A DNA stretch of 64,000 nt, taken from positions 1-64,000 of the forward strand of contig WGNQ01000008.1 in NCBI GenBank assembly GCA_016124455.1, read 5' to 3'. The notes below the pieces were generated by a model that did not search any database, was not told the DNA's origin, and saw only the letters and a program-made list of their open reading frames with translations. Below, piece by piece: positions 1 to 64,000 of the stretch (positions within the stretch are counted from its first letter, which is position 1; every line of letters starts with the position of its first letter). The position numbers were made by a program, and so were the translations under genes. Source of the stretch: Sideroxydans sp. Its GTDB lineage: Bacteria > Pseudomonadota > Gammaproteobacteria > Burkholderiales > Gallionellaceae.

Positions 1-191
1 AATGGGTCAAGGGCAAGACGCTGGACGAAGCGCTGGAAATCAAGAACACGGCGATTGCCGAAGAACTGGCGCTGCCGCCGGTGAAGATCCACTGCTCGAT
101 CCTGGCCGAGGATGCGATCAAGGCGGCCGTGGCCGATCTCAAGAACAAGCGCCAGGCCGACGTTGCGGCGTGCAATGCCAACAAGGGCTGA
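1..191 (+). CDS. iscU: IscU iron-sulfur scaffold, C-terminal part (truncated by window edge)
   Basis: The first bases encode the last 62 residues of the Fe-S scaffold IscU, read from base 3. The segment contains the CSxLAEDAI signature ([12 protein letters not shown]) that carries the third cluster-ligand cysteine. It ends in a lysine/asparagine-rich tail typical of the family. IscU assembles [2Fe-2S] clusters with IscS and hands them on through HscA/HscB. The gene starts before the window, and iscA follows after 4 bases, as in canonical isc operons. Confidence 0.95.
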
Positions 192-195
192 CGAC

Positions 196-519
196 ATGGG
201 CGTTACTCTTACCGAAAATGCCGCCAAGCATGTGCGGAATTTCCTGGCCAAGCGTGGCAAGGGTATCGGCCTGCGTGTCGGCGTGCGTACCAGTGGTTGT
301 TCCGGCATGGCATACAAGCTGGAATTTGCCGACGAGGCGGGTAGCGATGACCTGCGGTTCGAAAGCGGCGGCGTGACGGTGCTGGTCGATCCGCAGAGCC
401 TGCCCTATATCGACGGCATGGAGCTCGATTACACACGCGAGGGGTTGAACGAAGGATTCAAGTTCAACAACCCCAACATGAAGAATGAATGCGGTTGCGG
501 TGAAAGCTTCTCGGTCTGA
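196..519 (+). CDS. iscA: IscA A-type iron-sulfur carrier
   Basis: This 107-residue A-type carrier delivers Fe-S clusters or iron to apoproteins. The three conserved cysteines are present: C35 in the SGCSGM motif, and C99 and C101 in the CGCGESF tail. The ATG at 196 gives the normal family length and an N-terminus ([10 protein letters not shown]) that matches known IscA proteins, so a longer in-frame extension into iscU is rejected. It lies 4 bases after iscU, and its stop overlaps the start of hscB (TGATG). Confidence 0.97.
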
Positions 520-1061
520 TGCAGCCAGCCGTTTTCGATTTTCAGCAGAACTTCTTCCAGCTGTTCGGCCTGAACGCGCGCTACCAGGTCGATAGCGCGC
601 AGCTCGAACAGCATTACCGTACGCTGCAGGCACAAGTCCATCCGGACAAGTTCGCCCATCTTTCCGAGGCCGAGCGGCGCGTTTCCATGCAGTGGTCCAC
701 TCGCGTTAACGAGGCTTACCAGACCCTGAACAACCCGGTGCGGCGCGCACGCTATCTGCTGTCGCTGCATGGTGTGGATACGCAGGAAGAGACCAACACT
801 GCGATGCCCGCCGATTTCCTGATGCAGCAGATGGAATGGCGCGAGGCGATCGAAGAGGCGCAGCAGGCGCGTGACGAAGCCGCGCTGACCGAGCTGGAGG
901 CGCGGCTGCAGCGGGAGATGAGCGAACTGCAGCAGCAGCTTGCGGTTAGACTCGACGACGAGCAGAACTATGCGGGAGCGGCCGAAGCCGTGCGCAAGCT
1001 CAAGTTCCTGGAAAAACTGGCGGAAGAAATTCTCTCCGCCTTTGACACGATTGAATATTGA
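519..1061 (+). CDS. hscB: HscB J-domain co-chaperone for Fe-S assembly
   Basis: A 180-residue DnaJ-type co-chaperone that recruits IscU to HscA and stimulates its ATPase. The J-domain HPD motif lies at residues 41-43 (VHPDKF). The C-terminal half is a helical, glutamine- and glutamate-rich bundle as in HscB. The start ATG overlaps the iscA stop by one base, and the stop overlaps the start of hscA, which suggests translational coupling throughout the operon. Confidence 0.96.
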
Positions 1062-1063
1062 CA

Positions 1064-2956
1064 GTGGCCCTACTTCAAATATCCGAACCCGGCTTAAGCA
1101 CCGCTCCGCATGAACACAGGCTGGCGGTCGGCATCGACCTCGGCACGACCAACTCGCTCGTGGCGACGGTGCGCAATGGCATCAGTGTGGTACTCAACGA
1201 CGAGCATGGCCGCGCGCTGTTGCCTTCCGTGGTACGTTACCTGCCGGACGGCACGGTTCACGTCGGGGGGGAGGCGCAGCGGGAACAGAGCACCGATCCC
1301 GCCAATACCATCGTTTCGGTGAAGCGTTTCATGGGGCGTGGCCTGGCCGACATCGGCGATATCAGCGGCCTGCCTTACCGGTTTGTGGACGCTGCTGCGA
1401 CCGGCGCCGGGCAGACACCGGGCATGGTGCAATTGCGCACTGCAGCCGGAATAAAAAGCCCGGTGGAGGTGTCGGCGGAAATTCTCAAGGCGTTGCGCAG
1501 CCGTGCCGAGCAGGCGCTGGGCGGAGAACTGGTCGGTGCGGTGATTACCGTGCCGGCATATTTCGACGATGCGCAGCGCCAGGCCACCAAGGATGCCGCA
1601 AAGCTGGCAGGACTCAACGTACTGCGCCTGCTCAACGAACCTACTGCCGCAGCCATCGCTTACGGCCTGGATAACGCGGCGGAAGGCGTGTATGCGGTGT
1701 ACGACCTCGGTGGCGGTACGTTCGACATTTCCATCCTGCGGTTGTCGCGCGGCGTATTTGAGGTGCTTGCCACCAATGGCGACTCGGCGCTGGGCGGCGA
1801 CGATTTCGATCACCGCCTGTATTGCTGGTTGCTGGAAAAAAACGGCCTGTCCGCGCTGAGCGCACGGGATACGCGTTTGCTGTTGACCCGCTCGCGTGCG
1901 GCCAAGGAAGAGCTTACCGAACATGCGCAAACGCGCATTACCTCGGTGCTGGGTAACGGCGAGGTGATGGACACCACGCTGACGCAGCAGGAATACCATG
2001 ACATGACGCAGAACCTGGTGGCGCGCACGCTGCAGCCGGTACGCCGAGCCTTGCGCGATGCCGGGCTGAAGGTGGAAGACATCAAGGGCGTGGTGATGGT
2101 GGGGGGCGCGACGCGCATGCCGCAAGTGCAGCGCGCGGTTGCCGAATTTTTCAGGCAGGTACCGCTGACCAATCTCGACCCGGACAAGGTGGTGGCGCTG
2201 GGTGCGGCGATGCAGGCCAACGTGCTGGCGGGCAATCGGGGCGAGGACGACTGGCTGCTGCTGGACGTGATTCCGTTGTCGCTGGGGTTGGAAACCATGG
2301 GCGGACTGACCGAGAAAATCGTGCCGCGCAACAGTACCATTCCCACCGCACGCGCGCAGGAGTTCACGACTTTCAAGGATGGCCAGACCGCGATGAGTAT
2401 TCACGTGGTGCAGGGCGAGCGCGAACTGGTTTCCGATTGCCGCTCGCTGGCGCGCTTCGAACTGCGCGGCATTCCGCCGATGGTGGCGGGCGCGGCACGC
2501 ATCCGCGTCACGTTCCAGGTGGATGCCGACGGGTTGCTCAACGTTTCCGCGCGCGAGACCGGCAGTGGTGTCGAGGCGCATGTCACAGTCAAGCCGTCGT
2601 ATGGGCTGAGCGATGCCGAAGTGGCGCGCATGCTGCAGGATTCCTATGCTTACGCGCGCGACGACATGTCGGCGCGCAGCCTGGCAGAGGCCAGGGTGGA
2701 GGGGCAGCGCCTGCTGGAAGGCGCGCATGCAGCATTGCAGGAAGATGGTGCTGCGCTGCTGCAGCCGGAAGAATTGCAGGCGATAGAACTGCTGGCGGAG
2801 AAATTGCAGCAGACCCTGGCCGGTGACGACATTGCCGCCATCAAGCGCGCTACCGATATGCTGAACCAGGGCACGGTGGAGTTTGCCTCGCGCCGCATGG
2901 ACCGCAGCGTGCGCAAGGCACTTACCGGGCACCGGCTGGACGAGCTGGAGGCCTGA
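1064..2956 (+). CDS. hscA: HscA Hsp70-type chaperone for Fe-S transfer
   Basis: This is a specialised Hsp70 that releases clusters from IscU. The N-terminal ATPase domain carries [12 protein letters not shown], the DLGGGTFD phosphate loop and the VGGATRMP motif. A substrate-binding domain and helical lid follow, for about 630 residues in total. Two non-ATG starts compete: TTG 1058, which overlaps the hscB stop, and GTG 1064. I prefer GTG because it gives the [11 protein letters not shown]-terminus that I recall for betaproteobacterial HscA proteins. No strong ribosome-binding site is visible for either, so translation is probably coupled to hscB. Confidence 0.95.
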
Positions 2957-3729
2957 TGTTCGACGCCGGATTTATTGCCGATCTGCGCGCGCGCCTGGAC
3001 CGCCATCCGCTCTATGAGTCGCTGCGCAGCGTGGATGACCTGCGTGTGTTCATGACCCACCATGTCCATTCGGTGTGGGACTTCATGAGCCTGATCAAAT
3101 ATCTGCAGCATGCGGTCGCGCCCGCGCGCTGGCCGTGGCGGCCGGGTGCCGATCCTGCGGTGCAACGCTTCATCAACGAACTGGTGCTGGAAGAAGAAAC
3201 GGACGAAGCGGGGCCTGCCCAACCCGGCGAATTCGCCAGTCATTTCCAGCTGTACCTGGGGGCGATGCGCGAAATCGGCGCCGATGCCGATGTGCCGGTT
3301 CGTTTCGTCGAGCTGGCCGCACGCGATGGCATTGCCGCCGCGCTGGCATCCGGCCTGGCACCTGCGCCCGCGGCGGCTTTCACCCGCAGCACTTTCGGTT
3401 TCATCGATAGTGACTGCCCGCATGTGGTGGCGGCGGTGCTGGCGCTCGGGCGCGAACATGTCATCCCGGGAATGTTCCGGGCTTTCCTGACGCGCATGGG
3501 GGTCAGCGAACAACAGGCGCCGACTTTCCATTATTATCTCAGGCGTCATATTCATCTGGACGAGGATTTTCATGCGCCGCTGTCGCTGCGCCTGTTGCAA
3601 GGATTGTGTGCCGGTGATCCGGCGCGCATCGCCGAGGCCCGCGACGCTGCCGAACAGGCGGTCGCGGCGCGCATCGCTTTCTGGGACGGCGTGCTTGCCG
3701 TCCTGCCCAGCCAACTAACACGAGCGTAA
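2956..3729 (+). CDS. DUF3050 protein with haem-oxygenase-like features, inside isc operon
   Basis: A 257-residue protein that resembles the DUF3050 family, which is thought to adopt a haem-oxygenase-like helical fold; its function is unknown. Candidate metal ligands are visible: H35/H36/H38, E79-E81, an E92-x3-H96 pair, E167-H168, and the D202-x3-H206 pair within HIHLDEDFH. Such acidic-x3-His pairs recall haem-oxygenase-like diiron oxidases, but that link is inference. The ATG overlaps the hscA stop by one base and fdx begins 5 bases after its stop, so it is co-transcribed with Fe-S assembly genes. It is not part of the standard E. coli isc set. Confidence 0.8.
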   Translation: MFDAGFIADLRARLDRHPLYESLRSVDDLRVFMTHHVHSVWDFMSLIKYLQHAVAPARWPWRPGADPAVQRFINELVLEEETDEAGPAQPGEFASHFQLYLGAMREIGADADVPVRFVELAARDGIAAALASGLAPAPAAAFTRSTFGFIDSDCPHVVAAVLALGREHVIPGMFRAFLTRMGVSEQQAPTFHYYLRRHIHLDEDFHAPLSLRLLQGLCAGDPARIAEARDAAEQAVAARIAFWDGVLAVLPSQLTRA

Positions 3730-3734
3730 ATCCC

Positions 3735-4067
3735 ATGCCTCAATTGATTATCTTGCCCCATGAAGAACTTTGCCCGCAGGGCGCGGTGTTGCAGGTGGAA
3801 CCCGGTATCAGCATATGCGATGCGCTGCTGGGCAACGGCATTGAAATCGAACACGCCTGCGAGAAATCCTGTGCCTGCACCACCTGCCACGTCATCCTGC
3901 GCGAAGGTTTCAATACCCTGGCGCCGGCTGAGGAACTGGAAGAAGATTTGCTGGACAAAGCGTGGGGGCTGGAGCCGACTTCGCGCCTGAGCTGCCAGGC
4001 GCTGGTCGACGGTGGCGACCTGGTGGTGGAAATTCCCAAGTACACCATCAACATGGTAAAGGAGTAA
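3735..4067 (+). CDS. fdx: Isc-type [2Fe-2S] ferredoxin
   Basis: A 110-residue adrenodoxin-type ferredoxin that supplies electrons for cluster assembly on IscU. The cluster ligands are C42, C48, C51 and C87 (C-x5-C-x2-C, then the distant cysteine in RLSCQAL), the same numbering as in E. coli Fdx. It is followed at once by iscX, in the canonical hscA-fdx-iscX order except for the DUF3050 gene inserted before it. Confidence 0.97.
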   Translation: MPQLIILPHEELCPQGAVLQVEPGISICDALLGNGIEIEHACEKSCACTTCHVILREGFNTLAPAEELEEDLLDKAWGLEPTSRLSCQALVDGGDLVVEIPKYTINMVKE

Positions 4068-4071
4068 CGTG

Positions 4072-4266
4072 ATGAAATGGACGGACGTACAGCTGATCGC
4101 CATTGAGCTGGCGGAAAAACATCCCGATGTCGATCCGCGCTATGTGCGCTTTACCGACTTGCACGAGTGGGTGATGAAGCTGGACGGCTTTGCCGACGAC
4201 CCCAACCGCAGCAGCGAAAAGATTCTTGAAGGCATCCAGATGGCGTGGATCGACGAGGTTGAATAA
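4072..4266 (+). CDS. iscX: IscX small acidic Fe-S assembly protein
   Basis: A 64-residue acidic protein of the IscX/YfhJ family, which binds IscS and iron and tunes cluster assembly. The conserved KWTDVQLIAIEL start and the DPRYVRFTDL and IQMAWIDE tail are present. An AAAGGAG site at 4058-4064 sits about 7 bases before the ATG at 4072. A GTG one codon upstream (4069) is possible but too close to that site. The stop overlaps the dsbB start by one base. Confidence 0.95.
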   Translation: MKWTDVQLIAIELAEKHPDVDPRYVRFTDLHEWVMKLDGFADDPNRSSEKILEGIQMAWIDEVE

Positions 4267-4775
4267 TGCTGAAATGCTGTAGCAATGTTTCCAGCCGCTG
4301 GCTGTATCTGGCCGGTGCGCTGGTGGTCGCCGCGCTGTTCGGTGCCGCGCTGTACCTGCAATATGTGTTGCGCCAGGACCCGTGTCCGCTGTGCATGCTG
4401 CAGCGCGTGATCTTCATCGTCATCGGCGTGCTGTTCGTGATTGCCATGCTGCATAACCCGAAGCATACCGGCAGCAAAGTGTATGCCGTGCTGATCGGCT
4501 TGTTCTCATTGTTCGGTGTGGGTGTTGCCGGCCGCCATATCTGGATCCAGCACCTGCCCAAGGACCAGGTGCCGGCCTGCGGCCCCGGACTCGATTACAT
4601 GCTGAAGAATTTCCCGATGTCCGACGTGCTGCGCGAACTGATGCACGGCTCCGGCGAATGTGCGGCCAAAGGCTGGACTTTCCTCAGCCTCGGCATCCCG
4701 GAATGGTCGCTGATCTGGTATGTCCTGCTCGGTACCTGGGCGGTGCTGATCGCCATTAAAACCCGCAGTCGCTAA
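4266..4775 (+). CDS. dsbB: DsbB disulfide bond formation protein
   Basis: A 169-residue inner-membrane protein with four predicted membrane segments. It re-oxidises periplasmic DsbA and passes electrons to quinone. The two redox pairs are visible: C40-x2-C43 (DPCPLC) in the first periplasmic loop, and C105 and C132 in the second. Proline instead of valine inside the CxxC is a minor variant. Its ATG overlaps the iscX stop, so it appears to be co-expressed with the isc operon, although it acts in the periplasmic oxidation pathway. No dsbA is in the window. Confidence 0.95.
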   Translation: MLKCCSNVSSRWLYLAGALVVAALFGAALYLQYVLRQDPCPLCMLQRVIFIVIGVLFVIAMLHNPKHTGSKVYAVLIGLFSLFGVGVAGRHIWIQHLPKDQVPACGPGLDYMLKNFPMSDVLRELMHGSGECAAKGWTFLSLGIPEWSLIWYVLLGTWAVLIAIKTRSR

Positions 4776-4863
4776 AGGGGCTTGATAACGCAGTGCAGCC
4801 CCATTGTGGTAACCTTCGCCCAAATTGATTTATTTTGAATATATGATTAGTGGAGCGTAGCGC

Positions 4864-5550
4864 ATGCGTTTTGCAGACTGGCCGGCATTGTTCAAGCCGG
4901 ATTTCGATCCTGTCCCCATCAACGAGAAAATTCGCAGCGGTTTTGCGGCGTTTACCGGCATCCTGCTGCTCGGTCTTGCGCTTCATTTGCTGCCCGGCGA
5001 AGCCGGCTATCATCTGGCTATCTTCGCTTCGATGGCGGCGTCAGCGGTGCTGCTCTATGCCGCACCACACAGCCCGATGGCCCAGCCGTGGCCGCTGGTT
5101 TGCGGCAACCTGATTTCGGGCCTGATCGGGTGGGCGTGGAGCCTGCTGATACACGATCCGGTGCTGGCTGCGGCTTGCGCCGTGGGCACCGCGGTATTTG
5201 TCATGTATTTGCTGAATTGCCTGCATCCGCCGGGCGGCGCGACGGCGATGATCATGGTGCTGAGTGCCGATCAGTTCCACCAGCATGGCTGGTTATGGGC
5301 GGCGGTCACGGTAGCGGCGAATGCGCTGCTGTCATTGCTGCTGGCGCTCACCATAAACAAATTGCTGCTGGGCAGGCGTTATCCGTTGCGCCATGCCGCA
5401 GTGCAACCGGTGGCACGCAGCGGCCAGCCCGGCGTGCTGGATATCGAATGGGCACTCACCCAGATGGACGGGGTGATCGATGTGAGCGAGGAAGATCTGC
5501 TGGCGATTTATCGTCTGGCTGCCGAGCGTGCACAAGAGCGCTCCGCATGA
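4864..5550 (+). CDS. HPP-family integral membrane protein
   Basis: A 228-residue membrane protein with about four membrane segments in residues 28-165 and the family signature HPPGGATA (in CLHPPGGATAMIMV). A roughly 60-residue cytoplasmic tail follows. HPP proteins are poorly characterised; some plant and cyanobacterial members have been linked to nitrite transport, which may not apply here. The 88-base gap after dsbB, with an AT-rich stretch (4826-4845) before the start, suggests its own promoter. GTGGAGCG upstream can serve as a ribosome-binding site. Confidence 0.8.
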   Translation: MRFADWPALFKPDFDPVPINEKIRSGFAAFTGILLLGLALHLLPGEAGYHLAIFASMAASAVLLYAAPHSPMAQPWPLVCGNLISGLIGWAWSLLIHDPVLAAACAVGTAVFVMYLLNCLHPPGGATAMIMVLSADQFHQHGWLWAAVTVAANALLSLLLALTINKLLLGRRYPLRHAAVQPVARSGQPGVLDIEWALTQMDGVIDVSEEDLLAIYRLAAERAQERSA

Positions 5551-5652
5551 GTCCGGCAACCTGCCTGTGGCAAGATTAAATTATTTTTGCAGTGTTTCCC
5601 CGCTACGGGTTGAGGAGTAACATGAGCCCTCCCCAACCGGAAGGAGGCGGTC

Positions 5653-6702
5653 ATGACCAACATCGAGCAACTGCTGGCGGATGAAGCCGAACGTTTACTG
5701 GCGCATCGCTGTGTGACCATACCCAGAGAGTCCCTGCATCTGCCGGGGCCGGACTACGTGGATCGTGTGGTGTCCATCAAGGATAGAAAACCAGGTGTGC
5801 TGCGCAGCCTGCAGGCATTATATGGGCACGGGCGCCTGGCCAACACCGGCTACCTGTCGCTGCTGCCGGTGGACCAGGGGGTGGAGCATTCAGGCGGCGC
5901 CTCGTTTGCGCCCAATCCGATCTATTTCGATCCCGAGAATATCATCAGGCTGGCCATCGAAGGCGGCTGCAATGGCGTGGCTTCCACGCTTGGCGTACTG
6001 GGTTCGGTCGCGCGCAAGTATGCGCACAAGATTCCGTTCGTGGTGAAAATCAACCACAACGAACTGCTGACCTATCCCAACGAATTCGACCAGACGCTGT
6101 TTGCCAGCGTCGACCAGGCATTCGACATGGGGGCGGTGGCGGTCGGGGCGACCGTGTTTTACGGCTCCGAACATTCGCGCCGCCAGATCCAGGAAGTGTC
6201 CGAGGCGTTCGAGCATGCGCACGAGCTTGGCATGGCGACCGTGTTGTGGGCCTACCTGCGCAACCCGGCATTCAAGACTGCCGACAAGGATTATCATGTC
6301 TCGGCTGACCTGACCGGCCAGGCCAATCACCTGGCGGTGACCATCAACGCCGACATCGTGAAGCAGAAAATGGCCGAGAACAACGGCGGCTATAACGCCA
6401 TCAAATTCGGCAAGACCAGCCCCAAGGTATACAGCGAACTGACCAGCGACCATCCCATTGACCTGGTGCGCTATCAGGTGGCCAATTGCTACATGGGGCG
6501 CGTTGGCATGATCAACTCCGGCGGCGAATCAGGCAAGGACGACTTGCACCAGGCAGTGCGCACGGCCGTGATAAACAAGCGCGCGGGCGGTATGGGGCTG
6601 ATTTCCGGGCGCAAGGCGTTCCAGAAACCGATGCAGGATGGCGTGACGTTATTGAATGCGATCCAGGATGTGTATGCCGCCAGGGAAGTGACGGTAGCGT
6701 AG
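5653..6702 (+). CDS. fbaB: Class I fructose-bisphosphate aldolase (DhnA/FbaB type)
   Basis: A 349-residue aldolase of the archaeal-type class I family. It cleaves fructose 1,6-bisphosphate to glyceraldehyde 3-phosphate and dihydroxyacetone phosphate through a Schiff-base lysine. The [13 protein letters not shown] segment, the KINHNE strand and the [10 protein letters not shown] segment, which contains the probable catalytic lysine, support this, as does the length, which is close to E. coli FbaB. An AAGGAGGCGG site precedes the ATG. In an autotroph it would serve gluconeogenesis or Calvin-cycle regeneration. Confidence 0.92.
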
Positions 6703-6716
6703 GGCTGGACGAAGCG

Positions 6717-7238
6717 GTGAAAGCGGTTTTCTGTATCTTGCTGTTGCTGCCTGCCATCGCCACGGCCGCCGTATTCAAGTGTGTCGACAACGGAACGGTG
6801 ACGTACAGCGCGTCGCCATGTGGCGACAACGCACAGCTGCTGCCCGCAGAGCACGGCGATCCGCCGCAGCAGGAACCGCAGGGAACGCTTACCCTGTACC
6901 TGCGGGCCGATCACAGTTACCGCGTGCAGGGATCCATCAACAGCCACCCGGTCGAGTTTGTGGTGGATACCGGCGCATCATCCACGGTCATTTCTCAGCA
7001 GGTCGCGACCGCTGCGGGGATACGCAACTGTACCGGCCTCGGCTATTCGGCGACCGCCAACGGTATGGTGCGCAACTGCGTGGTGACCGTGCCCGCCATG
7101 TCATTCGGGACCTTCCATATCAATAACCTGATGGTGACGGTATTGCCCAACCTGAATGTGGATGCCCTACTGGGGATGGATGTGCTGCGCCGCATGAAAG
7201 TAGAACAGCGCGGCGATGTCATGTACATTTCCAATTAG
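6717..7238 (+). CDS. Secreted retropepsin-like aspartic protease with DUF4124-like N-terminus
   Basis: A 173-residue protein read from GTG 6717. It starts with a signal peptide (VKAVFCILLLLPAIATAA). A short DUF4124-like segment (FKCVDNGTVTYSASPC) follows, then a retropepsin-type domain with the catalytic VDTGASSTVIS motif near residue 83 and a closing ALLGMDVL element. These clan AA proteases act as dimers with one Asp each. The substrate is unknown, and the location is probably the periplasm. An in-frame reading extends back into the aldolase gene but lacks the signal peptide at its N-terminus, so I reject it. Confidence 0.8.
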   Translation: MKAVFCILLLLPAIATAAVFKCVDNGTVTYSASPCGDNAQLLPAEHGDPPQQEPQGTLTLYLRADHSYRVQGSINSHPVEFVVDTGASSTVISQQVATAAGIRNCTGLGYSATANGMVRNCVVTVPAMSFGTFHINNLMVTVLPNLNVDALLGMDVLRRMKVEQRGDVMYISN

Positions 7239-7300
7239 TCGGTTCCCGGCGTACGCGAGCCCGGGGAGATATTGTCAGCAACGAGGAAAGGCCATAACCC

Positions 7301-8119
7301 ATGAAAAAGAATATTTTGATAGCCGTCGCCATCGCGGCGCTGTTCGGTGTCGGCATCGGCGGTTATTTCTACTGGCAGCATAGCCAGCCCAAACCCGAGC
7401 CGCTCCCGGTGCAGGCACCGCCGCTGCCCGTTCCGACGCCTCCTCCGCCAGCCCCTGCACCGGTGGTGCAGCAGGTGATCGAGGCGCCTCCGGCCAAACC
7501 CGAGTTGCCCAGGCTGGGCGAGAGCGACAAGTTCATGCTGGATACCCTGGCGAGCCTGGTTAGCAACCGGACCCTGATGAGGCTGTTCTACAGCGAGCGG
7601 ATCATTCACAACATCGTTGCGACCATCGACAACCTGCCGGGCAAGCGCGCGCCGCTCAGCGTGATGCCGGTCAAGCCGGTGCGCGGCCTGTTCATCAGCG
7701 CGGGGCCGGAAGAAGACCTCAGCATCAGCCCGAAGAATGCATTGCGCTACCGTGCATATGTGAGCATTGCCGAGATGGTCGATGCGCAGAAGCTGGTGGA
7801 AGCTTATGTGCGCCTGTATCCTTTGTTCCAGCAGGCATATGAAGAGCTCGGCTACCCGAAAAAATATTTCAACGACCGCCTGCTGTTCGTGCTCGACAAC
7901 CTGATCGCAGCGCCTGACATCAAGGAACCGGTCAAGCTGGTGCAGCCCAATGTTCTTTACCTGTATGCCGACCCTGATCTGGAAGCGCGCTCAGCCGGGC
8001 AAAAGATACTTATGCGTATGGGCAGCAAGAACGAGGCGATAGTCAAAACCAAGCTGCGCCAGATCAAGCTGCAGGTGATGTTGCACATGCATGAAAAGAA
8101 AGTGGAGAGCGCCGAGTGA
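7301..8119 (+). CDS. DUF3014 membrane-anchored protein
   Basis: A 272-residue protein with one N-terminal membrane segment (residues 5-26). A proline-rich linker of about 45 residues (PLPVPTPPPPAPAP) follows, then a helical domain typical of DUF3014 (KFMLDTLASLVSN, LYPLFQQAYEELGYP). The anchor plus proline-rich spacer suggests a periplasmic domain held away from the inner membrane, perhaps near peptidoglycan. The function is unknown. It is about 60 bases downstream of the aspartic-protease gene and may share its transcript. Confidence 0.8.
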   Translation: MKKNILIAVAIAALFGVGIGGYFYWQHSQPKPEPLPVQAPPLPVPTPPPPAPAPVVQQVIEAPPAKPELPRLGESDKFMLDTLASLVSNRTLMRLFYSERIIHNIVATIDNLPGKRAPLSVMPVKPVRGLFISAGPEEDLSISPKNALRYRAYVSIAEMVDAQKLVEAYVRLYPLFQQAYEELGYPKKYFNDRLLFVLDNLIAAPDIKEPVKLVQPNVLYLYADPDLEARSAGQKILMRMGSKNEAIVKTKLRQIKLQVMLHMHEKKVESAE

Positions 8120-8146
8120 GTTTGCCGGCGCGAACAGGCATGTGAA

Positions 8147-9430
8147 TTACGGCGATTTGCTGGTGAGCCAGTTCAGCGCACCCAGGCCGGCGGCCCTGCC
8201 GCTGGCAAAACAGGCGCTGAGCAGGTAGCCGCCGGTCGGGGCTTCCCAGTCCAGCATTTCGCCTGCACAGAACACGCCGGGCAGTTCTTTCAGCATGAGT
8301 TTCCCATCGAGTGCCTCGAACATCACGCCGCCCGCCGTGCTGATGGCTTCGTCCAGCGGACGCGGTGCGACCAGGTGCAGCGGCAGGGCCTTGATGGTTG
8401 CCGCCAGTCGTGCAGCATCGTGCATTTCCTCCGCGCTCAGCACTTCGCGCAACAGCGTTACCTTGATCCCTTTCAGTTTCAGCCGGCTCTGCAGGTGGCT
8501 GGCCAGCGAGCGCGAACCGCGTGGATGCGATACCTCGATCTGCACGCGCTGCAGGGTCCAGTCAGGCAGCAGGTCGAGCAGCAGCGTGGCATCATGGCCG
8601 GTGTGCGCGATTACATCACGCAGTGCGGCGGACAATGCATAGATCAGCCCGCCTTCGATGCCGTATTCCGTGATCATGCATTCGCCGCGCTGCTGCCGGG
8701 TCGCACCGCTGGTGTCGGTGCAGGCTGCGGCAATGGATTTCAGCGGCTCGCCGGCATGACGGTTGCGGAAGTGGCTGCTCCATGCCACGTCGAAACCGCA
8801 GTTGGCGGGACGCAGTGGTGCCGTGGCAATGCCGCGCTGTGCCAGCAGCGGCAACCATGCACCGTCCGAACCGAGCCGGGCCCAGCTGCCGCCGCCCAGT
8901 GCCAGCACGGTTGCCTGCACCGGCATCGTAACTGCTCCCTGCGGTGAATCGAAACACAGTGCACCCTGCGCATTCCAGCCGCACCAGCGATGCCGCACAT
9001 GAAACTGTACGCCCCGTTCGCGCAAGCGGTGCAGCCAGGCGCGCAGCAGCGGGGCGGCTTTCATCTCCTTGGGGAATACGCGCCCGGAACTGCCGATGAA
9101 GCTTTCGATACCGAGGCCCTGCATCCAGTCGCGCAATGCTTGCGGGCCAAAGGCGTGCAGCAGTGGTTCAAGTTGCGAACGGCGGCTGCCGTAGCGCGCC
9201 AGCAGGTTATCCAGCGGCTCGGCATGGGTGATGTTCATGCCCCCCTTGCCGGCCATCAGGAATTTGCGCCCCATGCTGGGCATGGCGTCATAGACGGCTA
9301 CTTGCAGTCCATGCTGCGTGAGCATCTCGGCTGCCATCAGTCCGGCGGGGCCGCCACCGATCACGGCAACGAGCGGGGCGGGCTGTTGCGATGAAGTCAT
9401 GCCCTGCGCTGGGTCATCTTGGGATGGCAC
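8147..9430 (-). CDS. HI0933-family flavoprotein (TIGR03862-like NAD(P)/FAD oxidoreductase)
   Basis: A 427-residue FAD-binding protein with a Rossmann dinucleotide fold at the N-terminus (VAVIGGGPAGLMAAE) and the family stretch GRKFLMAGKGGMNITH. The C-terminal FAD site reads GVFCAGEMLDWEAPTGGY. The family has no settled reaction. A second ATG at codon 11 (MTSSQQPAP) could be the true start. The gene begins 3 bases after serB, so mfd-serB-flavoprotein form one minus-strand unit. Confidence 0.85.
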   Translation of the reverse strand: MPSQDDPAQGMTSSQQPAPLVAVIGGGPAGLMAAEMLTQHGLQVAVYDAMPSMGRKFLMAGKGGMNITHAEPLDNLLARYGSRRSQLEPLLHAFGPQALRDWMQGLGIESFIGSSGRVFPKEMKAAPLLRAWLHRLRERGVQFHVRHRWCGWNAQGALCFDSPQGAVTMPVQATVLALGGGSWARLGSDGAWLPLLAQRGIATAPLRPANCGFDVAWSSHFRNRHAGEPLKSIAAACTDTSGATRQQRGECMITEYGIEGGLIYALSAALRDVIAHTGHDATLLLDLLPDWTLQRVQIEVSHPRGSRSLASHLQSRLKLKGIKVTLLREVLSAEEMHDAARLAATIKALPLHLVAPRPLDEAISTAGGVMFEALDGKLMLKELPGVFCAGEMLDWEAPTGGYLLSACFASGRAAGLGALNWLTSKSP

Positions 9431-9433
9431 GAC

Positions 9434-10270
9434 TCATTCGTCAAACAGGCGTACCAGCCCGTCCAGCCCGACGAAGTTGAATGCATAGTTGGCCTGCGCG
9501 CGCACCACCGGTTTGGCGTGGTAGGCGATGCTTACGCCGGCCTGCGCCATCATTTTCAGGTCGTTGGCGCCGTCGCCCATGGCGATTACCTGTTCCGGGC
9601 GCAGTTCGAGTTCGTTGCGCACATGCACCAGCCATTCCGCCTTGCCTTGCGCGTCGAGTATGTGGCCCAGCACCTTGCCGGTGAGCTTGCCGCCGACGAT
9701 TTCCAGCGTGTTGGCGTGGGCAAAATCCAGGCCCAGGCGTTGCTGCAGCCGTTCGGTAAAGTATACGAAACCGCCGGAGACCAGCAGCGTCCTGACGCCG
9801 TGCCTGTTCAGTGCGGCCAGCATGTTTTCCGCGCCGGGGTTGAGCTGCAGGCGCTCGTCGTACACGCGCTGCAACGCGCTTTCTTCGAGCCCCTCCAGCA
9901 AGGCCACGCGGCGGCGCAGGCTTTCGGCGAAATCGATCTCGCCACGCATCGCGGCTTCGGTGATTGCGGCAACCTGCGGCTTGAGCTGGTACATGTCGGC
10001 GATCTCGTCGATGCACTCGATGGAAATCAGTGTCGAATCCATATCCATGACCAGCAGGCCGAAGTCGGACAAGTGCTGCCCCGCGCGCACGTAACCGTAG
10101 TCGAGCTGGTGTTCGTAACAGTAGCTCGCCACATCGCCGTGCTGTTTGGCTTCGCGCAGCCGGTATGCATGTTCGGCGATCTGTTCGACGCGCGAAGCGA
10201 GCGCGAGGCTGGCCAGGCGGTCGAGGTGGGCGGCGGGAATGTCGTGTACTGCCTGGATGATCAGGTTCAT
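9434..10270 (-). CDS. serB: Phosphoserine phosphatase SerB
   Basis: A 278-residue HAD-superfamily enzyme catalysing the last step of serine synthesis. The nucleophile motif DMDST (D76, D78) is clear, followed by the SGGF motif with the helper serine and a GDGANDLKMM Mg-binding motif. The N-terminal 70 residues form an ACT-like regulatory region, as in E. coli SerB. Its ATG overlaps the mfd stop (ATGA at 10267-10270), which implies translational coupling with mfd. Confidence 0.95.
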   Translation of the reverse strand: MNLIIQAVHDIPAAHLDRLASLALASRVEQIAEHAYRLREAKQHGDVASYCYEHQLDYGYVRAGQHLSDFGLLVMDMDSTLISIECIDEIADMYQLKPQVAAITEAAMRGEIDFAESLRRRVALLEGLEESALQRVYDERLQLNPGAENMLAALNRHGVRTLLVSGGFVYFTERLQQRLGLDFAHANTLEIVGGKLTGKVLGHILDAQGKAEWLVHVRNELELRPEQVIAMGDGANDLKMMAQAGVSIAYHAKPVVRAQANYAFNFVGLDGLVRLFDE

Positions 10271-13200
10271 GAGTTCAGTTCGTTAAAGAAGTTCTTGATG
10301 GCCAGCACGCGCTGGTTGAGGTCGCCGTATTTTAATTCAATTCGCAACTTGTCCTGTCCCGCCATTTTGATATGACGCCTGGTCTGGATCAGGGTGATGA
10401 TTTTCATCGGGTCGATCGGCGGGTTGGGCACGAACTGGATCTGGATCGCTTCCGAAGATGCGTCCAGTTTGGCGATGCCCAGCGGCTTGGCGAGGATGCG
10501 CAGGCGGTGGCTGTCGAGCAGCGCCTGCGCGGGCTGCGGCAGCAGGCCGAAACGGTCGATGAGTTCCTGGTGCATGTCGTCGAGTTCTTCGAGCGTGGCG
10601 CAGTTGGCCAGGCGTTTATACAGCACCAGACGCTGGTGGATGTCGCCGCAATAGTCGTCCGGCAGCAGTGCGGGCGTATGCAGGTTGATCTCGGTGGTCA
10701 CGCCGAGCGGGTGCGCCATGTCGGGTTCCTTGCCCTGGCGCAGCGAAGTAATCGCGGCGGACAGCATGTCGTTGTACAGGCTGAAGCCGATCTCCTGCAT
10801 TTCGCCGCTCTGCGATTCGCCGAGCACTTCGCCGGCGCCGCGGATTTCCAGGTCGTGCATGGCGAGATAGAAGCCGCTGCCGAGCTGCTCCATTGCCTGG
10901 ATCGCTTCCAGTCGCTTCCTGGCCTGCGCGGTGAGCCCTTCCAGGCTGTCCACCAGCAGGTAGGCATAAGCCTGGTGGTGAGAGCGCCCGACGCGGCCGC
11001 GCAGCTGGTGCAGTTGGGCCAGGCCGAAGCGGTCGGCGCGGTTCATGATGATGGTATTGGCGGTCGGCACGTCGATGCCGGTCTCGATGATGGTGGAGCA
11101 CAACAGCACGTTGAAGCGCTGGTGGGTGAAGTCGCGCATCACCGATTCCAGCTCGCGTTCGCCCATCTGGCCGTGCGCGACGCGGATGCGCGCTTCGGGC
11201 AGCAGCGTTTCGAGTTTCTCCAGCATGTTGGCGATGGTGTCGACCTCGTTGTGCAGGAAATACACCTGGCCGCCGCGCTTGAGTTCGCGCAACACGGCTT
11301 CGCGGATCACACCCTGGCTGTAGTTGCTGACGAAGGTCTTGATCGACAGCCGGCGCTGCGGCGCGGTGGCGATCACCGAGAAGTCGCGCAGGCCTTCCAG
11401 CGACATCGCCAGTGTGCGCGGGATCGGCGTGGCGGTGAGTGTGAGTACGTCCACTTCGGCGCGCAGCGCCTTGAGCTTTTCCTTCTGCTGCACGCCGAAG
11501 CGGTGCTCTTCGTCGATGATGACCAGGCCGAGGTTGTTGAACTTCACGTCCTTCTGGATCAGCTTGTGTGTGCCGATGATGATGTCGAGCTTGCCATCGG
11601 CCATGTCTTTCAGTGCCTGGGTGGTCTCCCTGGCGGAACGGAAGCGCGACAGTTCCGCGATCTTCACCGGGAAATCGGCGAAGCGGTTGGAAAAATTCTG
11701 GAAGTGCTGTTCGGTGAGCAGCGTAGTCGGCACCAGCACCGCTACCTGCTTGCCATCCATTACCGCCACGAAAGCGGCGCGCAATGCGACCTCGGTCTTG
11801 CCGAAGCCGACATCGCCGCAGATCAGCCGATCCATCGGCTTGCCGGACTGCAGGTCGAGGATGGTGGCCTCGATGGCCGCAGCCTGGTCGGCCGTTTCCT
11901 CGAAACCGAAGCCTGCCGTGAACGCTTCGTAATCGTGGTAGTTCAGTTTGAACGCATGGCCCTTGCGTACCGCGCGCTGGGCATACAGGTTCAGCAGCTC
12001 GGCAGCGGTGTCGCGTACCTGCTGCATGGCGCGGCGCTTGGCTTTGTCCCATGCACCGGAACCGAGCTTGTGCAGCGGTGCAGCTTCCGGCGCGCCGCCG
12101 CTGTAGCGGCTGATGACGTGCAGTTGCGACACCGGCACGTAGAGTTTGCCTTCCTCGGCGTACTCCAGCAGCAGGAACTCGTTCTCGCCTTCGCCGAGGT
12201 CGAGATTGACCAGGCCGCGGTAGCGCGCGATGCCATGCTGTTCGTGTACCACCGGGTCGCCCGGTTTGAGCTCGGACAGGTCGCGCAGCATGCCCTCGAC
12301 ATTGCTTTTCTTCGCCGCGCGTATGGCGCGGCTGCGCGCCTGTGCGGCATACAGCTCGCTCTCGGTCACGATGGCGAGTTGCTCGTCCTGCAGCAGGAAG
12401 CCGTCCTGTACCAGCGCGACGCACAGCATGAACGGGTCTGTGGCGGCGAGGAAATCGGCATAGCTGTCGCACGATGCCGGCTTCAATCCGTATTCGTTCA
12501 GGTAGCCGGAAATGATTTCGCGCCGCCCGAGGCTGTCGGCGAGCAGCAGCACACGGCCCGGGTAGGCTTGCAGGAAGTCCTGGAATGCCTGGGTGGGAAC
12601 CTCGGCGCGGCGGTTGACCGCGATGTCCGGTATCGGTGCGGTGGCACAGGCGGTGAGCGAGCTGCCCTCGGTTTGCTGGGCGACGATGTCGAGGCGTGCG
12701 AAATCCCTGGTGCGGATGAAAAACTGTTCCGCATCCAGAAACAGTTCCTTCGGTTCCAGCAAGGGGCGCTGCGGGTCGCCCCGGAGCAGGTTGTGGCGCG
12801 AGGCGGCATCCTTGGTGAAGCCGGCGATGGCATCGTCGATTTCATGATGCAGGCACAGCGTGGCATCGGCCGGCAGGTAGTCGAACAGGGTGGCCGTCCT
12901 GTCGAAGAACAGCGGCAGGTAGTATTCGATGCCGGCAGGGGCGATGCCTTTGCTCACATCCTTGTAGATGCCGGCCTTGGATGGATCGCCTTCGAAGCGT
13001 GCGCGGAAATTCTGGCGGAAGCTGGCCTGGCCTTTCTCATCCAGCGGGAATTCGCGTGCCGGCAGCAGGCGGATTTCCTGCACCGGGTAGATGGTGCGCT
13101 GGGTATCGACATCGAAGGTGGCGATGGTTTCGATCTCGTTGTCGAACAGGTCGATGCGGTAGGGAACCGGGCTGCCCATCGGGAACAGGTCGATCAGTCC

Positions 13201-13707
13201 GCCGCGCACGCAGTATTCGCCCGGGGTAAGCACCTGCTGCACGTGGCTGTAGCCGGCCAGCGTGAGTTGCTCGCGCAGTTTGTCGACATCCAGCCGGTCA
13301 CCGCGTTTGACGAAAAAAGTGAACGCAGCCAGATATTCCAACGGCGGCAACGGATACAGCGCGGTGGTGATCGGCACCACCACTACGTCGCATGCGTTGC
13401 TGCGGATATGGTGCAGTGTGGCGAGCCGTTCCGATACCAGGTCCTGGTGCGGCGAGAAATGGTCGTAGGGCAGCGTTTCCCAGTCCGGCAACAGATGTAC
13501 GCGCAATGCCGGGCCGAAGAACGGAATTTCCTCGACCAGGCGTTGCGCGTCGAGCGCATTGGCTGCGATCACCACCAGCGGCGCTTTTTCCCGGGCGAGT
13601 TGTGCCAGCGCCAGCGCATCGGACGAACCGTGCAACCGAGTGTAGCGCGGGCGGGAGTGACGGGATGAGAGCAACATCATGGGGTGAGGCTGAATCAAAG
13701 GCGGCAT
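10267..13707 (-). CDS. mfd: Mfd transcription-repair coupling factor
   Basis: A 1146-residue translocase that removes stalled RNA polymerase and recruits UvrA. It has a UvrB-like N-terminal module, a CarD-like RNA-polymerase-interacting domain near residues 470-560 (LKPGDPVVHEQHGIARYRG), an SF2 motor with Walker A (GDVGFGKTEVA) and Walker B (IIDEEHRFG), and a C-terminal TRCF domain. The length matches E. coli Mfd (1148). The start could also be at the double Met, codons 10-11. The opposite strand carries a very long open frame with no family resemblance. Confidence 0.97.
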   Translation of the reverse strand: MPPLIQPHPMMLLSSRHSRPRYTRLHGSSDALALAQLAREKAPLVVIAANALDAQRLVEEIPFFGPALRVHLLPDWETLPYDHFSPHQDLVSERLATLHHIRSNACDVVVVPITTALYPLPPLEYLAAFTFFVKRGDRLDVDKLREQLTLAGYSHVQQVLTPGEYCVRGGLIDLFPMGSPVPYRIDLFDNEIETIATFDVDTQRTIYPVQEIRLLPAREFPLDEKGQASFRQNFRARFEGDPSKAGIYKDVSKGIAPAGIEYYLPLFFDRTATLFDYLPADATLCLHHEIDDAIAGFTKDAASRHNLLRGDPQRPLLEPKELFLDAEQFFIRTRDFARLDIVAQQTEGSSLTACATAPIPDIAVNRRAEVPTQAFQDFLQAYPGRVLLLADSLGRREIISGYLNEYGLKPASCDSYADFLAATDPFMLCVALVQDGFLLQDEQLAIVTESELYAAQARSRAIRAAKKSNVEGMLRDLSELKPGDPVVHEQHGIARYRGLVNLDLGEGENEFLLLEYAEEGKLYVPVSQLHVISRYSGGAPEAAPLHKLGSGAWDKAKRRAMQQVRDTAAELLNLYAQRAVRKGHAFKLNYHDYEAFTAGFGFEETADQAAAIEATILDLQSGKPMDRLICGDVGFGKTEVALRAAFVAVMDGKQVAVLVPTTLLTEQHFQNFSNRFADFPVKIAELSRFRSARETTQALKDMADGKLDIIIGTHKLIQKDVKFNNLGLVIIDEEHRFGVQQKEKLKALRAEVDVLTLTATPIPRTLAMSLEGLRDFSVIATAPQRRLSIKTFVSNYSQGVIREAVLRELKRGGQVYFLHNEVDTIANMLEKLETLLPEARIRVAHGQMGERELESVMRDFTHQRFNVLLCSTIIETGIDVPTANTIIMNRADRFGLAQLHQLRGRVGRSHHQAYAYLLVDSLEGLTAQARKRLEAIQAMEQLGSGFYLAMHDLEIRGAGEVLGESQSGEMQEIGFSLYNDMLSAAITSLRQGKEPDMAHPLGVTTEINLHTPALLPDDYCGDIHQRLVLYKRLANCATLEELDDMHQELIDRFGLLPQPAQALLDSHRLRILAKPLGIAKLDASSEAIQIQFVPNPPIDPMKIITLIQTRRHIKMAGQDKLRIELKYGDLNQRVLAIKNFFNELNS

Positions 13708-13871
13708 TATACTATCGACGACATGCTGTGCGATGCGGCTGTGTTACTGTTTGCGGGAAACAGAAGCAGAAATTTGCCGGCTATCGACTGGGTGCTTTGC
13801 GCTATGATTCCTGTCGTCGTTTCCTGTTTATGCTGTGCCGCCAGAGTGGCCGGCAGTTTGGAAGGAGCGAA

Positions 13872-16367
13872 ATGGACAGTCTCCGGCTTCGCCAGTTGCG
13901 GCGAAATATCAAGTTGCTCATGCTCGCCTGGAGCATGGTCGTGGCTGTTTCCCTGTCCTGGAACCTGTACCAGCATTCACATGAGTTTAGGGACACGCTG
14001 CATGTTGAGGGTGAAGCCATCCACCTGATGGATATGGAATATCGCAACTGGATTATCCATAGCGGCGGGGTGTATGTGCCGATCAGTGCCAAAACGCCAC
14101 CCAGTCCCTGGCTGAGCCAGGTTCCCGAGCGGGATGTCACCACGCCATCAGGCAAAAAATTGACCTTGTTGAATTCCTCCTATGTGATGCGTCTGGTTCA
14201 CGAGGGGATGGATTACAGCGACAGCATGTTGCGCGGCCATATTGCGAGCCTCAGGCCGATCAATCCGGCCAACGCGGCAGATCCGTGGGAGGCGCGGGCA
14301 CTCAAGGCGTTTGAACAAGGGGAAAAGGAGGTATCGTCAGTCGATGTATTGCCGGATGGTCATACCTATTTCCGCTATATGAAGCCGATGATTACTGAGC
14401 AGGATTGCCTGAAATGCCATGCGCAATACGGCGACAAGCTGGGTGACATCCGGGGCGGCGTCAGCATCTCGATACCTATTGATGTCCGGCTGGTCGAGCA
14501 GCATAAGGAAAGCAATGCGATGATTTTGGGGCACGGGGTAATCTGGGTGATTGGTTTCCTCGGCTTGTACCTGGGGGGCAGGCACCAGCAGCAGGCCTTG
14601 CGCGCAGTCGAGAAAAGCGAGGCGGAAGTCAGCCTGCTGACGAATTCGATTGCTCACGCCATCTACGGGTTGAATGAGGAAGGCTGCTGCAACTTCGCGA
14701 ATGCGGCCTGTGTAAAAGCGCTGGGCTATGCTGATGAGTCGGAACTGCTGGGTAAACAGATGCACGCTTTGATGCATCATTCAAAAGCCGATGGCTCCAG
14801 TCACGCCTATGAGGCCTGCCCGACTTTCTTGACCATCAGAGAGGGTCGTGCCATACATGTGGACGAAGAGACCTTGTGGCGGAAAGATGGCAGCGCGTTT
14901 TCGGCGGAGTACTGGTCGTACCCGGTGGTGCGAAACGGACGGGTACATGGTGCCGTGGTGACTTTCCTTGATCTTACGGAACAAAAGCAGGTGGAATCTG
15001 CGCTTAAGCACTCCCGTCAGTTGCTGGATTCCGTCGTGGAAAATATGCCGGCGATGATCTTCCTCAAGGATGCCAGGGAGTTGCGCTTCGAGCTGTTTAA
15101 TCGGGCAGGTGAACGATTGCTTGGATATTCGCGCGGCGATCTGCTGGGCAAGAATGATCATGATTTATTTCCGAAAAATCAGGCAGACTCTTATGCGAAA
15201 AATGATCGTGCGGTGTTGACGGCGCATGCGCCGCTCGAAATTTTCGAGGAACCGATCAAGGCAGCGGACGGCAGTGAAAAGTGGTTGTACACCCTCAAGG
15301 TCGGCTTGTATGGCGATGATGGCCAGCCGTCGCACCTGCTCGGCATCTCGGTTGATATTACCGAACGCAAACGGGCCGAGGATGAGTTGCGGGCAAGTGA
15401 AGAGAGGTTGGCCGAGGCGCAGCGCATGGCACATCTGGGTAACTGGCAGCTCGATCTGCAGAGTAAGGAATTGAAGTGGTCGGATGAAATTTACCGCATC
15501 TTCGAAATTGACCCGCAGCAATTCATGGCCACCTATGAGGCGTTCATGGAGGTTATTCACCCGGAAGACCGGGCGGATGTGGACCTGGCCTATAGCAATT
15601 CATTGAAGAAGCGGTTGCCGTACGAGATCGAGCACCGACTGCTGATGAAGGATGGCCGGGTCAAATATGTGCTGGAAAAGGGCGAAACGACCTATGACGA
15701 TAGCGGCAAGCCGCTGCGTTCACTGGGTACGGTGCAGGACGTGACGGTGGTCAAGCAGGCAGAACGTACGTTGCGTGATCAGCACCGGATACTTGAGGGC
15801 GCACTGGAGGGGACGATACATACTGTTTCCATGGCAGTGGAGGTGCGTGATCCCTACACTGCCGGGCATCAGCGCCGCGTGGCCGAATTGGCCTGTGCGA
15901 TCGCCGGGGAAATGGGGCTGGAGGAAGAGCGCATCAAAGGCATCCGCATGGGGGCGATCATTCACGATATCGGCAAAATCGGCATACCGGCAGAAATTCT
16001 CAGCAAGCCGTCCCGGCTCAGCGCGATAGAGCTCCAGATTATCAGGCAACACCCCGAAATCGGCTTCAACATCCTGAAAGATGTGCGCTTCCCCTGGCCG
16101 GTGGCCGAAATTGCGCATCAGCATCACGAGCGCATGGACGGTTCCGGCTATCCGCAGGGGCTCAAGGGTGACGCGATTTGCCTTGAGGCCAGGATAGTTG
16201 CTGTGGCGGACGTGGTGGAGGCCATGTCTTCACATCGACCATACCGCCCTGCCGTGGGCCTTGAGGCGGCTCTGGATGAGATCGTCCAGAAAAGGGGGGC
16301 ATATTATGACGCGCAGGTTGTCGATGCCTGTTGCAAGGTGCTGGCCGCAGGATTCAGTTTTGCATGA
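13872..16367 (+). CDS. Membrane sensor: haem-motif DUF3365 domain, three PAS domains, HD-GYP phosphodiesterase
   Basis: An 831-residue multidomain protein, probably a c-di-GMP phosphodiesterase controlled by a periplasmic sensor. Membrane segments lie near residues 13-31 and 218-236. They flank a DUF3365/Tll0287-like domain that ends in a CxxCH haem-binding motif (C179, C182, H183). Three PAS domains follow at roughly 250-370, 385-500 and 515-630. The HD-GYP domain (about 640-831) has HDIGK from residue 698 and the HHERMDGSGYP motif. The ATG at 13872 has an AAGGAG site; longer in-frame readings overlap mfd. The true signal (redox, NO or O2) is unknown. Confidence 0.9.
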   Translation: MDSLRLRQLRRNIKLLMLAWSMVVAVSLSWNLYQHSHEFRDTLHVEGEAIHLMDMEYRNWIIHSGGVYVPISAKTPPSPWLSQVPERDVTTPSGKKLTLLNSSYVMRLVHEGMDYSDSMLRGHIASLRPINPANAADPWEARALKAFEQGEKEVSSVDVLPDGHTYFRYMKPMITEQDCLKCHAQYGDKLGDIRGGVSISIPIDVRLVEQHKESNAMILGHGVIWVIGFLGLYLGGRHQQQALRAVEKSEAEVSLLTNSIAHAIYGLNEEGCCNFANAACVKALGYADESELLGKQMHALMHHSKADGSSHAYEACPTFLTIREGRAIHVDEETLWRKDGSAFSAEYWSYPVVRNGRVHGAVVTFLDLTEQKQVESALKHSRQLLDSVVENMPAMIFLKDARELRFELFNRAGERLLGYSRGDLLGKNDHDLFPKNQADSYAKNDRAVLTAHAPLEIFEEPIKAADGSEKWLYTLKVGLYGDDGQPSHLLGISVDITERKRAEDELRASEERLAEAQRMAHLGNWQLDLQSKELKWSDEIYRIFEIDPQQFMATYEAFMEVIHPEDRADVDLAYSNSLKKRLPYEIEHRLLMKDGRVKYVLEKGETTYDDSGKPLRSLGTVQDVTVVKQAERTLRDQHRILEGALEGTIHTVSMAVEVRDPYTAGHQRRVAELACAIAGEMGLEEERIKGIRMGAIIHDIGKIGIPAEILSKPSRLSAIELQIIRQHPEIGFNILKDVRFPWPVAEIAHQHHERMDGSGYPQGLKGDAICLEARIVAVADVVEAMSSHRPYRPAVGLEAALDEIVQKRGAYYDAQVVDACCKVLAAGFSFA

Positions 16368-16417
16368 GGCGGCCCGTAACGCTGCATTCAGGAGGGGGAT
16401 TTTGGTAAACTCTCCGC

Positions 16418-17107
16418 ATGTCAGAATTCTACGCATTGGTACCCGCCGCCGGTTCCGGTTCCCGCATGGGCGGCGAGCTGCCCAAACAGTACCTGCCGCT
16501 GGCCGGAGTGCCGATGATTCATCATGCGCTGGCCAGGTTGTGCGATTGCGCCGACATCGATACCGTATTCGTGGTGCTGGCACCCGACGACGGATTCTTT
16601 GCACGGTATGACTGGCGCATGTTCGGCGACAAACTGCAGCCGCTGTACTGCGGCGGGGCAACGCGTGCGGAAAGCGTGCTCAACGGCCTGATGGCGGCGG
16701 AACTGGAGCCGGACGACTGGGTGCTGGTACATGATGCGGCGCGGCCTTGCCTGGGTGAGGCGCAGCTGGCGAAACTGATCGACGAACTGCGCGACGACGA
16801 GGTGGGCGGCATCCTGGCGGTGCCGGTGGCGGATACGCTGAAGCGCGGCGATGGGGCGGGGCGCATTACGATCACCGAGCCGCGCGATGGTCTGTGGCAG
16901 GCGCAGACGCCGCAGATGTTCCGCACCGGGCTGCTGTTGCAGGCATTGCAGACCGCGCCTGATGTGACCGACGAAGCGTCGGCGGTCGAATCGCTGGGAC
17001 TGCATCCGAAACTGGTGGCGAGCGCATCGACCAATTTCAAGGTGACTTATTCGCAGGACATGCAACTGGCCGAATTGCTGCTGCGCGAAAGACAGGGTGA
17101 AGCATGA
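16418..17107 (+). CDS. ispD: IspD 2-C-methyl-D-erythritol 4-phosphate cytidylyltransferase
   Basis: A 229-residue enzyme of the MEP isoprenoid pathway that makes CDP-methylerythritol. The N-terminal nucleotide-binding motif [17 protein letters not shown] and the family motifs [10 protein letters not shown] and QAQTPQMF are present. The stop overlaps the ispF start (ATGA), the common ispD-ispF arrangement. Confidence 0.96.
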
Positions 17108-17577
17108 GAGTGGGGCAGGGATTCGACGTCCACCAGCTGGTCGAGGGGCGCAAACTGATTATCGGCGGGGTGGATATTCCTTATGGCAAGGGACTGCTTG
17201 GCCATTCCGATGCGGACGTGCTGCTGCACGCAGTCTGTGACGCGTTGCTGGGCGCGGCGGCGCTGGGCGACATCGGCCGCCATTTCTCGGACAGCGACGC
17301 CAAATACAAGAATGTCGATAGCCGCCTGTTGTTGCGCGAAGTGGCGCGCATGGTGGCGAACGAAGGCTTCCACATCGGCAATGTCGATGCCACCATCATT
17401 GCGCAAGCGCCGAAAATGGCGCCGCACATAGCGCAGATGGTGCAGAACATCGCTGCCGACCTCGGCATCGCCATGAACGCGGTAAACGTGAAGGCAACCA
17501 CCACCGAACAGCTGGGTTACACCGGGCGCGGCGAGGGCATCGCGGCGCAGGCGGTAGCGTTGCTGCTGGTTTCCTGA
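17104..17577 (+). CDS. ispF: IspF 2-C-methyl-D-erythritol 2,4-cyclodiphosphate synthase
   Basis: A 157-residue MEP-pathway enzyme that cyclises CDP-methylerythritol phosphate with loss of CMP. The zinc-site motif GFDVHQL and the segments [11 protein letters not shown] and [20 protein letters not shown] are diagnostic. It overlaps ispD by 4 bases, and its stop overlaps the tsaB ATG (TGATG), so isoprenoid and tRNA-modification genes share an operon. Confidence 0.97.
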
Positions 17578-18254
17578 TGCGTGTCCTGGCTGTAGAAACC
17601 TCTACCGAATACTGTTCCGTCGCGCTGTGGCAGGAAGGCATGGTGCTCGATCGTTGCGAGCGGGTGGGACAGAAACATTCCGAAGTATTGATGGCAATGC
17701 TGGACGACATGTTGCGGGAGGCCGGCGTGAAACTGGCCGGCATGACGGGCATTGCCTTTGGGGCCGGGCCGGGATCGTTCACCGGCGTGCGCATTGCCTG
17801 CGGTGTGGCGCAGGGCCTGGCGCTGGGGGCGGATTTGCCGGTGCTCGGTGTGTGTACGCTGCAGGCATTGGCGCAGGCTAGCGGGCGCGACAAGGTGGTC
17901 GCCGCGCTGGATGCGCGCATGGCCGAGGTGTACCACGCGGCATATGAGCGGCGCGATGGCGCCTGGTTTGCAGTGAGCGAGCCCAGCCTGTGTTTGCCGC
18001 AGGATGCACCGCTGGTGGCCGGTGGCGGCTGGTTTGGCGCGGGCAGCGGGTTTGTCGCACATGGCGCGCAATTGCGCGAACGCTATGCCGCCAACATTGT
18101 TGATATTGACGAACAAGTTGTGCCGCAGGCCGTGGCTATTGCGCAACTGGCCGCAGCGCAATTTGCTGCCGGGCGGGGAATGGATGCCGCCGAGGCATTG
18201 CCGCTGTACCTGCGCGACAAGGTGGCGCTGAAGACCAGCGAGCGCGGGCAGTGA
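17577..18254 (+). CDS. tsaB: TsaB partner of the tRNA t6A modification complex
   Basis: A 225-residue ASKHA-fold protein that partners TsaD and TsaE in making N6-threonylcarbamoyladenosine in tRNA. The start [17 protein letters not shown] and the GPGSFTGVRI motif are typical. It overlaps ispF before it and rimI after it (GTGA), in the common betaproteobacterial tsaB-rimI-udg order. Confidence 0.95.
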   Translation: MRVLAVETSTEYCSVALWQEGMVLDRCERVGQKHSEVLMAMLDDMLREAGVKLAGMTGIAFGAGPGSFTGVRIACGVAQGLALGADLPVLGVCTLQALAQASGRDKVVAALDARMAEVYHAAYERRDGAWFAVSEPSLCLPQDAPLVAGGGWFGAGSGFVAHGAQLRERYAANIVDIDEQVVPQAVAIAQLAAAQFAAGRGMDAAEALPLYLRDKVALKTSERGQ

Positions 18255-18697
18255 ATCCACTGGTGTTGCGCCCGATGGTGTCCGGGGATATTGAGGCGGT
18301 GATGCGGATCGAGCGCCGTATTTACCCATATCCCTGGACGCAGGGAAATTTCAGCGATGCACTGAACAGCGGCTATCTGTGCCAGGTGGCCGAGCTTGGC
18401 GGAAAGATGATCGGCTACGTGGTGATTATGCCGGCAGTGGATGAAGTGCAACTGCTGAATCTCGGCATCGACGCGGCATATCAGGGCAAGGGGCTGGGTG
18501 GCGCGTTGCTGGAAGAGGCAATGGCGCAGGCACGCGCACAGCAGATGCAACGCATGCTGCTGGAAGTGCGGCCTTCGAATATCGCAGCGCTGGCGCTGTA
18601 CCGCAAACACGGCTTTCGCGAAATCGGTTTGCGGCGCGGCTATTATCCGGCGGACAATGGGCGCGAAGATGCAATGGTGATGGAACGGATATTGTGA
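18251..18697 (+). CDS. rimI: RimI-type ribosomal protein S18 N-acetyltransferase
   Basis: A 148-residue GNAT acetyltransferase with a GTG start at 18251 that overlaps the tsaB stop. The acetyl-CoA loop is QGKGLGGALL, followed by LEVRPSNIAALALYRKHGF and RRGYY, all typical of RimI. It acetylates the N-terminus of S18 in E. coli; in other bacteria the substrate range may be broader. Confidence 0.93.
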   Translation: MNPLVLRPMVSGDIEAVMRIERRIYPYPWTQGNFSDALNSGYLCQVAELGGKMIGYVVIMPAVDEVQLLNLGIDAAYQGKGLGGALLEEAMAQARAQQMQRMLLEVRPSNIAALALYRKHGFREIGLRRGYYPADNGREDAMVMERIL

Positions 18698-19449
18698 ATC
18701 GGGAAGAAGCCATATTGCGGGAACTGAACCTGCACCCGCTGTGGAAAGCACGGGGGCGGCCCGATGTCGTGCACGTGCAGGCCGCTCCGGCGGCCGGGGT
18801 CGTTGTCGTTTCACAGCCCATGCAGACCGCAGAAGTGGCGGTCGCGGAGGCGGCCGTACCGGTGTCGGAGCGCAGCCGCGAACAGCTGATCGGCGGGCTG
18901 GGCTGGGCTGAGCTGAAGGCGCAGGTGCACGATTGCAGCGCATGCAAGCTGCGCGCGGGCTGCACGCAGACAGTATTCGGTGTTGGCGACGAACAGGCGG
19001 ACTGGCTGTTCGTGGGCGAGGGGCCGGGCGCAGATGAAGATGCGCGGGGGGAGCCGTTCGTAGGTCAGGCGGGCAAGCTGCTCGACAACATGCTGCTGGC
19101 GATCAAGCTGAAGCGCGGCAGCAACACTTACATTGCCAATATCGTGAAATGCCGGCCGCCCGGCAATCGCACGCCGGAGCAGGACGAGATCGCGGCCTGC
19201 CTGCCCTATCTGCAACGGCAGATTGCACTGATTCAGCCCAAGGTTATCGTGGCGCTGGGCAAAACCGCCGCCTCTGCATTATTGCAAACGGGCGATACCG
19301 CGCTTGCCAGCCTGCGCGGCAAGGTGCACGATTATCAGGGCATTCCGCTGATCATCACGTATCATCCAGCCTATTTGCTGCGTGCGCCGCTGGAGAAGGC
19401 CAAGACATGGCAGGATTTGTGTTTGGCGGTACAAACGATAGATGTTTAA
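18694..19449 (+). CDS. Family 4 uracil-DNA glycosylase
   Basis: A 251-residue protein with a GTG start at 18694 that overlaps rimI. Residues 1-65 form a variable N-terminus. The C-terminal 185 residues are a family 4/5 uracil-DNA glycosylase: CSACKLRAGC cluster cysteines, the GEGPGADEDARGEPFVGQAG active-site region, later cysteines C152 (IVKCRPPGNR) and C169 (AACLPYL), and the ITYHPAYLLR motif. It removes uracil from DNA and carries a [4Fe-4S] cluster. Confidence 0.93.
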   Translation: MNREEAILRELNLHPLWKARGRPDVVHVQAAPAAGVVVVSQPMQTAEVAVAEAAVPVSERSREQLIGGLGWAELKAQVHDCSACKLRAGCTQTVFGVGDEQADWLFVGEGPGADEDARGEPFVGQAGKLLDNMLLAIKLKRGSNTYIANIVKCRPPGNRTPEQDEIAACLPYLQRQIALIQPKVIVALGKTAASALLQTGDTALASLRGKVHDYQGIPLIITYHPAYLLRAPLEKAKTWQDLCLAVQTIDV

Positions 19450-19483
19450 GCTGGAACCTACAGGAATTCAAGAAGGGCGTGAC

Positions 19484-20479
19484 ATGTTAAGCAACGGAAA
19501 TGAGCTCAAGGTGCTGGTGGTGGAAGACAGCAAGGTGACCATGCGGGCACTGTGCAGCTATCTTGAGCGTATGGGCATACATAACCTGCTGACTGCCGAG
19601 ACCGGACAGGCCGCGCTGGAAATGTTCCGTAACGACCGTCCCGACATCGTGCTGCTGGATGCGATCCTGCCCGATATCGATGGCTTCGACATTGCCAAGC
19701 AGATGCGGGCACTGGAGCAGGGGCAGGACTGGTCGGCCATTATCTTCCTGACCAGCATGTCCAAGGATGACGACCTCGCGCGCGGTATCGAGGTCGGCGG
19801 CGACGATTACCTGATGAAACCGATCAGCGAGGTGGTGCTGAAAGCCAAGGTGCGCGCCATGCGGCGGCTGGTCGAAATGCAGCGCGCGCTGGTCGATGTC
19901 ACCCGCCAGCTGAATGGCGCGAACAAGGAATTGCAGCGGCTGTCCACTACCGACGGCCTGACCGGCATTGCCAACCGCCGCCTGTTCGATGAATTGCTGC
20001 AACGCGAATGGCGCCGCTGTACGCGGGCCAGGAAACAGCTGTCGCTGGTGATGGTGGATATCGATTACTTCAAGCAGTACAACGACAATTACGGCCACCA
20101 GCTGGGTGATGTGTGCCTGAAAGCGGTTGCCGGGCAAGTAGCGCGCTCAGCCTTGCGTCCCGGCGATCTGGCGGCGCGTTATGGTGGCGAAGAATTCGTG
20201 CTGGTGTTGAGCGAGACCGACATGGACGGCGCCAAGTGGGTGGCCAACCATATCCGTCAGCATGTGGCGGAACTCAAGATCAAGCATGCCACATCGCCGG
20301 CTCATTTTGTGACGGTCAGCTGCGGTGTGTCGACAGTCACGCCGAACGACCAGCTGTCGATGGAGGTGTTGCTGAAGTCCGCCGATCATGCCTTGTATGC
20401 GGCGAAAATGCAGGGGCGTGATCAGGTGGTGTGTGCGGATTACGGCCAGGCCAGGGCAGATACGGCCTCTTACATCTGA
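19484..20479 (+). CDS. Response regulator with GGDEF (diguanylate cyclase) output
   Basis: A 331-residue protein with a receiver domain at residues 8-130 (phospho-acceptor D59 in VLLDAILP; acidic pair in VVEDS; K in LMKP). A GGDEF domain follows with an intact RYGGEEF active site. An RPGD inhibitory site lies five residues before it, so an active, feedback-inhibited cyclic-di-GMP synthase is expected. ATG 19484 is preceded by an AGAAGGG site; an ATG 14 codons upstream is also in frame. No cognate histidine kinase is adjacent. Its 3' end overlaps convergent lplT by 10 bases. Confidence 0.92.
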   Translation: MLSNGNELKVLVVEDSKVTMRALCSYLERMGIHNLLTAETGQAALEMFRNDRPDIVLLDAILPDIDGFDIAKQMRALEQGQDWSAIIFLTSMSKDDDLARGIEVGGDDYLMKPISEVVLKAKVRAMRRLVEMQRALVDVTRQLNGANKELQRLSTTDGLTGIANRRLFDELLQREWRRCTRARKQLSLVMVDIDYFKQYNDNYGHQLGDVCLKAVAGQVARSALRPGDLAARYGGEEFVLVLSETDMDGAKWVANHIRQHVAELKIKHATSPAHFVTVSCGVSTVTPNDQLSMEVLLKSADHALYAAKMQGRDQVVCADYGQARADTASYI

Positions 20480-21708
20480 CCGAGATCCTGGTCGTGCCCG
20501 TGCCGCTTGTATAGCGCGCCCATGGTGCCGGCCAGCAGCAGGCCGAATACCAGGATGATGGTATAGATGTGCAGGTCCAGCCTTTCCATCACCGCGTACA
20601 GCATCAGCATGAGGAACATGCTGATATTCTCGTTGAAGTTCTGCACCGCAATGGAGCTGCCGGCACCCATCAGCAGGTGGCCGCGGTGCTGCAGCAGCGC
20701 ATTCATCGGCACCACGAAGTAGCCGCCCATTGCGCCGATCACGACCAGCAGCACGATGGCCAGCAGGGGGCTGGTGACCGGGATCATGGCCAGCACGATC
20801 AGCCCCATGGCAATGCCAACCGGCAGTACTTTTACCGAATGCTCGATTTTGACGAAGCGTGCCGCCAGCACCGCGCCGATGGCGATGCCGATGGCCACCC
20901 ATGCAGTCAGCCTGGCGGCGGCGCCGATGTCGTAATGCAGCGCAATGCCCGCCCACGCCAGCACGATCAGGCGCAATGTCGCGCCCGCGCCCCAGAACAG
21001 CGTAGTAACCGCCAGCGACACCTGCCCGAGCGGGTCTTTCCACAGCAGCCTGAAGCAGTGGAAGAATTCTTTTAGCAGGAATACCGGGTCGCGGCTCAGC
21101 GGCTTGTGGTCTATCGGCAGCCGCGGGATGTAGAGATTGACGATGGCTGCCGCGACATAGATTAGGGCAATGATGCCGATGGCCAGCTGCGGCGCGGAGT
21201 CGATGCCGAAATTAAATGGCTGCATGTCCCATATTTGCAGCATGGGCTGCGCGAAACCGGGGTTTACCAGCACGCCGCCGAGCACTGCGCCGAGGATGAT
21301 GGCGAGTACGGTCAGCCCTTCCATCCAGCTGTTGGCCAGCACCAGTTTTTCCGGCGGCAAATATTCGGTGAGTATGCCGTACTTGGCTGGCGAGTAGGCT
21401 GCGGCACCCAGCCCGGCAAGGCCATAGGCCAGCAGCGGGTCGACCCCGAACAGCATGGCGACGCAGCCGACGAACTTGATGTTGTTGCTGATGAACATCA
21501 CCCGGCCCTTGGGCATGGAGTCGGCAAAGGCGCCGACGAACGGCGCCAGCACGATGTAGGAAAAGACGAAAGCTTCCTGCAGTACCGGGGTATGCCAGTT
21601 GGGTGCGTTGAGCTGCTTGAGCAGGGCAATGGCGGCAAACAGCAGGGCATTGTCTGCGAGCGCGGAAAGGAATTGCGCCGCGAGGATGATGTAAAAGCCG
21701 AGTGCCAT
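20470..21708 (-). CDS. lplT: LplT-like lysophospholipid transporter (MFS)
   Basis: A 412-residue, roughly 12-segment major facilitator protein. The N-terminal ALADNALLFAAIALL and the AAYSPAKYGILTEYLPP region match LplT, which flips lysophospholipids inward for re-acylation. The usual partner acyltransferase Aas is not encoded here. It is divergent from alr, a recurrent arrangement in betaproteobacteria. Confidence 0.87.
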   Translation of the reverse strand: MALGFYIILAAQFLSALADNALLFAAIALLKQLNAPNWHTPVLQEAFVFSYIVLAPFVGAFADSMPKGRVMFISNNIKFVGCVAMLFGVDPLLAYGLAGLGAAAYSPAKYGILTEYLPPEKLVLANSWMEGLTVLAIILGAVLGGVLVNPGFAQPMLQIWDMQPFNFGIDSAPQLAIGIIALIYVAAAIVNLYIPRLPIDHKPLSRDPVFLLKEFFHCFRLLWKDPLGQVSLAVTTLFWGAGATLRLIVLAWAGIALHYDIGAAARLTAWVAIGIAIGAVLAARFVKIEHSVKVLPVGIAMGLIVLAMIPVTSPLLAIVLLVVIGAMGGYFVVPMNALLQHRGHLLMGAGSSIAVQNFNENISMFLMLMLYAVMERLDLHIYTIILVFGLLLAGTMGALYKRHGHDQDLGQM

Positions 21709-21808
21709 GCAGGGGAAAGCGGATTAATGCGAGCGCGTTTTATAACATGAAAAGATGATGCCTGCTATCATTAGCGCCATTCAATCGTTGCCCGCAACAC
21801 ACCCGGCC

Positions 21809-22870
21809 ATGCCCCGTCCAATACAAGCACGCATCGACCTTTCCGCGCTGGAACACAACCTGCAAGTGGCGCGCCGCAGCACCAGCGCACGCATCATGGC
21901 GGTGATCAAGGCCAATGCCTATGGCCATGGCCTGCTGCGTACCGCATCCGCGCTCAATGCCGCCGAGGGTTTTGCGCTGCTTGATGTACGCGATGCCGTG
22001 CGTTTGCGCGAAATGGGATTCCGGCAGACCCTGCTGCTGCTGGAAGGCTGTTTCAGCGCAGACGATATGGCCTTGCTGGCGGCGCATGAGCTGGCCTGCG
22101 TGGTACATACTCCGCAGCAGCTTGCCATGCTCGATGCCTATCCGCGGCGCGAAGGCCTGCAGGTTTGGCTCAAGGTCAACAGCGGCATGAATCGGCTGGG
22201 TTTTGCGCCACAGGACGTCCCGGCGGTGATGGGCAGGCTCAAGGCGCATCCGGCGGTGCGCGAGGTGACGTTGATGACGCATTTCGCCAGTGCCGGAGAA
22301 GCGGCAGGCATGGCCGGCCAGCTGGAATGTTTTAACCATGCCGTCGCCCCTTATCGTGCGGCGCGCTCGCTGGCCAATTCCGCTGCGTTGCTGCGTTTCC
22401 CGCAGGCGCATGGCGACTGGGTGCGCCCGGGCATCATGTTGTACGGCTCCTCGCCGTTCGACGATACCAGCGCGGAACAACTGGGTCTGAAACCGGTGAT
22501 GACGCTGACCAGCGAGATCATCGCCGTACAGCAACTGCGCGCAGGTGAATGTATCGGCTACGGCGGGACGTTCTGCGCCGATGCCGCGATGCGTATCGGC
22601 ATCGTTGCCTGCGGTTATGGCGACGGCTATCCGCGCCATGCTGCAACCGGTACGCCGGTACTGGTAGACGGCCAGCGTACGCGCACGCTGGGGCGGGTGT
22701 CGATGGACATGCTGTGCGTGGATCTGGGCGCGTTGTCCGGGGCAGAGGTGGGCAGCAGCGTTACCTTGTGGGGCGCGGGGCTGTCGATCGACGAGGTGGC
22801 GCGCGCTGCGGGAACGATCAGCTATGAATTGCTGTGTGTCTTGACCGCCCGTGTGCCGGTAGTCGAATAG
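21809..22870 (+). CDS. alr: Alanine racemase
   Basis: A 353-residue PLP enzyme that interconverts L- and D-alanine for peptidoglycan. The PLP lysine lies in AVIKANAYGHG near residue 34, the catalytic tyrosine region is GYGGTF, and the late GRVSMDM motif is present. ATG 21809 (MPRPIQARIDL) gives the normal N-terminus. An upstream in-frame ATG at 21755 would add 18 unusual residues. The gene converges with gluQ, with 4 bases between the stops. Confidence 0.96.
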   Translation: MPRPIQARIDLSALEHNLQVARRSTSARIMAVIKANAYGHGLLRTASALNAAEGFALLDVRDAVRLREMGFRQTLLLLEGCFSADDMALLAAHELACVVHTPQQLAMLDAYPRREGLQVWLKVNSGMNRLGFAPQDVPAVMGRLKAHPAVREVTLMTHFASAGEAAGMAGQLECFNHAVAPYRAARSLANSAALLRFPQAHGDWVRPGIMLYGSSPFDDTSAEQLGLKPVMTLTSEIIAVQQLRAGECIGYGGTFCADAAMRIGIVACGYGDGYPRHAATGTPVLVDGQRTRTLGRVSMDMLCVDLGALSGAEVGSSVTLWGAGLSIDEVARAAGTISYELLCVLTARVPVVE

Positions 22871-22874
22871 CGCT

Positions 22875-23774
22875 TTATGCAGCGGGCAGGATGCTGATGC
22901 CCTGCAGGGTCTCGTTGCGCCAGTTCCGGTGCGCCCATTGCCAGATGGTTTCCAGGTCGGCCTGTTGCAGTTCCTGCGGCGGTTGCTGTTGCAGGAAAGC
23001 CAGGGCATGCCACAGGGCTGCGGCAGGTTTGCCCGTCTCGACGGGGGCGGCCAGTGTCTGTTTGCTGAGTTTTTCGCCGGCCTGATTTACGGCAATGGGC
23101 AGGTGCATGTAGTGTGGCGTGGGCAGCCGCAGCAAATGCTGCAGGTGAATCTGGCGGGGAGTGGAGGTGAGCAGGTCGGCGCCACGTACTACGTGCGTGA
23201 TGTTCTGGAATGCATCGTCCACCACGACTGCCAGCTGGTAGGCGAACAAGCCGTCGGCGCGTTTCACCACAAAATCACCGATCTCGCACTCCAGGTGCTG
23301 GATGATGCGTCCTTGCAGGGCATCATTGAAGGCAACGGGCTGATTATCGGTGCGTACCCGCCACGCACGTCCTGTGCGCCCGGCGGCAATACCGTGGCGG
23401 CAGGTGCCGGGATAGATCTGGCCGTCGATGCCATGCAGGGCGGAGTCGGCGATCTCGCGGCGTGTGCAGGCGCAGGGATAGGCCGCGCCGATGCGTTGTA
23501 GTTCGTGCAGTGCCTCCTCGTAGGCTGCCGTGCGCTGGCTCTGGTACAGTACAGCCTCATCCCAGAACAGGCCGAAACCCTCCAGTGTGCGCAGGATACC
23601 GTCGGCCGCGCCGGCTATGCTGCGCGGCGTGTCGAGGTCTTCCATGCGTACCAGCCATTTGCCGTCATGGTATTTTGCTTCGAGGTAACTGCCGACTGCT
23701 GCAATCAGCGAGCCGAAATGCAGCGGGCCGGTGGGGGAAGGTGCGAAACGTCCGCGGTAGTCAGAATATTCCAT
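22875..23774 (-). CDS. gluQ: Glutamyl-Q tRNA(Asp) synthetase
   Basis: A roughly 299-residue truncated glutamyl-tRNA synthetase that attaches glutamate to queuosine in tRNA(Asp). It has the HIGH-like motif in FAPSPTGPLHFGS, the zinc ligands in YPCACTRREI and the KMSKS-like KLSKQT. It lacks the anticodon-binding domain, as the family does. ATG 23774 (MEYSDYRG) is preferred over a TTG three codons upstream. Confidence 0.95.
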   Translation of the reverse strand: MEYSDYRGRFAPSPTGPLHFGSLIAAVGSYLEAKYHDGKWLVRMEDLDTPRSIAGAADGILRTLEGFGLFWDEAVLYQSQRTAAYEEALHELQRIGAAYPCACTRREIADSALHGIDGQIYPGTCRHGIAAGRTGRAWRVRTDNQPVAFNDALQGRIIQHLECEIGDFVVKRADGLFAYQLAVVVDDAFQNITHVVRGADLLTSTPRQIHLQHLLRLPTPHYMHLPIAVNQAGEKLSKQTLAAPVETGKPAAALWHALAFLQQQPPQELQQADLETIWQWAHRNWRNETLQGISILPAA

Positions 23775-23813
23775 GCGCAGCAACGCCGAGAATTCGCCCG
23801 GTCGGGAGGGCGA

Positions 23814-24038
23814 TCATTCAGGCCGCTGGTTATGTTCGGCACGGCGGCGGCGGATTACATCGCGCGCCATGAAGCCGATGGCGATGGCATCGAGGATGAC
23901 CACCGCCACAATCAGGGCGATTTCGGTGTTTTCGCTGACCAGCCCGCCGACCAGCATATGCACCACAGAGCCCATGATGAACAGCGACGAAATGGCCACG
24001 ATGGCGTAGGTCAGGATTTCTCCGGGTTTCATGATCAT
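23814..24038 (-). CDS. Small two-segment membrane protein, unknown
   Basis: A 74-residue protein with two predicted membrane helices (about residues 8-30 and 38-59) and a basic, arginine-rich C-terminal tail (RDVIRRRRAEHNQ). I do not recognise a family. It sits between gluQ and the clpA terminator on the same strand as gluQ, with a gap of about 40 bases, and may be co-transcribed with gluQ. The hydrophobic pattern and basic tail support it as a real gene. A GGAGAAATC stretch lies only within its own coding start, so the ribosome-binding site is unclear. Confidence 0.65.
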   Translation of the reverse strand: MIMKPGEILTYAIVAISSLFIMGSVVHMLVGGLVSENTEIALIVAVVILDAIAIGFMARDVIRRRRAEHNQRPE

Positions 24039-24116
24039 GTTTTGCCGTGCCCTTCTGGAATATGGTGGTGGAGGATTTTACCGCCAGCTTGATGGATTTC
24101 GCTATCTTGCCCGCAG

Positions 24117-24154
24117 GCAAAAAATTGGGCGTGATATTTTGTTCACGCCCAATT
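24117..24154 (-). terminator. Rho-independent terminator after clpS-clpA
   Basis: A perfect 12-bp stem (AATTGGGCGTGA paired with TCACGCCCAATT, 24123-24154) with an 8-base loop. It is followed on the minus strand by a run of six T. It lies about 30 bases past the clpA stop and closes the clpSA unit. Confidence 0.92.
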
Positions 24155-24184
24155 GTCAGGGATGGAAAAGCGTTGTGGCAAGCG

Positions 24185-26440
24185 TTACGCAGTAACGGCC
24201 TCTTCGGCAAACTCCAGCCCCACCTTGCCGTCCTTCACGTCTACCGTCACCTTGCCGCCGTTGGCCAGCTTGCCGAACAGCAGTTCGTCGGCCAGCGCGC
24301 TGCGGATGGTGTCCTGGATCAGGCGTGACATCGGGCGGGCGCCCATCAGCGGATCGAAACCGTTTTCCGCCAGGTAATCCTTCAACGCATCGGTGAAAAC
24401 AACGTCCACTTTCTTCTCGTGCAGTTGTTCTTCAAGCTGCATCAGGAATTTATCCACCACGCGCAGGATGACTTCCTTGTCCAGCGGCGCGAACGAGATG
24501 ATGCCGTCGAGGCGGTTGCGGAATTCAGGCGTGAACAGGCGCTTGATGTCGGCCATCTCGTCACCGCCCGTGGCGACTTTGGTAAAGCCGATCTGCGTCT
24601 TGTTCAGTGCTTCGGCGCCGGCATTGGTGGTCATGATGATCACCACATTGCGGAAGTCGGCCTTGCGCCCGTTGTTGTCGGTGAGCGTGCCGTGATCCAT
24701 CACCTGCAGCAGGATGTTGAAAATGTCCGGGTGTGCCTTTTCGATCTCGTCCAGCAGCAGCACGCAGTGTGGCTGCTTGCTGATCGCTTCGGTGAGCAGG
24801 CCGCCCTGGTCGAAACCGACATAACCGGGAGGTGCGCCGATCAGGCGCGATACGGCATGGCGCTCCATATATTCCGACATGTCGAAGCGGTGCAGCGGCA
24901 TGCCCATGCTGTAGGCCAGCTGGCGCGCCACCTCGGTCTTGCCGACGCCGGTGGGGCCGGAGAACAGGAAACTGCCGATCGGCTTTTGCGGATTGCCCAG
25001 GCCGCTGCGCGACATTTTAATCGCGCGCGCCAGCGCCTCGATGGCCTTGTTCTGCCCGAACACGGTGGCTTTCAGGTCGCGATCCAGATTCTTCAGCGTA
25101 TTGCGGTCATCGCTCGATACGGTACGTGGCGGTATGCGAGCAATCTTGGCAATGATCACCTCGATTTCGTGCTTGCCGATGAGCTTCTTCTGCCGCGACT
25201 TGGGCAGGATACGCTGTGCGGCACCGGCCTCGTCAATCACGTCGATGGCCTTGTCCGGCAGGTGGCGGTCGTTGATGAAGCGCGCGGAAAGTTCGGCAGC
25301 ACTGGTCAGCGCAGCAGCGCTGTACTTGATGCCGTGGTGCGTTTCAAAACGCGGCTTCAGTCCTTTCAGTATCTCGATAGTCTGTTCCACCGACGGCTCC
25401 GGCACATCGATCTTCTGGAAACGGCGCGACAGCGCGTGGTCTTTCTCGAAGATGCCGCGGTATTCCTGATAGGTGGTGGCGCCGATGCACTTGAGCGCGC
25501 CGCTGGACAGGGCCGGCTTGAGCAGGTTGGACGCATCCATGGTGCCGCCCGAGGCCGAGCCGGCACCGATCAGCGTGTGGATCTCGTCGATGAACAGGAT
25601 TGCATGTTTGGCATCGGCCAATTCCTTGAGTACGGCTTTCAGGCGCTGTTCGAAGTCGCCACGGTACTTGGTGCCGGCCAGCAGCGCACCCATGTCGAGA
25701 GCATAGACATGCGCGTCCCGGAGGATCTCCGGGACGTCGTTTTCCACGATGCGGCGCGCCAGGCCTTCGGCAATGGCGGTTTTGCCGACACCGGCTTCAC
25801 CGACCAGCAGCGGGTTGTTCTTGCGGCGGCGGCACAGGGTCTGGATGACGCGCTCCAGCTCGAGTTCGCGACCGATCAGCGGATCGATCTTGCCGGCGAG
25901 GGCCTGGGCATTGAGATCCTGCGTGTAGTCGTGCAATGCGCCGGCTTCGTTCGCCGGTTCGGCATCCGTTTCGGTTTCGGCAGGTGTTTTCTGTTCGCCA
26001 ATCTGCGCAGTCTTGTTGATGCCGTGAGCGATGTAGTTCACGACATCAAGGCGCGTGACATTGCGTTGGTTGAGGAAATAGACCGCATGCGATTCCTTCT
26101 CGCCGAACAGCGCCACCAGGATATTGGCACCGTTGACCTCTTTCTTGTTGGTCGATTGCACATGCAGGATGGCGCGCTGGATGACGCGCTGGAAGCCGAC
26201 GGTGGGCTGGGTATCGGCTTCGCCGGTGCCGGGCAGGGTGGGCGTGTTGCTGTCGACGAAGTTGCTCAGCGTCGCACGCAATTCCTCAATGTCTGCGCCG
26301 CAGGCGCGCAGCACATGGGCGGCGGACGGATTGTCGATCATGGCCAGCAGCAAGTGCTCAACCGTGATGAATTCATGGCGCTTCTGGCGGGCTTCGACAA
26401 AGGCCAGGTGCAGGCTGACTTCAAGTTCTTGCGCGATCAT
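24185..26440 (-). CDS. clpA: ClpA ATPase subunit of ClpAP protease
   Basis: A 751-residue AAA+ unfoldase that feeds substrates to ClpP. An N-domain (1-150) is followed by an acidic linker and two AAA+ modules, with Walker A motifs [13 protein letters not shown] and [12 protein letters not shown]. The Tyr-containing pore loop [11 protein letters not shown] is in module 1. A ClpP-docking IGF loop is visible as QIGFTK near residue 620. ClpS is encoded 3 bases upstream, so the adaptor and unfoldase are co-expressed. clpP is not in the window. Confidence 0.97.
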
Positions 26441-26443
26441 GAT

Positions 26444-26746
26444 TTAGTTCTCCTCTGTAACGCATCGTAGCGGGTGTTCGCGCTGTCTGGCAAATTCAGT
26501 TACCTGTGCCACCTTGCTTACCGCGATATCCTTCGGGTAGACGCCGCATACGGCGGAACCCTCCTGATGTACTTTGAGCATGATTTGGGTGGCGCGTTCA
26601 CGACTCATGTTAAAAATTGTCTGCAGCACTTCAATCACAAACTCCATTGTGGTGTAGTCGTCATTGAGCAACACCACCTTGTATAGCCGGGGCGGTTTTG
26701 CTGCGCTTCGCTCCAGCAGTGTCAGGTTTTCCTGTTTCGTGGCCAT
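26444..26746 (-). CDS. clpS: ClpS N-end-rule adaptor
   Basis: A 100-residue adaptor that delivers N-degron substrates to ClpA. The conserved core is present: [20 protein letters not shown] and [13 protein letters not shown]. The N-terminal extension that inserts into ClpA is present. It is the first gene of the clpS-clpA unit and diverges from the cold-shock gene. Confidence 0.97.
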
Positions 26747-26982
26747 TGGGTACCAATTGTTGCACTATTCTTCGTTCTATATTTGTCGATTAAGGGGAGT
26801 TTTTCAAGGGTGACTTGAAAAAAAACCAAATAACCCCTTGACGGTGTCGAGGAAACAGGAGTAAAAAGCGCGTGGGTGTTTGATTCTTAAGTATCTGCAG
26901 TACTGGTTTTGCCGTGTGCGATCCTTCGGATTCAAACAGTTTAAAGGGGGCATTCCCGTTTTTTTATGCAAGGAAGTTACAC
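26747..26982. other. Divergent intergenic region between clpS and the cold-shock gene
   Basis: 236 bases without a gene. They hold an A-rich tract (26816-26830) and a TTGACG element at 26837-26842 that could be a -35 box for the plus-strand cold-shock gene, although no good -10 box sits at the right distance. A long, T-rich leader follows. Cold-shock genes often have long structured 5' untranslated regions, and the 100 or more bases here are compatible with that. An AAGGA site lies just before the ATG at 26983. Confidence 0.4.
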
Positions 26983-27186
26983 ATGGCAACTGGTACAGTG
27001 AAGTGGTTCAACGACGCCAAAGGTTTTGGCTTTATTACTCCTGATGACGGCAGCGAAGACCTGTTCGCGCATTTCTCCGCGATCAACATGAGCGGATTCA
27101 AGTCTCTCAAGGAAGGCCAGAAGGTTGTCTTTGAGGTCGTGCAAGGCCCCAAGGGCAAGCAAGCCTCCAACATCCAGGCCGGCTAA
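26983..27186 (+). CDS. CspA-family cold-shock protein
   Basis: A 67-residue single-domain nucleic-acid chaperone with the RNP1 motif KGFGFI and the RNP2-like DLFAHFSAI. Length and start ([14 protein letters not shown]) match CspA/CspE proteins, so an in-frame upstream extension is rejected. It melts RNA secondary structure and can act as a transcription antiterminator. A Rho-independent terminator follows within 25 bases. Confidence 0.96.
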
Positions 27187-27206
27187 GCACTATCGCAGAA
27201 ATTGGT

Positions 27207-27244
27207 AAAAAAGCCCGCACATTAAATTGTTGCGGGCTTTTTTA
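27207..27244 (+). terminator. Bidirectional Rho-independent terminator after the csp gene
   Basis: A 7-bp GC-rich stem (GCCCGCA 27213-27219 with TGCGGGC 27231-27237) is flanked by A6 on the left and T7 on the right. It can therefore act for csp on the plus strand and for icd arriving from the minus strand. A second small hairpin (TGACGGC/GCCGTCA, 27249-27268) follows without a T-run. Confidence 0.9.
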
Positions 27245-27374
27245 TTGATGACGGCATCCCAGCCGTCACCTTGTGGTGCGAAGTTACATACGCTAATCAT
27301 GGCTGCGCCGACGGCGGAGCATGATCCCTGCCATGCGCCTGCGCGTTCATGTGCGCAGCATTGCCCGGGGCAAC

Positions 27375-29612
<2,238 letters not shown>

Positions 29613-29688
29613 TTAATGATCTTGTGTCCGCACACCTGAACCATGACGGGGGTGTGCGAAACTGCAACTTTTGGAAAAAGAAAATGAA

Positions 29689-30240
29689 ATGAGCCGCATC
29701 CTGCTGTTCAACAAACCTTACGGGGTGATTTGCCAATTCAGCCGCGATGGACTGCATCCGACGCTGGCGGATTATATCGCGCTTCCGGCTTTTTATCCCG
29801 CCGGACGGCTGGATACCGATAGCGAAGGGCTGTTGTTGTTGACCGACGACGGCAAGCTGCAGCACCGTATCACCGACCCCAGGCACAAGTTGCCCAAGAC
29901 CTACTGGGTGCAGGTGGAGGGCGTGCCCGATGAGGCCGCGCTGCAGCAGCTGCGGCAGGGAGTGATGCTCAAGGACGGCATGACCCGCCCGGCCGAGGCG
30001 CGGCTGATGGGGGAACCGGCACAGCTGTGGCCGCGCGACCCGCCGATCCGGGTGCGCAAGGCCATTCCCGACAGCTGGCTGGAGCTCACTATCCACGAAG
30101 GCAGGAACCGCCAGGTGCGGCGCATGACCGCGGCGGTCGGCCATCCCACGCTGCGGCTGATCCGCTGCCGCATCGGCGAGTGGGCGCTGGCGGGGCTGGC
30201 ATGCGGCGAGTGGCGCGAGGAACGGGTGTCTAAGGTATAA
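29689..30240 (+). CDS. rluE: RluE-type 23S rRNA pseudouridine synthase
   Basis: A 183-residue RsuA-family pseudouridine synthase without an S4 domain. The catalytic aspartate is in GRLDTDSEGLLLLT, followed by KTYWVQVEG and HEGRNRQVRRMTAAVGHPTL. E. coli RluE modifies U2457 of 23S rRNA. ATG 29689 starts the conserved MSRILLFNKPYGV; a TTG six codons upstream is less likely. Confidence 0.92.
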   Translation: MSRILLFNKPYGVICQFSRDGLHPTLADYIALPAFYPAGRLDTDSEGLLLLTDDGKLQHRITDPRHKLPKTYWVQVEGVPDEAALQQLRQGVMLKDGMTRPAEARLMGEPAQLWPRDPPIRVRKAIPDSWLELTIHEGRNRQVRRMTAAVGHPTLRLIRCRIGEWALAGLACGEWREERVSKV

Positions 30241-30277
30241 TACGCGCCTTTGGCAAATTACTTTAATAGGAGGAATC

Positions 30278-30535
30278 ATGCCTATTTACGAATATCGATG
30301 CAGTAGCTGTGGTGCGCAGAAGGATGTGATGCAGAAGTTGAGCGATCCGTTGCTGACCACCTGCCCGGAATGCGGCAAGGAGACGTTCAGCAAGCAGCTG
30401 TCGGCCGCCGGGTTCCAGCTGAAGGGCAGCGGTTACTATGTGACCGATTTCAAGAACGGCAACAAGCCCAAGGCTGAACCCGCCTGTGCGCCATGCGCGG
30501 CGGCGGGCTCCTGTCCCGTCGCAGGCGGCAACTAG
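30278..30535 (+). CDS. FmdB-family zinc-ribbon protein
   Basis: An 85-residue protein that begins MPIYEYRCSSCG and has two CxxC pairs (C9/C12 in CSSC and C30/C33 in CPEC) forming a zinc ribbon of the FmdB family. A flexible tail rich in Ala, Pro and Cys (CAPCAAAGSCPVAGG) follows. FmdB was named as a putative regulator, but its function is unclear. An AGGAGG site precedes the ATG. It is 5 bases upstream of the DUF502 gene, a very common pairing in betaproteobacteria. Confidence 0.9.
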   Translation: MPIYEYRCSSCGAQKDVMQKLSDPLLTTCPECGKETFSKQLSAAGFQLKGSGYYVTDFKNGNKPKAEPACAPCAAAGSCPVAGGN

Positions 30536-30540
30536 ACCCG

Positions 30541-31161
30541 ATGAAAAAATATCTTGTCACCGGGCTGCTGGTCTGGGTTCCGCTCGGCATTACGCTGTGG
30601 GTGCTGAACCTGACCATAGGCACCATGGACCAGACCTTGCAGTTGCTGCCGGAACATTGGCAGCCGGACCGGTTGCTGCATGTGCATATCCCGGGGCTGG
30701 GCGTGATCCTGACGGTCGTGGTGGTGCTCGGCACCGGGCTGCTTACGCGCAACGTGTTCGGGCAGCGCCTGCTGGCGGCCTGGGAGGCGATGCTGCGCCG
30801 CATTCCGTTCGTAAACGCCATCTACAACAGCGTGAAGCAGGTCAGCGATACGCTGCTGTCGGAGAATAACCAGTCGTTCCGCAAGGTGCTGCTGGTGCAC
30901 TATCCCCATCCTGAGGCGTGGTCGCTGGCATTCCAGACCAGCGTGCCGGGTGAGGTGATCCAGACGCTGGACGGCGAATACGTCGGCGTGTTCATCCCGA
31001 CGACGCCAAGTCCGGTGAACGGCTTCTACTTCTATGTACGCAAGGCCGACACGATCGAGCTCGACATCAGCGTGGACCGGGCCTTCAAGGCCATCATCTC
31101 GATGGGGGTGGTGGCGTCACCGGGCGAAGCGACGGCCAAGCTGGCAGCACTCGACAAATAA
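30541..31161 (+). CDS. DUF502 membrane protein
   Basis: A 206-residue protein with two N-terminal membrane segments (about residues 4-27 and 55-78) and a cytoplasmic domain that contains the DUF502 motif [15 protein letters not shown]. Its function is unknown. ATG 30541 follows the fmdB-like stop by 5 bases; an earlier in-frame GTG would overlap that gene. It is co-oriented with aspS, 31 bases downstream. Confidence 0.88.
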
Positions 31162-31192
31162 TTATCCGATTTACCCTGAACTGAAAAGAATC

Positions 31193-32995
<1,803 letters not shown>

Positions 32996-32998
32996 ACA

Positions 32999-33367
32999 GT
33001 GTTGCGCGGCATGACGGTGCGGTGGCTGCTGTGCTGGCTGCTGTGCTGGCTGCTGTGCTGGCTGCTGTGCTGGGCGCCGCTGGCACAGGCAGCTGGGTCG
33101 ATAACTGCGGCCGAACTGCCGCCGGAGGCGCGGGCTACGCTGCAACTCATCGTGCAGCGCGGCCCGTTTCCTTATGCGCGAGATGGTGTGGTGTTCCGCA
33201 ATTACGAGCGTCGATTGCCGCAACGGGCGCGTGGCTACTATCATGAATACACCGTGCCGACGCCGGGGGCGCATAATCGCGGTGCACGACGCATCGTGTG
33301 CGGGCCGTTGCCGGAATGCTATTACAGCGGCGATCATTACCGGACTTTCAGGCGTATCCAGGAGTAG
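32999..33367 (+). CDS. Secreted RNase Sa/barnase-family ribonuclease
   Basis: A 122-residue (GTG 32999) or 118-residue (ATG 33011) guanyl-preferring ribonuclease. The mature part closely resembles Streptomyces RNase Sa: ELPPEA, GPFPYARDGVVF, GYYHEYTVPTPG, RGARRIV and GDHYRTF. The catalytic Glu (E83), arginines (R94, R98) and His (H113) are all present. A signal peptide of unusual make-up precedes it, with WLLC repeated four times from a 12-bp tandem repeat, ending near LAQAAG. A barstar-like gene follows by 3 bases, the classic secreted RNase with its cytoplasmic inhibitor. Confidence 0.9.
   Translation: MLRGMTVRWLLCWLLCWLLCWLLCWAPLAQAAGSITAAELPPEARATLQLIVQRGPFPYARDGVVFRNYERRLPQRARGYYHEYTVPTPGAHNRGARRIVCGPLPECYYSGDHYRTFRRIQE
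33023..33073 (+). repeat. 12-bp tandem repeat inside an RNase signal peptide
   Basis: The unit tggctgctgtgc occurs four times without mismatch (33023-33070), followed by a partial tgg. Each copy encodes Trp-Leu-Leu-Cys, so a gain or loss of units keeps the frame and only changes the length of the hydrophobic core of the signal peptide. Confidence 0.95.
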
Positions 33368-33370
33368 GGC

Positions 33371-33769
33371 ATGAATGAGCTTGTGCGGCGCTTGCGGAAT
33401 GTGGACGAGGCGGGGGTGTTCCGCCTGAATTGCGAACAGCAGAAGCTGTGTGCCGTGAGCCAGGAGGCTGCCATGGCATTGCTGGAAGCCGACTTGTCGG
33501 CAGTGAACAGCAAGGGGCAATTCCTGGCTGCCGTTGCGCAGGCGCTCAAGGCGCCGGACTGGTTCGGCAACAACTGGGATGCGCTGGCCGATGCGCTGGC
33601 CGATTTGAACTGGCTGGATGAAGTCCCGGGCTTCGTGCTGTTGCTGCGCAATGGCGGTGATACGCTGGGGCTGAGTCCCGAGGAGCGTGCGGCGGCGATG
33701 GATATTTTTGCCGACAGCGTGAATTTCTGGAAGTCACAAGGCAAACCGCTGTGGGTATTTTTCTGCTAA
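33371..33769 (+). CDS. Barstar-family ribonuclease inhibitor
   Basis: A 132-residue protein whose residues 60-80 (KAPDWFGNNWDALADALADL) match the barstar core helix that plugs the RNase active site. The [10 protein letters not shown] D70 and D74 align with barstar D35 and D39, the latter being the key contact with the catalytic pocket. There is no signal peptide, so it should stay in the cytoplasm and protect the cell from unsecreted RNase. It is 3 bases downstream of the RNase gene. Confidence 0.9.
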   Translation: MNELVRRLRNVDEAGVFRLNCEQQKLCAVSQEAAMALLEADLSAVNSKGQFLAAVAQALKAPDWFGNNWDALADALADLNWLDEVPGFVLLLRNGGDTLGLSPEERAAAMDIFADSVNFWKSQGKPLWVFFC

Positions 33770-33778
33770 ATTTCCCTC

Positions 33779-34228
33779 ATGCCTTACAAAATTCCTGTTT
33801 CTGCGCTGGTGGTGATTTATACCTCTGCGCTGGATGTCTTGCTGCTGGAGCGGGCTGATTATCCGGGTTACTGGCAGTCGGTAACCGGCAGTCAGGATGC
33901 CGGTGAAGTGTCGTTGCGGGACACTGCGATACGCGAGGTGCTCGAGGAGACCGGGCTGGATGCGGCGCAATATGCGTTGAGCGACTGGCAGCAGCAGAAT
34001 GTATATGACATCTACGAGAAATGGCGGCACCGCTACCCACCCGGTACCACGCACAACACCGAGCATGTATTCGGGCTGGAATTGCCGCAGCAAACAACTG
34101 TCCAACTTTCCCCGCGTGAGCATCTGAGTTATCAGTGGCTGCCGTGGCAGAAAGCTGCGGAAAAGGTTTTTTCGCCGAGCAATCGTGCGGCGATTTTGCA
34201 ATTACCTGAAAGAACGCATCATGGCTGA
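33779..34228 (+). CDS. nudB: NudB dihydroneopterin triphosphate diphosphatase
   Basis: A 149-residue Nudix hydrolase that removes pyrophosphate from dihydroneopterin triphosphate in folate synthesis. The Nudix box is complete (G-x5-E-x7-REVLEETGL). The start [15 protein letters not shown] and the [10 protein letters not shown] segment match NudB. Its end overlaps the nadA start by 8 bases. In many betaproteobacteria nudB is linked to aspS and DUF502, as here. Confidence 0.9.
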
Positions 34229-35309
34229 CATTTCCATCAAATACGATCACCCGCATGTCAATGCTGCGTGCAGTACGGAGTTGGCGTGGGCGAAGCGGCC
34301 GGTCGAGCCCGGCCCGGAAGAAAAAGCTGCGCTGATTGCGCGCATCAAGCAACTGCTGGTCGAGAAGGATGCAGTACTGGTGGCACATTATTATGTGCAT
34401 CCGGACCTGCAGGATCTGGCGGAAGCGACGGGTGGCATGGTGTCCGATTCGCTGGACATGGCGCGTTTCGGTTACGAGCACCCGGCGCAGACGCTGGTGG
34501 TCGCAGGTGTGCGTTTCATGGGGGAGACGGCGAAGATACTCAATCCGGAGAAGCGTGTGCTGATGCCTGATCTGGATGCCAACTGTTCGCTTGACCTGGG
34601 CTGCCCGGCCGACGAATTTTCCGCCTTCTGCGATGCCCACCCGGATCGCACCGTGGTGGTGTACGCCAACACCAGCGCGGCGGTGAAAGCGCGTGCCGAC
34701 TGGATGGTGACCAGCTCGATCGCGCTGCCGATCGTCAAATATCTGAAACAGCGCGGCGAGAAAATCCTGTGGGCGCCGGATCGCCATCTCGGGCATTACG
34801 TCCAGCAACAGACCGGTGCCGACATGCTGTTGTGGGAAGGCTCATGCGTGGTACATGACGAATTCAAGGCGCGGGGGCTGCAGGAACTCAAGGTGCGGCA
34901 TCCCGCGGCGAAAGTACTGGTACACCCGGAATCCCCGGCGGAGGTGGTTGCGCTGGCCGATGTGGTCGGTTCCACCACGCAGCTGATTACGGCCTCGCAG
35001 AATCTCGATGTGCGCGAGTTCATCGTCGCCACCGACAACGGCATCCTGCATAAGATGCGTACCTTGTCACCGGGCAAGGTTTTCCTCGAGGCGCCAACCG
35101 CCGGTTACGGCGCGAACTGTACCAGCTGCAACCACTGTCCATGGATGGCGATGAATGGCCTGCGCAATCTGGCCGAGGCGCTGGAGCAAGGCGGCAACGA
35201 AATTCACGTCGATGCGGAGATCGGGAAGCGGGCGAAAGTGTCGATCGAGCGCATGCTGGATTTTGCCAGGCAGATCAACTTGCCGTCGCGCGGGATAGGT
35301 AATGCCTAG
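34221..35309 (+). CDS. nadA: Quinolinate synthase NadA
   Basis: A 362-residue [4Fe-4S] enzyme condensing [14 protein letters not shown] with dihydroxyacetone phosphate in NAD synthesis. Cluster cysteines are in [22 protein letters not shown] and the C-terminal [11 protein letters not shown] motif. The substrate motif [18 protein letters not shown] is intact. ATG 34221 is preferred; an in-frame upstream start would run deeper into nudB. It depends on the Fe-S machinery encoded at the start of the window. Confidence 0.96.
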
Positions 35310-35318
35310 GGAGTGCCG

Positions 35319-36083
35319 ATGGAATCCGTCGCGACCACGCTGAACATCGTCACCTACAACATTCACAAGGGCTTTTCCCAGTTCAACCGCCGCATGGTGC
35401 TGCATGAGCTGCGCGAACGGCTGCACAAGCTGAATTCCGATATCGTGTTCTTGCAGGAAGTGCAGGGTGAGCGCATGCGCTTGTCGCGGCGCCATGCGGA
35501 TTACCCGCAGCAGCCGCAACACGAATTCCTGGCGCAGGAAATCTGGCCGCATCATGCCTACGGCATGAATGCCGTGTACGACGGTGGCCACCATGGCAAT
35601 GCCATTCTCAGCCGCTATCCCATCCTGCGCTGGGAAAACGAGGATATCTCCGCACACGGCTTCGAGAGCCGCGGTGCGCTGCATTGCGAGCTGGCGCTGC
35701 CGGGGCGCGATGATGTGAAGCTGCACTGCCTGTGCGTGCATCTCGGCTTGTTCAAGAGCGGCCGCGGCCGCCAATTCAATGCGCTGATCGAACGCATCAA
35801 CGAGGCGGTGCCGGCTGGTGCGCCGCTGATCATCGCCGGCGACTTCAACGACTGGAACAATCATGCCAATCGCCAGTTGGCACAGGAGCTGGGGTTGCAT
35901 GAAGTGTTCGAGGCCAGCAGCGGCAAACTGGCGCGCAGCTTTCCGGCCGGCCTGCCGATGTTGCGGCTGGACCGTATCTACGTGCGCGGCCTGAGCGTCA
36001 AGCATAGCGAGCTGCATGCACACACGCCGTGGGACCGGATTTCCGATCACGCGGCCTTGTCCGCGACACTGCTGCTGTCATGA
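35319..36083 (+). CDS. Endonuclease/exonuclease/phosphatase-family protein (YbhP-like)
   Basis: A roughly 254-residue EEP-fold hydrolase with the metal-site motifs TYNIHKGFS, FLQEVQGER, GDFNDWNNH and, at the C-terminus, SDHAALSA. An AGGGAG site lies 7 bases before ATG 35319; a GTG two codons earlier is too close to it. It overlaps clsB by ATGA. E. coli has the same neighbours (ybhP next to ybhO/clsB), so a role in phospholipid metabolism is plausible but unproven. Confidence 0.87.
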   Translation: MESVATTLNIVTYNIHKGFSQFNRRMVLHELRERLHKLNSDIVFLQEVQGERMRLSRRHADYPQQPQHEFLAQEIWPHHAYGMNAVYDGGHHGNAILSRYPILRWENEDISAHGFESRGALHCELALPGRDDVKLHCLCVHLGLFKSGRGRQFNALIERINEAVPAGAPLIIAGDFNDWNNHANRQLAQELGLHEVFEASSGKLARSFPAGLPMLRLDRIYVRGLSVKHSELHAHTPWDRISDHAALSATLLLS

Positions 36084-37246
36084 GCCGGCTCCATCACGTT
36101 GCAGGCCATGCGCTGCGACTGTTGCGCTGCGGCGAGGAATATTTTCCGCGGCTGGTCGCCGAGATCGATGCGGCAACCGAGTCGGTCTATCTGGAAACCT
36201 ACATTTACGCCGCTGACGGCAGCGGGCGCATGGTGGCAGATGCATTGCAGCGCGCGGCGCGGCGCGGCGTGTCGGTGCATTTGCTGCTGGACGGTTTCGG
36301 TAGCGCCGAATTTCCGCAACGCTGGCGCGCGGAACTGCAGGCATCCGGTGTGCAGGTACTGGTGTTCCGCCCGCAAATTTCCTGGCTGACGTTGCGGCGC
36401 AAGCGCCTGCGTCGCCTGCATCGCAAGCTGGCGCTGGTGGACGGGCACGTGGCATTTATCGGCGGCATCAACATTATCGATGACACTTCGGACGGTACGG
36501 ACGTGCCGCGACTGGATTACGCGGTGGAGGTGCAGGGCGAGACGGTAGAGCGCATTCATGCCTCGATGCGGCGGCTATGGGTGATGGTAACGTGGATCAG
36601 TTTCCGCAAGCGCCACGAGCACGACAAGCTGAGGCTGTTGCTGCCCGTCGCAACCCAGGACAAGGTGGCTTTCGTATTCCGCGACAATTTGCGCCACCAC
36701 AATGATATCCAGCAGGCTTACCTCAATGCGATAGCCGGCGCGCAGCGCGAGATCGTCATCGCCAACGCCTATTTCCTGCCGGGGCGGAATTTCCGCCTGG
36801 CGCTGATGGGCGCAGCCCGGCGCGGCGTGCGCGTAGTGTTGATGTTGCAGGGGCGGATGGATCATCCGCTGTTGCATTATGCGACACAGTTCCTGTATGA
36901 CGAATTGCTTGGAGCAGGACTGGAAATCCACGAATATCATGCCAGCTTCATGCATGCCAAAGTGGCGGTAATCGACGGCAGCTGGTCAACCGTGGGATCC
37001 TCCAATATCGACCCGTTCAGCCTGTGGCTGGCGCGCGAAGCCAACCTGGTGATACGCGATACGGGTTTTGCCGCGACGCTGCGCGCCAGCCTGCAGCAGG
37101 AAATGGAGCGCGGCGGGAAGCTCGTGCAGCATTCGGCCTGGATCAGGAAAGGTTTCTGGGCGCGCCTGTTGCCGCGCATCAGCTACGTACTGGTGCGCAT
37201 GATGAGTGCCGTAGCCGGCCATGCCGGGGAGCGGGATGCCGTGTAA
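36080..37246 (+). CDS. clsB: Cardiolipin synthase B
   Basis: A 388-residue phospholipase-D-superfamily enzyme with two HKD motifs: HRKLALVDG (near residue 114) and HAKVAVIDG (near 292). There are no N-terminal membrane segments, as in ClsB and unlike ClsA. It makes cardiolipin from phosphatidylglycerol (and, in E. coli, related lipids). The start overlaps the EEP gene, so the two are translationally coupled. Confidence 0.92.
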   Translation: MSRLHHVAGHALRLLRCGEEYFPRLVAEIDAATESVYLETYIYAADGSGRMVADALQRAARRGVSVHLLLDGFGSAEFPQRWRAELQASGVQVLVFRPQISWLTLRRKRLRRLHRKLALVDGHVAFIGGINIIDDTSDGTDVPRLDYAVEVQGETVERIHASMRRLWVMVTWISFRKRHEHDKLRLLLPVATQDKVAFVFRDNLRHHNDIQQAYLNAIAGAQREIVIANAYFLPGRNFRLALMGAARRGVRVVLMLQGRMDHPLLHYATQFLYDELLGAGLEIHEYHASFMHAKVAVIDGSWSTVGSSNIDPFSLWLAREANLVIRDTGFAATLRASLQQEMERGGKLVQHSAWIRKGFWARLLPRISYVLVRMMSAVAGHAGERDAV

Positions 37247-37318
37247 ACATACGGGTTCTGTGCTGATAAGCGGCCAGACACGGCTATAATGGGCATTGCC
37301 ATAGTCAGCACATAACCC

Positions 37319-39118
37319 ATGCGTCCATACCCAGTTACTTCCGAACATACTACCCGCGGCGATTGGACGACCATCCGCACCCTGTTGCCATACCTGTGGG
37401 AATTCAAGGGGCGGGTCGTGCTGGCGATGTCCTTGCTGGTGCTGGCCAAGCTGGCCAACGTGACGGTGCCGCTGGTGTTCAAGCACATCGTCGATGCGCT
37501 GGGCAAACCGCAGGCGATGCTGATGGTGCCGGTGTTCCTGATTGCCGGTTATGGCTTGTTGCGCATGTTCAGCACGCTGTTCGGCGAGTTGCGGGATGCG
37601 GTATTCGCCAAGGTGACCCAGCGTGCCATCCGGCGTCTCGCGCTGCAGGTGTTCACCCACCTGCACAACCTGAGCATGCGTTTCCATCTGGAACGGCAGA
37701 CCGGCGGTGTCTCGCGCGATATCGAGCGGGGTACGCGCGGTATCGGTTTCCTGCTCAATTTCATGCTGTTCAATATTCTGCCGACATTGCTCGAAATTGG
37801 CCTGGTCGCAGCCATCCTGCTGAGCAAATATGACCCGTGGTTTGCGATCATCACCTTCGTTACGCTGGTGCTGTATATCGCGTTCACCCTGTTCATCACC
37901 GAGTGGCGCATGGTGTTCCGCCGCACCATGAACGATATGGATTCCAAGGCAAACACTCGCGCCATCGACAGTCTGATCAACTACGAAACGGTGAAATATT
38001 TCGGCAACGAACACTACGAGGCCGAGCGTTATGACGAGCAGCTCGGAAAATGGGAAACGGCAGCGGTGCGCAACCAGACCTCGCTGGCTACGTTGAATGC
38101 GGGACAGAGCGTGATCATCGCCATCGGCATCACCGCGCTGATGTTGCTGGCGGCGAATGGTGTAGTGAAGGGCACGATGACGCTGGGTGATGTGGTGCTG
38201 GTGAACATGTACATGCTGCAACTGTACATGCCGTTGAACTTCCTCGGCTTCGTGTACCGCGAGATCAAGCATGCACTGGCAGACATGGAGAAAATGTTCC
38301 GCTTGCTGGACGAACACCGTGAGGTGGAGGATGCGCCGGATGCCGTCCCGCTCAGGCTGGGGAACGGGGCGGTGCATTTCGACCGTGTGAGTTTTTCCTA
38401 TGATAAACAGCGGGTGATATTGCACGATGTAAGCTTCGAGATCCCTGCGGGACACACCGTGGCGGTGGTCGGGGCGAGCGGGGCGGGCAAGTCGACGCTG
38501 TCGCGCCTGCTGTTTCGTTTTTACGACGCAAATCAGGGTGGCATCCTGATCGACGGCCAGGACATCCGTTCGGTGACCCAGACCAGCCTGCGTGCAGCCA
38601 TCGGCATCGTGCCGCAGGACACGGTGCTGTTCAACGATACCATCTACTACAACATTGCCTATGGCCGCCCCGGGGCGACGCGTGACGAGGTACTGCAGGC
38701 AGCGCGTTCGGCACATATCCATGCTTTCATCGAGTCGTTGCCGCAGGGATACGAAAGCATGGTAGGTGAGCGCGGGCTGAAATTGTCCGGCGGCGAGAAG
38801 CAGCGGGTGGCGATTGCGCGTGCCATCCTCAAGCGGCCAGCGATCCTGATTTTCGACGAGGCGACCTCGGCGCTGGATTCGAAATCGGAAAAGGCCATCC
38901 AGGATGAGTTGCGCCATATCGCGAAAGACCGCACCACGCTGGTGATTGCACACCGGTTATCCACCGTCGTTGATGCGCAGCAGATCCTGGTAATGGATCA
39001 CGGCCATATTGCCGAGCGCGGCACACATCGTGAGTTGCTGGCAAAACAAGGCCTGTATGCGCAGATGTGGGCGCTGCAGCAGCAGGAAGAGCGTGAGCCG
39101 CCCCCCGTTGCTGCCTGA
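37319..39118 (+). CDS. ATM1-type ABC exporter (half transporter)
   Basis: A 599-residue fused membrane-ATPase ABC exporter. Six membrane segments occupy about residues 25-320. The nucleotide domain has Walker A GASGAGKST, signature LSGGEKQRV, Walker B ILIFDEATSALD and the H-loop AHRLST. The membrane domain (VFKHIVDALG, NYETVKYFGNE) is of the ATM1/HMT1 class, which exports glutathione-linked or persulfide compounds and heavy-metal conjugates. It lies just before a region rich in sulfide-oxidation genes, although it is on the opposite strand and separately transcribed. Confidence 0.9.
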   Translation: MRPYPVTSEHTTRGDWTTIRTLLPYLWEFKGRVVLAMSLLVLAKLANVTVPLVFKHIVDALGKPQAMLMVPVFLIAGYGLLRMFSTLFGELRDAVFAKVTQRAIRRLALQVFTHLHNLSMRFHLERQTGGVSRDIERGTRGIGFLLNFMLFNILPTLLEIGLVAAILLSKYDPWFAIITFVTLVLYIAFTLFITEWRMVFRRTMNDMDSKANTRAIDSLINYETVKYFGNEHYEAERYDEQLGKWETAAVRNQTSLATLNAGQSVIIAIGITALMLLAANGVVKGTMTLGDVVLVNMYMLQLYMPLNFLGFVYREIKHALADMEKMFRLLDEHREVEDAPDAVPLRLGNGAVHFDRVSFSYDKQRVILHDVSFEIPAGHTVAVVGASGAGKSTLSRLLFRFYDANQGGILIDGQDIRSVTQTSLRAAIGIVPQDTVLFNDTIYYNIAYGRPGATRDEVLQAARSAHIHAFIESLPQGYESMVGERGLKLSGGEKQRVAIARAILKRPAILIFDEATSALDSKSEKAIQDELRHIAKDRTTLVIAHRLSTVVDAQQILVMDHGHIAERGTHRELLAKQGLYAQMWALQQQEEREPPPVAA

Positions 39119-39240
39119 TCGCCATCTTGACAAACGGCAGGCAGCCATATCATGAGATTTCTCATGTTTCCGGCACTACCCCTTGATTTGTTGTTATTTT
39201 AAGGTATCCTTTTGCCTGTGTGTCTGTCTGAGGGGGAGAG

Positions 39241-40119
39241 ATGAAGAAAGTAATCATATTGCTGCTGTTATGTTGCCATGCGCTGGCGCTGTATGCCGCG
39301 CCGCTGACGGATGACGAGCAGGACAATGAGCTGACTCGTCTCATACTGAAGAAGCATCCTTCGCCCAAGCTGCGGTCCTCCATTGCGCTGATTTACGACG
39401 TCAATAGCCAGCGTCCGCTGTATGCCAAGAATCAGGATTCCGTGGTGCCGATTGCATCCATTTCCAAGCTGATGACGGCAATGGTGGTGCTCGATGCTCG
39501 CCTGCCGCTGGACGAAGAAATCACCATTACGCGCGATGACAAAGACCACCTCAAGGGCACCCATTCCCGCATGCGTCCCGGCATGACCCTGACGCGCGGC
39601 GAATTGCTGAAACTGGCGCTGATGGCTTCGGAGAATCGGGCCGCTGCGGCGCTGGCACGCACATACCCCGGCGGTACCCGGGCCGCCGTGGCAATGATGA
39701 ATTTCAAGGCGCATGAGCTGGGTATGGATGACACGCACTTTCTCGATCCTACCGGGCTGAATAGCGGCAATGTCTCAACCGCGGAAGATCTGGTGAAAAT
39801 GGTGCTTGCGGCGCAACGCTACGAGCATATCCGCCGGTTCACGACCACCACCTCGCATCTGGTGGAAATCGATGGCCGCAGGCCATTGCGCTACAGTAAC
39901 ACCAACCCGCTGGTGCGGAATGCTTCCTGGGATATCGGTCTGAGCAAGACCGGTTATATCAGCGAGGCCGGTCGCTGCCTGGTGATGGAGGCAAAGATCA
40001 GGCAGCGCCAGGTGGTGATCGTGCTGCTCGACTCATGGGGCAAACGTACCCGGGTGGGGGATGCCAACCGCATCAAACGCTGGATGGAAAGCGCGCTCGC
40101 TTCAAGCACGCGCGGCTGA
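39241..40119 (+). CDS. pbpG: D-alanyl-D-alanine endopeptidase, PBP7/PbpG type
   Basis: A 292-residue periplasmic penicillin-binding protein of the PBP7 type. It has a signal peptide (about 1-20), the active-site SxxK (SISK), SEN and KTG motifs in order. It lacks the C-terminal extra domain of PBP5. It cleaves peptide cross-links in peptidoglycan. A TATTTTAAGGTATCC stretch lies about 45 bases upstream and GAGGGGGAGAG provides a ribosome-binding site. Confidence 0.92.
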   Translation: MKKVIILLLLCCHALALYAAPLTDDEQDNELTRLILKKHPSPKLRSSIALIYDVNSQRPLYAKNQDSVVPIASISKLMTAMVVLDARLPLDEEITITRDDKDHLKGTHSRMRPGMTLTRGELLKLALMASENRAAAALARTYPGGTRAAVAMMNFKAHELGMDDTHFLDPTGLNSGNVSTAEDLVKMVLAAQRYEHIRRFTTTTSHLVEIDGRRPLRYSNTNPLVRNASWDIGLSKTGYISEAGRCLVMEAKIRQRQVVIVLLDSWGKRTRVGDANRIKRWMESALASSTRG

Positions 40120-40142
40120 TAGCGTTTCCTGAGCGGACAAGT

Positions 40143-40171
40143 AAAACGGCCACCCTAGCGGTGGCCGTTTT
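40143..40171. terminator. Bidirectional terminator closing pbpG and the cyd-SQR unit
   Basis: A perfect 12-bp stem (AAAACGGCCACC with GGTGGCCGTTTT) with a 5-base loop, placed between the convergent pbpG (+) and SQR-like 1 (-) stops. The A4/T4 ends let it act in both directions. It is the first strong terminator downstream of cydP on the minus strand that I see. Confidence 0.9.
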
Positions 40172-40203
40172 GTTTCCGGGGAAGACTGTCCTCAGCTACT
40201 TGC

Positions 40204-41693
<1,490 letters not shown>

Positions 41694-41721
41694 GTCTTGC
41701 TCCTGAGAAATTTAGTGGTAA

Positions 41722-43179
41722 TCAGTCCGGGATAATCGACCAGCCCGGTTTCAGTTTGGCCTGGTAGATGAAAGCGTGGTGCAGCAGGTATTTCATCCAG
41801 TGGCCAGCCAGCCCGATTTCACCAAAAGTCAGGTCAGTATCACGCCCATATTCCGGGTATTTTTCGAAGTCCGGTACGACCGGGAACACCGTCATGGTGG
41901 CGGCGGTGCCCTTGAAAAAGTCCGACCCGGTGGAGGCCACGCATGCTGCGCCCATTTCCGCCATTGATGCCGTATGAGTCGGTTTCTCGGCACCGTTGAG
42001 CATGTCGCGGATGCTCATGGCAACTGCTTTCGCCATGGCTGCCGAAGGCATCCCGGTTCTGGGGGGGGCCGGATTGATGGGCGTTCCATTTGCGCTTTGC
42101 ATCGGCTTGCTGATCAGGTGGGGCGGTGCGAAGGCGATGCCGACCGAGAAAATATTGCGGTAGGCCGGGGTCTGGTAGGTCTTGGGCCAGTCGTCGGCGC
42201 TCCATTCCAGGTAGGGGCGCGGCGTGTAATCGGCGTCCACCTTCATGAAACCATTGGGGGCGAAAATCTGGCTGGTGATGTCTTCGCCGGCCTTGTCGAA
42301 GGCCTTCAGTCCAACCCCGGCAAAGGGCGGGATCAGCATCGAGAAATCGAACTCCTGCTCATGGAAATTTCCGTCCATGGTTTCGTAATGAATCTTTCCG
42401 GCTTCGACTTTCTTCACGTGCGCGCGGGTAATCCATTCGATCCCGCGTTCGACCATCAGCGATTCGGCGAAAGTCTTGCCGTTGGTGATGTAGCCGCCAC
42501 GCTTGATATGCACGCCACCCATGCCAAAGTCACCCAGTTCGTACTCGTTGCTGAGCCAGATAATGCGGGCCTTGTCACGCACGCCCGCCTCGCGCAATAC
42601 ATGGTCCACATTGTAGATATATTCGAATGCTGCGCCCTGGCAGGTGCACATTCCGTGGCCCGTGCCAATGACAATCGTGCGGCGTTCGCCCGCACGCATG
42701 GCGTCGATCATGGTCTGCAGTTTTGCATTGGCTTCCAGCGCGTGGCTAGCGGTACAGACGGATACCGTATGGCCGTGCTCCGGACCCAGTCCTTCAGTCG
42801 CGCCAAAGTTCAGCTTCGGTCCGGTGGCATTGATCAGGAAGTCGTAGCTGATGTTTTCCTGCACACCTGCCTTGTCGGGATGGGTGTATTCGATGGTCAC
42901 GAACGGATTCGCATTCTCGGCGCTTCCTTCCGGGTTGATCGACAGCGCCTTGGCCTGACGGAAATTTACATGGGTCTTGCTGTACACCTCGGCCAGGTCA
43001 AAGGTGACTTGTTCTTCTTTCATCTGGCCGACACCTACCCAGATGTTGGAAGGTATCCAGTTCCATTTTGCGTTGGGCGATACAACGACGATCTCGTGCT
43101 GATTGCCTACCCATTTGTTCAGATACCTGGCGGCAGTATGCCCCGAAATACCTGCGCCCAGAATCACGACTCGTGCCAT
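41722..43179 (-). CDS. Second SQR-family flavoprotein (SQR-like 2)
   Basis: A 485-residue FAD protein paralogous to SQR-like 1. It starts with GAGISGHTAARYL and carries candidate redox cysteines C142 (SVCTASHA), C178/C180 (GMCTCQGAAFEY) and C413 (GAACVAS). It is about 60 residues longer, mainly through an insertion near residues 305-345 (YLEWSADDWPKTYQTPAYRN) and a longer tail. It may be another SQR type or use another sulfur donor such as a persulfide; a phylogeny would decide. An AGGAG site precedes the ATG, 75 bases after ybgE. Confidence 0.83.
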   Translation of the reverse strand: MARVVILGAGISGHTAARYLNKWVGNQHEIVVVSPNAKWNWIPSNIWVGVGQMKEEQVTFDLAEVYSKTHVNFRQAKALSINPEGSAENANPFVTIEYTHPDKAGVQENISYDFLINATGPKLNFGATEGLGPEHGHTVSVCTASHALEANAKLQTMIDAMRAGERRTIVIGTGHGMCTCQGAAFEYIYNVDHVLREAGVRDKARIIWLSNEYELGDFGMGGVHIKRGGYITNGKTFAESLMVERGIEWITRAHVKKVEAGKIHYETMDGNFHEQEFDFSMLIPPFAGVGLKAFDKAGEDITSQIFAPNGFMKVDADYTPRPYLEWSADDWPKTYQTPAYRNIFSVGIAFAPPHLISKPMQSANGTPINPAPPRTGMPSAAMAKAVAMSIRDMLNGAEKPTHTASMAEMGAACVASTGSDFFKGTAATMTVFPVVPDFEKYPEYGRDTDLTFGEIGLAGHWMKYLLHHAFIYQAKLKPGWSIIPD

Positions 43180-43254
43180 ATTTTTCTCCTAAAGTTCTCG
43201 GTAATAGTTAATGCTGTTTTTCAATTGCCTCGGCGATATCCCGGTTTCCAAATC

Positions 43255-43530
43255 TCATCCGCGCAGAAACAGCAGCAGGCCTGCTGCCAGCAGCGGCCAG
43301 GCTACCCATGGGCCAAACAGGATGCGCCACGCTTTGTGCTCCGGGATGAACCCAACGCCATGCACGAAACCCGCGGAGACCCCGAGCATGACCAGCGACA
43401 GCAGGCCATGCCCGGCGTGCGCAAATGCACGGGGGTAGGTCAGGATCAGCCCGGCCAGGGCGATCGCCAGCAACAGCGAGATCATACGCGGCAACGTTGC
43501 ATAGATACCGCTGTGCGCCGGCATGGTCAT
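43255..43530 (-). CDS. ybgE: YbgE-type cyd operon membrane protein
   Basis: A roughly 91-residue protein with three predicted membrane segments and the signature GFVHGVGFIPE, which resembles GVIHGVGFRPQ of E. coli YbgE. The family accompanies cytochrome bd operons and its role is not settled. ATG 43530 overlaps the cydX stop as ATGA; an ATG four codons upstream is also in frame. Confidence 0.85.
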   Translation of the reverse strand: MTMPAHSGIYATLPRMISLLLAIALAGLILTYPRAFAHAGHGLLSLVMLGVSAGFVHGVGFIPEHKAWRILFGPWVAWPLLAAGLLLFLRG

Positions 43531-43649
43531 GGCTTGTCGCATGGCCCGTCATCCTTGGTTACACAGGCTTGAGCGTCGCATATCATGGTGTTGACGATGG
43601 CCAGCAGCACGGCCATCGAGACTCCCAGTATCCAGGCGAAATACCACAT
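43527..43649 (-). CDS. cydX: CydX small subunit of cytochrome bd
   Basis: A 40-residue single-helix subunit beginning MWYFAWILG, nearly identical to the CydX signature MWYFSWILG. CydX stabilises the haem b595/d centres of CydAB. The C-terminal half is unusual: three cysteines (C24, C29, C37) in MICDAQACVTKDDGPCDKP where E. coli CydX has none. An AAAGGAG site precedes the ATG, 15 bases after cydB. Confidence 0.93.
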   Translation of the reverse strand: MWYFAWILGVSMAVLLAIVNTMICDAQACVTKDDGPCDKP

Positions 43650-43664
43650 GTTCGTCTCCTTTTC

Positions 43665-44804
43665 TTAATATGCCGATTTATCGTTGGCGTTGATGAAGGC
43701 TTCCGTGACCTTGCCTGACATTTTCTTGTACGCCCAACTGGTGTAGATGATGATCAATGGCAGGAAGATTATGGTTGCACCCAGCATCAGGCCCAGTGTC
43801 AGTTGCGATGACACGCTGTCCCATATCGTCAGGCTGGAACGTGGGTCGGTGCTGGAAGGCATGATGAACGGGAACAGCGAAACGCCTGCCGTGCCGATCA
43901 CCCCCAGCATGCTGACCGAAGAGCCGACGAAGGCGGTCAGCGGCTTGTCGAATTTCGCTGCGGCAATTGCCCATAGCCCGCCGAGGAAGGCGATTGCCGG
44001 CACCAGCATGGTGAGCGGGTATGCGCTGTAGTTATGCAGCCATGCGCCCGCTTCGGTGATCACTGTCTTGTCCAGCGGATTGGGCAAGGCATTGCCATCG
44101 ATGGCGCTGGTGATCACAAAGCCCTTGATGCCGTAGGCCAGCCAGACACCGGCCAGGGCAAAGGTAACCAGGGCCAGTGCACCGAATATCATGGAGGCGG
44201 TACGTACGCGGCGGTACACATCACCCTCGGTGCGGATCATCAGGTAGTTTGCGCCGTGCGCGGTGATCATCGTGGTGCTGACAATACCGGTGAGCAGGGC
44301 GAACGGATTGAGCAACTGCCAGAAGGTGCCGGTGTAGAAGCTGCGCAGCGTGTCATCGAAATGGAACGGCACACCTTGCAGCAGGTTGCCGAAAGCCACG
44401 CCGAAGATCAGCGGCGGTACCGCACCACCGACGAACAGTCCCCAGTCCCATGTCCTGCGCCATTTCGGGTTCTCGATCTTGCTGCGGTAATCGAAACCCA
44501 CGGGCCGGAAGAACAGCGCCCACAGCACTGCCAGCATCGCCCAGTAGAAGCCGGAGAACGCGGTGGCGTAGACCAGGGGCCAGGCCGCGAAGATGGCGCC
44601 ACCGGCGGTGATGAACCAGACCTGGTTGCCGTCCCAGTGCGGGCCGACGGTGTTGATCAGGATGCGGCGCTCCACGTCGGTTTTGGCGGCGAAGGGCAGC
44701 AGCGTGCCCACGCCCATGTCGTGGCCGTCCATGATGGCGAAGCCGAGCAGCAATGCGCCGACCAGTACCCACCAGATGATTTTCAGCGTTTCATAATCCA
44801 GCAT
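43665..44804 (-). CDS. cydB: Cytochrome bd ubiquinol oxidase subunit II
   Basis: A 379-residue integral membrane subunit with about nine segments, matching the length of E. coli CydB. The start MLDYETLKIIWWVLVGALL and the motif DGHDMGVGTLLPF are typical. With CydA it forms the bd oxidase, which reduces O2 to water with quinol electrons and, unlike haem-copper oxidases, keeps working in the presence of sulfide. It lies 14 bases after cydA. Confidence 0.96.
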   Translation of the reverse strand: MLDYETLKIIWWVLVGALLLGFAIMDGHDMGVGTLLPFAAKTDVERRILINTVGPHWDGNQVWFITAGGAIFAAWPLVYATAFSGFYWAMLAVLWALFFRPVGFDYRSKIENPKWRRTWDWGLFVGGAVPPLIFGVAFGNLLQGVPFHFDDTLRSFYTGTFWQLLNPFALLTGIVSTTMITAHGANYLMIRTEGDVYRRVRTASMIFGALALVTFALAGVWLAYGIKGFVITSAIDGNALPNPLDKTVITEAGAWLHNYSAYPLTMLVPAIAFLGGLWAIAAAKFDKPLTAFVGSSVSMLGVIGTAGVSLFPFIMPSSTDPRSSLTIWDSVSSQLTLGLMLGATIIFLPLIIIYTSWAYKKMSGKVTEAFINANDKSAY

Positions 44805-44818
44805 GGTTATCTCCTCGT

Positions 44819-46384
44819 TCAGATAGTGGCGGTTGCGGTTTTTTCGGCGTCATAGCGGCCGGTACCCAGGCTGCTGGGTCCCTTGCGCGAGAATTTCACC
44901 ATCAGGTACATCTCGATGACGAGCAGGCCGGTGTAGAACACGATGAAGCCGGTGAGCGACCCGTACAGGCTGCCGACCGACAGGCTGGAAGCCGACAGGT
45001 GGGTGGGCAGCACGCCGTAGATGGTCCACGGCTGGCGGCCGTATTCCGCCACGAACCAGCCCAGCTCGGCGGCGATCCAGGGTGTCGGGATGAACCAGAC
45101 CGCCCAGCGCAACAGCCAGCGTTGCTTGAAGAAGGTGCCGCGCACGGTGTGGTATAGCGACAGGGCAAACAGCAGGGCGAAAGCAAAGCCCAGTGCCACC
45201 ATCACGCGGAACGACCAGAACATCGGCGCTACGCGCGGTACGGTATCGTCTACCGCATGCTGGATCATTTCCGGCGTCGCTTTGGAAACGTCTTCGGTGT
45301 ATTTCTTCAGCAGCAGGCCGAACCCGAGGTCCTGCTTGTGTGCCTCGAACACTTGTTTGGCAGCCTCGTCTTCCTTGTTCTTGCGCAGTTCTTCCATCGC
45401 GCTCACGGCCAGCATGCCGGACTCGATACGGGTGCGGTTCTTCTCCTTGATCTCGGCGATGCCGGGGATTTCCTTGGTGACGCTGCGCGTGCCGATCAGC
45501 CCCATGACGTAGGGGATCTGCAGTTCGTAGTCGTTGCGCTGCGCCTTTTCATCGGGGATGGCGAACACATTGAACGCAGCCGGGGCCGGCTCGGTATGCC
45601 ACATCGCCTCCATTGCTGCAAGCTTGGTCTGCTGCGACTCGGAAATGGTATAGCCGGATTCGTCGCCGAGTACGATCACCGACAGTGCCGAGGCAAAGCC
45701 GAAGGCTGCGGCAATGCGGAAGGAGCGGCGCGCGAACTCAAGGTCGCGTCCCTTCAGGATGTACCATGCGGAGATTCCCAGCACGAAGACCGATGCGGTG
45801 ACGTAGCCTGCGGATACGGTATGTACGAACTTGGCCTGCGCAGTCGGGTTGAAGATCACATCCCAGAAGTTGGAGAGTTCCATGCGCATGGTGGTATAGG
45901 AGAACGTGGCGCCCACCGGATCCTGCATCCAGCCGTTGGCGATCAAAATCCACAGTGCCGACAGGTTGGAGCCGATTGCGGTGAGCACGGTGACCATGAA
46001 GTGTTGCCCCTTGGTCAATCGATCCCAGCCGAAGAAGAACAGGCCGATGAAGGTGGACTCGAGGAAGAACGCCATCAGTCCCTCGATCGCCAGCGGTGCG
46101 CCGAAGATGTCGCCAACGTAGTGCGAGTAATACGCCCAGTTGGTGCCGAACTGGAATTCCATGGTCAGCCCGGTGGTGACGCCAAGCGCGAAGTTGATGC
46201 CGAACAGCTTGCCCCAGAAGCGGGTCATGTCCTTGTAGACCTGCTGTCCGGTTACCAGGTAGGAGCCTTCCATGATGACCAGCAGAAAGGTCATGCCCAG
46301 CGTGAGCGGAACAAACAGGAAGTGATACATCGCGGTGACCGCGAATTGCAACCTCGAAAGGTCGACCAGTTCTGTGCTAATCAT
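44819..46384 (-). CDS. cydA: Cytochrome bd ubiquinol oxidase subunit I
   Basis: A 521-residue haem-carrying subunit. Haem-ligand histidine H21 lies in AMYHFLFVPLTLG, and the conserved YGRQPWTIYG motif is in the C-terminal part. The periplasmic Q-loop (about residues 255-385) is long, and the total length equals that of E. coli CydA (522), so this is the long-Q-loop type of bd-I rather than a short-loop CIO. It is 9 bases downstream of cydP. Confidence 0.97.
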   Translation of the reverse strand: MISTELVDLSRLQFAVTAMYHFLFVPLTLGMTFLLVIMEGSYLVTGQQVYKDMTRFWGKLFGINFALGVTTGLTMEFQFGTNWAYYSHYVGDIFGAPLAIEGLMAFFLESTFIGLFFFGWDRLTKGQHFMVTVLTAIGSNLSALWILIANGWMQDPVGATFSYTTMRMELSNFWDVIFNPTAQAKFVHTVSAGYVTASVFVLGISAWYILKGRDLEFARRSFRIAAAFGFASALSVIVLGDESGYTISESQQTKLAAMEAMWHTEPAPAAFNVFAIPDEKAQRNDYELQIPYVMGLIGTRSVTKEIPGIAEIKEKNRTRIESGMLAVSAMEELRKNKEDEAAKQVFEAHKQDLGFGLLLKKYTEDVSKATPEMIQHAVDDTVPRVAPMFWSFRVMVALGFAFALLFALSLYHTVRGTFFKQRWLLRWAVWFIPTPWIAAELGWFVAEYGRQPWTIYGVLPTHLSASSLSVGSLYGSLTGFIVFYTGLLVIEMYLMVKFSRKGPSSLGTGRYDAEKTATATI

Positions 46385-46393
46385 GCATCCTCC

Positions 46394-46576
46394 TCATGGT
46401 GTGGTTGTATTGCTGGTTAAGGGGTGCAGAATCGCATTGCCGACCTGTTCCGGCGTCAGCCTGCTCTCGTCAGGACCGCTGAAAAAAAGCCACCAGATAG
46501 CCAGCAAGCCGAGCAGCTTGATGGCCGTCACGATGGCGATCTTTCTTGCCAGGGGTTGTTCGGAAAAGAGCTTCAT
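46394..46576 (-). CDS. cydP: CydP-type small putative subunit of cytochrome bd
   Basis: A 60-residue single-segment membrane protein (MKLFSEQPLARKIAIVTAIK, then LLGLLAIWWLFFSGP), resembling the CydP family often found just before cydA. ATG 46576 is chosen because a GTGGA site precedes it. The predicted sigma54 transcription start (about 46602) falls after a longer in-frame TTG/ATG reading at 46606 would have begun. It is the first gene of the cyd unit, 9 bases before cydA. Confidence 0.75.
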   Translation of the reverse strand: MKLFSEQPLARKIAIVTAIKLLGLLAIWWLFFSGPDESRLTPEQVGNAILHPLTSNTTTP

Positions 46577-46612
46577 CTGCATTCCACGATTTTGTATTTG
46601 CGCCACCTTATA

Positions 46613-46629
46613 TGCAGTATGCGTGCCAA
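46613..46629 (-). promoter_or_regulatory. Sigma54 (-24/-12) promoter of the cyd-SQR unit
   Basis: The minus strand reads TTGGCACGCATACTGCA. The -24 GG (46627-46626) and -12 GC (46615-46614) are separated by exactly 10 bases, and the match to TGGCACG-N4-TTGCA has one deviation (CTGC for TTGC). Transcription would start near 46602, just before the cydP ATG at 46576. The adjacent divergent gene encodes a sigma54 activator. Confidence 0.85.
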
Positions 46630-46717
46630 TCGTTGCAGGTATTTGTTAATTTATTGTTATGGATATGTTTTATTTTTCATGTGGCGCTTTGGGTAGGGTA
46701 AGGAGAATTGCACTTAA

Positions 46718-46772
46718 GACAAAAATGGCAGTCAAATCTGTTAAAGTAAGCGCCTGAACTGTCATTTTTGTC
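46718..46772. promoter_or_regulatory. Long inverted repeat, probable activator (UAS) sites
   Basis: Two 15-base arms (GACAAAAATGGCAGT at 46718-46732 and ACTGTCATTTTTGTC at 46758-46772) are inverted copies with one mismatch and centres 40 bp apart. They lie about 115-170 bp upstream of the predicted sigma54 start of the cyd unit, the usual distance for enhancer sites. The right arm ends 11 bases before the regulator's own ATG, so autoregulation is possible. Confidence 0.6.
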
Positions 46773-46783
46773 AGGGTGGTTTT

Positions 46784-48091
46784 ATGGCCGATAACGCTAT
46801 AGCTGAATTGATGTCCTACCTCGATACGCTGCCCGAACCGCGTATCGTGATGGATCGCCATTACACCATTATCGGTGCCAATCGCGCCTACCTGGCCCAT
46901 TACCATGTAGGCGAATTGCCGGTTGCCGGACGGCGCTGTTACGAGGTTTCTCATCGCTTTAACCGTCCTTGCGACGAAGAGGGCGAGTCCTGTCCGCTGA
47001 AAAGCAGTTTGCAGAGCGGTCAGGCGCAGCGCGTGTTGCACATCCACCATACATTGCGCGGCGATGAGCACGTGGATGTGGAACTGACACCGGTTCGCGA
47101 TGCGCATGGCGAGATTGAATATTTTGTCGAGATGATTCACACCGTGCGGACTGCCAGCACCACAGCCAAGGGGGAGTTGCTGGTAGGCCGCTCCGTGGCT
47201 TTCAACCGGATGCTGGAGCAGGTAACGCGAGTGGCGCCATCGCAGGCGGATGTGCTGCTGCTGGGCGAATCCGGGACCGGCAAGGAGCTGGTTGCGCACG
47301 CGGTGCACAATGCCAGTCCGCGTGTGGGGGGGCCATTCGTGGCGGTGGATTGTTCCAGCCTGCCCGAGAATCTGTTCGAGAGCGAACTGTTCGGTTATGA
47401 AAAAGGCGCGTTCAGCGGTGCGAACCAGCGCAAACAGGGGCTGGTCGAGGCCGCCAGCGGCGGCACCTTGTTCCTGGATGAAGTGGGCGATATCCCGCTG
47501 GGGCTGCAGGTGAAACTGTTGCGGCTGCTGGAAACCGGCACCTATCGCCGGGTGGGCGGAGTGGAACCGTTGCGTTCCGATTTCCGCCTGGTTGCAGCGA
47601 CGCACCGCGATTTGAAAAAGATGGTTGCCGAAGGGACTTTCCGCCGGGACCTGTATTACCGCATCAGCACTTTCCCGATATTGCTGCCGTCACTGCGAGA
47701 ACGCATGGAAGACCTGCCATTGCTGATGGAAGCATTGCTCAAGCGCGTCAGCAGCGATCATGCACTGTCGATCCATCCCGCTACCTTGCTGTGCCTGTCG
47801 AAATACGATTTCCCCGGGAATATCCGCGAATTGCGCAACCTGATTGAGCGCGCGAGTTTGCTGGCAGATGGCGATGTGTTGCTGCCTGAGCATTTTCCCG
47901 ACCCGTGCGAAGAGAAGCTGGGGATACCGGACTCGATGCAGGAGTTCAGCGAGGTCATGACGCTGGAGGAGATGGAGCGCAGCTATCTGGAATGGCAGTT
48001 GCAGCACTCCGGGTTGACACGCAAGGAGCTGGCCGAGCGTCTCGGGGTGAGCGAGCGTACCCTGTTCAGGAAGCTCGGCAAGCTGGCATAA
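46784..48091 (+). CDS. fisR: FisR-like sigma54-dependent activator, probable sulfane-sulfur sensor
   Basis: A 435-residue bacterial enhancer-binding protein. It has a PAS-like sensor (about 12-125), an AAA+ domain (134-370; Walker A GESGTGKE 161-168; sigma54 loop GAFSGA 208-213) and a Fis-type helix-turn-helix ([18 protein letters not shown]). The sensor has cysteines at 52, 63 and 70, the same spacing as C53/C64/C71 reported as essential for sulfane-sulfur sensing in Cupriavidus FisR, which activates sqr. The loop has Ser instead of Thr (GAFTGA). It diverges from cydP-cydABX-SQR, which has a sigma54 promoter, so that unit is its likely target. Confidence 0.85.
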
Positions 48092-48105
48092 GTCAAGGTA
48101 CGCGG

Positions 48106-50736
48106 TCAGCGGTAAATCAATCCGCGCCGTATCAGCATTTTTTCGATTTCAACGCAGAGAAATACCACGCTGGACAGCACGAGGCAGAGGGCCAGTTCGT
48201 CCAGGCTCAGCGCTTCGGTGCGGAAAATATCGTGCAGTGCCGGGATGTAAATGGTGGCCAGCTGCAGCAGGAAGGTGAGGGCCACGGCACCAAGCAGCAT
48301 CGGATTGGACCACAATCCCCGGCGGAACAGCGATTCGTGTTCGGAGCGGATGGCCAGCACGTGACCCATCTGCGACAGGGTGAGCACGGTAAACACCATG
48401 GTCTGCCAGTGGGCGGAGCCGATGTGGATGGCCCAGGCCTGGGTGAACAGCGTGACGGCAGCCATGGTGAAGCCAACCCAGATGATGTGCTGCCACATAC
48501 CATGGGCGAATACACTTTCGGTTGGCGTGCGCGGCGGGCGTTCCATCACACCTTTTTCTTCAGGTTCGGCGGTGAGTGCCAAACCGGGCAAGCCATCGGT
48601 GACGAGATTGATCCACAGAATGTGGATCGGCAGCAGAGGGATCGGCAGTCCCAGGAACGGCGCCAGGAAAATGGTCAGCACCTCGCCGGAGTTGCTGGTC
48701 ATCGTGTATTTGATGAACTTGCGGATGTTATCGTAGATGCGACGGCCCTCGCGTACCGCGCTGACAATGGTGGCGAAATTGTCGTCGAGCAAGACCAGGC
48801 TGGATGCCTCGCGCGCCACGTCGGTGCCTTCCTTGCCCATGGCGATGCCGATATCGGCGCGCTTGATCGCCGGTGCGTCGTTGACGCCGTCGCCGGTCAT
48901 CGCGACGAATTCACCGCGCGCCTGCAGCGCCTCGACGATGCGGATTTTCTGTGCCGGGTCGACGCGCGCATAGACGCGAATGGTGCCCACGCGATCCTGG
49001 AACTGTGCATCGCCCAGTTTTGCGAGTTCTGCACCGGTCATGACGGTGTCGCCGTCGATGCCGATGCGCGCGGCGATGGCGCGCGCAGTGGCCGGGTGGT
49101 CGCCGGTGATCATCACCGGGATGATGCCGGCGCTGCGGCACAGTTCGACCGCGTGGTGTGCTTCGCGCCGCGGCGGGTCCATCAGCCCGACCAGGCCGAG
49201 GAATACCAGTTCTGCTTCGATGGCGGATGCCTCCGCGTCTTCGGGCAAGGCAGGCCAGTGGCGCTGGGCCACCGCGAGCACGCGCAACCCTTCCGCTGCC
49301 ATGCGTTCGGCGATGGCGAGAATCTCCGCATGCGGCAGCGGCGATGTGCCGGAGGCGGTGAGCATCGTATCGCACAGCGGCAGCACGCTTTCCGGCGCCC
49401 CCTTGGTATAGGCGATGAAGCTGCCGTCCTGGCGATGCAGCGTGGTCATGCGCTTTCGTTCCGAATCGAACGGCAGCTCCATGCTGCGCGGCGCAATTTC
49501 TTCCAGTGCCGTTTTGTCGAAGCCAGCATCCAGCGCGGCCTGGTACAGCGCGATTTCGGTAGGGTCACCGATGAGTTTGCCGTGGTGGCTGTGCTGTGCG
49601 TCATTGGACAGCGCCAGCGCCGCCAGCAGCGTGATCCACGGTTCCTCGTGCGCCATGTCGCGCCAGGCATGCGAGGTGCGGCTGTCGGAGAAAACCTCTT
49701 CCACGTGCATCTTGTTCTGGGTGAGCGTGCCGGTCTTGTCGGTGCAGATGTAGGTGACCGAACCCAGCGTCTCGACTGCCGGCAGGCGGCGGATCAGCGC
49801 GTGCTGCCGCACCATTTTGTGCGCGCCCAGTGCCAGCGAGATGGTGACCACGGCGGGCAACGCTTCGGGAATGGCCGCAACGGCCAGGCTGACTGCGGTG
49901 AGGAACATCAGCACCACGGGCTCACCGCGCAACAGGCCGGTTGCAAAGATAATCGCACAGATGGCCAGTACGGCGATGCCGAGATGGCGGCCGAAGCGGG
50001 CCAGTCGTTTCTGTAGCGGTGTCCGGCTTTCCCCGTCCTGCTCCAGCAAGGCCGCGATCTTGCCCAGTTCGGTGGCCATGCCGGTCGCCACCGCGATGCC
50101 GCGCCCGCGCCCGTAGCTGGCGCTGGTGCCCTTGTAGGCCATGTTGTTGCGTTCGGCCAGCGGCAGTTCCGCATTCAGTACGTCTATATGTTTTTCGACG
50201 GTCGCCGATTCACCGGTGAGCAACGATTCATCGATCTTGAGTTGCACGGTTTCGATCAGCCGCAGGTCGGCAGGTACCAGATTGCCGGCTTCGAGCAGCA
50301 CGATATCGCCGGGCACCACTTCGCCGGACGGAATGCTCAGGTGTGCGCCGTCGCGTACTACCAGCGCATTGCTGGCAGTCATTTGCTTGAGCGCGGCCAT
50401 TGCGCGTTCGGCGCGGAACTCCTGGACGAAGCCGATCACCGCGTTGAGCAGCACGATGACGGCGATGGTCAGCGTGTCCTTGAGGTCGCCGACCAGGCCG
50501 GAAACCACGGCGGCGGCGATCAGCACCATGATCATGAAGTCGGCGAATTGTGCGGCCAGCATGCGCCACGGCGAACGCGGCGGTTTTTCCAGCAGGGCGT
50601 TGGGGCCGTAGCGGGCAAGGCGATGTGCGGCCTCGTTTTCGGTCAGACCGCGCTGTGGGTGGCTGGCGAACTGTTCCGTTACGTCGGGAACCGGAAGGGT
50701 ATGGGCAGCGATATGATTTTCCGGGCTATTCGCCAT
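48106..50736 (-). CDS. Calcium-type (P2A) cation-transporting P-ATPase
   Basis: An 876-residue P-type ATPase with a cation-ATPase N-domain, a TGES-type actuator motif (LLTGESATVEKH), phosphorylation motif DKTGTLTQNKM, hinge TGDGVNDAPAIK and a C-terminal four-segment domain. Residues that bind Ca2+ in SERCA are conserved: PEALP in M4, N-x2-E in M5 (TSNSGEVLTIF) and N-x2-TD in M6 (WINLVTDGLP). Ca2+ (or Mn2+) export is therefore likely. Its start overlaps the CaCA antiporter gene by 11 bases, linking two calcium-handling systems. Confidence 0.88.
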   Translation of the reverse strand: MANSPENHIAAHTLPVPDVTEQFASHPQRGLTENEAAHRLARYGPNALLEKPPRSPWRMLAAQFADFMIMVLIAAAVVSGLVGDLKDTLTIAVIVLLNAVIGFVQEFRAERAMAALKQMTASNALVVRDGAHLSIPSGEVVPGDIVLLEAGNLVPADLRLIETVQLKIDESLLTGESATVEKHIDVLNAELPLAERNNMAYKGTSASYGRGRGIAVATGMATELGKIAALLEQDGESRTPLQKRLARFGRHLGIAVLAICAIIFATGLLRGEPVVLMFLTAVSLAVAAIPEALPAVVTISLALGAHKMVRQHALIRRLPAVETLGSVTYICTDKTGTLTQNKMHVEEVFSDSRTSHAWRDMAHEEPWITLLAALALSNDAQHSHHGKLIGDPTEIALYQAALDAGFDKTALEEIAPRSMELPFDSERKRMTTLHRQDGSFIAYTKGAPESVLPLCDTMLTASGTSPLPHAEILAIAERMAAEGLRVLAVAQRHWPALPEDAEASAIEAELVFLGLVGLMDPPRREAHHAVELCRSAGIIPVMITGDHPATARAIAARIGIDGDTVMTGAELAKLGDAQFQDRVGTIRVYARVDPAQKIRIVEALQARGEFVAMTGDGVNDAPAIKRADIGIAMGKEGTDVAREASSLVLLDDNFATIVSAVREGRRIYDNIRKFIKYTMTSNSGEVLTIFLAPFLGLPIPLLPIHILWINLVTDGLPGLALTAEPEEKGVMERPPRTPTESVFAHGMWQHIIWVGFTMAAVTLFTQAWAIHIGSAHWQTMVFTVLTLSQMGHVLAIRSEHESLFRRGLWSNPMLLGAVALTFLLQLATIYIPALHDIFRTEALSLDELALCLVLSSVVFLCVEIEKMLIRRGLIYR

Positions 50737-51745
50737 GGAGGTAGATTACATAGGAATTCAGCAGGTAGAAAGTGAACAGGCCCAGGCTGATCCAGCCGAC
50801 CCCCACGAACAGCCGGGTGTTAGGGCGGTATACCAGGCCGATCACGATGACGCCGGTCATGACCACGGCGGACATCGCCGACATCGCATGGGTCAGCGAG
50901 ACGTGCGAGAGCAATGGCCCCTTGAAGAACAGCAGGTCGTCGATGGCGAGGATGGCGATGTTGAACAGGTTGCTGCCGAGCAGGTTGGCAATGGCCATGT
51001 CCAGCGCACCGATGCGCAGTGCTGCGATGGTGACTACCAGTTCCGGCAACGAGGTAACGCCAGCCACCAGCAGGGTGCCGACGAACGTGTTTTGCCAGCC
51101 CATGACCTGTGCCAGATGTGCAGCGATGAATGGCAGGAAGGCGCCGGCAGCAACTACCATGCAGGCGGCAAAAACATAGCGGGTAATTGCCGTGCGTAGC
51201 GTAATTTCGGGATGGCGGTCCGCCATCTGTTCGGCGAATTCTTTCAGCTGCGTGCGTTCGTAAACGAATATTGCACGCATCGCGATCAGGTAGAGCAGCA
51301 CGATGACCGGGGTATAGGGGCCGATATGGCCGATGTCGAAGGCTGCCGTGCGGTCTGCCAGCAGCACGTTCAGTCCGGCAAAGCCGATCAGTACGACGCC
51401 GAAGCCGGCGGACAGGATATGCCCCTGGCTGGCACGGCGGTAGACCGACTCTTCGCGCAGCATGAAGTCGAGGATTACCAGAATGACCAGGTTAAATACG
51501 CAGCTGCCGAATACATCACCGACGGCGATGTTGGGCACATCCGCCAGGGTCACCGAGCTGATGCCGGTAATCAGCTCCGGCAACGAGGTGACGGTGGCCA
51601 GCAGGATGAGGCCGATCCAGCCGCGCGAGAAGCCGGTCTTGTCGGAAATGATATCGGCATAGCGCGAGAGCGTTGCGCCGGCTATGCCGATGAGCAACGC
51701 ACAAACGGCAAATTCAAACCATATGAGCAAGGCCTCAATCGACAT
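50726..51745 (-). CDS. CaCA-family sodium/calcium (cation) antiporter
   Basis: A 339-residue membrane protein with about 10 segments and the two inverted alpha repeats of the Ca2+:cation antiporter family: TSLPELITGISS...GDVFGSCVFNL and TSLPELVVTIAA...ANLLGSNLFNI. It probably exports Ca2+ in exchange for Na+ or H+. It is the upstream partner of the P-ATPase; the overlap suggests translational coupling. Confidence 0.88.
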   Translation of the reverse strand: MSIEALLIWFEFAVCALLIGIAGATLSRYADIISDKTGFSRGWIGLILLATVTSLPELITGISSVTLADVPNIAVGDVFGSCVFNLVILVILDFMLREESVYRRASQGHILSAGFGVVLIGFAGLNVLLADRTAAFDIGHIGPYTPVIVLLYLIAMRAIFVYERTQLKEFAEQMADRHPEITLRTAITRYVFAACMVVAAGAFLPFIAAHLAQVMGWQNTFVGTLLVAGVTSLPELVVTIAALRIGALDMAIANLLGSNLFNIAILAIDDLLFFKGPLLSHVSLTHAMSAMSAVVMTGVIVIGLVYRPNTRLFVGVGWISLGLFTFYLLNSYVIYLHGE

Positions 51746-51795
51746 GTTGCGCTGGCTCCAGTTGCTGCCTTGTGAGAGGGCAGCCTGTTGGGAAT

Positions 51796-52287
51796 TTATT
51801 GCGTGAGCAGGGTAAGTGTACTGCCGCGCTGGCTGGCTGCGGACTGGATGGCATCGCTCAGTGCCGCCTGGGCTGCCTCGGAAATTGCAGCAGTAGCCGG
51901 GTGGCGCGTCAGCTCTGCTTCGGAGAAGGCGCGGATGGTATCGAGGTCGCTGCCCTTATCTTCCGGTGCGGCGGCCTGGAAGTACAGCACGCCGTCGCGC
52001 AATGTTGCCGCGAGCAGATAGAAATCCTTGCCGTGTGCCTTCACTTCCTTGTCGTTCACCTTGAAATACAGCGGCTGGGAGTTGCCGCTCTGTCGTTCCT
52101 GTTCACCGAGCTGGCGCGAGATGTTTTCCAGCAGCGGCTGGGCGAGGTTGATCATCGGCGCCAGTACTGCATGGAATTGTCCGCCGCGGTTGATCACCAG
52201 CGGGCTTTTCAGTGGTTCGGTTTTGCCCGGGCGGAAAAAGATCAGTGCCAGGATGCTGAGCGTGACGATGGTAAATGTTTCGATCAT
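51796..52287 (-). CDS. Membrane-anchored hypothetical protein
   Basis: A 163-residue protein with an N-terminal membrane segment (MIETFTIVTLSILALIFF) and a soluble domain of unknown family (FKVNDKEVKAHGKDFYLLAATL, then an alanine-rich helical end). ATG 52287 gives the anchored form with a GGAG stretch upstream; the longer open frame to 52467 adds an unlikely leader. It is co-oriented with the CaCA gene, 50 bases upstream of it. I cannot name a function. Confidence 0.6.
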   Translation of the reverse strand: MIETFTIVTLSILALIFFRPGKTEPLKSPLVINRGGQFHAVLAPMINLAQPLLENISRQLGEQERQSGNSQPLYFKVNDKEVKAHGKDFYLLAATLRDGVLYFQAAAPEDKGSDLDTIRAFSEAELTRHPATAAISEAAQAALSDAIQSAASQRGSTLTLLTQ

Positions 52288-52521
52288 GCATGTTCTCCAA
52301 ATTTTCTGAATGGTACATATCCAACGCCGAGCGATGCTGCCAGGTTGACCGGCATCGCGGGATGAACTGCAAGTGGGGGCCAGGCCGCGGCTCTTGTTGT
52401 TGATATTACCGCTGTCTGCTCGCAGGAGCGGATATGCGGCAACTCCCAGAGGCACATTGTCCAACACCCCGGAGACAATGCCAAGCGCAATATGCCGGCC
52501 GCTATCTGGAACCGGTGCGAA
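52288..52521. other. Intergenic region before the anchored hypothetical
   Basis: 234 bases between the APC permease stop (52522) and the start of the hypothetical (52287), both on the minus strand. I see no convincing gene, strong hairpin with T-run or clear sigma70 promoter in it, although a promoter for the downstream gene must lie here or further upstream. Confidence 0.4.
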
Positions 52522-54492
52522 TCAGCTTACCTTCATCGGCAGGATGATCATCTGCTTGCCGCGCATGTGCAGCCGGTGCTGCATGGCGAGCGAAGTCTGG
52601 TTGTGCAGCCAGCGCACGAACAGGTTGTCCTTGATGAATACCAGTTGTGCGGCGAAGCACACACTGTTCGGATACTCTTCCATGGCTTCTTGCGTGAGCT
52701 GGTCGAGCACGGCAACGGAGTCGGTGCCATAGGCCATGCGCCAGGTTGATTGCAGGCCATTGCTGCGGCAGAACCCGGTGTAATAGCACAACGCATTTTC
52801 GGTCTTGTACTGCATGGTGCGGATGGTGGCGGCACTGTCATAGCTTTGCGTGTCGACCTCGCCCGCGCTGAGGAAGACGAAATTCTGGAAGTGGCCGGGG
52901 AACAGGCGCAACACCCACATGATGGTATGGATGCCGACGCCGCGGTGTTCGTCCACCAGAAAAATGGCGGTGGGCAATTCCGGATCCAGTTTCTGCGGCA
53001 GGCCAGGGTCTACTTTGATGGATTGGGCGAACAGCTTTTCCGCCTGTTGCAACTGCTCGCGTGTTTCATCGTAGTGTCTGCGGATATACAGGCAGAGGGC
53101 GATTACCAGGCTGGTGATGAGTACGGTCATCCAGCCGCCGGCGGAAAATTTCTCCGCCAGTGTCAGCAGCAGAATGCTGCTGGCGACGGAAAAACCGAGT
53201 AGTGACAGGGCCAGTTTGCGTTTCCAGTTGCGCACGCTGTGACGCTCACGCCACCAGTGCACGCTCAGCCCCAGCAGGGACAGGCTGAAGGTGAGGAATA
53301 CGTTGATGCTGTACAGCACCACCAGCAAGGATACCGAACCCTTGCTCCAGATCAGGATCAGCAGCGCCGAGATGCCCATCAACAGGATGCCGTTCTGGGT
53401 GACCAGCCGCGAGGAGAGCTGGCGGAACTGGCGCGGCACCCACGAATCAGCCGCCATATTGGCCATCACCGCCGGGCCGCCGAGGAAGCCGGTGTTGGCG
53501 GCAACCAGCAACAGTCCTGCTTCTGCCGCCATCACCAGGCCCAGCGTGCCGCTGCTCATCCAGCCCGGCAAGTGCAGCGTGCCGATGATAGCCTGGAAGG
53601 TGACGGCGTTCAGCGTCAGCCCGTCAGCATGCCGTGACTGCCACAGCAGGTACAGCACGATGATGCCGGCGGCCGTAAAGGCCATCGATAGCGCCATATA
53701 CAGCATGGTCAGTTTGCCGCTATGAGTACGCGGTTCGGCCAGGCGGTTGATGTTGTTGGAAACGGCCTCGATCCCGGTGTAGGTGCCGCCGCCGAGCGAA
53801 TAGGCGCGCAGGAACAGCGAGGCCACGAAAATCCAGCCGGTCTGTTGTGCCAGCGATGTGGTTTCCTGCAGCGTATTGGGGATCAGTGCCGGCAGCCCAT
53901 TAGCATGCTCGAAGATGCCGTAACCGATGAGCAGGGCGTGCGACAGGAAGAAACCGAGGAAAATCGGTAGTAATACCGTGATCGATTCCTTCACGCCGCG
54001 CAGGTTGAGTACCATCAGTACCGCGATCAGCCCGATCTCGATGGACAGCTTAAAGCCGTGCAATTCAATGGGCAACAAGCTGAACAGTGCGTCAGTACCG
54101 CTGGCGATCGAAATCGTGATGGTCAGCACGTAGTCCACGATCAGCGCTGCACCAGAAGCCAGTCCAGCGTGTGCCCCGAGCAAACGTGTGGCGACCTTGT
54201 ATCCGCCACCGCCGGAAGGGAACAGCTCGATGACCTGATTATAGCCGAGTGCGATGATGAACACGGTGAACGCGGTCGCCAGCGCCAGGTAGAGTCCAAG
54301 GTGGGTATGGCCGCCGAGCGCCAGGAATGCTTCTTCCGGGCCGTAACAGGAAGAGGATAAGCCGTCCGCGCCCAAGCCAATCCAGGCGAGGAATGCGGCT
54401 AATGCGATGTTGTTGCGGGTCTCCGGGCTGAGCGGGTCAAGTGGTGAACCGAACAGCCAATGGCGGAGTTTTTGCAGGGCAAGGGCAGGCAT
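52522..54492 (-). CDS. APC-superfamily amino acid/polyamine permease
   Basis: A 656-residue transporter with about 12 membrane segments in residues 25-480. The unwound TM1 motif is seen in GLGADGLSSSCYGPEEAF. A cytoplasmic C-terminal domain of about 170 residues (from HYDETREQLQQ) makes it longer than classic APC permeases. Bacterial proteins of this layout are annotated as APC permeases; the substrate is unknown, and a potassium-uptake (KUP/KimA-like) role is an alternative because the TM1 region and soluble tail resemble that class. Confidence 0.82.
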   Translation of the reverse strand: MPALALQKLRHWLFGSPLDPLSPETRNNIALAAFLAWIGLGADGLSSSCYGPEEAFLALGGHTHLGLYLALATAFTVFIIALGYNQVIELFPSGGGGYKVATRLLGAHAGLASGAALIVDYVLTITISIASGTDALFSLLPIELHGFKLSIEIGLIAVLMVLNLRGVKESITVLLPIFLGFFLSHALLIGYGIFEHANGLPALIPNTLQETTSLAQQTGWIFVASLFLRAYSLGGGTYTGIEAVSNNINRLAEPRTHSGKLTMLYMALSMAFTAAGIIVLYLLWQSRHADGLTLNAVTFQAIIGTLHLPGWMSSGTLGLVMAAEAGLLLVAANTGFLGGPAVMANMAADSWVPRQFRQLSSRLVTQNGILLMGISALLILIWSKGSVSLLVVLYSINVFLTFSLSLLGLSVHWWRERHSVRNWKRKLALSLLGFSVASSILLLTLAEKFSAGGWMTVLITSLVIALCLYIRRHYDETREQLQQAEKLFAQSIKVDPGLPQKLDPELPTAIFLVDEHRGVGIHTIMWVLRLFPGHFQNFVFLSAGEVDTQSYDSAATIRTMQYKTENALCYYTGFCRSNGLQSTWRMAYGTDSVAVLDQLTQEAMEEYPNSVCFAAQLVFIKDNLFVRWLHNQTSLAMQHRLHMRGKQMIILPMKVS

Positions 54493-54583
54493 GGGGCGCG
54501 TTTTTTGTACCGCTGTCCAGTTGAGCTGGCGCGCATTCTAGCATTCATCGGACGGGGTGTGTGAGCCCCCTGTGGCGCGGGCT

Positions 54584-54886
54584 TTACAGGATTTCGAAGG
54601 AAAATCCCACGGTGCCGACGACCATCAGCAGCAAGCCGAACATGAACGAGCTGTCCGCAAGGTTTTCCAGCCGCGAGGCGAGCCTGGTTGTACGCATGGC
54701 GAAGTAGGAACAGGCAGCGCTGCCGAGGAAAATCACGCTGTCCAGCGCCAGGATCTTGTCTATCATCAGCCCGGAGTAGCCGATGTGCATACCTTTGATG
54801 ATGCTGATGACCGTTACGCATACCCCGGCCATGGTGGCCGAATTGGGCAGGATGTGGCCGGAAAGATTCTTTGTCGGACTATTCAT
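54584..54886 (-). CDS. Small hydrophobic membrane protein, unknown
   Basis: A 100-residue protein with about three hydrophobic segments (CVTVISIIKGMHIGY, LALDSVIFLGSAACSYFA and FGLLLMVVGTVGFSF). The ATG at 54886 is chosen because the longer open frame to 55096 overlaps the end of proB and reads like a non-coding shadow. No clear ribosome-binding site is visible. The stop is about 90 bases before the APC permease gene. Function unknown. Confidence 0.6.
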   Translation of the reverse strand: MNSPTKNLSGHILPNSATMAGVCVTVISIIKGMHIGYSGLMIDKILALDSVIFLGSAACSYFAMRTTRLASRLENLADSSFMFGLLLMVVGTVGFSFEIL

Positions 54887-55004
54887 GGGATACCCGCAGG
54901 GTAAGTCGCTGTTGCGCAGCAGTATGACTGCATTGCGCCGGAATTGTTCAGTGGTACTCCGGGGGATTGTTGTGGCCGGGTAGCTGGTGTCTGGTTGTGC
55001 TGTA

Positions 55005-56123
55005 TTACAGCAGCACCAGATTATCCCGGTGCACCAGCTCCAGCTCATCCACGTAACCCAGGATTTTTTCGATTTCCTGGCTGGGTTTGCCGGCAATGCG
55101 GCGGGATTCGGTGGCGCTGTAGTTGATCAGGCCATGTGCGATGTTGCGGCCATCGTTATCGAGGATGGCCACTACTGCACCGCGCTCGAATTCGCCATGA
55201 ATCTGCGTGACACCGATAGGCAGCAGGCTCTTGCCGTCGATGCGCAGGGCGCGCACGGCACCGGCATCGAGCGTGATTTTGCCGCTGACCTGCAGATGGT
55301 CTGCCAGCCATTGCTTGCGCGCGGCAAGGGTCATCTGCGGTGCCACCAGCAGTGTGCCGATGCGTTCGCCGCGCAGCAGGCGCGGCAACACATCGCTTTC
55401 ATGGCCGGAGGCGATTACGGTGTGTGCGCCGCTGCGCGCCGCGCGCTTGGCGGCCAGCACCTTGGTGAACATGCCGCCGCGCCCGATGTGGCTGCCGGCA
55501 CCGCCGGCCATGGCTTCCAGTTGCGCATCGCCGGCTTCGGCGGCGCTGATGAGCGTGGCATTGGCATCCTGGCGCGGGTCTGCGCTGTACAGCCCATCCT
55601 GGTCGGTGAGGATGATCAGCGCGTCGGCCTCGATCAGGTTTGCCACCAGTGCTCCCAGGGTGTCGTTGTCGCCGAACTTGATTTCGTCGGTGACCACCGT
55701 GTCGTTTTCGTTGATCACCGGGATCACGCCGAGGTGGAGCAGCGTGCGCAGTGTGGAGCGGGCGTTGAGGTAGCGCTCGCGGTCGGCAAGGTCGGCGTGG
55801 GTGAGCAGCACCTGTGCGGCGTGCAGTTTATGCTGGCGGAAGCAGCTTTCATACATCTGCACCAGTCCCATCTGGCCGACTGCGGCGGCGGCCTGCAATT
55901 CGTGTACCGCGCTGGGGCGCTGTTTCCAGCCCAGTCGCTGCATGCCTTCGGCAATCGCGCCGGAGGAGACCAGTACCACTTCGCAACCGCTTTCGCGCAG
56001 TGCGGCGATCTGTTGCGCCCAGCTGACGATGGCCTGGGCATCGAGCCCTGCACCCTGGTTGGTGACGAGGCTGCTGCCGACTTTGACGACGATGCGCATG
56101 CAACGGGTTAGGACGGTCTTCAT
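55005..56123 (-). CDS. proB: Glutamate 5-kinase ProB
   Basis: A 372-residue (from ATG 56123) or 364-residue (from ATG 56099) kinase for the first step of proline synthesis. The amino-acid-kinase domain ([11 protein letters not shown], then [26 protein letters not shown]) is followed by a C-terminal PUA domain (about 280-365). The internal ATG at 56099 begins [12 protein letters not shown], which may be the true start. It follows obgE by 5 bases in an rplU-rpmA-obgE-proB arrangement known from many betaproteobacteria. Confidence 0.95.
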
Positions 56124-56128
56124 GATGG

Positions 56129-57217
<1,089 letters not shown>

Positions 57218-57221
57218 CTAC

Positions 57222-57254
57222 AAACAAAAAAGCCCTATCCGGCAGATAGGGCTT
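57222..57254 (-). terminator. Terminator/attenuator between rpmA and obgE
   Basis: A 10-bp perfect stem (AAGCCCTATC/GATAGGGCTT, 57230-57254) with a 5-base loop and, on the minus strand, a following TTTTTTG run. It ends the rplU-rpmA transcript or reduces read-through into obgE. Confidence 0.9.
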
Positions 57255-57275
57255 ATTGTACTTGGCTAAGTAAGC

Positions 57276-57533
57276 TTACGCTGCAACGATGCTGACGGTC
57301 TTGCGCTTGCTCGGGCCTTTGATGGCGAACACTACTTTGCCGGTAATTTTGGCAAACAGGGTGTGATCCTTGCCCATGCCGACGTTGTCGCCGGCGTGAA
57401 CCTGGGTACCGCGCTGGCGGATGATGATGCTGCCAGCGTTGATCAGTTCACCGCCGTAGCTTTTTACGCCGAGTCGTTTTGAGTGTGAGTCGCGGCCGTT
57501 ACTGGTACTGCCGCCGCCTTTTTTCGATGCCAT
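57276..57533 (-). CDS. rpmA: 50S ribosomal protein L27
   Basis: An 85-residue L27 with the typical start [20 protein letters not shown]. The N-terminal tail reaches the peptidyl transferase centre. It has the short N-terminus (no Firmicutes-type cleaved extension). It follows rplU by 19 bases. Confidence 0.98.
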
Positions 57534-57552
57534 GCTTGTACTCCTTTAGCGA

Positions 57553-57864
57553 TTAAGCAGAAATACCGTCGATGCGGATTTCAGTGTAGTTTTGACGATG
57601 ACCTTGATGCTTCTGGTAGTGCTTGCGGCGGCGCATCTTGAAGATTTTCACCTTGTCGGCACGGCCATGCGACACGATGGTCGCTTGCACGGAGGCGCCG
57701 GTCAGCAGCGGCTTGCCGACGTTCAGCTTGTCGCCGTCCGCAACCATCAGCACCTTGTCCAGCACTACAGCGCTGCCGACGTCGCCGGCAACGGTTTCAA
57801 TTTTCAGGGTTTCGCCAGTGGTAACGCGGTATTGCTTGCCACCGGTCTTGATTACTGCGTACAT
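57553..57864 (-). CDS. rplU: 50S ribosomal protein L21
   Basis: A 103-residue L21 from ATG 57864 ([14 protein letters not shown]), the exact usual length and start. The basic [21 protein letters not shown] end is present. A longer open frame to 57912 is rejected on this basis. It is the first gene of the ribosomal pair; a promoter should lie in 57865-57937. Confidence 0.98.
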
Positions 57865-57937
57865 AACAACCTCGCTTGAATGCGGTTTTACAGAGCCGCG
57901 CATTATACACAAACGGCGCCAGCCGTCAAAATCCTTT

Positions 57938-59194
57938 TTAGCGGCGCATCGAGTCGAAGAACTCGGCGTTATTCTTGGTCGCCTTGACCTTGTCGAGCAG
58001 GAATTCCATCGCCTCGAGCTCGTCCATCGGGTAGAGCAGTTTGCGTAACAGCCAGATTCTTTGAAGAATATCGGCCTTGATCAGCAGTTCTTCCTTGCGC
58101 GTGCCGGAGCGGTTGACGTTGATTGCCGGGTAGATACGCTTCTCGGCCATGCGCCGGTCGAGGTGGATTTCCATGTTGCCGGTACCCTTGAATTCCTCGT
58201 AGATCACATCGTCCATACGCGACCCGGTATCGACCAGCGCGGTGGCGATAATGGTGAGCGAGCCGCCTTCCTCGATGTTGCGCGCCGCGCCGAAGAAGCG
58301 TTTGGGGCGCTGCAGCGCGTTGGCGTCGACGCCGCCGGTCAGTACCTTGCCGGAGGAGGGCACGACTGTATTGTAGGCGCGCGCCAGGCGGGTGATCGAG
58401 TCGAGCAGGATGACCACGTCTTTCTTGTGTTCGACCAGGCGCTTGGCTTTTTCCATCACCATTTCGGCAACCTGTACGTGACGCGTGGCCGGCTCATCGA
58501 AAGTGGAGGCGACCACTTCGCCACGCACGGTGCGGCTCATCTCGGTCACTTCTTCCGGGCGTTCGTCGATCAGCAGTACGATCAGTACCGCATCGGGATT
58601 GTTGGAGGCAATGGAGTGCGCAATGTGCTGCAGCATCACGGTCTTGCCGGATTTCGGCGAGGCCACCAGCAGGCCGCGCTGGCCAAGGCCGATCGGGGCA
58701 ACGATATCGATGATGCGGCCGGTGATGTTTTCCTCGGCGCGGATATCGCGCTCCAGGATCATCTGCTTGGTCGGGAACAGCGGTGTCAGGTTTTCGAACA
58801 GGATCTTGTTCTTGGCGTTTTCCGGCGCTTCGCCGTTGACCTTGTCCACCTTGACCAGTGCGACATAGCGTTCGCCTTCCTTGGGGGTGCGGATTTCGCC
58901 TTCGATCGAGTCGCCGGTATGCAGGTTGAAGCGGCGGATCTGGCTCGGGCTGACATAAATGTCGTCCGGGCCGGCGAGGTAGGAGGTGTCGGGCGAGCGC
59001 AGGAAACCGAAGCCGTCCGGCAGCACTTCCAGCGTGCCTTCGCCGAAGATGCTTTCGCCTTTCTTGGCCTGGTTCTTCAGCAGGGCGAAGATCAGGTCCT
59101 GCTTGCGCATGCGGTTGGCGTTTTCGATCTGGTTGGTTACCGCCATTTCTACGAGCTCGGTAACGTGTTTTGTTTTTATGTCAGATAAGTGCAT
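57938..59194 (-). CDS. rho: Transcription termination factor Rho
   Basis: A 418-residue hexameric RNA helicase. An N-terminal domain and cold-shock-like RNA-binding fold ([16 protein letters not shown]) precede the ATPase core with P-loop [10 protein letters not shown], Walker [11 protein letters not shown] and Q/R-loops. Length equals E. coli Rho (419). The preceding 169-base leader separates it from trxA; rho genes are often autoregulated by termination in such leaders, but this is inference here. Confidence 0.97.
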
Positions 59195-59363
59195 ATAGGT
59201 GGGGTAACAGAGTGGCTGCGATTAAATTTTTAGACTGGCTTCGGGGGTTTGTTGCGGTTATGCGCGGAAGCGCGCCTGGCTGCCTAGAGCGTCATTAAAG
59301 TAATTGTTTTTGAATTTACTGCGGGGACGAAACAGGGCAGCAGCAGGCGCGAGGTTAAACGGT
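59195..59363 (-). other. rho leader / trxA-rho spacer
   Basis: 169 bases downstream of trxA and upstream of rho on the minus strand. It holds a GC-rich hairpin (GCGCGC...GCGCGC-like, near 59263-59278) and an AT-rich stretch (59300-59320). The trxA-rho order is conserved in many proteobacteria. No gene is visible; it probably holds the rho promoter or leader. Confidence 0.4.
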
Positions 59364-59690
59364 TCAGATGTGGCTGTCAATAAAAGCCGTCAATTGGGAC
59401 TTGGACAATGCGCCGACCTTGGTCGCTTCGATGTTGCCGTTCTTGAACAGCATCAGCGTGGGGATGCCGCGCACGCCGTATTTTTGCGGAGTCTGCTGGT
59501 TTTCATCGACGTTCAGCTTGGCCACGGTCAGGCGGCCGGCGTATTCCCGGGCGACCTCATCCAGGATCGGGGCGATCATGCGGCATGGCCCGCACCACTC
59601 TGCCCAGTAGTCAACCAGCACGGGTAGCGGTGCCTGTTGCACTTCTGCGGGAAAAGTCTGGTCGGTGACATAACGTATGTGTTCGCTCAT
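59364..59690 (-). CDS. trxA: Thioredoxin 1
   Basis: A 108-residue thioredoxin with the active site WCGPC and the cis-proline in [11 protein letters not shown] 59690 ([10 protein letters not shown]) gives the usual length; the longer open frame to 59852 lacks any family match. It reduces protein disulfides using thioredoxin reductase. It sits upstream of rho, as in E. coli and many relatives. Confidence 0.97.
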
Positions 59691-59848
59691 GGTGGATCTC
59701 TCTTTAAAGAATGGTTGGTTGCCGTGAAGGTTTTGTTTTGTTGTAAGCGCGCTTGTGTGCGATTGCTTGCTTGGATTCAGGATGCATCCTAACGAAAAAA
59801 ATGCTGGCTGTGAAGCATTCATGTATCTTGATGATTCATATGGGGCAA

Positions 59849-60640
59849 TCAATATTTGCCTGGTTCATTCATGCGCCAGATGTAGAGGGTGGAATGGTGC
59901 AGGTCATCCAGGGTGTAGGTATATAGCGGTGGCTGCTCGCGCACCATGAAGGTGTTGCTGATGAACAGTGCGCCTGGCCGCATTTCGCTTTTTGCCTTAT
60001 CCCATAGCTTGTCCATCGGCACTGGCGACAGGTAGGCGAACACCACATCGTATTGCGCCAGATCGCAATTCCACAGGCTGCCCCATTGCACCTGGCAGTT
60101 GCTGCGAAGACCGCCCAGGCGGGTGCGCAGCCAGCTCAGCAGGAAAGGCAGCGGTGCGGTTTCCACGCCCTGGAAACGACCATCCGGGCGCGCCCTGGCA
60201 AGATGTGTCAGCACGCCGCCCAGTCCCGAGCCGAGGTCGATGAAGCTGAATGCCTGTCCGGGCACGGCAGCCGGCAACAGCGTTTCCACTGCCTGCCACA
60301 CTTTGCGGCTGGAAAGATAGAGCGGTACCTGGGTGCGGAAAGTGCTCCAGTACACCGCCAGCAGAACCAGAAATGCGGCCAGAAAGAAATTCGGCGGCAG
60401 CTCCAGGGCCAGCATCAGCACCAGCGCAGGTGCGAACAGGAACTGGATCAGCAGCCACCATTTCGCCAGGCCGGCCAGACGGCTGAACACGGCGGCGAAC
60501 GTCCCGCACAACAGGGCGAATGGCAATGGCGAGGTGTGGATGGGGGCGAGACGGACCAGCAGCAGCGCACTGGCGAAAGCGGCGCCTTGCAGCAACAGCG
60601 CGCTGGCGGCCGGCGGCAGCCTGTCAAGCAGCGAGCGCAA
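59849..60640 (-). CDS. Membrane-associated class I SAM methyltransferase
   Basis: A 263-residue protein with about three to four N-terminal membrane segments (residues 10-95). A Rossmann methyltransferase domain follows, with SAM motif [17 protein letters not shown] and an acidic residue after GVETA. The target is unknown; such anchored methyltransferases may act on lipids, quinones or membrane proteins. It starts with TTG directly after the stop of the DJ-1 gene, so the two are coupled. It ends 158 bases before trxA. Confidence 0.75.
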
Positions 60641-61183
60641 TTACCGCTGCAGCCCGGCTTCGACTTCCTGGCGCCTGGCTGATCCCGCCAGGCGTTCGAC
60701 CAGCGTCAATGCAAAATCCATGGCGGTGCCGGGGCCGCGCGAAGTGATGAGCTTGCCGTCTTCCGCCACGGCGGCATGCTGTTGCTGTACGAGCGGGAAG
60801 CTGTCGAGCGAGCCGGGGAAGCAGGTGGCGCGTTTGCCGTCGAGCACCCCGGCAGTTGCGAGCACCGACGGTGCGGCGCAGATGGCGGCAACGTACCGGT
60901 CGTGCTGGACCATGCTTTTTACCAGCTCCAGAATGCGCGGGTCGGCCTTCAGGTTGTTGGTGCCGGGCTGGCCGCCGGGCAGGACCAGCATGTTGTAGTT
61001 GCGTTGCAGTGCCACGTCGAGGATGGTGTCGGGCACCAGCACGGTGCCGCGGCTGGCGCGCACCGGATGCGTATCCAGTCCGGCGCTGACGACCTCGATG
61101 CCGGCGCGGCGCAGAATGTCGATGACGGTAACCGCTTCGATTTCTTCGCAACCGGCGGCGAGCGGGACGAGGACAGTCTTCAT
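60641..61183 (-). CDS. DJ-1/PfpI-family protein (YajL-like)
   Basis: A 180-residue DJ-1-superfamily protein with the nucleophilic cysteine in AAICAAP and the early acidic residue in GCEEIEAV. Start and length match YajL/ThiJ-type proteins, linked to oxidative-stress protection and deglycation; the enzymatic role is debated. The methyltransferase gene begins at the base next to its stop. Confidence 0.88.
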   Translation of the reverse strand: MKTVLVPLAAGCEEIEAVTVIDILRRAGIEVVSAGLDTHPVRASRGTVLVPDTILDVALQRNYNMLVLPGGQPGTNNLKADPRILELVKSMVQHDRYVAAICAAPSVLATAGVLDGKRATCFPGSLDSFPLVQQQHAAVAEDGKLITSRGPGTAMDFALTLVERLAGSARRQEVEAGLQR

Positions 61184-61241
61184 GGCTATACCCGGGATCG
61201 GTTAAGGGACGGAATGATTGTACTCGCTTCCGGCGGGATGT

Positions 61242-62033
61242 TTAGAAGTTGCCCGCAAGGCTCAGGCCGAGCTGGCCCGGCGTCATGTCGGGAACCAGCG
61301 CCACTTTCCCGGCGCGGCGCTGCTGGTTGTAGTCAACCACGCTCTGTCCGACCAGCGTGCCGATCAGCGCACCCGCCAGCACGTCGGACGCGAAATGGGC
61401 ATCATGATACGTACGCGCCACGCCGACCAGCCCGGCTACTGAATAGCTGGTGCACTTGATCCAGGTTTCGTCATAGTGGGATGAGATGACCGAGGCCACG
61501 GCAAAAGCCTGGGTAGTGTGGCCGGAGGGGAAGGAAGCGGCGCCGCTGAACGGTCGGAAGCGGTAAACGTCGGCACTCTGGCTGGGGCGGCTGCGCCCGG
61601 TGACATATTTGAGTGCCGGGGTGACGATGCCGCTGGCGATGATGCTGGCAGTCAGGCCGTCCTGTGCGACAGCGAGTGCCTTGTCGTTGTCGCCCACTGT
61701 GCCTGCAAGGAAAAAGCCGCCCAGTATGCCCAGCGAATATTGCGCCCCAAAGCGCTCGATATCGCGCATGAATCGGCTGTTGCCGTTATGGCGGCGCATC
61801 TCGTCGCGCAGCGGCCGGTCGATGAATGCCGCAGTGCCGACCACCGCCAGCGTTGCCAGTCCGAAATCCTGCCATTGCTGCTGTTCCCAGCGTGCGGGGG
61901 CCGTGACGATATGCTTGACGTCGTCGAGCAGCAGGTCGGGATAGGCGGGGGTGGTATCGGCGGCCCGTGCGGTTTGCAGCGTGCCCAGCAGCAGGGCGGC
62001 GCAAACCGCCAGGGTGTGGAGCGTAGACTTCAT
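61242..62033 (-). CDS. PAP2-family phosphatase
   Basis: A 263-residue exported or membrane protein with a signal peptide (to about LQTARAAD). The three phosphatase motifs are KYVTGRSRP (K-x6-RP), FPSGH (PSGH) and ARTYHDAHFASD (SR-x5-H-x3-D type, with AR in place of SR). It probably removes phosphate from a lipid such as undecaprenyl pyrophosphate or phosphatidic acid. It lies 16 bases after yajQ on the same strand. Confidence 0.85.
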   Translation of the reverse strand: MKSTLHTLAVCAALLLGTLQTARAADTTPAYPDLLLDDVKHIVTAPARWEQQQWQDFGLATLAVVGTAAFIDRPLRDEMRRHNGNSRFMRDIERFGAQYSLGILGGFFLAGTVGDNDKALAVAQDGLTASIIASGIVTPALKYVTGRSRPSQSADVYRFRPFSGAASFPSGHTTQAFAVASVISSHYDETWIKCTSYSVAGLVGVARTYHDAHFASDVLAGALIGTLVGQSVVDYNQQRRAGKVALVPDMTPGQLGLSLAGNF

Positions 62034-62049
62034 GTTGCGGTCCGCAAGG

Positions 62050-62538
62050 CTAGTCGCGGAAATTCTGGTATTGCAGCGGGAAGTCGGTGATCGACTTCTT
62101 GATGAAAGCGATGGCGGCCTGCAGGTCGTCGCGGTTCTTGCCGGTGACGCGCACGGTGTCGCCCTGGATGCTGGCCTGCACTTTCATCTTGCTGTCCTTG
62201 ATCAGCTTGACGATCTTCTTCGCCAGTTCGATTTCCACGCCGACCTTCACCGTGCAGGCGCGCTTTACCTTGTTGCCGCTGACCTTCTCGATTTTGTCGC
62301 TGATGTCCAGGCACTTGATGTCCACGCCGCGCTTGGTCAGCTTGCCGTTCAGGATGTCCTGCACCTGGTTCATCTGGAATTCGTTGTCGGCATGCACGGT
62401 GAGCACCAGCTCGGCCTGTTCGACGCGGGCATCGCTACCCTTGAAGTCGAAGCGCGTGCCGACTTCCTTGTTGGTCTGCTCGACGGCATTCTTGACTTCG
62501 GTTTTTTCTACTTCGGAAACGATGTCGAAAGAGGGCAT
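62050..62538 (-). CDS. yajQ: YajQ-family nucleotide-binding protein
   Basis: A 162-residue YajQ protein (start [21 protein letters not shown], later [11 protein letters not shown]). Members bind nucleic acids, and the Xanthomonas homologue was reported as a cyclic-di-GMP effector. It joins the HD-GYP and GGDEF proteins of this window in a possible c-di-GMP network, although nothing ties it to them by position. Confidence 0.93.
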
Positions 62539-62564
62539 AGCTACTCCTTGGAAATAACGTGGAA

Positions 62565-62882
62565 TCAGCCGTAAGTGCAGATGTAGTTTACTTCATCCTC
62601 GGCATGTATTTCGAAGCTGCTGTTTGCTGCGACCTTGAAGCTGCCGCCTGCAGTAAAGGTCTTGAACGCGGCTTCGCCGGCGAGTTTCACCTGGCATGTG
62701 CCGGAGGTGATCTCCATGAGTTCCGGTGCGCCGACGTTGAAGGTGAGCTGGCTGCCCGACAGGATCACGCCCACGGTCTTGCGTGTGCCGTCCGGGAAGT
62801 ACACCGAATGCGATACGCACTTGCCATCGAAATAGACGCTGGCCTTGGTGCCAACGCTGATGTTGTCGATTCTGTCCAGCAT
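62565..62882 (-). CDS. ppnP: PpnP pyrimidine/purine nucleoside phosphorylase
   Basis: A 105-residue cupin-fold protein (formerly DUF1255) from ATG 62882 ([20 protein letters not shown]). Conserved segments are [20 protein letters not shown]-like and ELMEITSG. The E. coli member phosphorolyses a broad set of nucleosides. A 20-codon upstream extension is rejected. It lies 10 bases after argG. Confidence 0.92.
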
Positions 62883-62892
62883 TTCTGTTCCT

Positions 62893-64000
<1,108 letters not shown>

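Follow-up and report, generated by a model that had tools for sequence, protein, structure and literature searches.

Divergent activators with regulatory, AAA+ and Fis-type domains are known from the FisR-sqr-pdo systems of Cupriavidus pinatubonensis and A. baumannii (A1S_1707-1711), where they act on sulfide:quinone oxidoreductase (SQR) targets with sigma54 promoters. FisR is reported to use three conserved cysteines to sense sulfane sulfur, joining them by disulfide and tetrasulfide bridges (PMC9774590). The A. baumannii protein lacks these cysteines, yet sulfide induces a sulfide oxidation operon there, preceded by a predicted sigma54 promoter, in a FisR-dependent manner; cydAB expression also rises with sulfide in this species, in E. 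coli and in M. tuberculosis, while FisR-dependence of cydAB is not reported for A. baumannii (PMC7315123).

The locus described here lies in a 64-kb stretch of DNA (hereafter, the window) and shares with the FisR-sqr-pdo systems a divergent activator of this domain composition, a predicted sigma54 promoter and an SQR target. Its activator also matches the three regulatory cysteines reported for Cupriavidus FisR; however, the target operon starts with cytochrome bd genes and contains no persulfide dioxygenase gene. Compared with cydABX operons under ArcA, FNR, CydR/ANR or Rex, it has the same oxidase genes, cydX and ybgE included, but a putative sigma54 promoter with enhancer-type operators takes the place of FNR-type or sigma70-like sites, none of which were found in the intergenic region. 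The physiology proposed for sulfide-induced cydAB, in which bd keeps working in sulfide and the quinone pool connects it with SQR, is the one proposed here as well, whereas in the three species named above cydAB is transcribed on its own, no sigma54 activator having been reported for it, and here oxidase and SQR genes apparently form a single operon.

Among open-licence papers, none was found that describes cyd as controlled by sigma54 or FisR, which does not prove absence, and cyd is not mentioned in two surveys of sigma54 regulons (PMC12316311, PMC4641369). The C. necator cydA2B2 genes together with rpoN mutations were considered as a prior case and rejected, as the rpoN mutations gave no increase in CO tolerance (PMC10164946).

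The putative sigma54 promoter and the probable cyd-SQR operon

The original prediction placed in front of the cyd genes a near-consensus sigma54 promoter that has a single mismatch and ten bases between GG and GC. The coordinates of TTGGCACGCATACTGCA bear this out: read on the minus strand from 46629 to 46613, it departs once from YTGGCACG-N4-TTGCW, with GG at 46627/46626 and GC at 46615/46614. No other site in the window comes within one mismatch of the sigma54 consensus. By itself the motif is weak evidence, because the 2.23-Mb genome contains 17 sites with ≤ 1 mismatch compared to 7 for a reversed control pattern, and its use as proof on its own was dropped. Its significance comes from position and conservation: TTGGCACGCATACTGCA lies within the 207-bp intergenic region between cydP and the activator gene, faces cydP and is found again in orthologous regions. 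Two perfect matches to the consensus are located elsewhere in the genome (C2:2424-2440 and C14:35648-35664).

Setting C as −12 puts the predicted +1 at 46602, the same start as had been proposed before. The accompanying claim that this start decides the cydP start codon held in part: an in-frame upstream GTG at 46606 is excluded by the predicted +1, but ATG codons at 46582 and 46576 both still fit. Of these two in-frame codons the one at 46576 is favoured in comparison with relatives, having an SD-like GGA and conserved first residues. The genome encodes rpoN (E 1.2e-62), which was also found in ten relatives. A scan of the intergenic region returned no sigma70-type promoter, and no FNR/ANR-like site (TTGAT-N4-ATCAA-like) with ≤ 2 mismatches was present from 46577 to 46783.

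The minus-strand genes from cydP through SQRb are separated by short gaps and the next downstream gene is convergent, so that cydP-cydA-cydB-cydX-ybgE-SQRa-orf54-SQRb are likely co-transcribed as one operon (Table 1). SQRb resembles a solved SQR over its full length, with redox cysteines aligned in SxCTVDHA, GASCFG and xxCxADMGD. The short orf54 is 76–85% identical in four relatives (L032-L035) and had no match in Pfam or NCBIfam. At another locus the genome encodes subunit I of a haem-copper oxidase, which makes bd an alternative oxidase.

Table 1. Features of the cyd-SQR locus, in window coordinates
Feature	Position	Strand	Remarks
SQRb, Acidithiobacillus ferrooxidans-type SQR, last operon gene	40204..41478	-	3sz0, E 2.2e-178
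orf54, conserved 54-aa ORF between the SQR genes	41529..41693	-	no family
SQRa, sulfide:quinone oxidoreductase-like flavoprotein	41722..43179	-	best solved relative 3hyv, E 8e-41
ybgE-like cyd operon gene	43255..43542	-	PF09600
cydX	43527..43649	-	PF08173, TIGR02106
cydB, cytochrome bd subunit II	43665..44804	-	TIGR00203
cydA, cytochrome bd subunit I	44819..46384	-	PF01654, E 7e-176
cydP, small subunit, first operon gene	46394..46576	-	NF045611, E 1.7e-12; start by comparison
Predicted sigma54 (-24/-12) promoter TTGGCACGCATACTGCA	46613..46629	-	predicted +1 = 46602
IHF-like site TAACAATAAATTA	46647..46659	-	between operators and promoter; suggestive only
Putative upstream operator B CTGCCATTTTTGTCTT	46716..46731	.	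2 mismatches; centre ~-122
Putative upstream operator A CTGACAAAAATGACAG	46759..46774	.	centre ~-165 from +1; 10 bp from activator ATG; conserved
FisR-like sigma54 activator	46784..48091	+	PAS_4, Sigma54_activat (AAA+), HTH_8 (Fis-type HTH)

The FisR-like activator and its candidate operators

The gene divergent from cydP encodes a protein whose PAS domain carries a three-cysteine motif (C52/H57/C63/C70). Its spacing, C-x4-H-x5-C-x6-C, was found in 134/134 collected homologues, H57 being invariant along with the cysteines; in C. pinatubonensis FisR the three cysteines are numbered C53/C64/C71. No second close homologue of this PAS domain was detected in the genome (89% complete). The sigma54-contact loop reads GAFSGA (residues 208–213; window 47405-47422, plus strand) in this activator and in three other cyd-linked homologues, and GAFTGA in most homologues. 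Identification as NifA, NtrC or NorR was rejected, the match being limited to the common AAA+ part and far below NCBIfam cut-offs. A regulator of Cupriavidus metallidurans CH34 with 53% identity and the same cysteine spacing is divergent from persulfide dioxygenase-like (PDO-like) and SQR-like genes, which is the FisR arrangement. Of the features of the FisR type, the window's activator has a PAS-type domain, a sigma54 AAA+ domain, a Fis-type HTH and three conserved cysteines, and it is divergent from sulfide oxidation genes, namely SQRa and SQRb.

An alignment of intergenic regions from relatives revealed a dyad, CTGNCA-N4-TGNCAG, two copies of which lie upstream of the promoter at a distance of 43 bp from each other (about four helical turns). 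Operator A is the sole perfect match in the 2.23-Mb genome to CTGNCANWWWTGNCAG, the AT-spacer form of the dyad. Centres near −122 and −165 are normal for enhancer sites, and we infer that the activator binds to both dyads. Nearly every cyd region has dyad pairs with a spacing of 41–43 bp, L150 being the clear exception, and these pairs score far above shuffles in a test that is partly circular, because the dyad was defined on those very sequences. The IHF-like site has one mismatch to WATCAAN4TTR; although present and aligned in close relatives, it was not significant against shuffles in AT-rich DNA.

Conservation among relatives and control loci

Conservation was assessed in a sample of 120 relatives, with the activator present in 30 genomes. 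Its closest homologues are divergent from cyd, and in several cases SQR genes then follow. A sigma54 motif with ≤ 1 mismatch pointed towards cyd in 13 of the 19 cyd regions scored. Once two contigs present twice had been removed, 17 distinct cyd loci with the activator remained. The motif was present in 12 of them when ≤ 1 mismatch was allowed, in 14 when the limit was ≤ 2 and in 16 when it was ≤ 3; on the opposite strand of the same loci none was found at ≤ 2 mismatches. At L150 the activator adjoins cydA, yet the sigma54 motif is missing. In a sample of 30 cydA loci from the order, a motif with ≤ 1 mismatch was present in 5/6 loci that have the activator beside them and in 0/24 without it (Fisher's test, 4e-5).

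Phylogenetically, the window's activator falls into a supported clade of 16 rows spanning Gallionellaceae, Sulfuricellaceae and Thiobacillaceae; cyd is the neighbour in 15 rows, and the remaining one lies at the end of its contig. Further afield, an annotated sigma54-type regulator in Pseudoalteromonas xiamenensis is divergent from cydP, cydAB (one CDS), cydX and ybgE, and a dyad with one mismatch is found in this region. SQR is the first divergent gene beside many relatives of the activator, and all 11 distant relatives from the same family and order that are divergent from SQR have a sigma54 motif (11/11). SQR and cyd neighbours were mixed in a class-level sample, with the promoter and dyads often retained.

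Many homologues adjoin cbb3-oxidase genes (ccoG in 64 cases, ccoN in 2). Those of Azonexaceae and Rhodocyclaceae (L106, L133, L142 and some 60 similar loci) are divergent from ccoG (FixG), and the sigma54-like motif at ccoG-linked loci is mostly weak or degenerate, e.g. CAGGCTCGCTTGTTGCA. In two Methylotenera loci (L092 and L151), ccoG and cyd are consecutive on the same strand, divergent from the activator, bringing both target types into one cluster.

A natural contrast comes from a single family of the order, in which four genomes (L212, L222, L226 and L230) have a relative of 28–32% identity with a cysteine-rich PAS domain beside cyd. The AAA+ domain of these regulators is degenerate and without the GAFTGA loop, the dyads are kept and rpoN is present; no sigma54 motif was found at their cyd loci. 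Judging from these few cases, the sigma54 promoter and the sigma54-contact loop appear to go together, and the degenerate regulator possibly now works with sigma70.

Collectively, the presence of rpoN, the divergent activator, the operator dyads, the conservation and the negative control support the original prediction of sigma54 control of cyd, which had been made from the promoter alone and named neither the activator nor the SQR genes of the operon nor a link to FisR. We regard it as very probable that the cyd operon is controlled by sigma54 through the divergent FisR-like activator, and its expression would accordingly be expected to depend on RpoN.

Proposed signal, alternative explanations and implications

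In the model that we favour, the sigma54 promoter would transcribe cydPABX-ybgE-SQRa-orf54-SQRb from ~46602, with the FisR-like activator bound to both 16-bp dyads, whose centres lie 122 and 165 bp upstream. The three conserved cysteines of the PAS domain would allow the activator to detect reactive sulfane sulfur in the form of persulfide or polysulfide derived from sulfide. Its AAA+ domain would then open the closed RNAP-sigma54 complex, a step in which the DNA may be bent at the IHF-like site. The two SQR-type enzymes would then transfer electrons from sulfide to quinone, and the bd oxidase would reoxidise quinol while the haem-copper oxidase is inhibited by sulfide. We put the probability of this model as a whole, a sigma54 switch that responds to persulfide and governs bd respiration along with sulfide oxidation, at roughly 0.7, on the basis of sequence comparisons. 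Points that speak against it are the GAFSGA loop in place of GAFTGA, the missing motif at L150 and the case of A. baumannii, whose FisR has no such cysteines and is not reported to control cydAB.

As relatives of the activator also adjoin cbb3-oxidase genes, we go no further than to infer that the signal is probably sulfide or sulfane sulfur; with ccoG or ccoN rather than sulfur genes as neighbours of these homologues, a broader cue, either respiratory or redox, may be what is sensed. Such a cue is at the centre of the best-surviving alternative, in which sigma54 and the activator control the operon as described, but the PAS cysteines and histidine sense oxygen, redox state or NO/CO/cyanide, perhaps via a metal or Fe-S site, making the system a general alternative-oxidase switch. 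The invariance of H57 together with the cysteines agrees with this, as do the prevalence of ccoG (and sometimes ccoN) among divergent neighbours of homologues and a Crp-type regulator gene adjoining an activator homologue in one relative. We nevertheless consider it unlikely, given that SQR genes are part of this operon and accompany members of the regulator family at other loci, and given that the closest characterised type, the three-cysteine FisR, responds to sulfane sulfur (PMC9774590).

Rather improbable, in our estimate, is a mixed arrangement in which sulfide increases expression through the sigma54 promoter and a weak sigma70 or FNR/ANR-type promoter provides basal microaerobic expression. 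Simple scans miss atypical promoters, and cyd operons elsewhere use oxygen regulators; against this, the intergenic region yielded neither a sigma70-like nor an FNR-like site. That TTGGCACGCATACTGCA is a chance match, with a sigma70 promoter that escaped detection driving cyd and with the activator gene as a bystander, would fit the fact that single matches are not rare in this genome, but is very improbable in view of the position and direction conserved across diverged intergenic regions, the coupling of motif and activator, the conserved operator pair and the failure to find a sigma70-like site in the intergenic region.

Returning to the persulfide-responsive switch, the locus reads as a variant of the FisR kind with a terminal oxidase placed in the sulfide operon. 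A broader extension is tentative and, on balance, doubtful: a large FisR-type family, united by one PAS cysteine motif and one dyad, may serve as a general sigma54 respiration switch under sulfide, its targets being bd oxidase, cbb3-oxidase genes, SQR or persulfide dioxygenase depending on lineage, with the degenerate GAFTGA-less descendant of one family keeping the cyd operator after promoter loss. The bd oxidase is known to resist sulfide. The locus would link sigma54 and FisR to cyd, bringing sulfide oxidation and a sulfide-resistant quinol oxidase behind one persulfide-type sensor. The arrangement suggests a direct respiratory switch upon the appearance of sulfide in a relative of iron oxidisers, and the pattern reaches across Beta- and Gammaproteobacteria.
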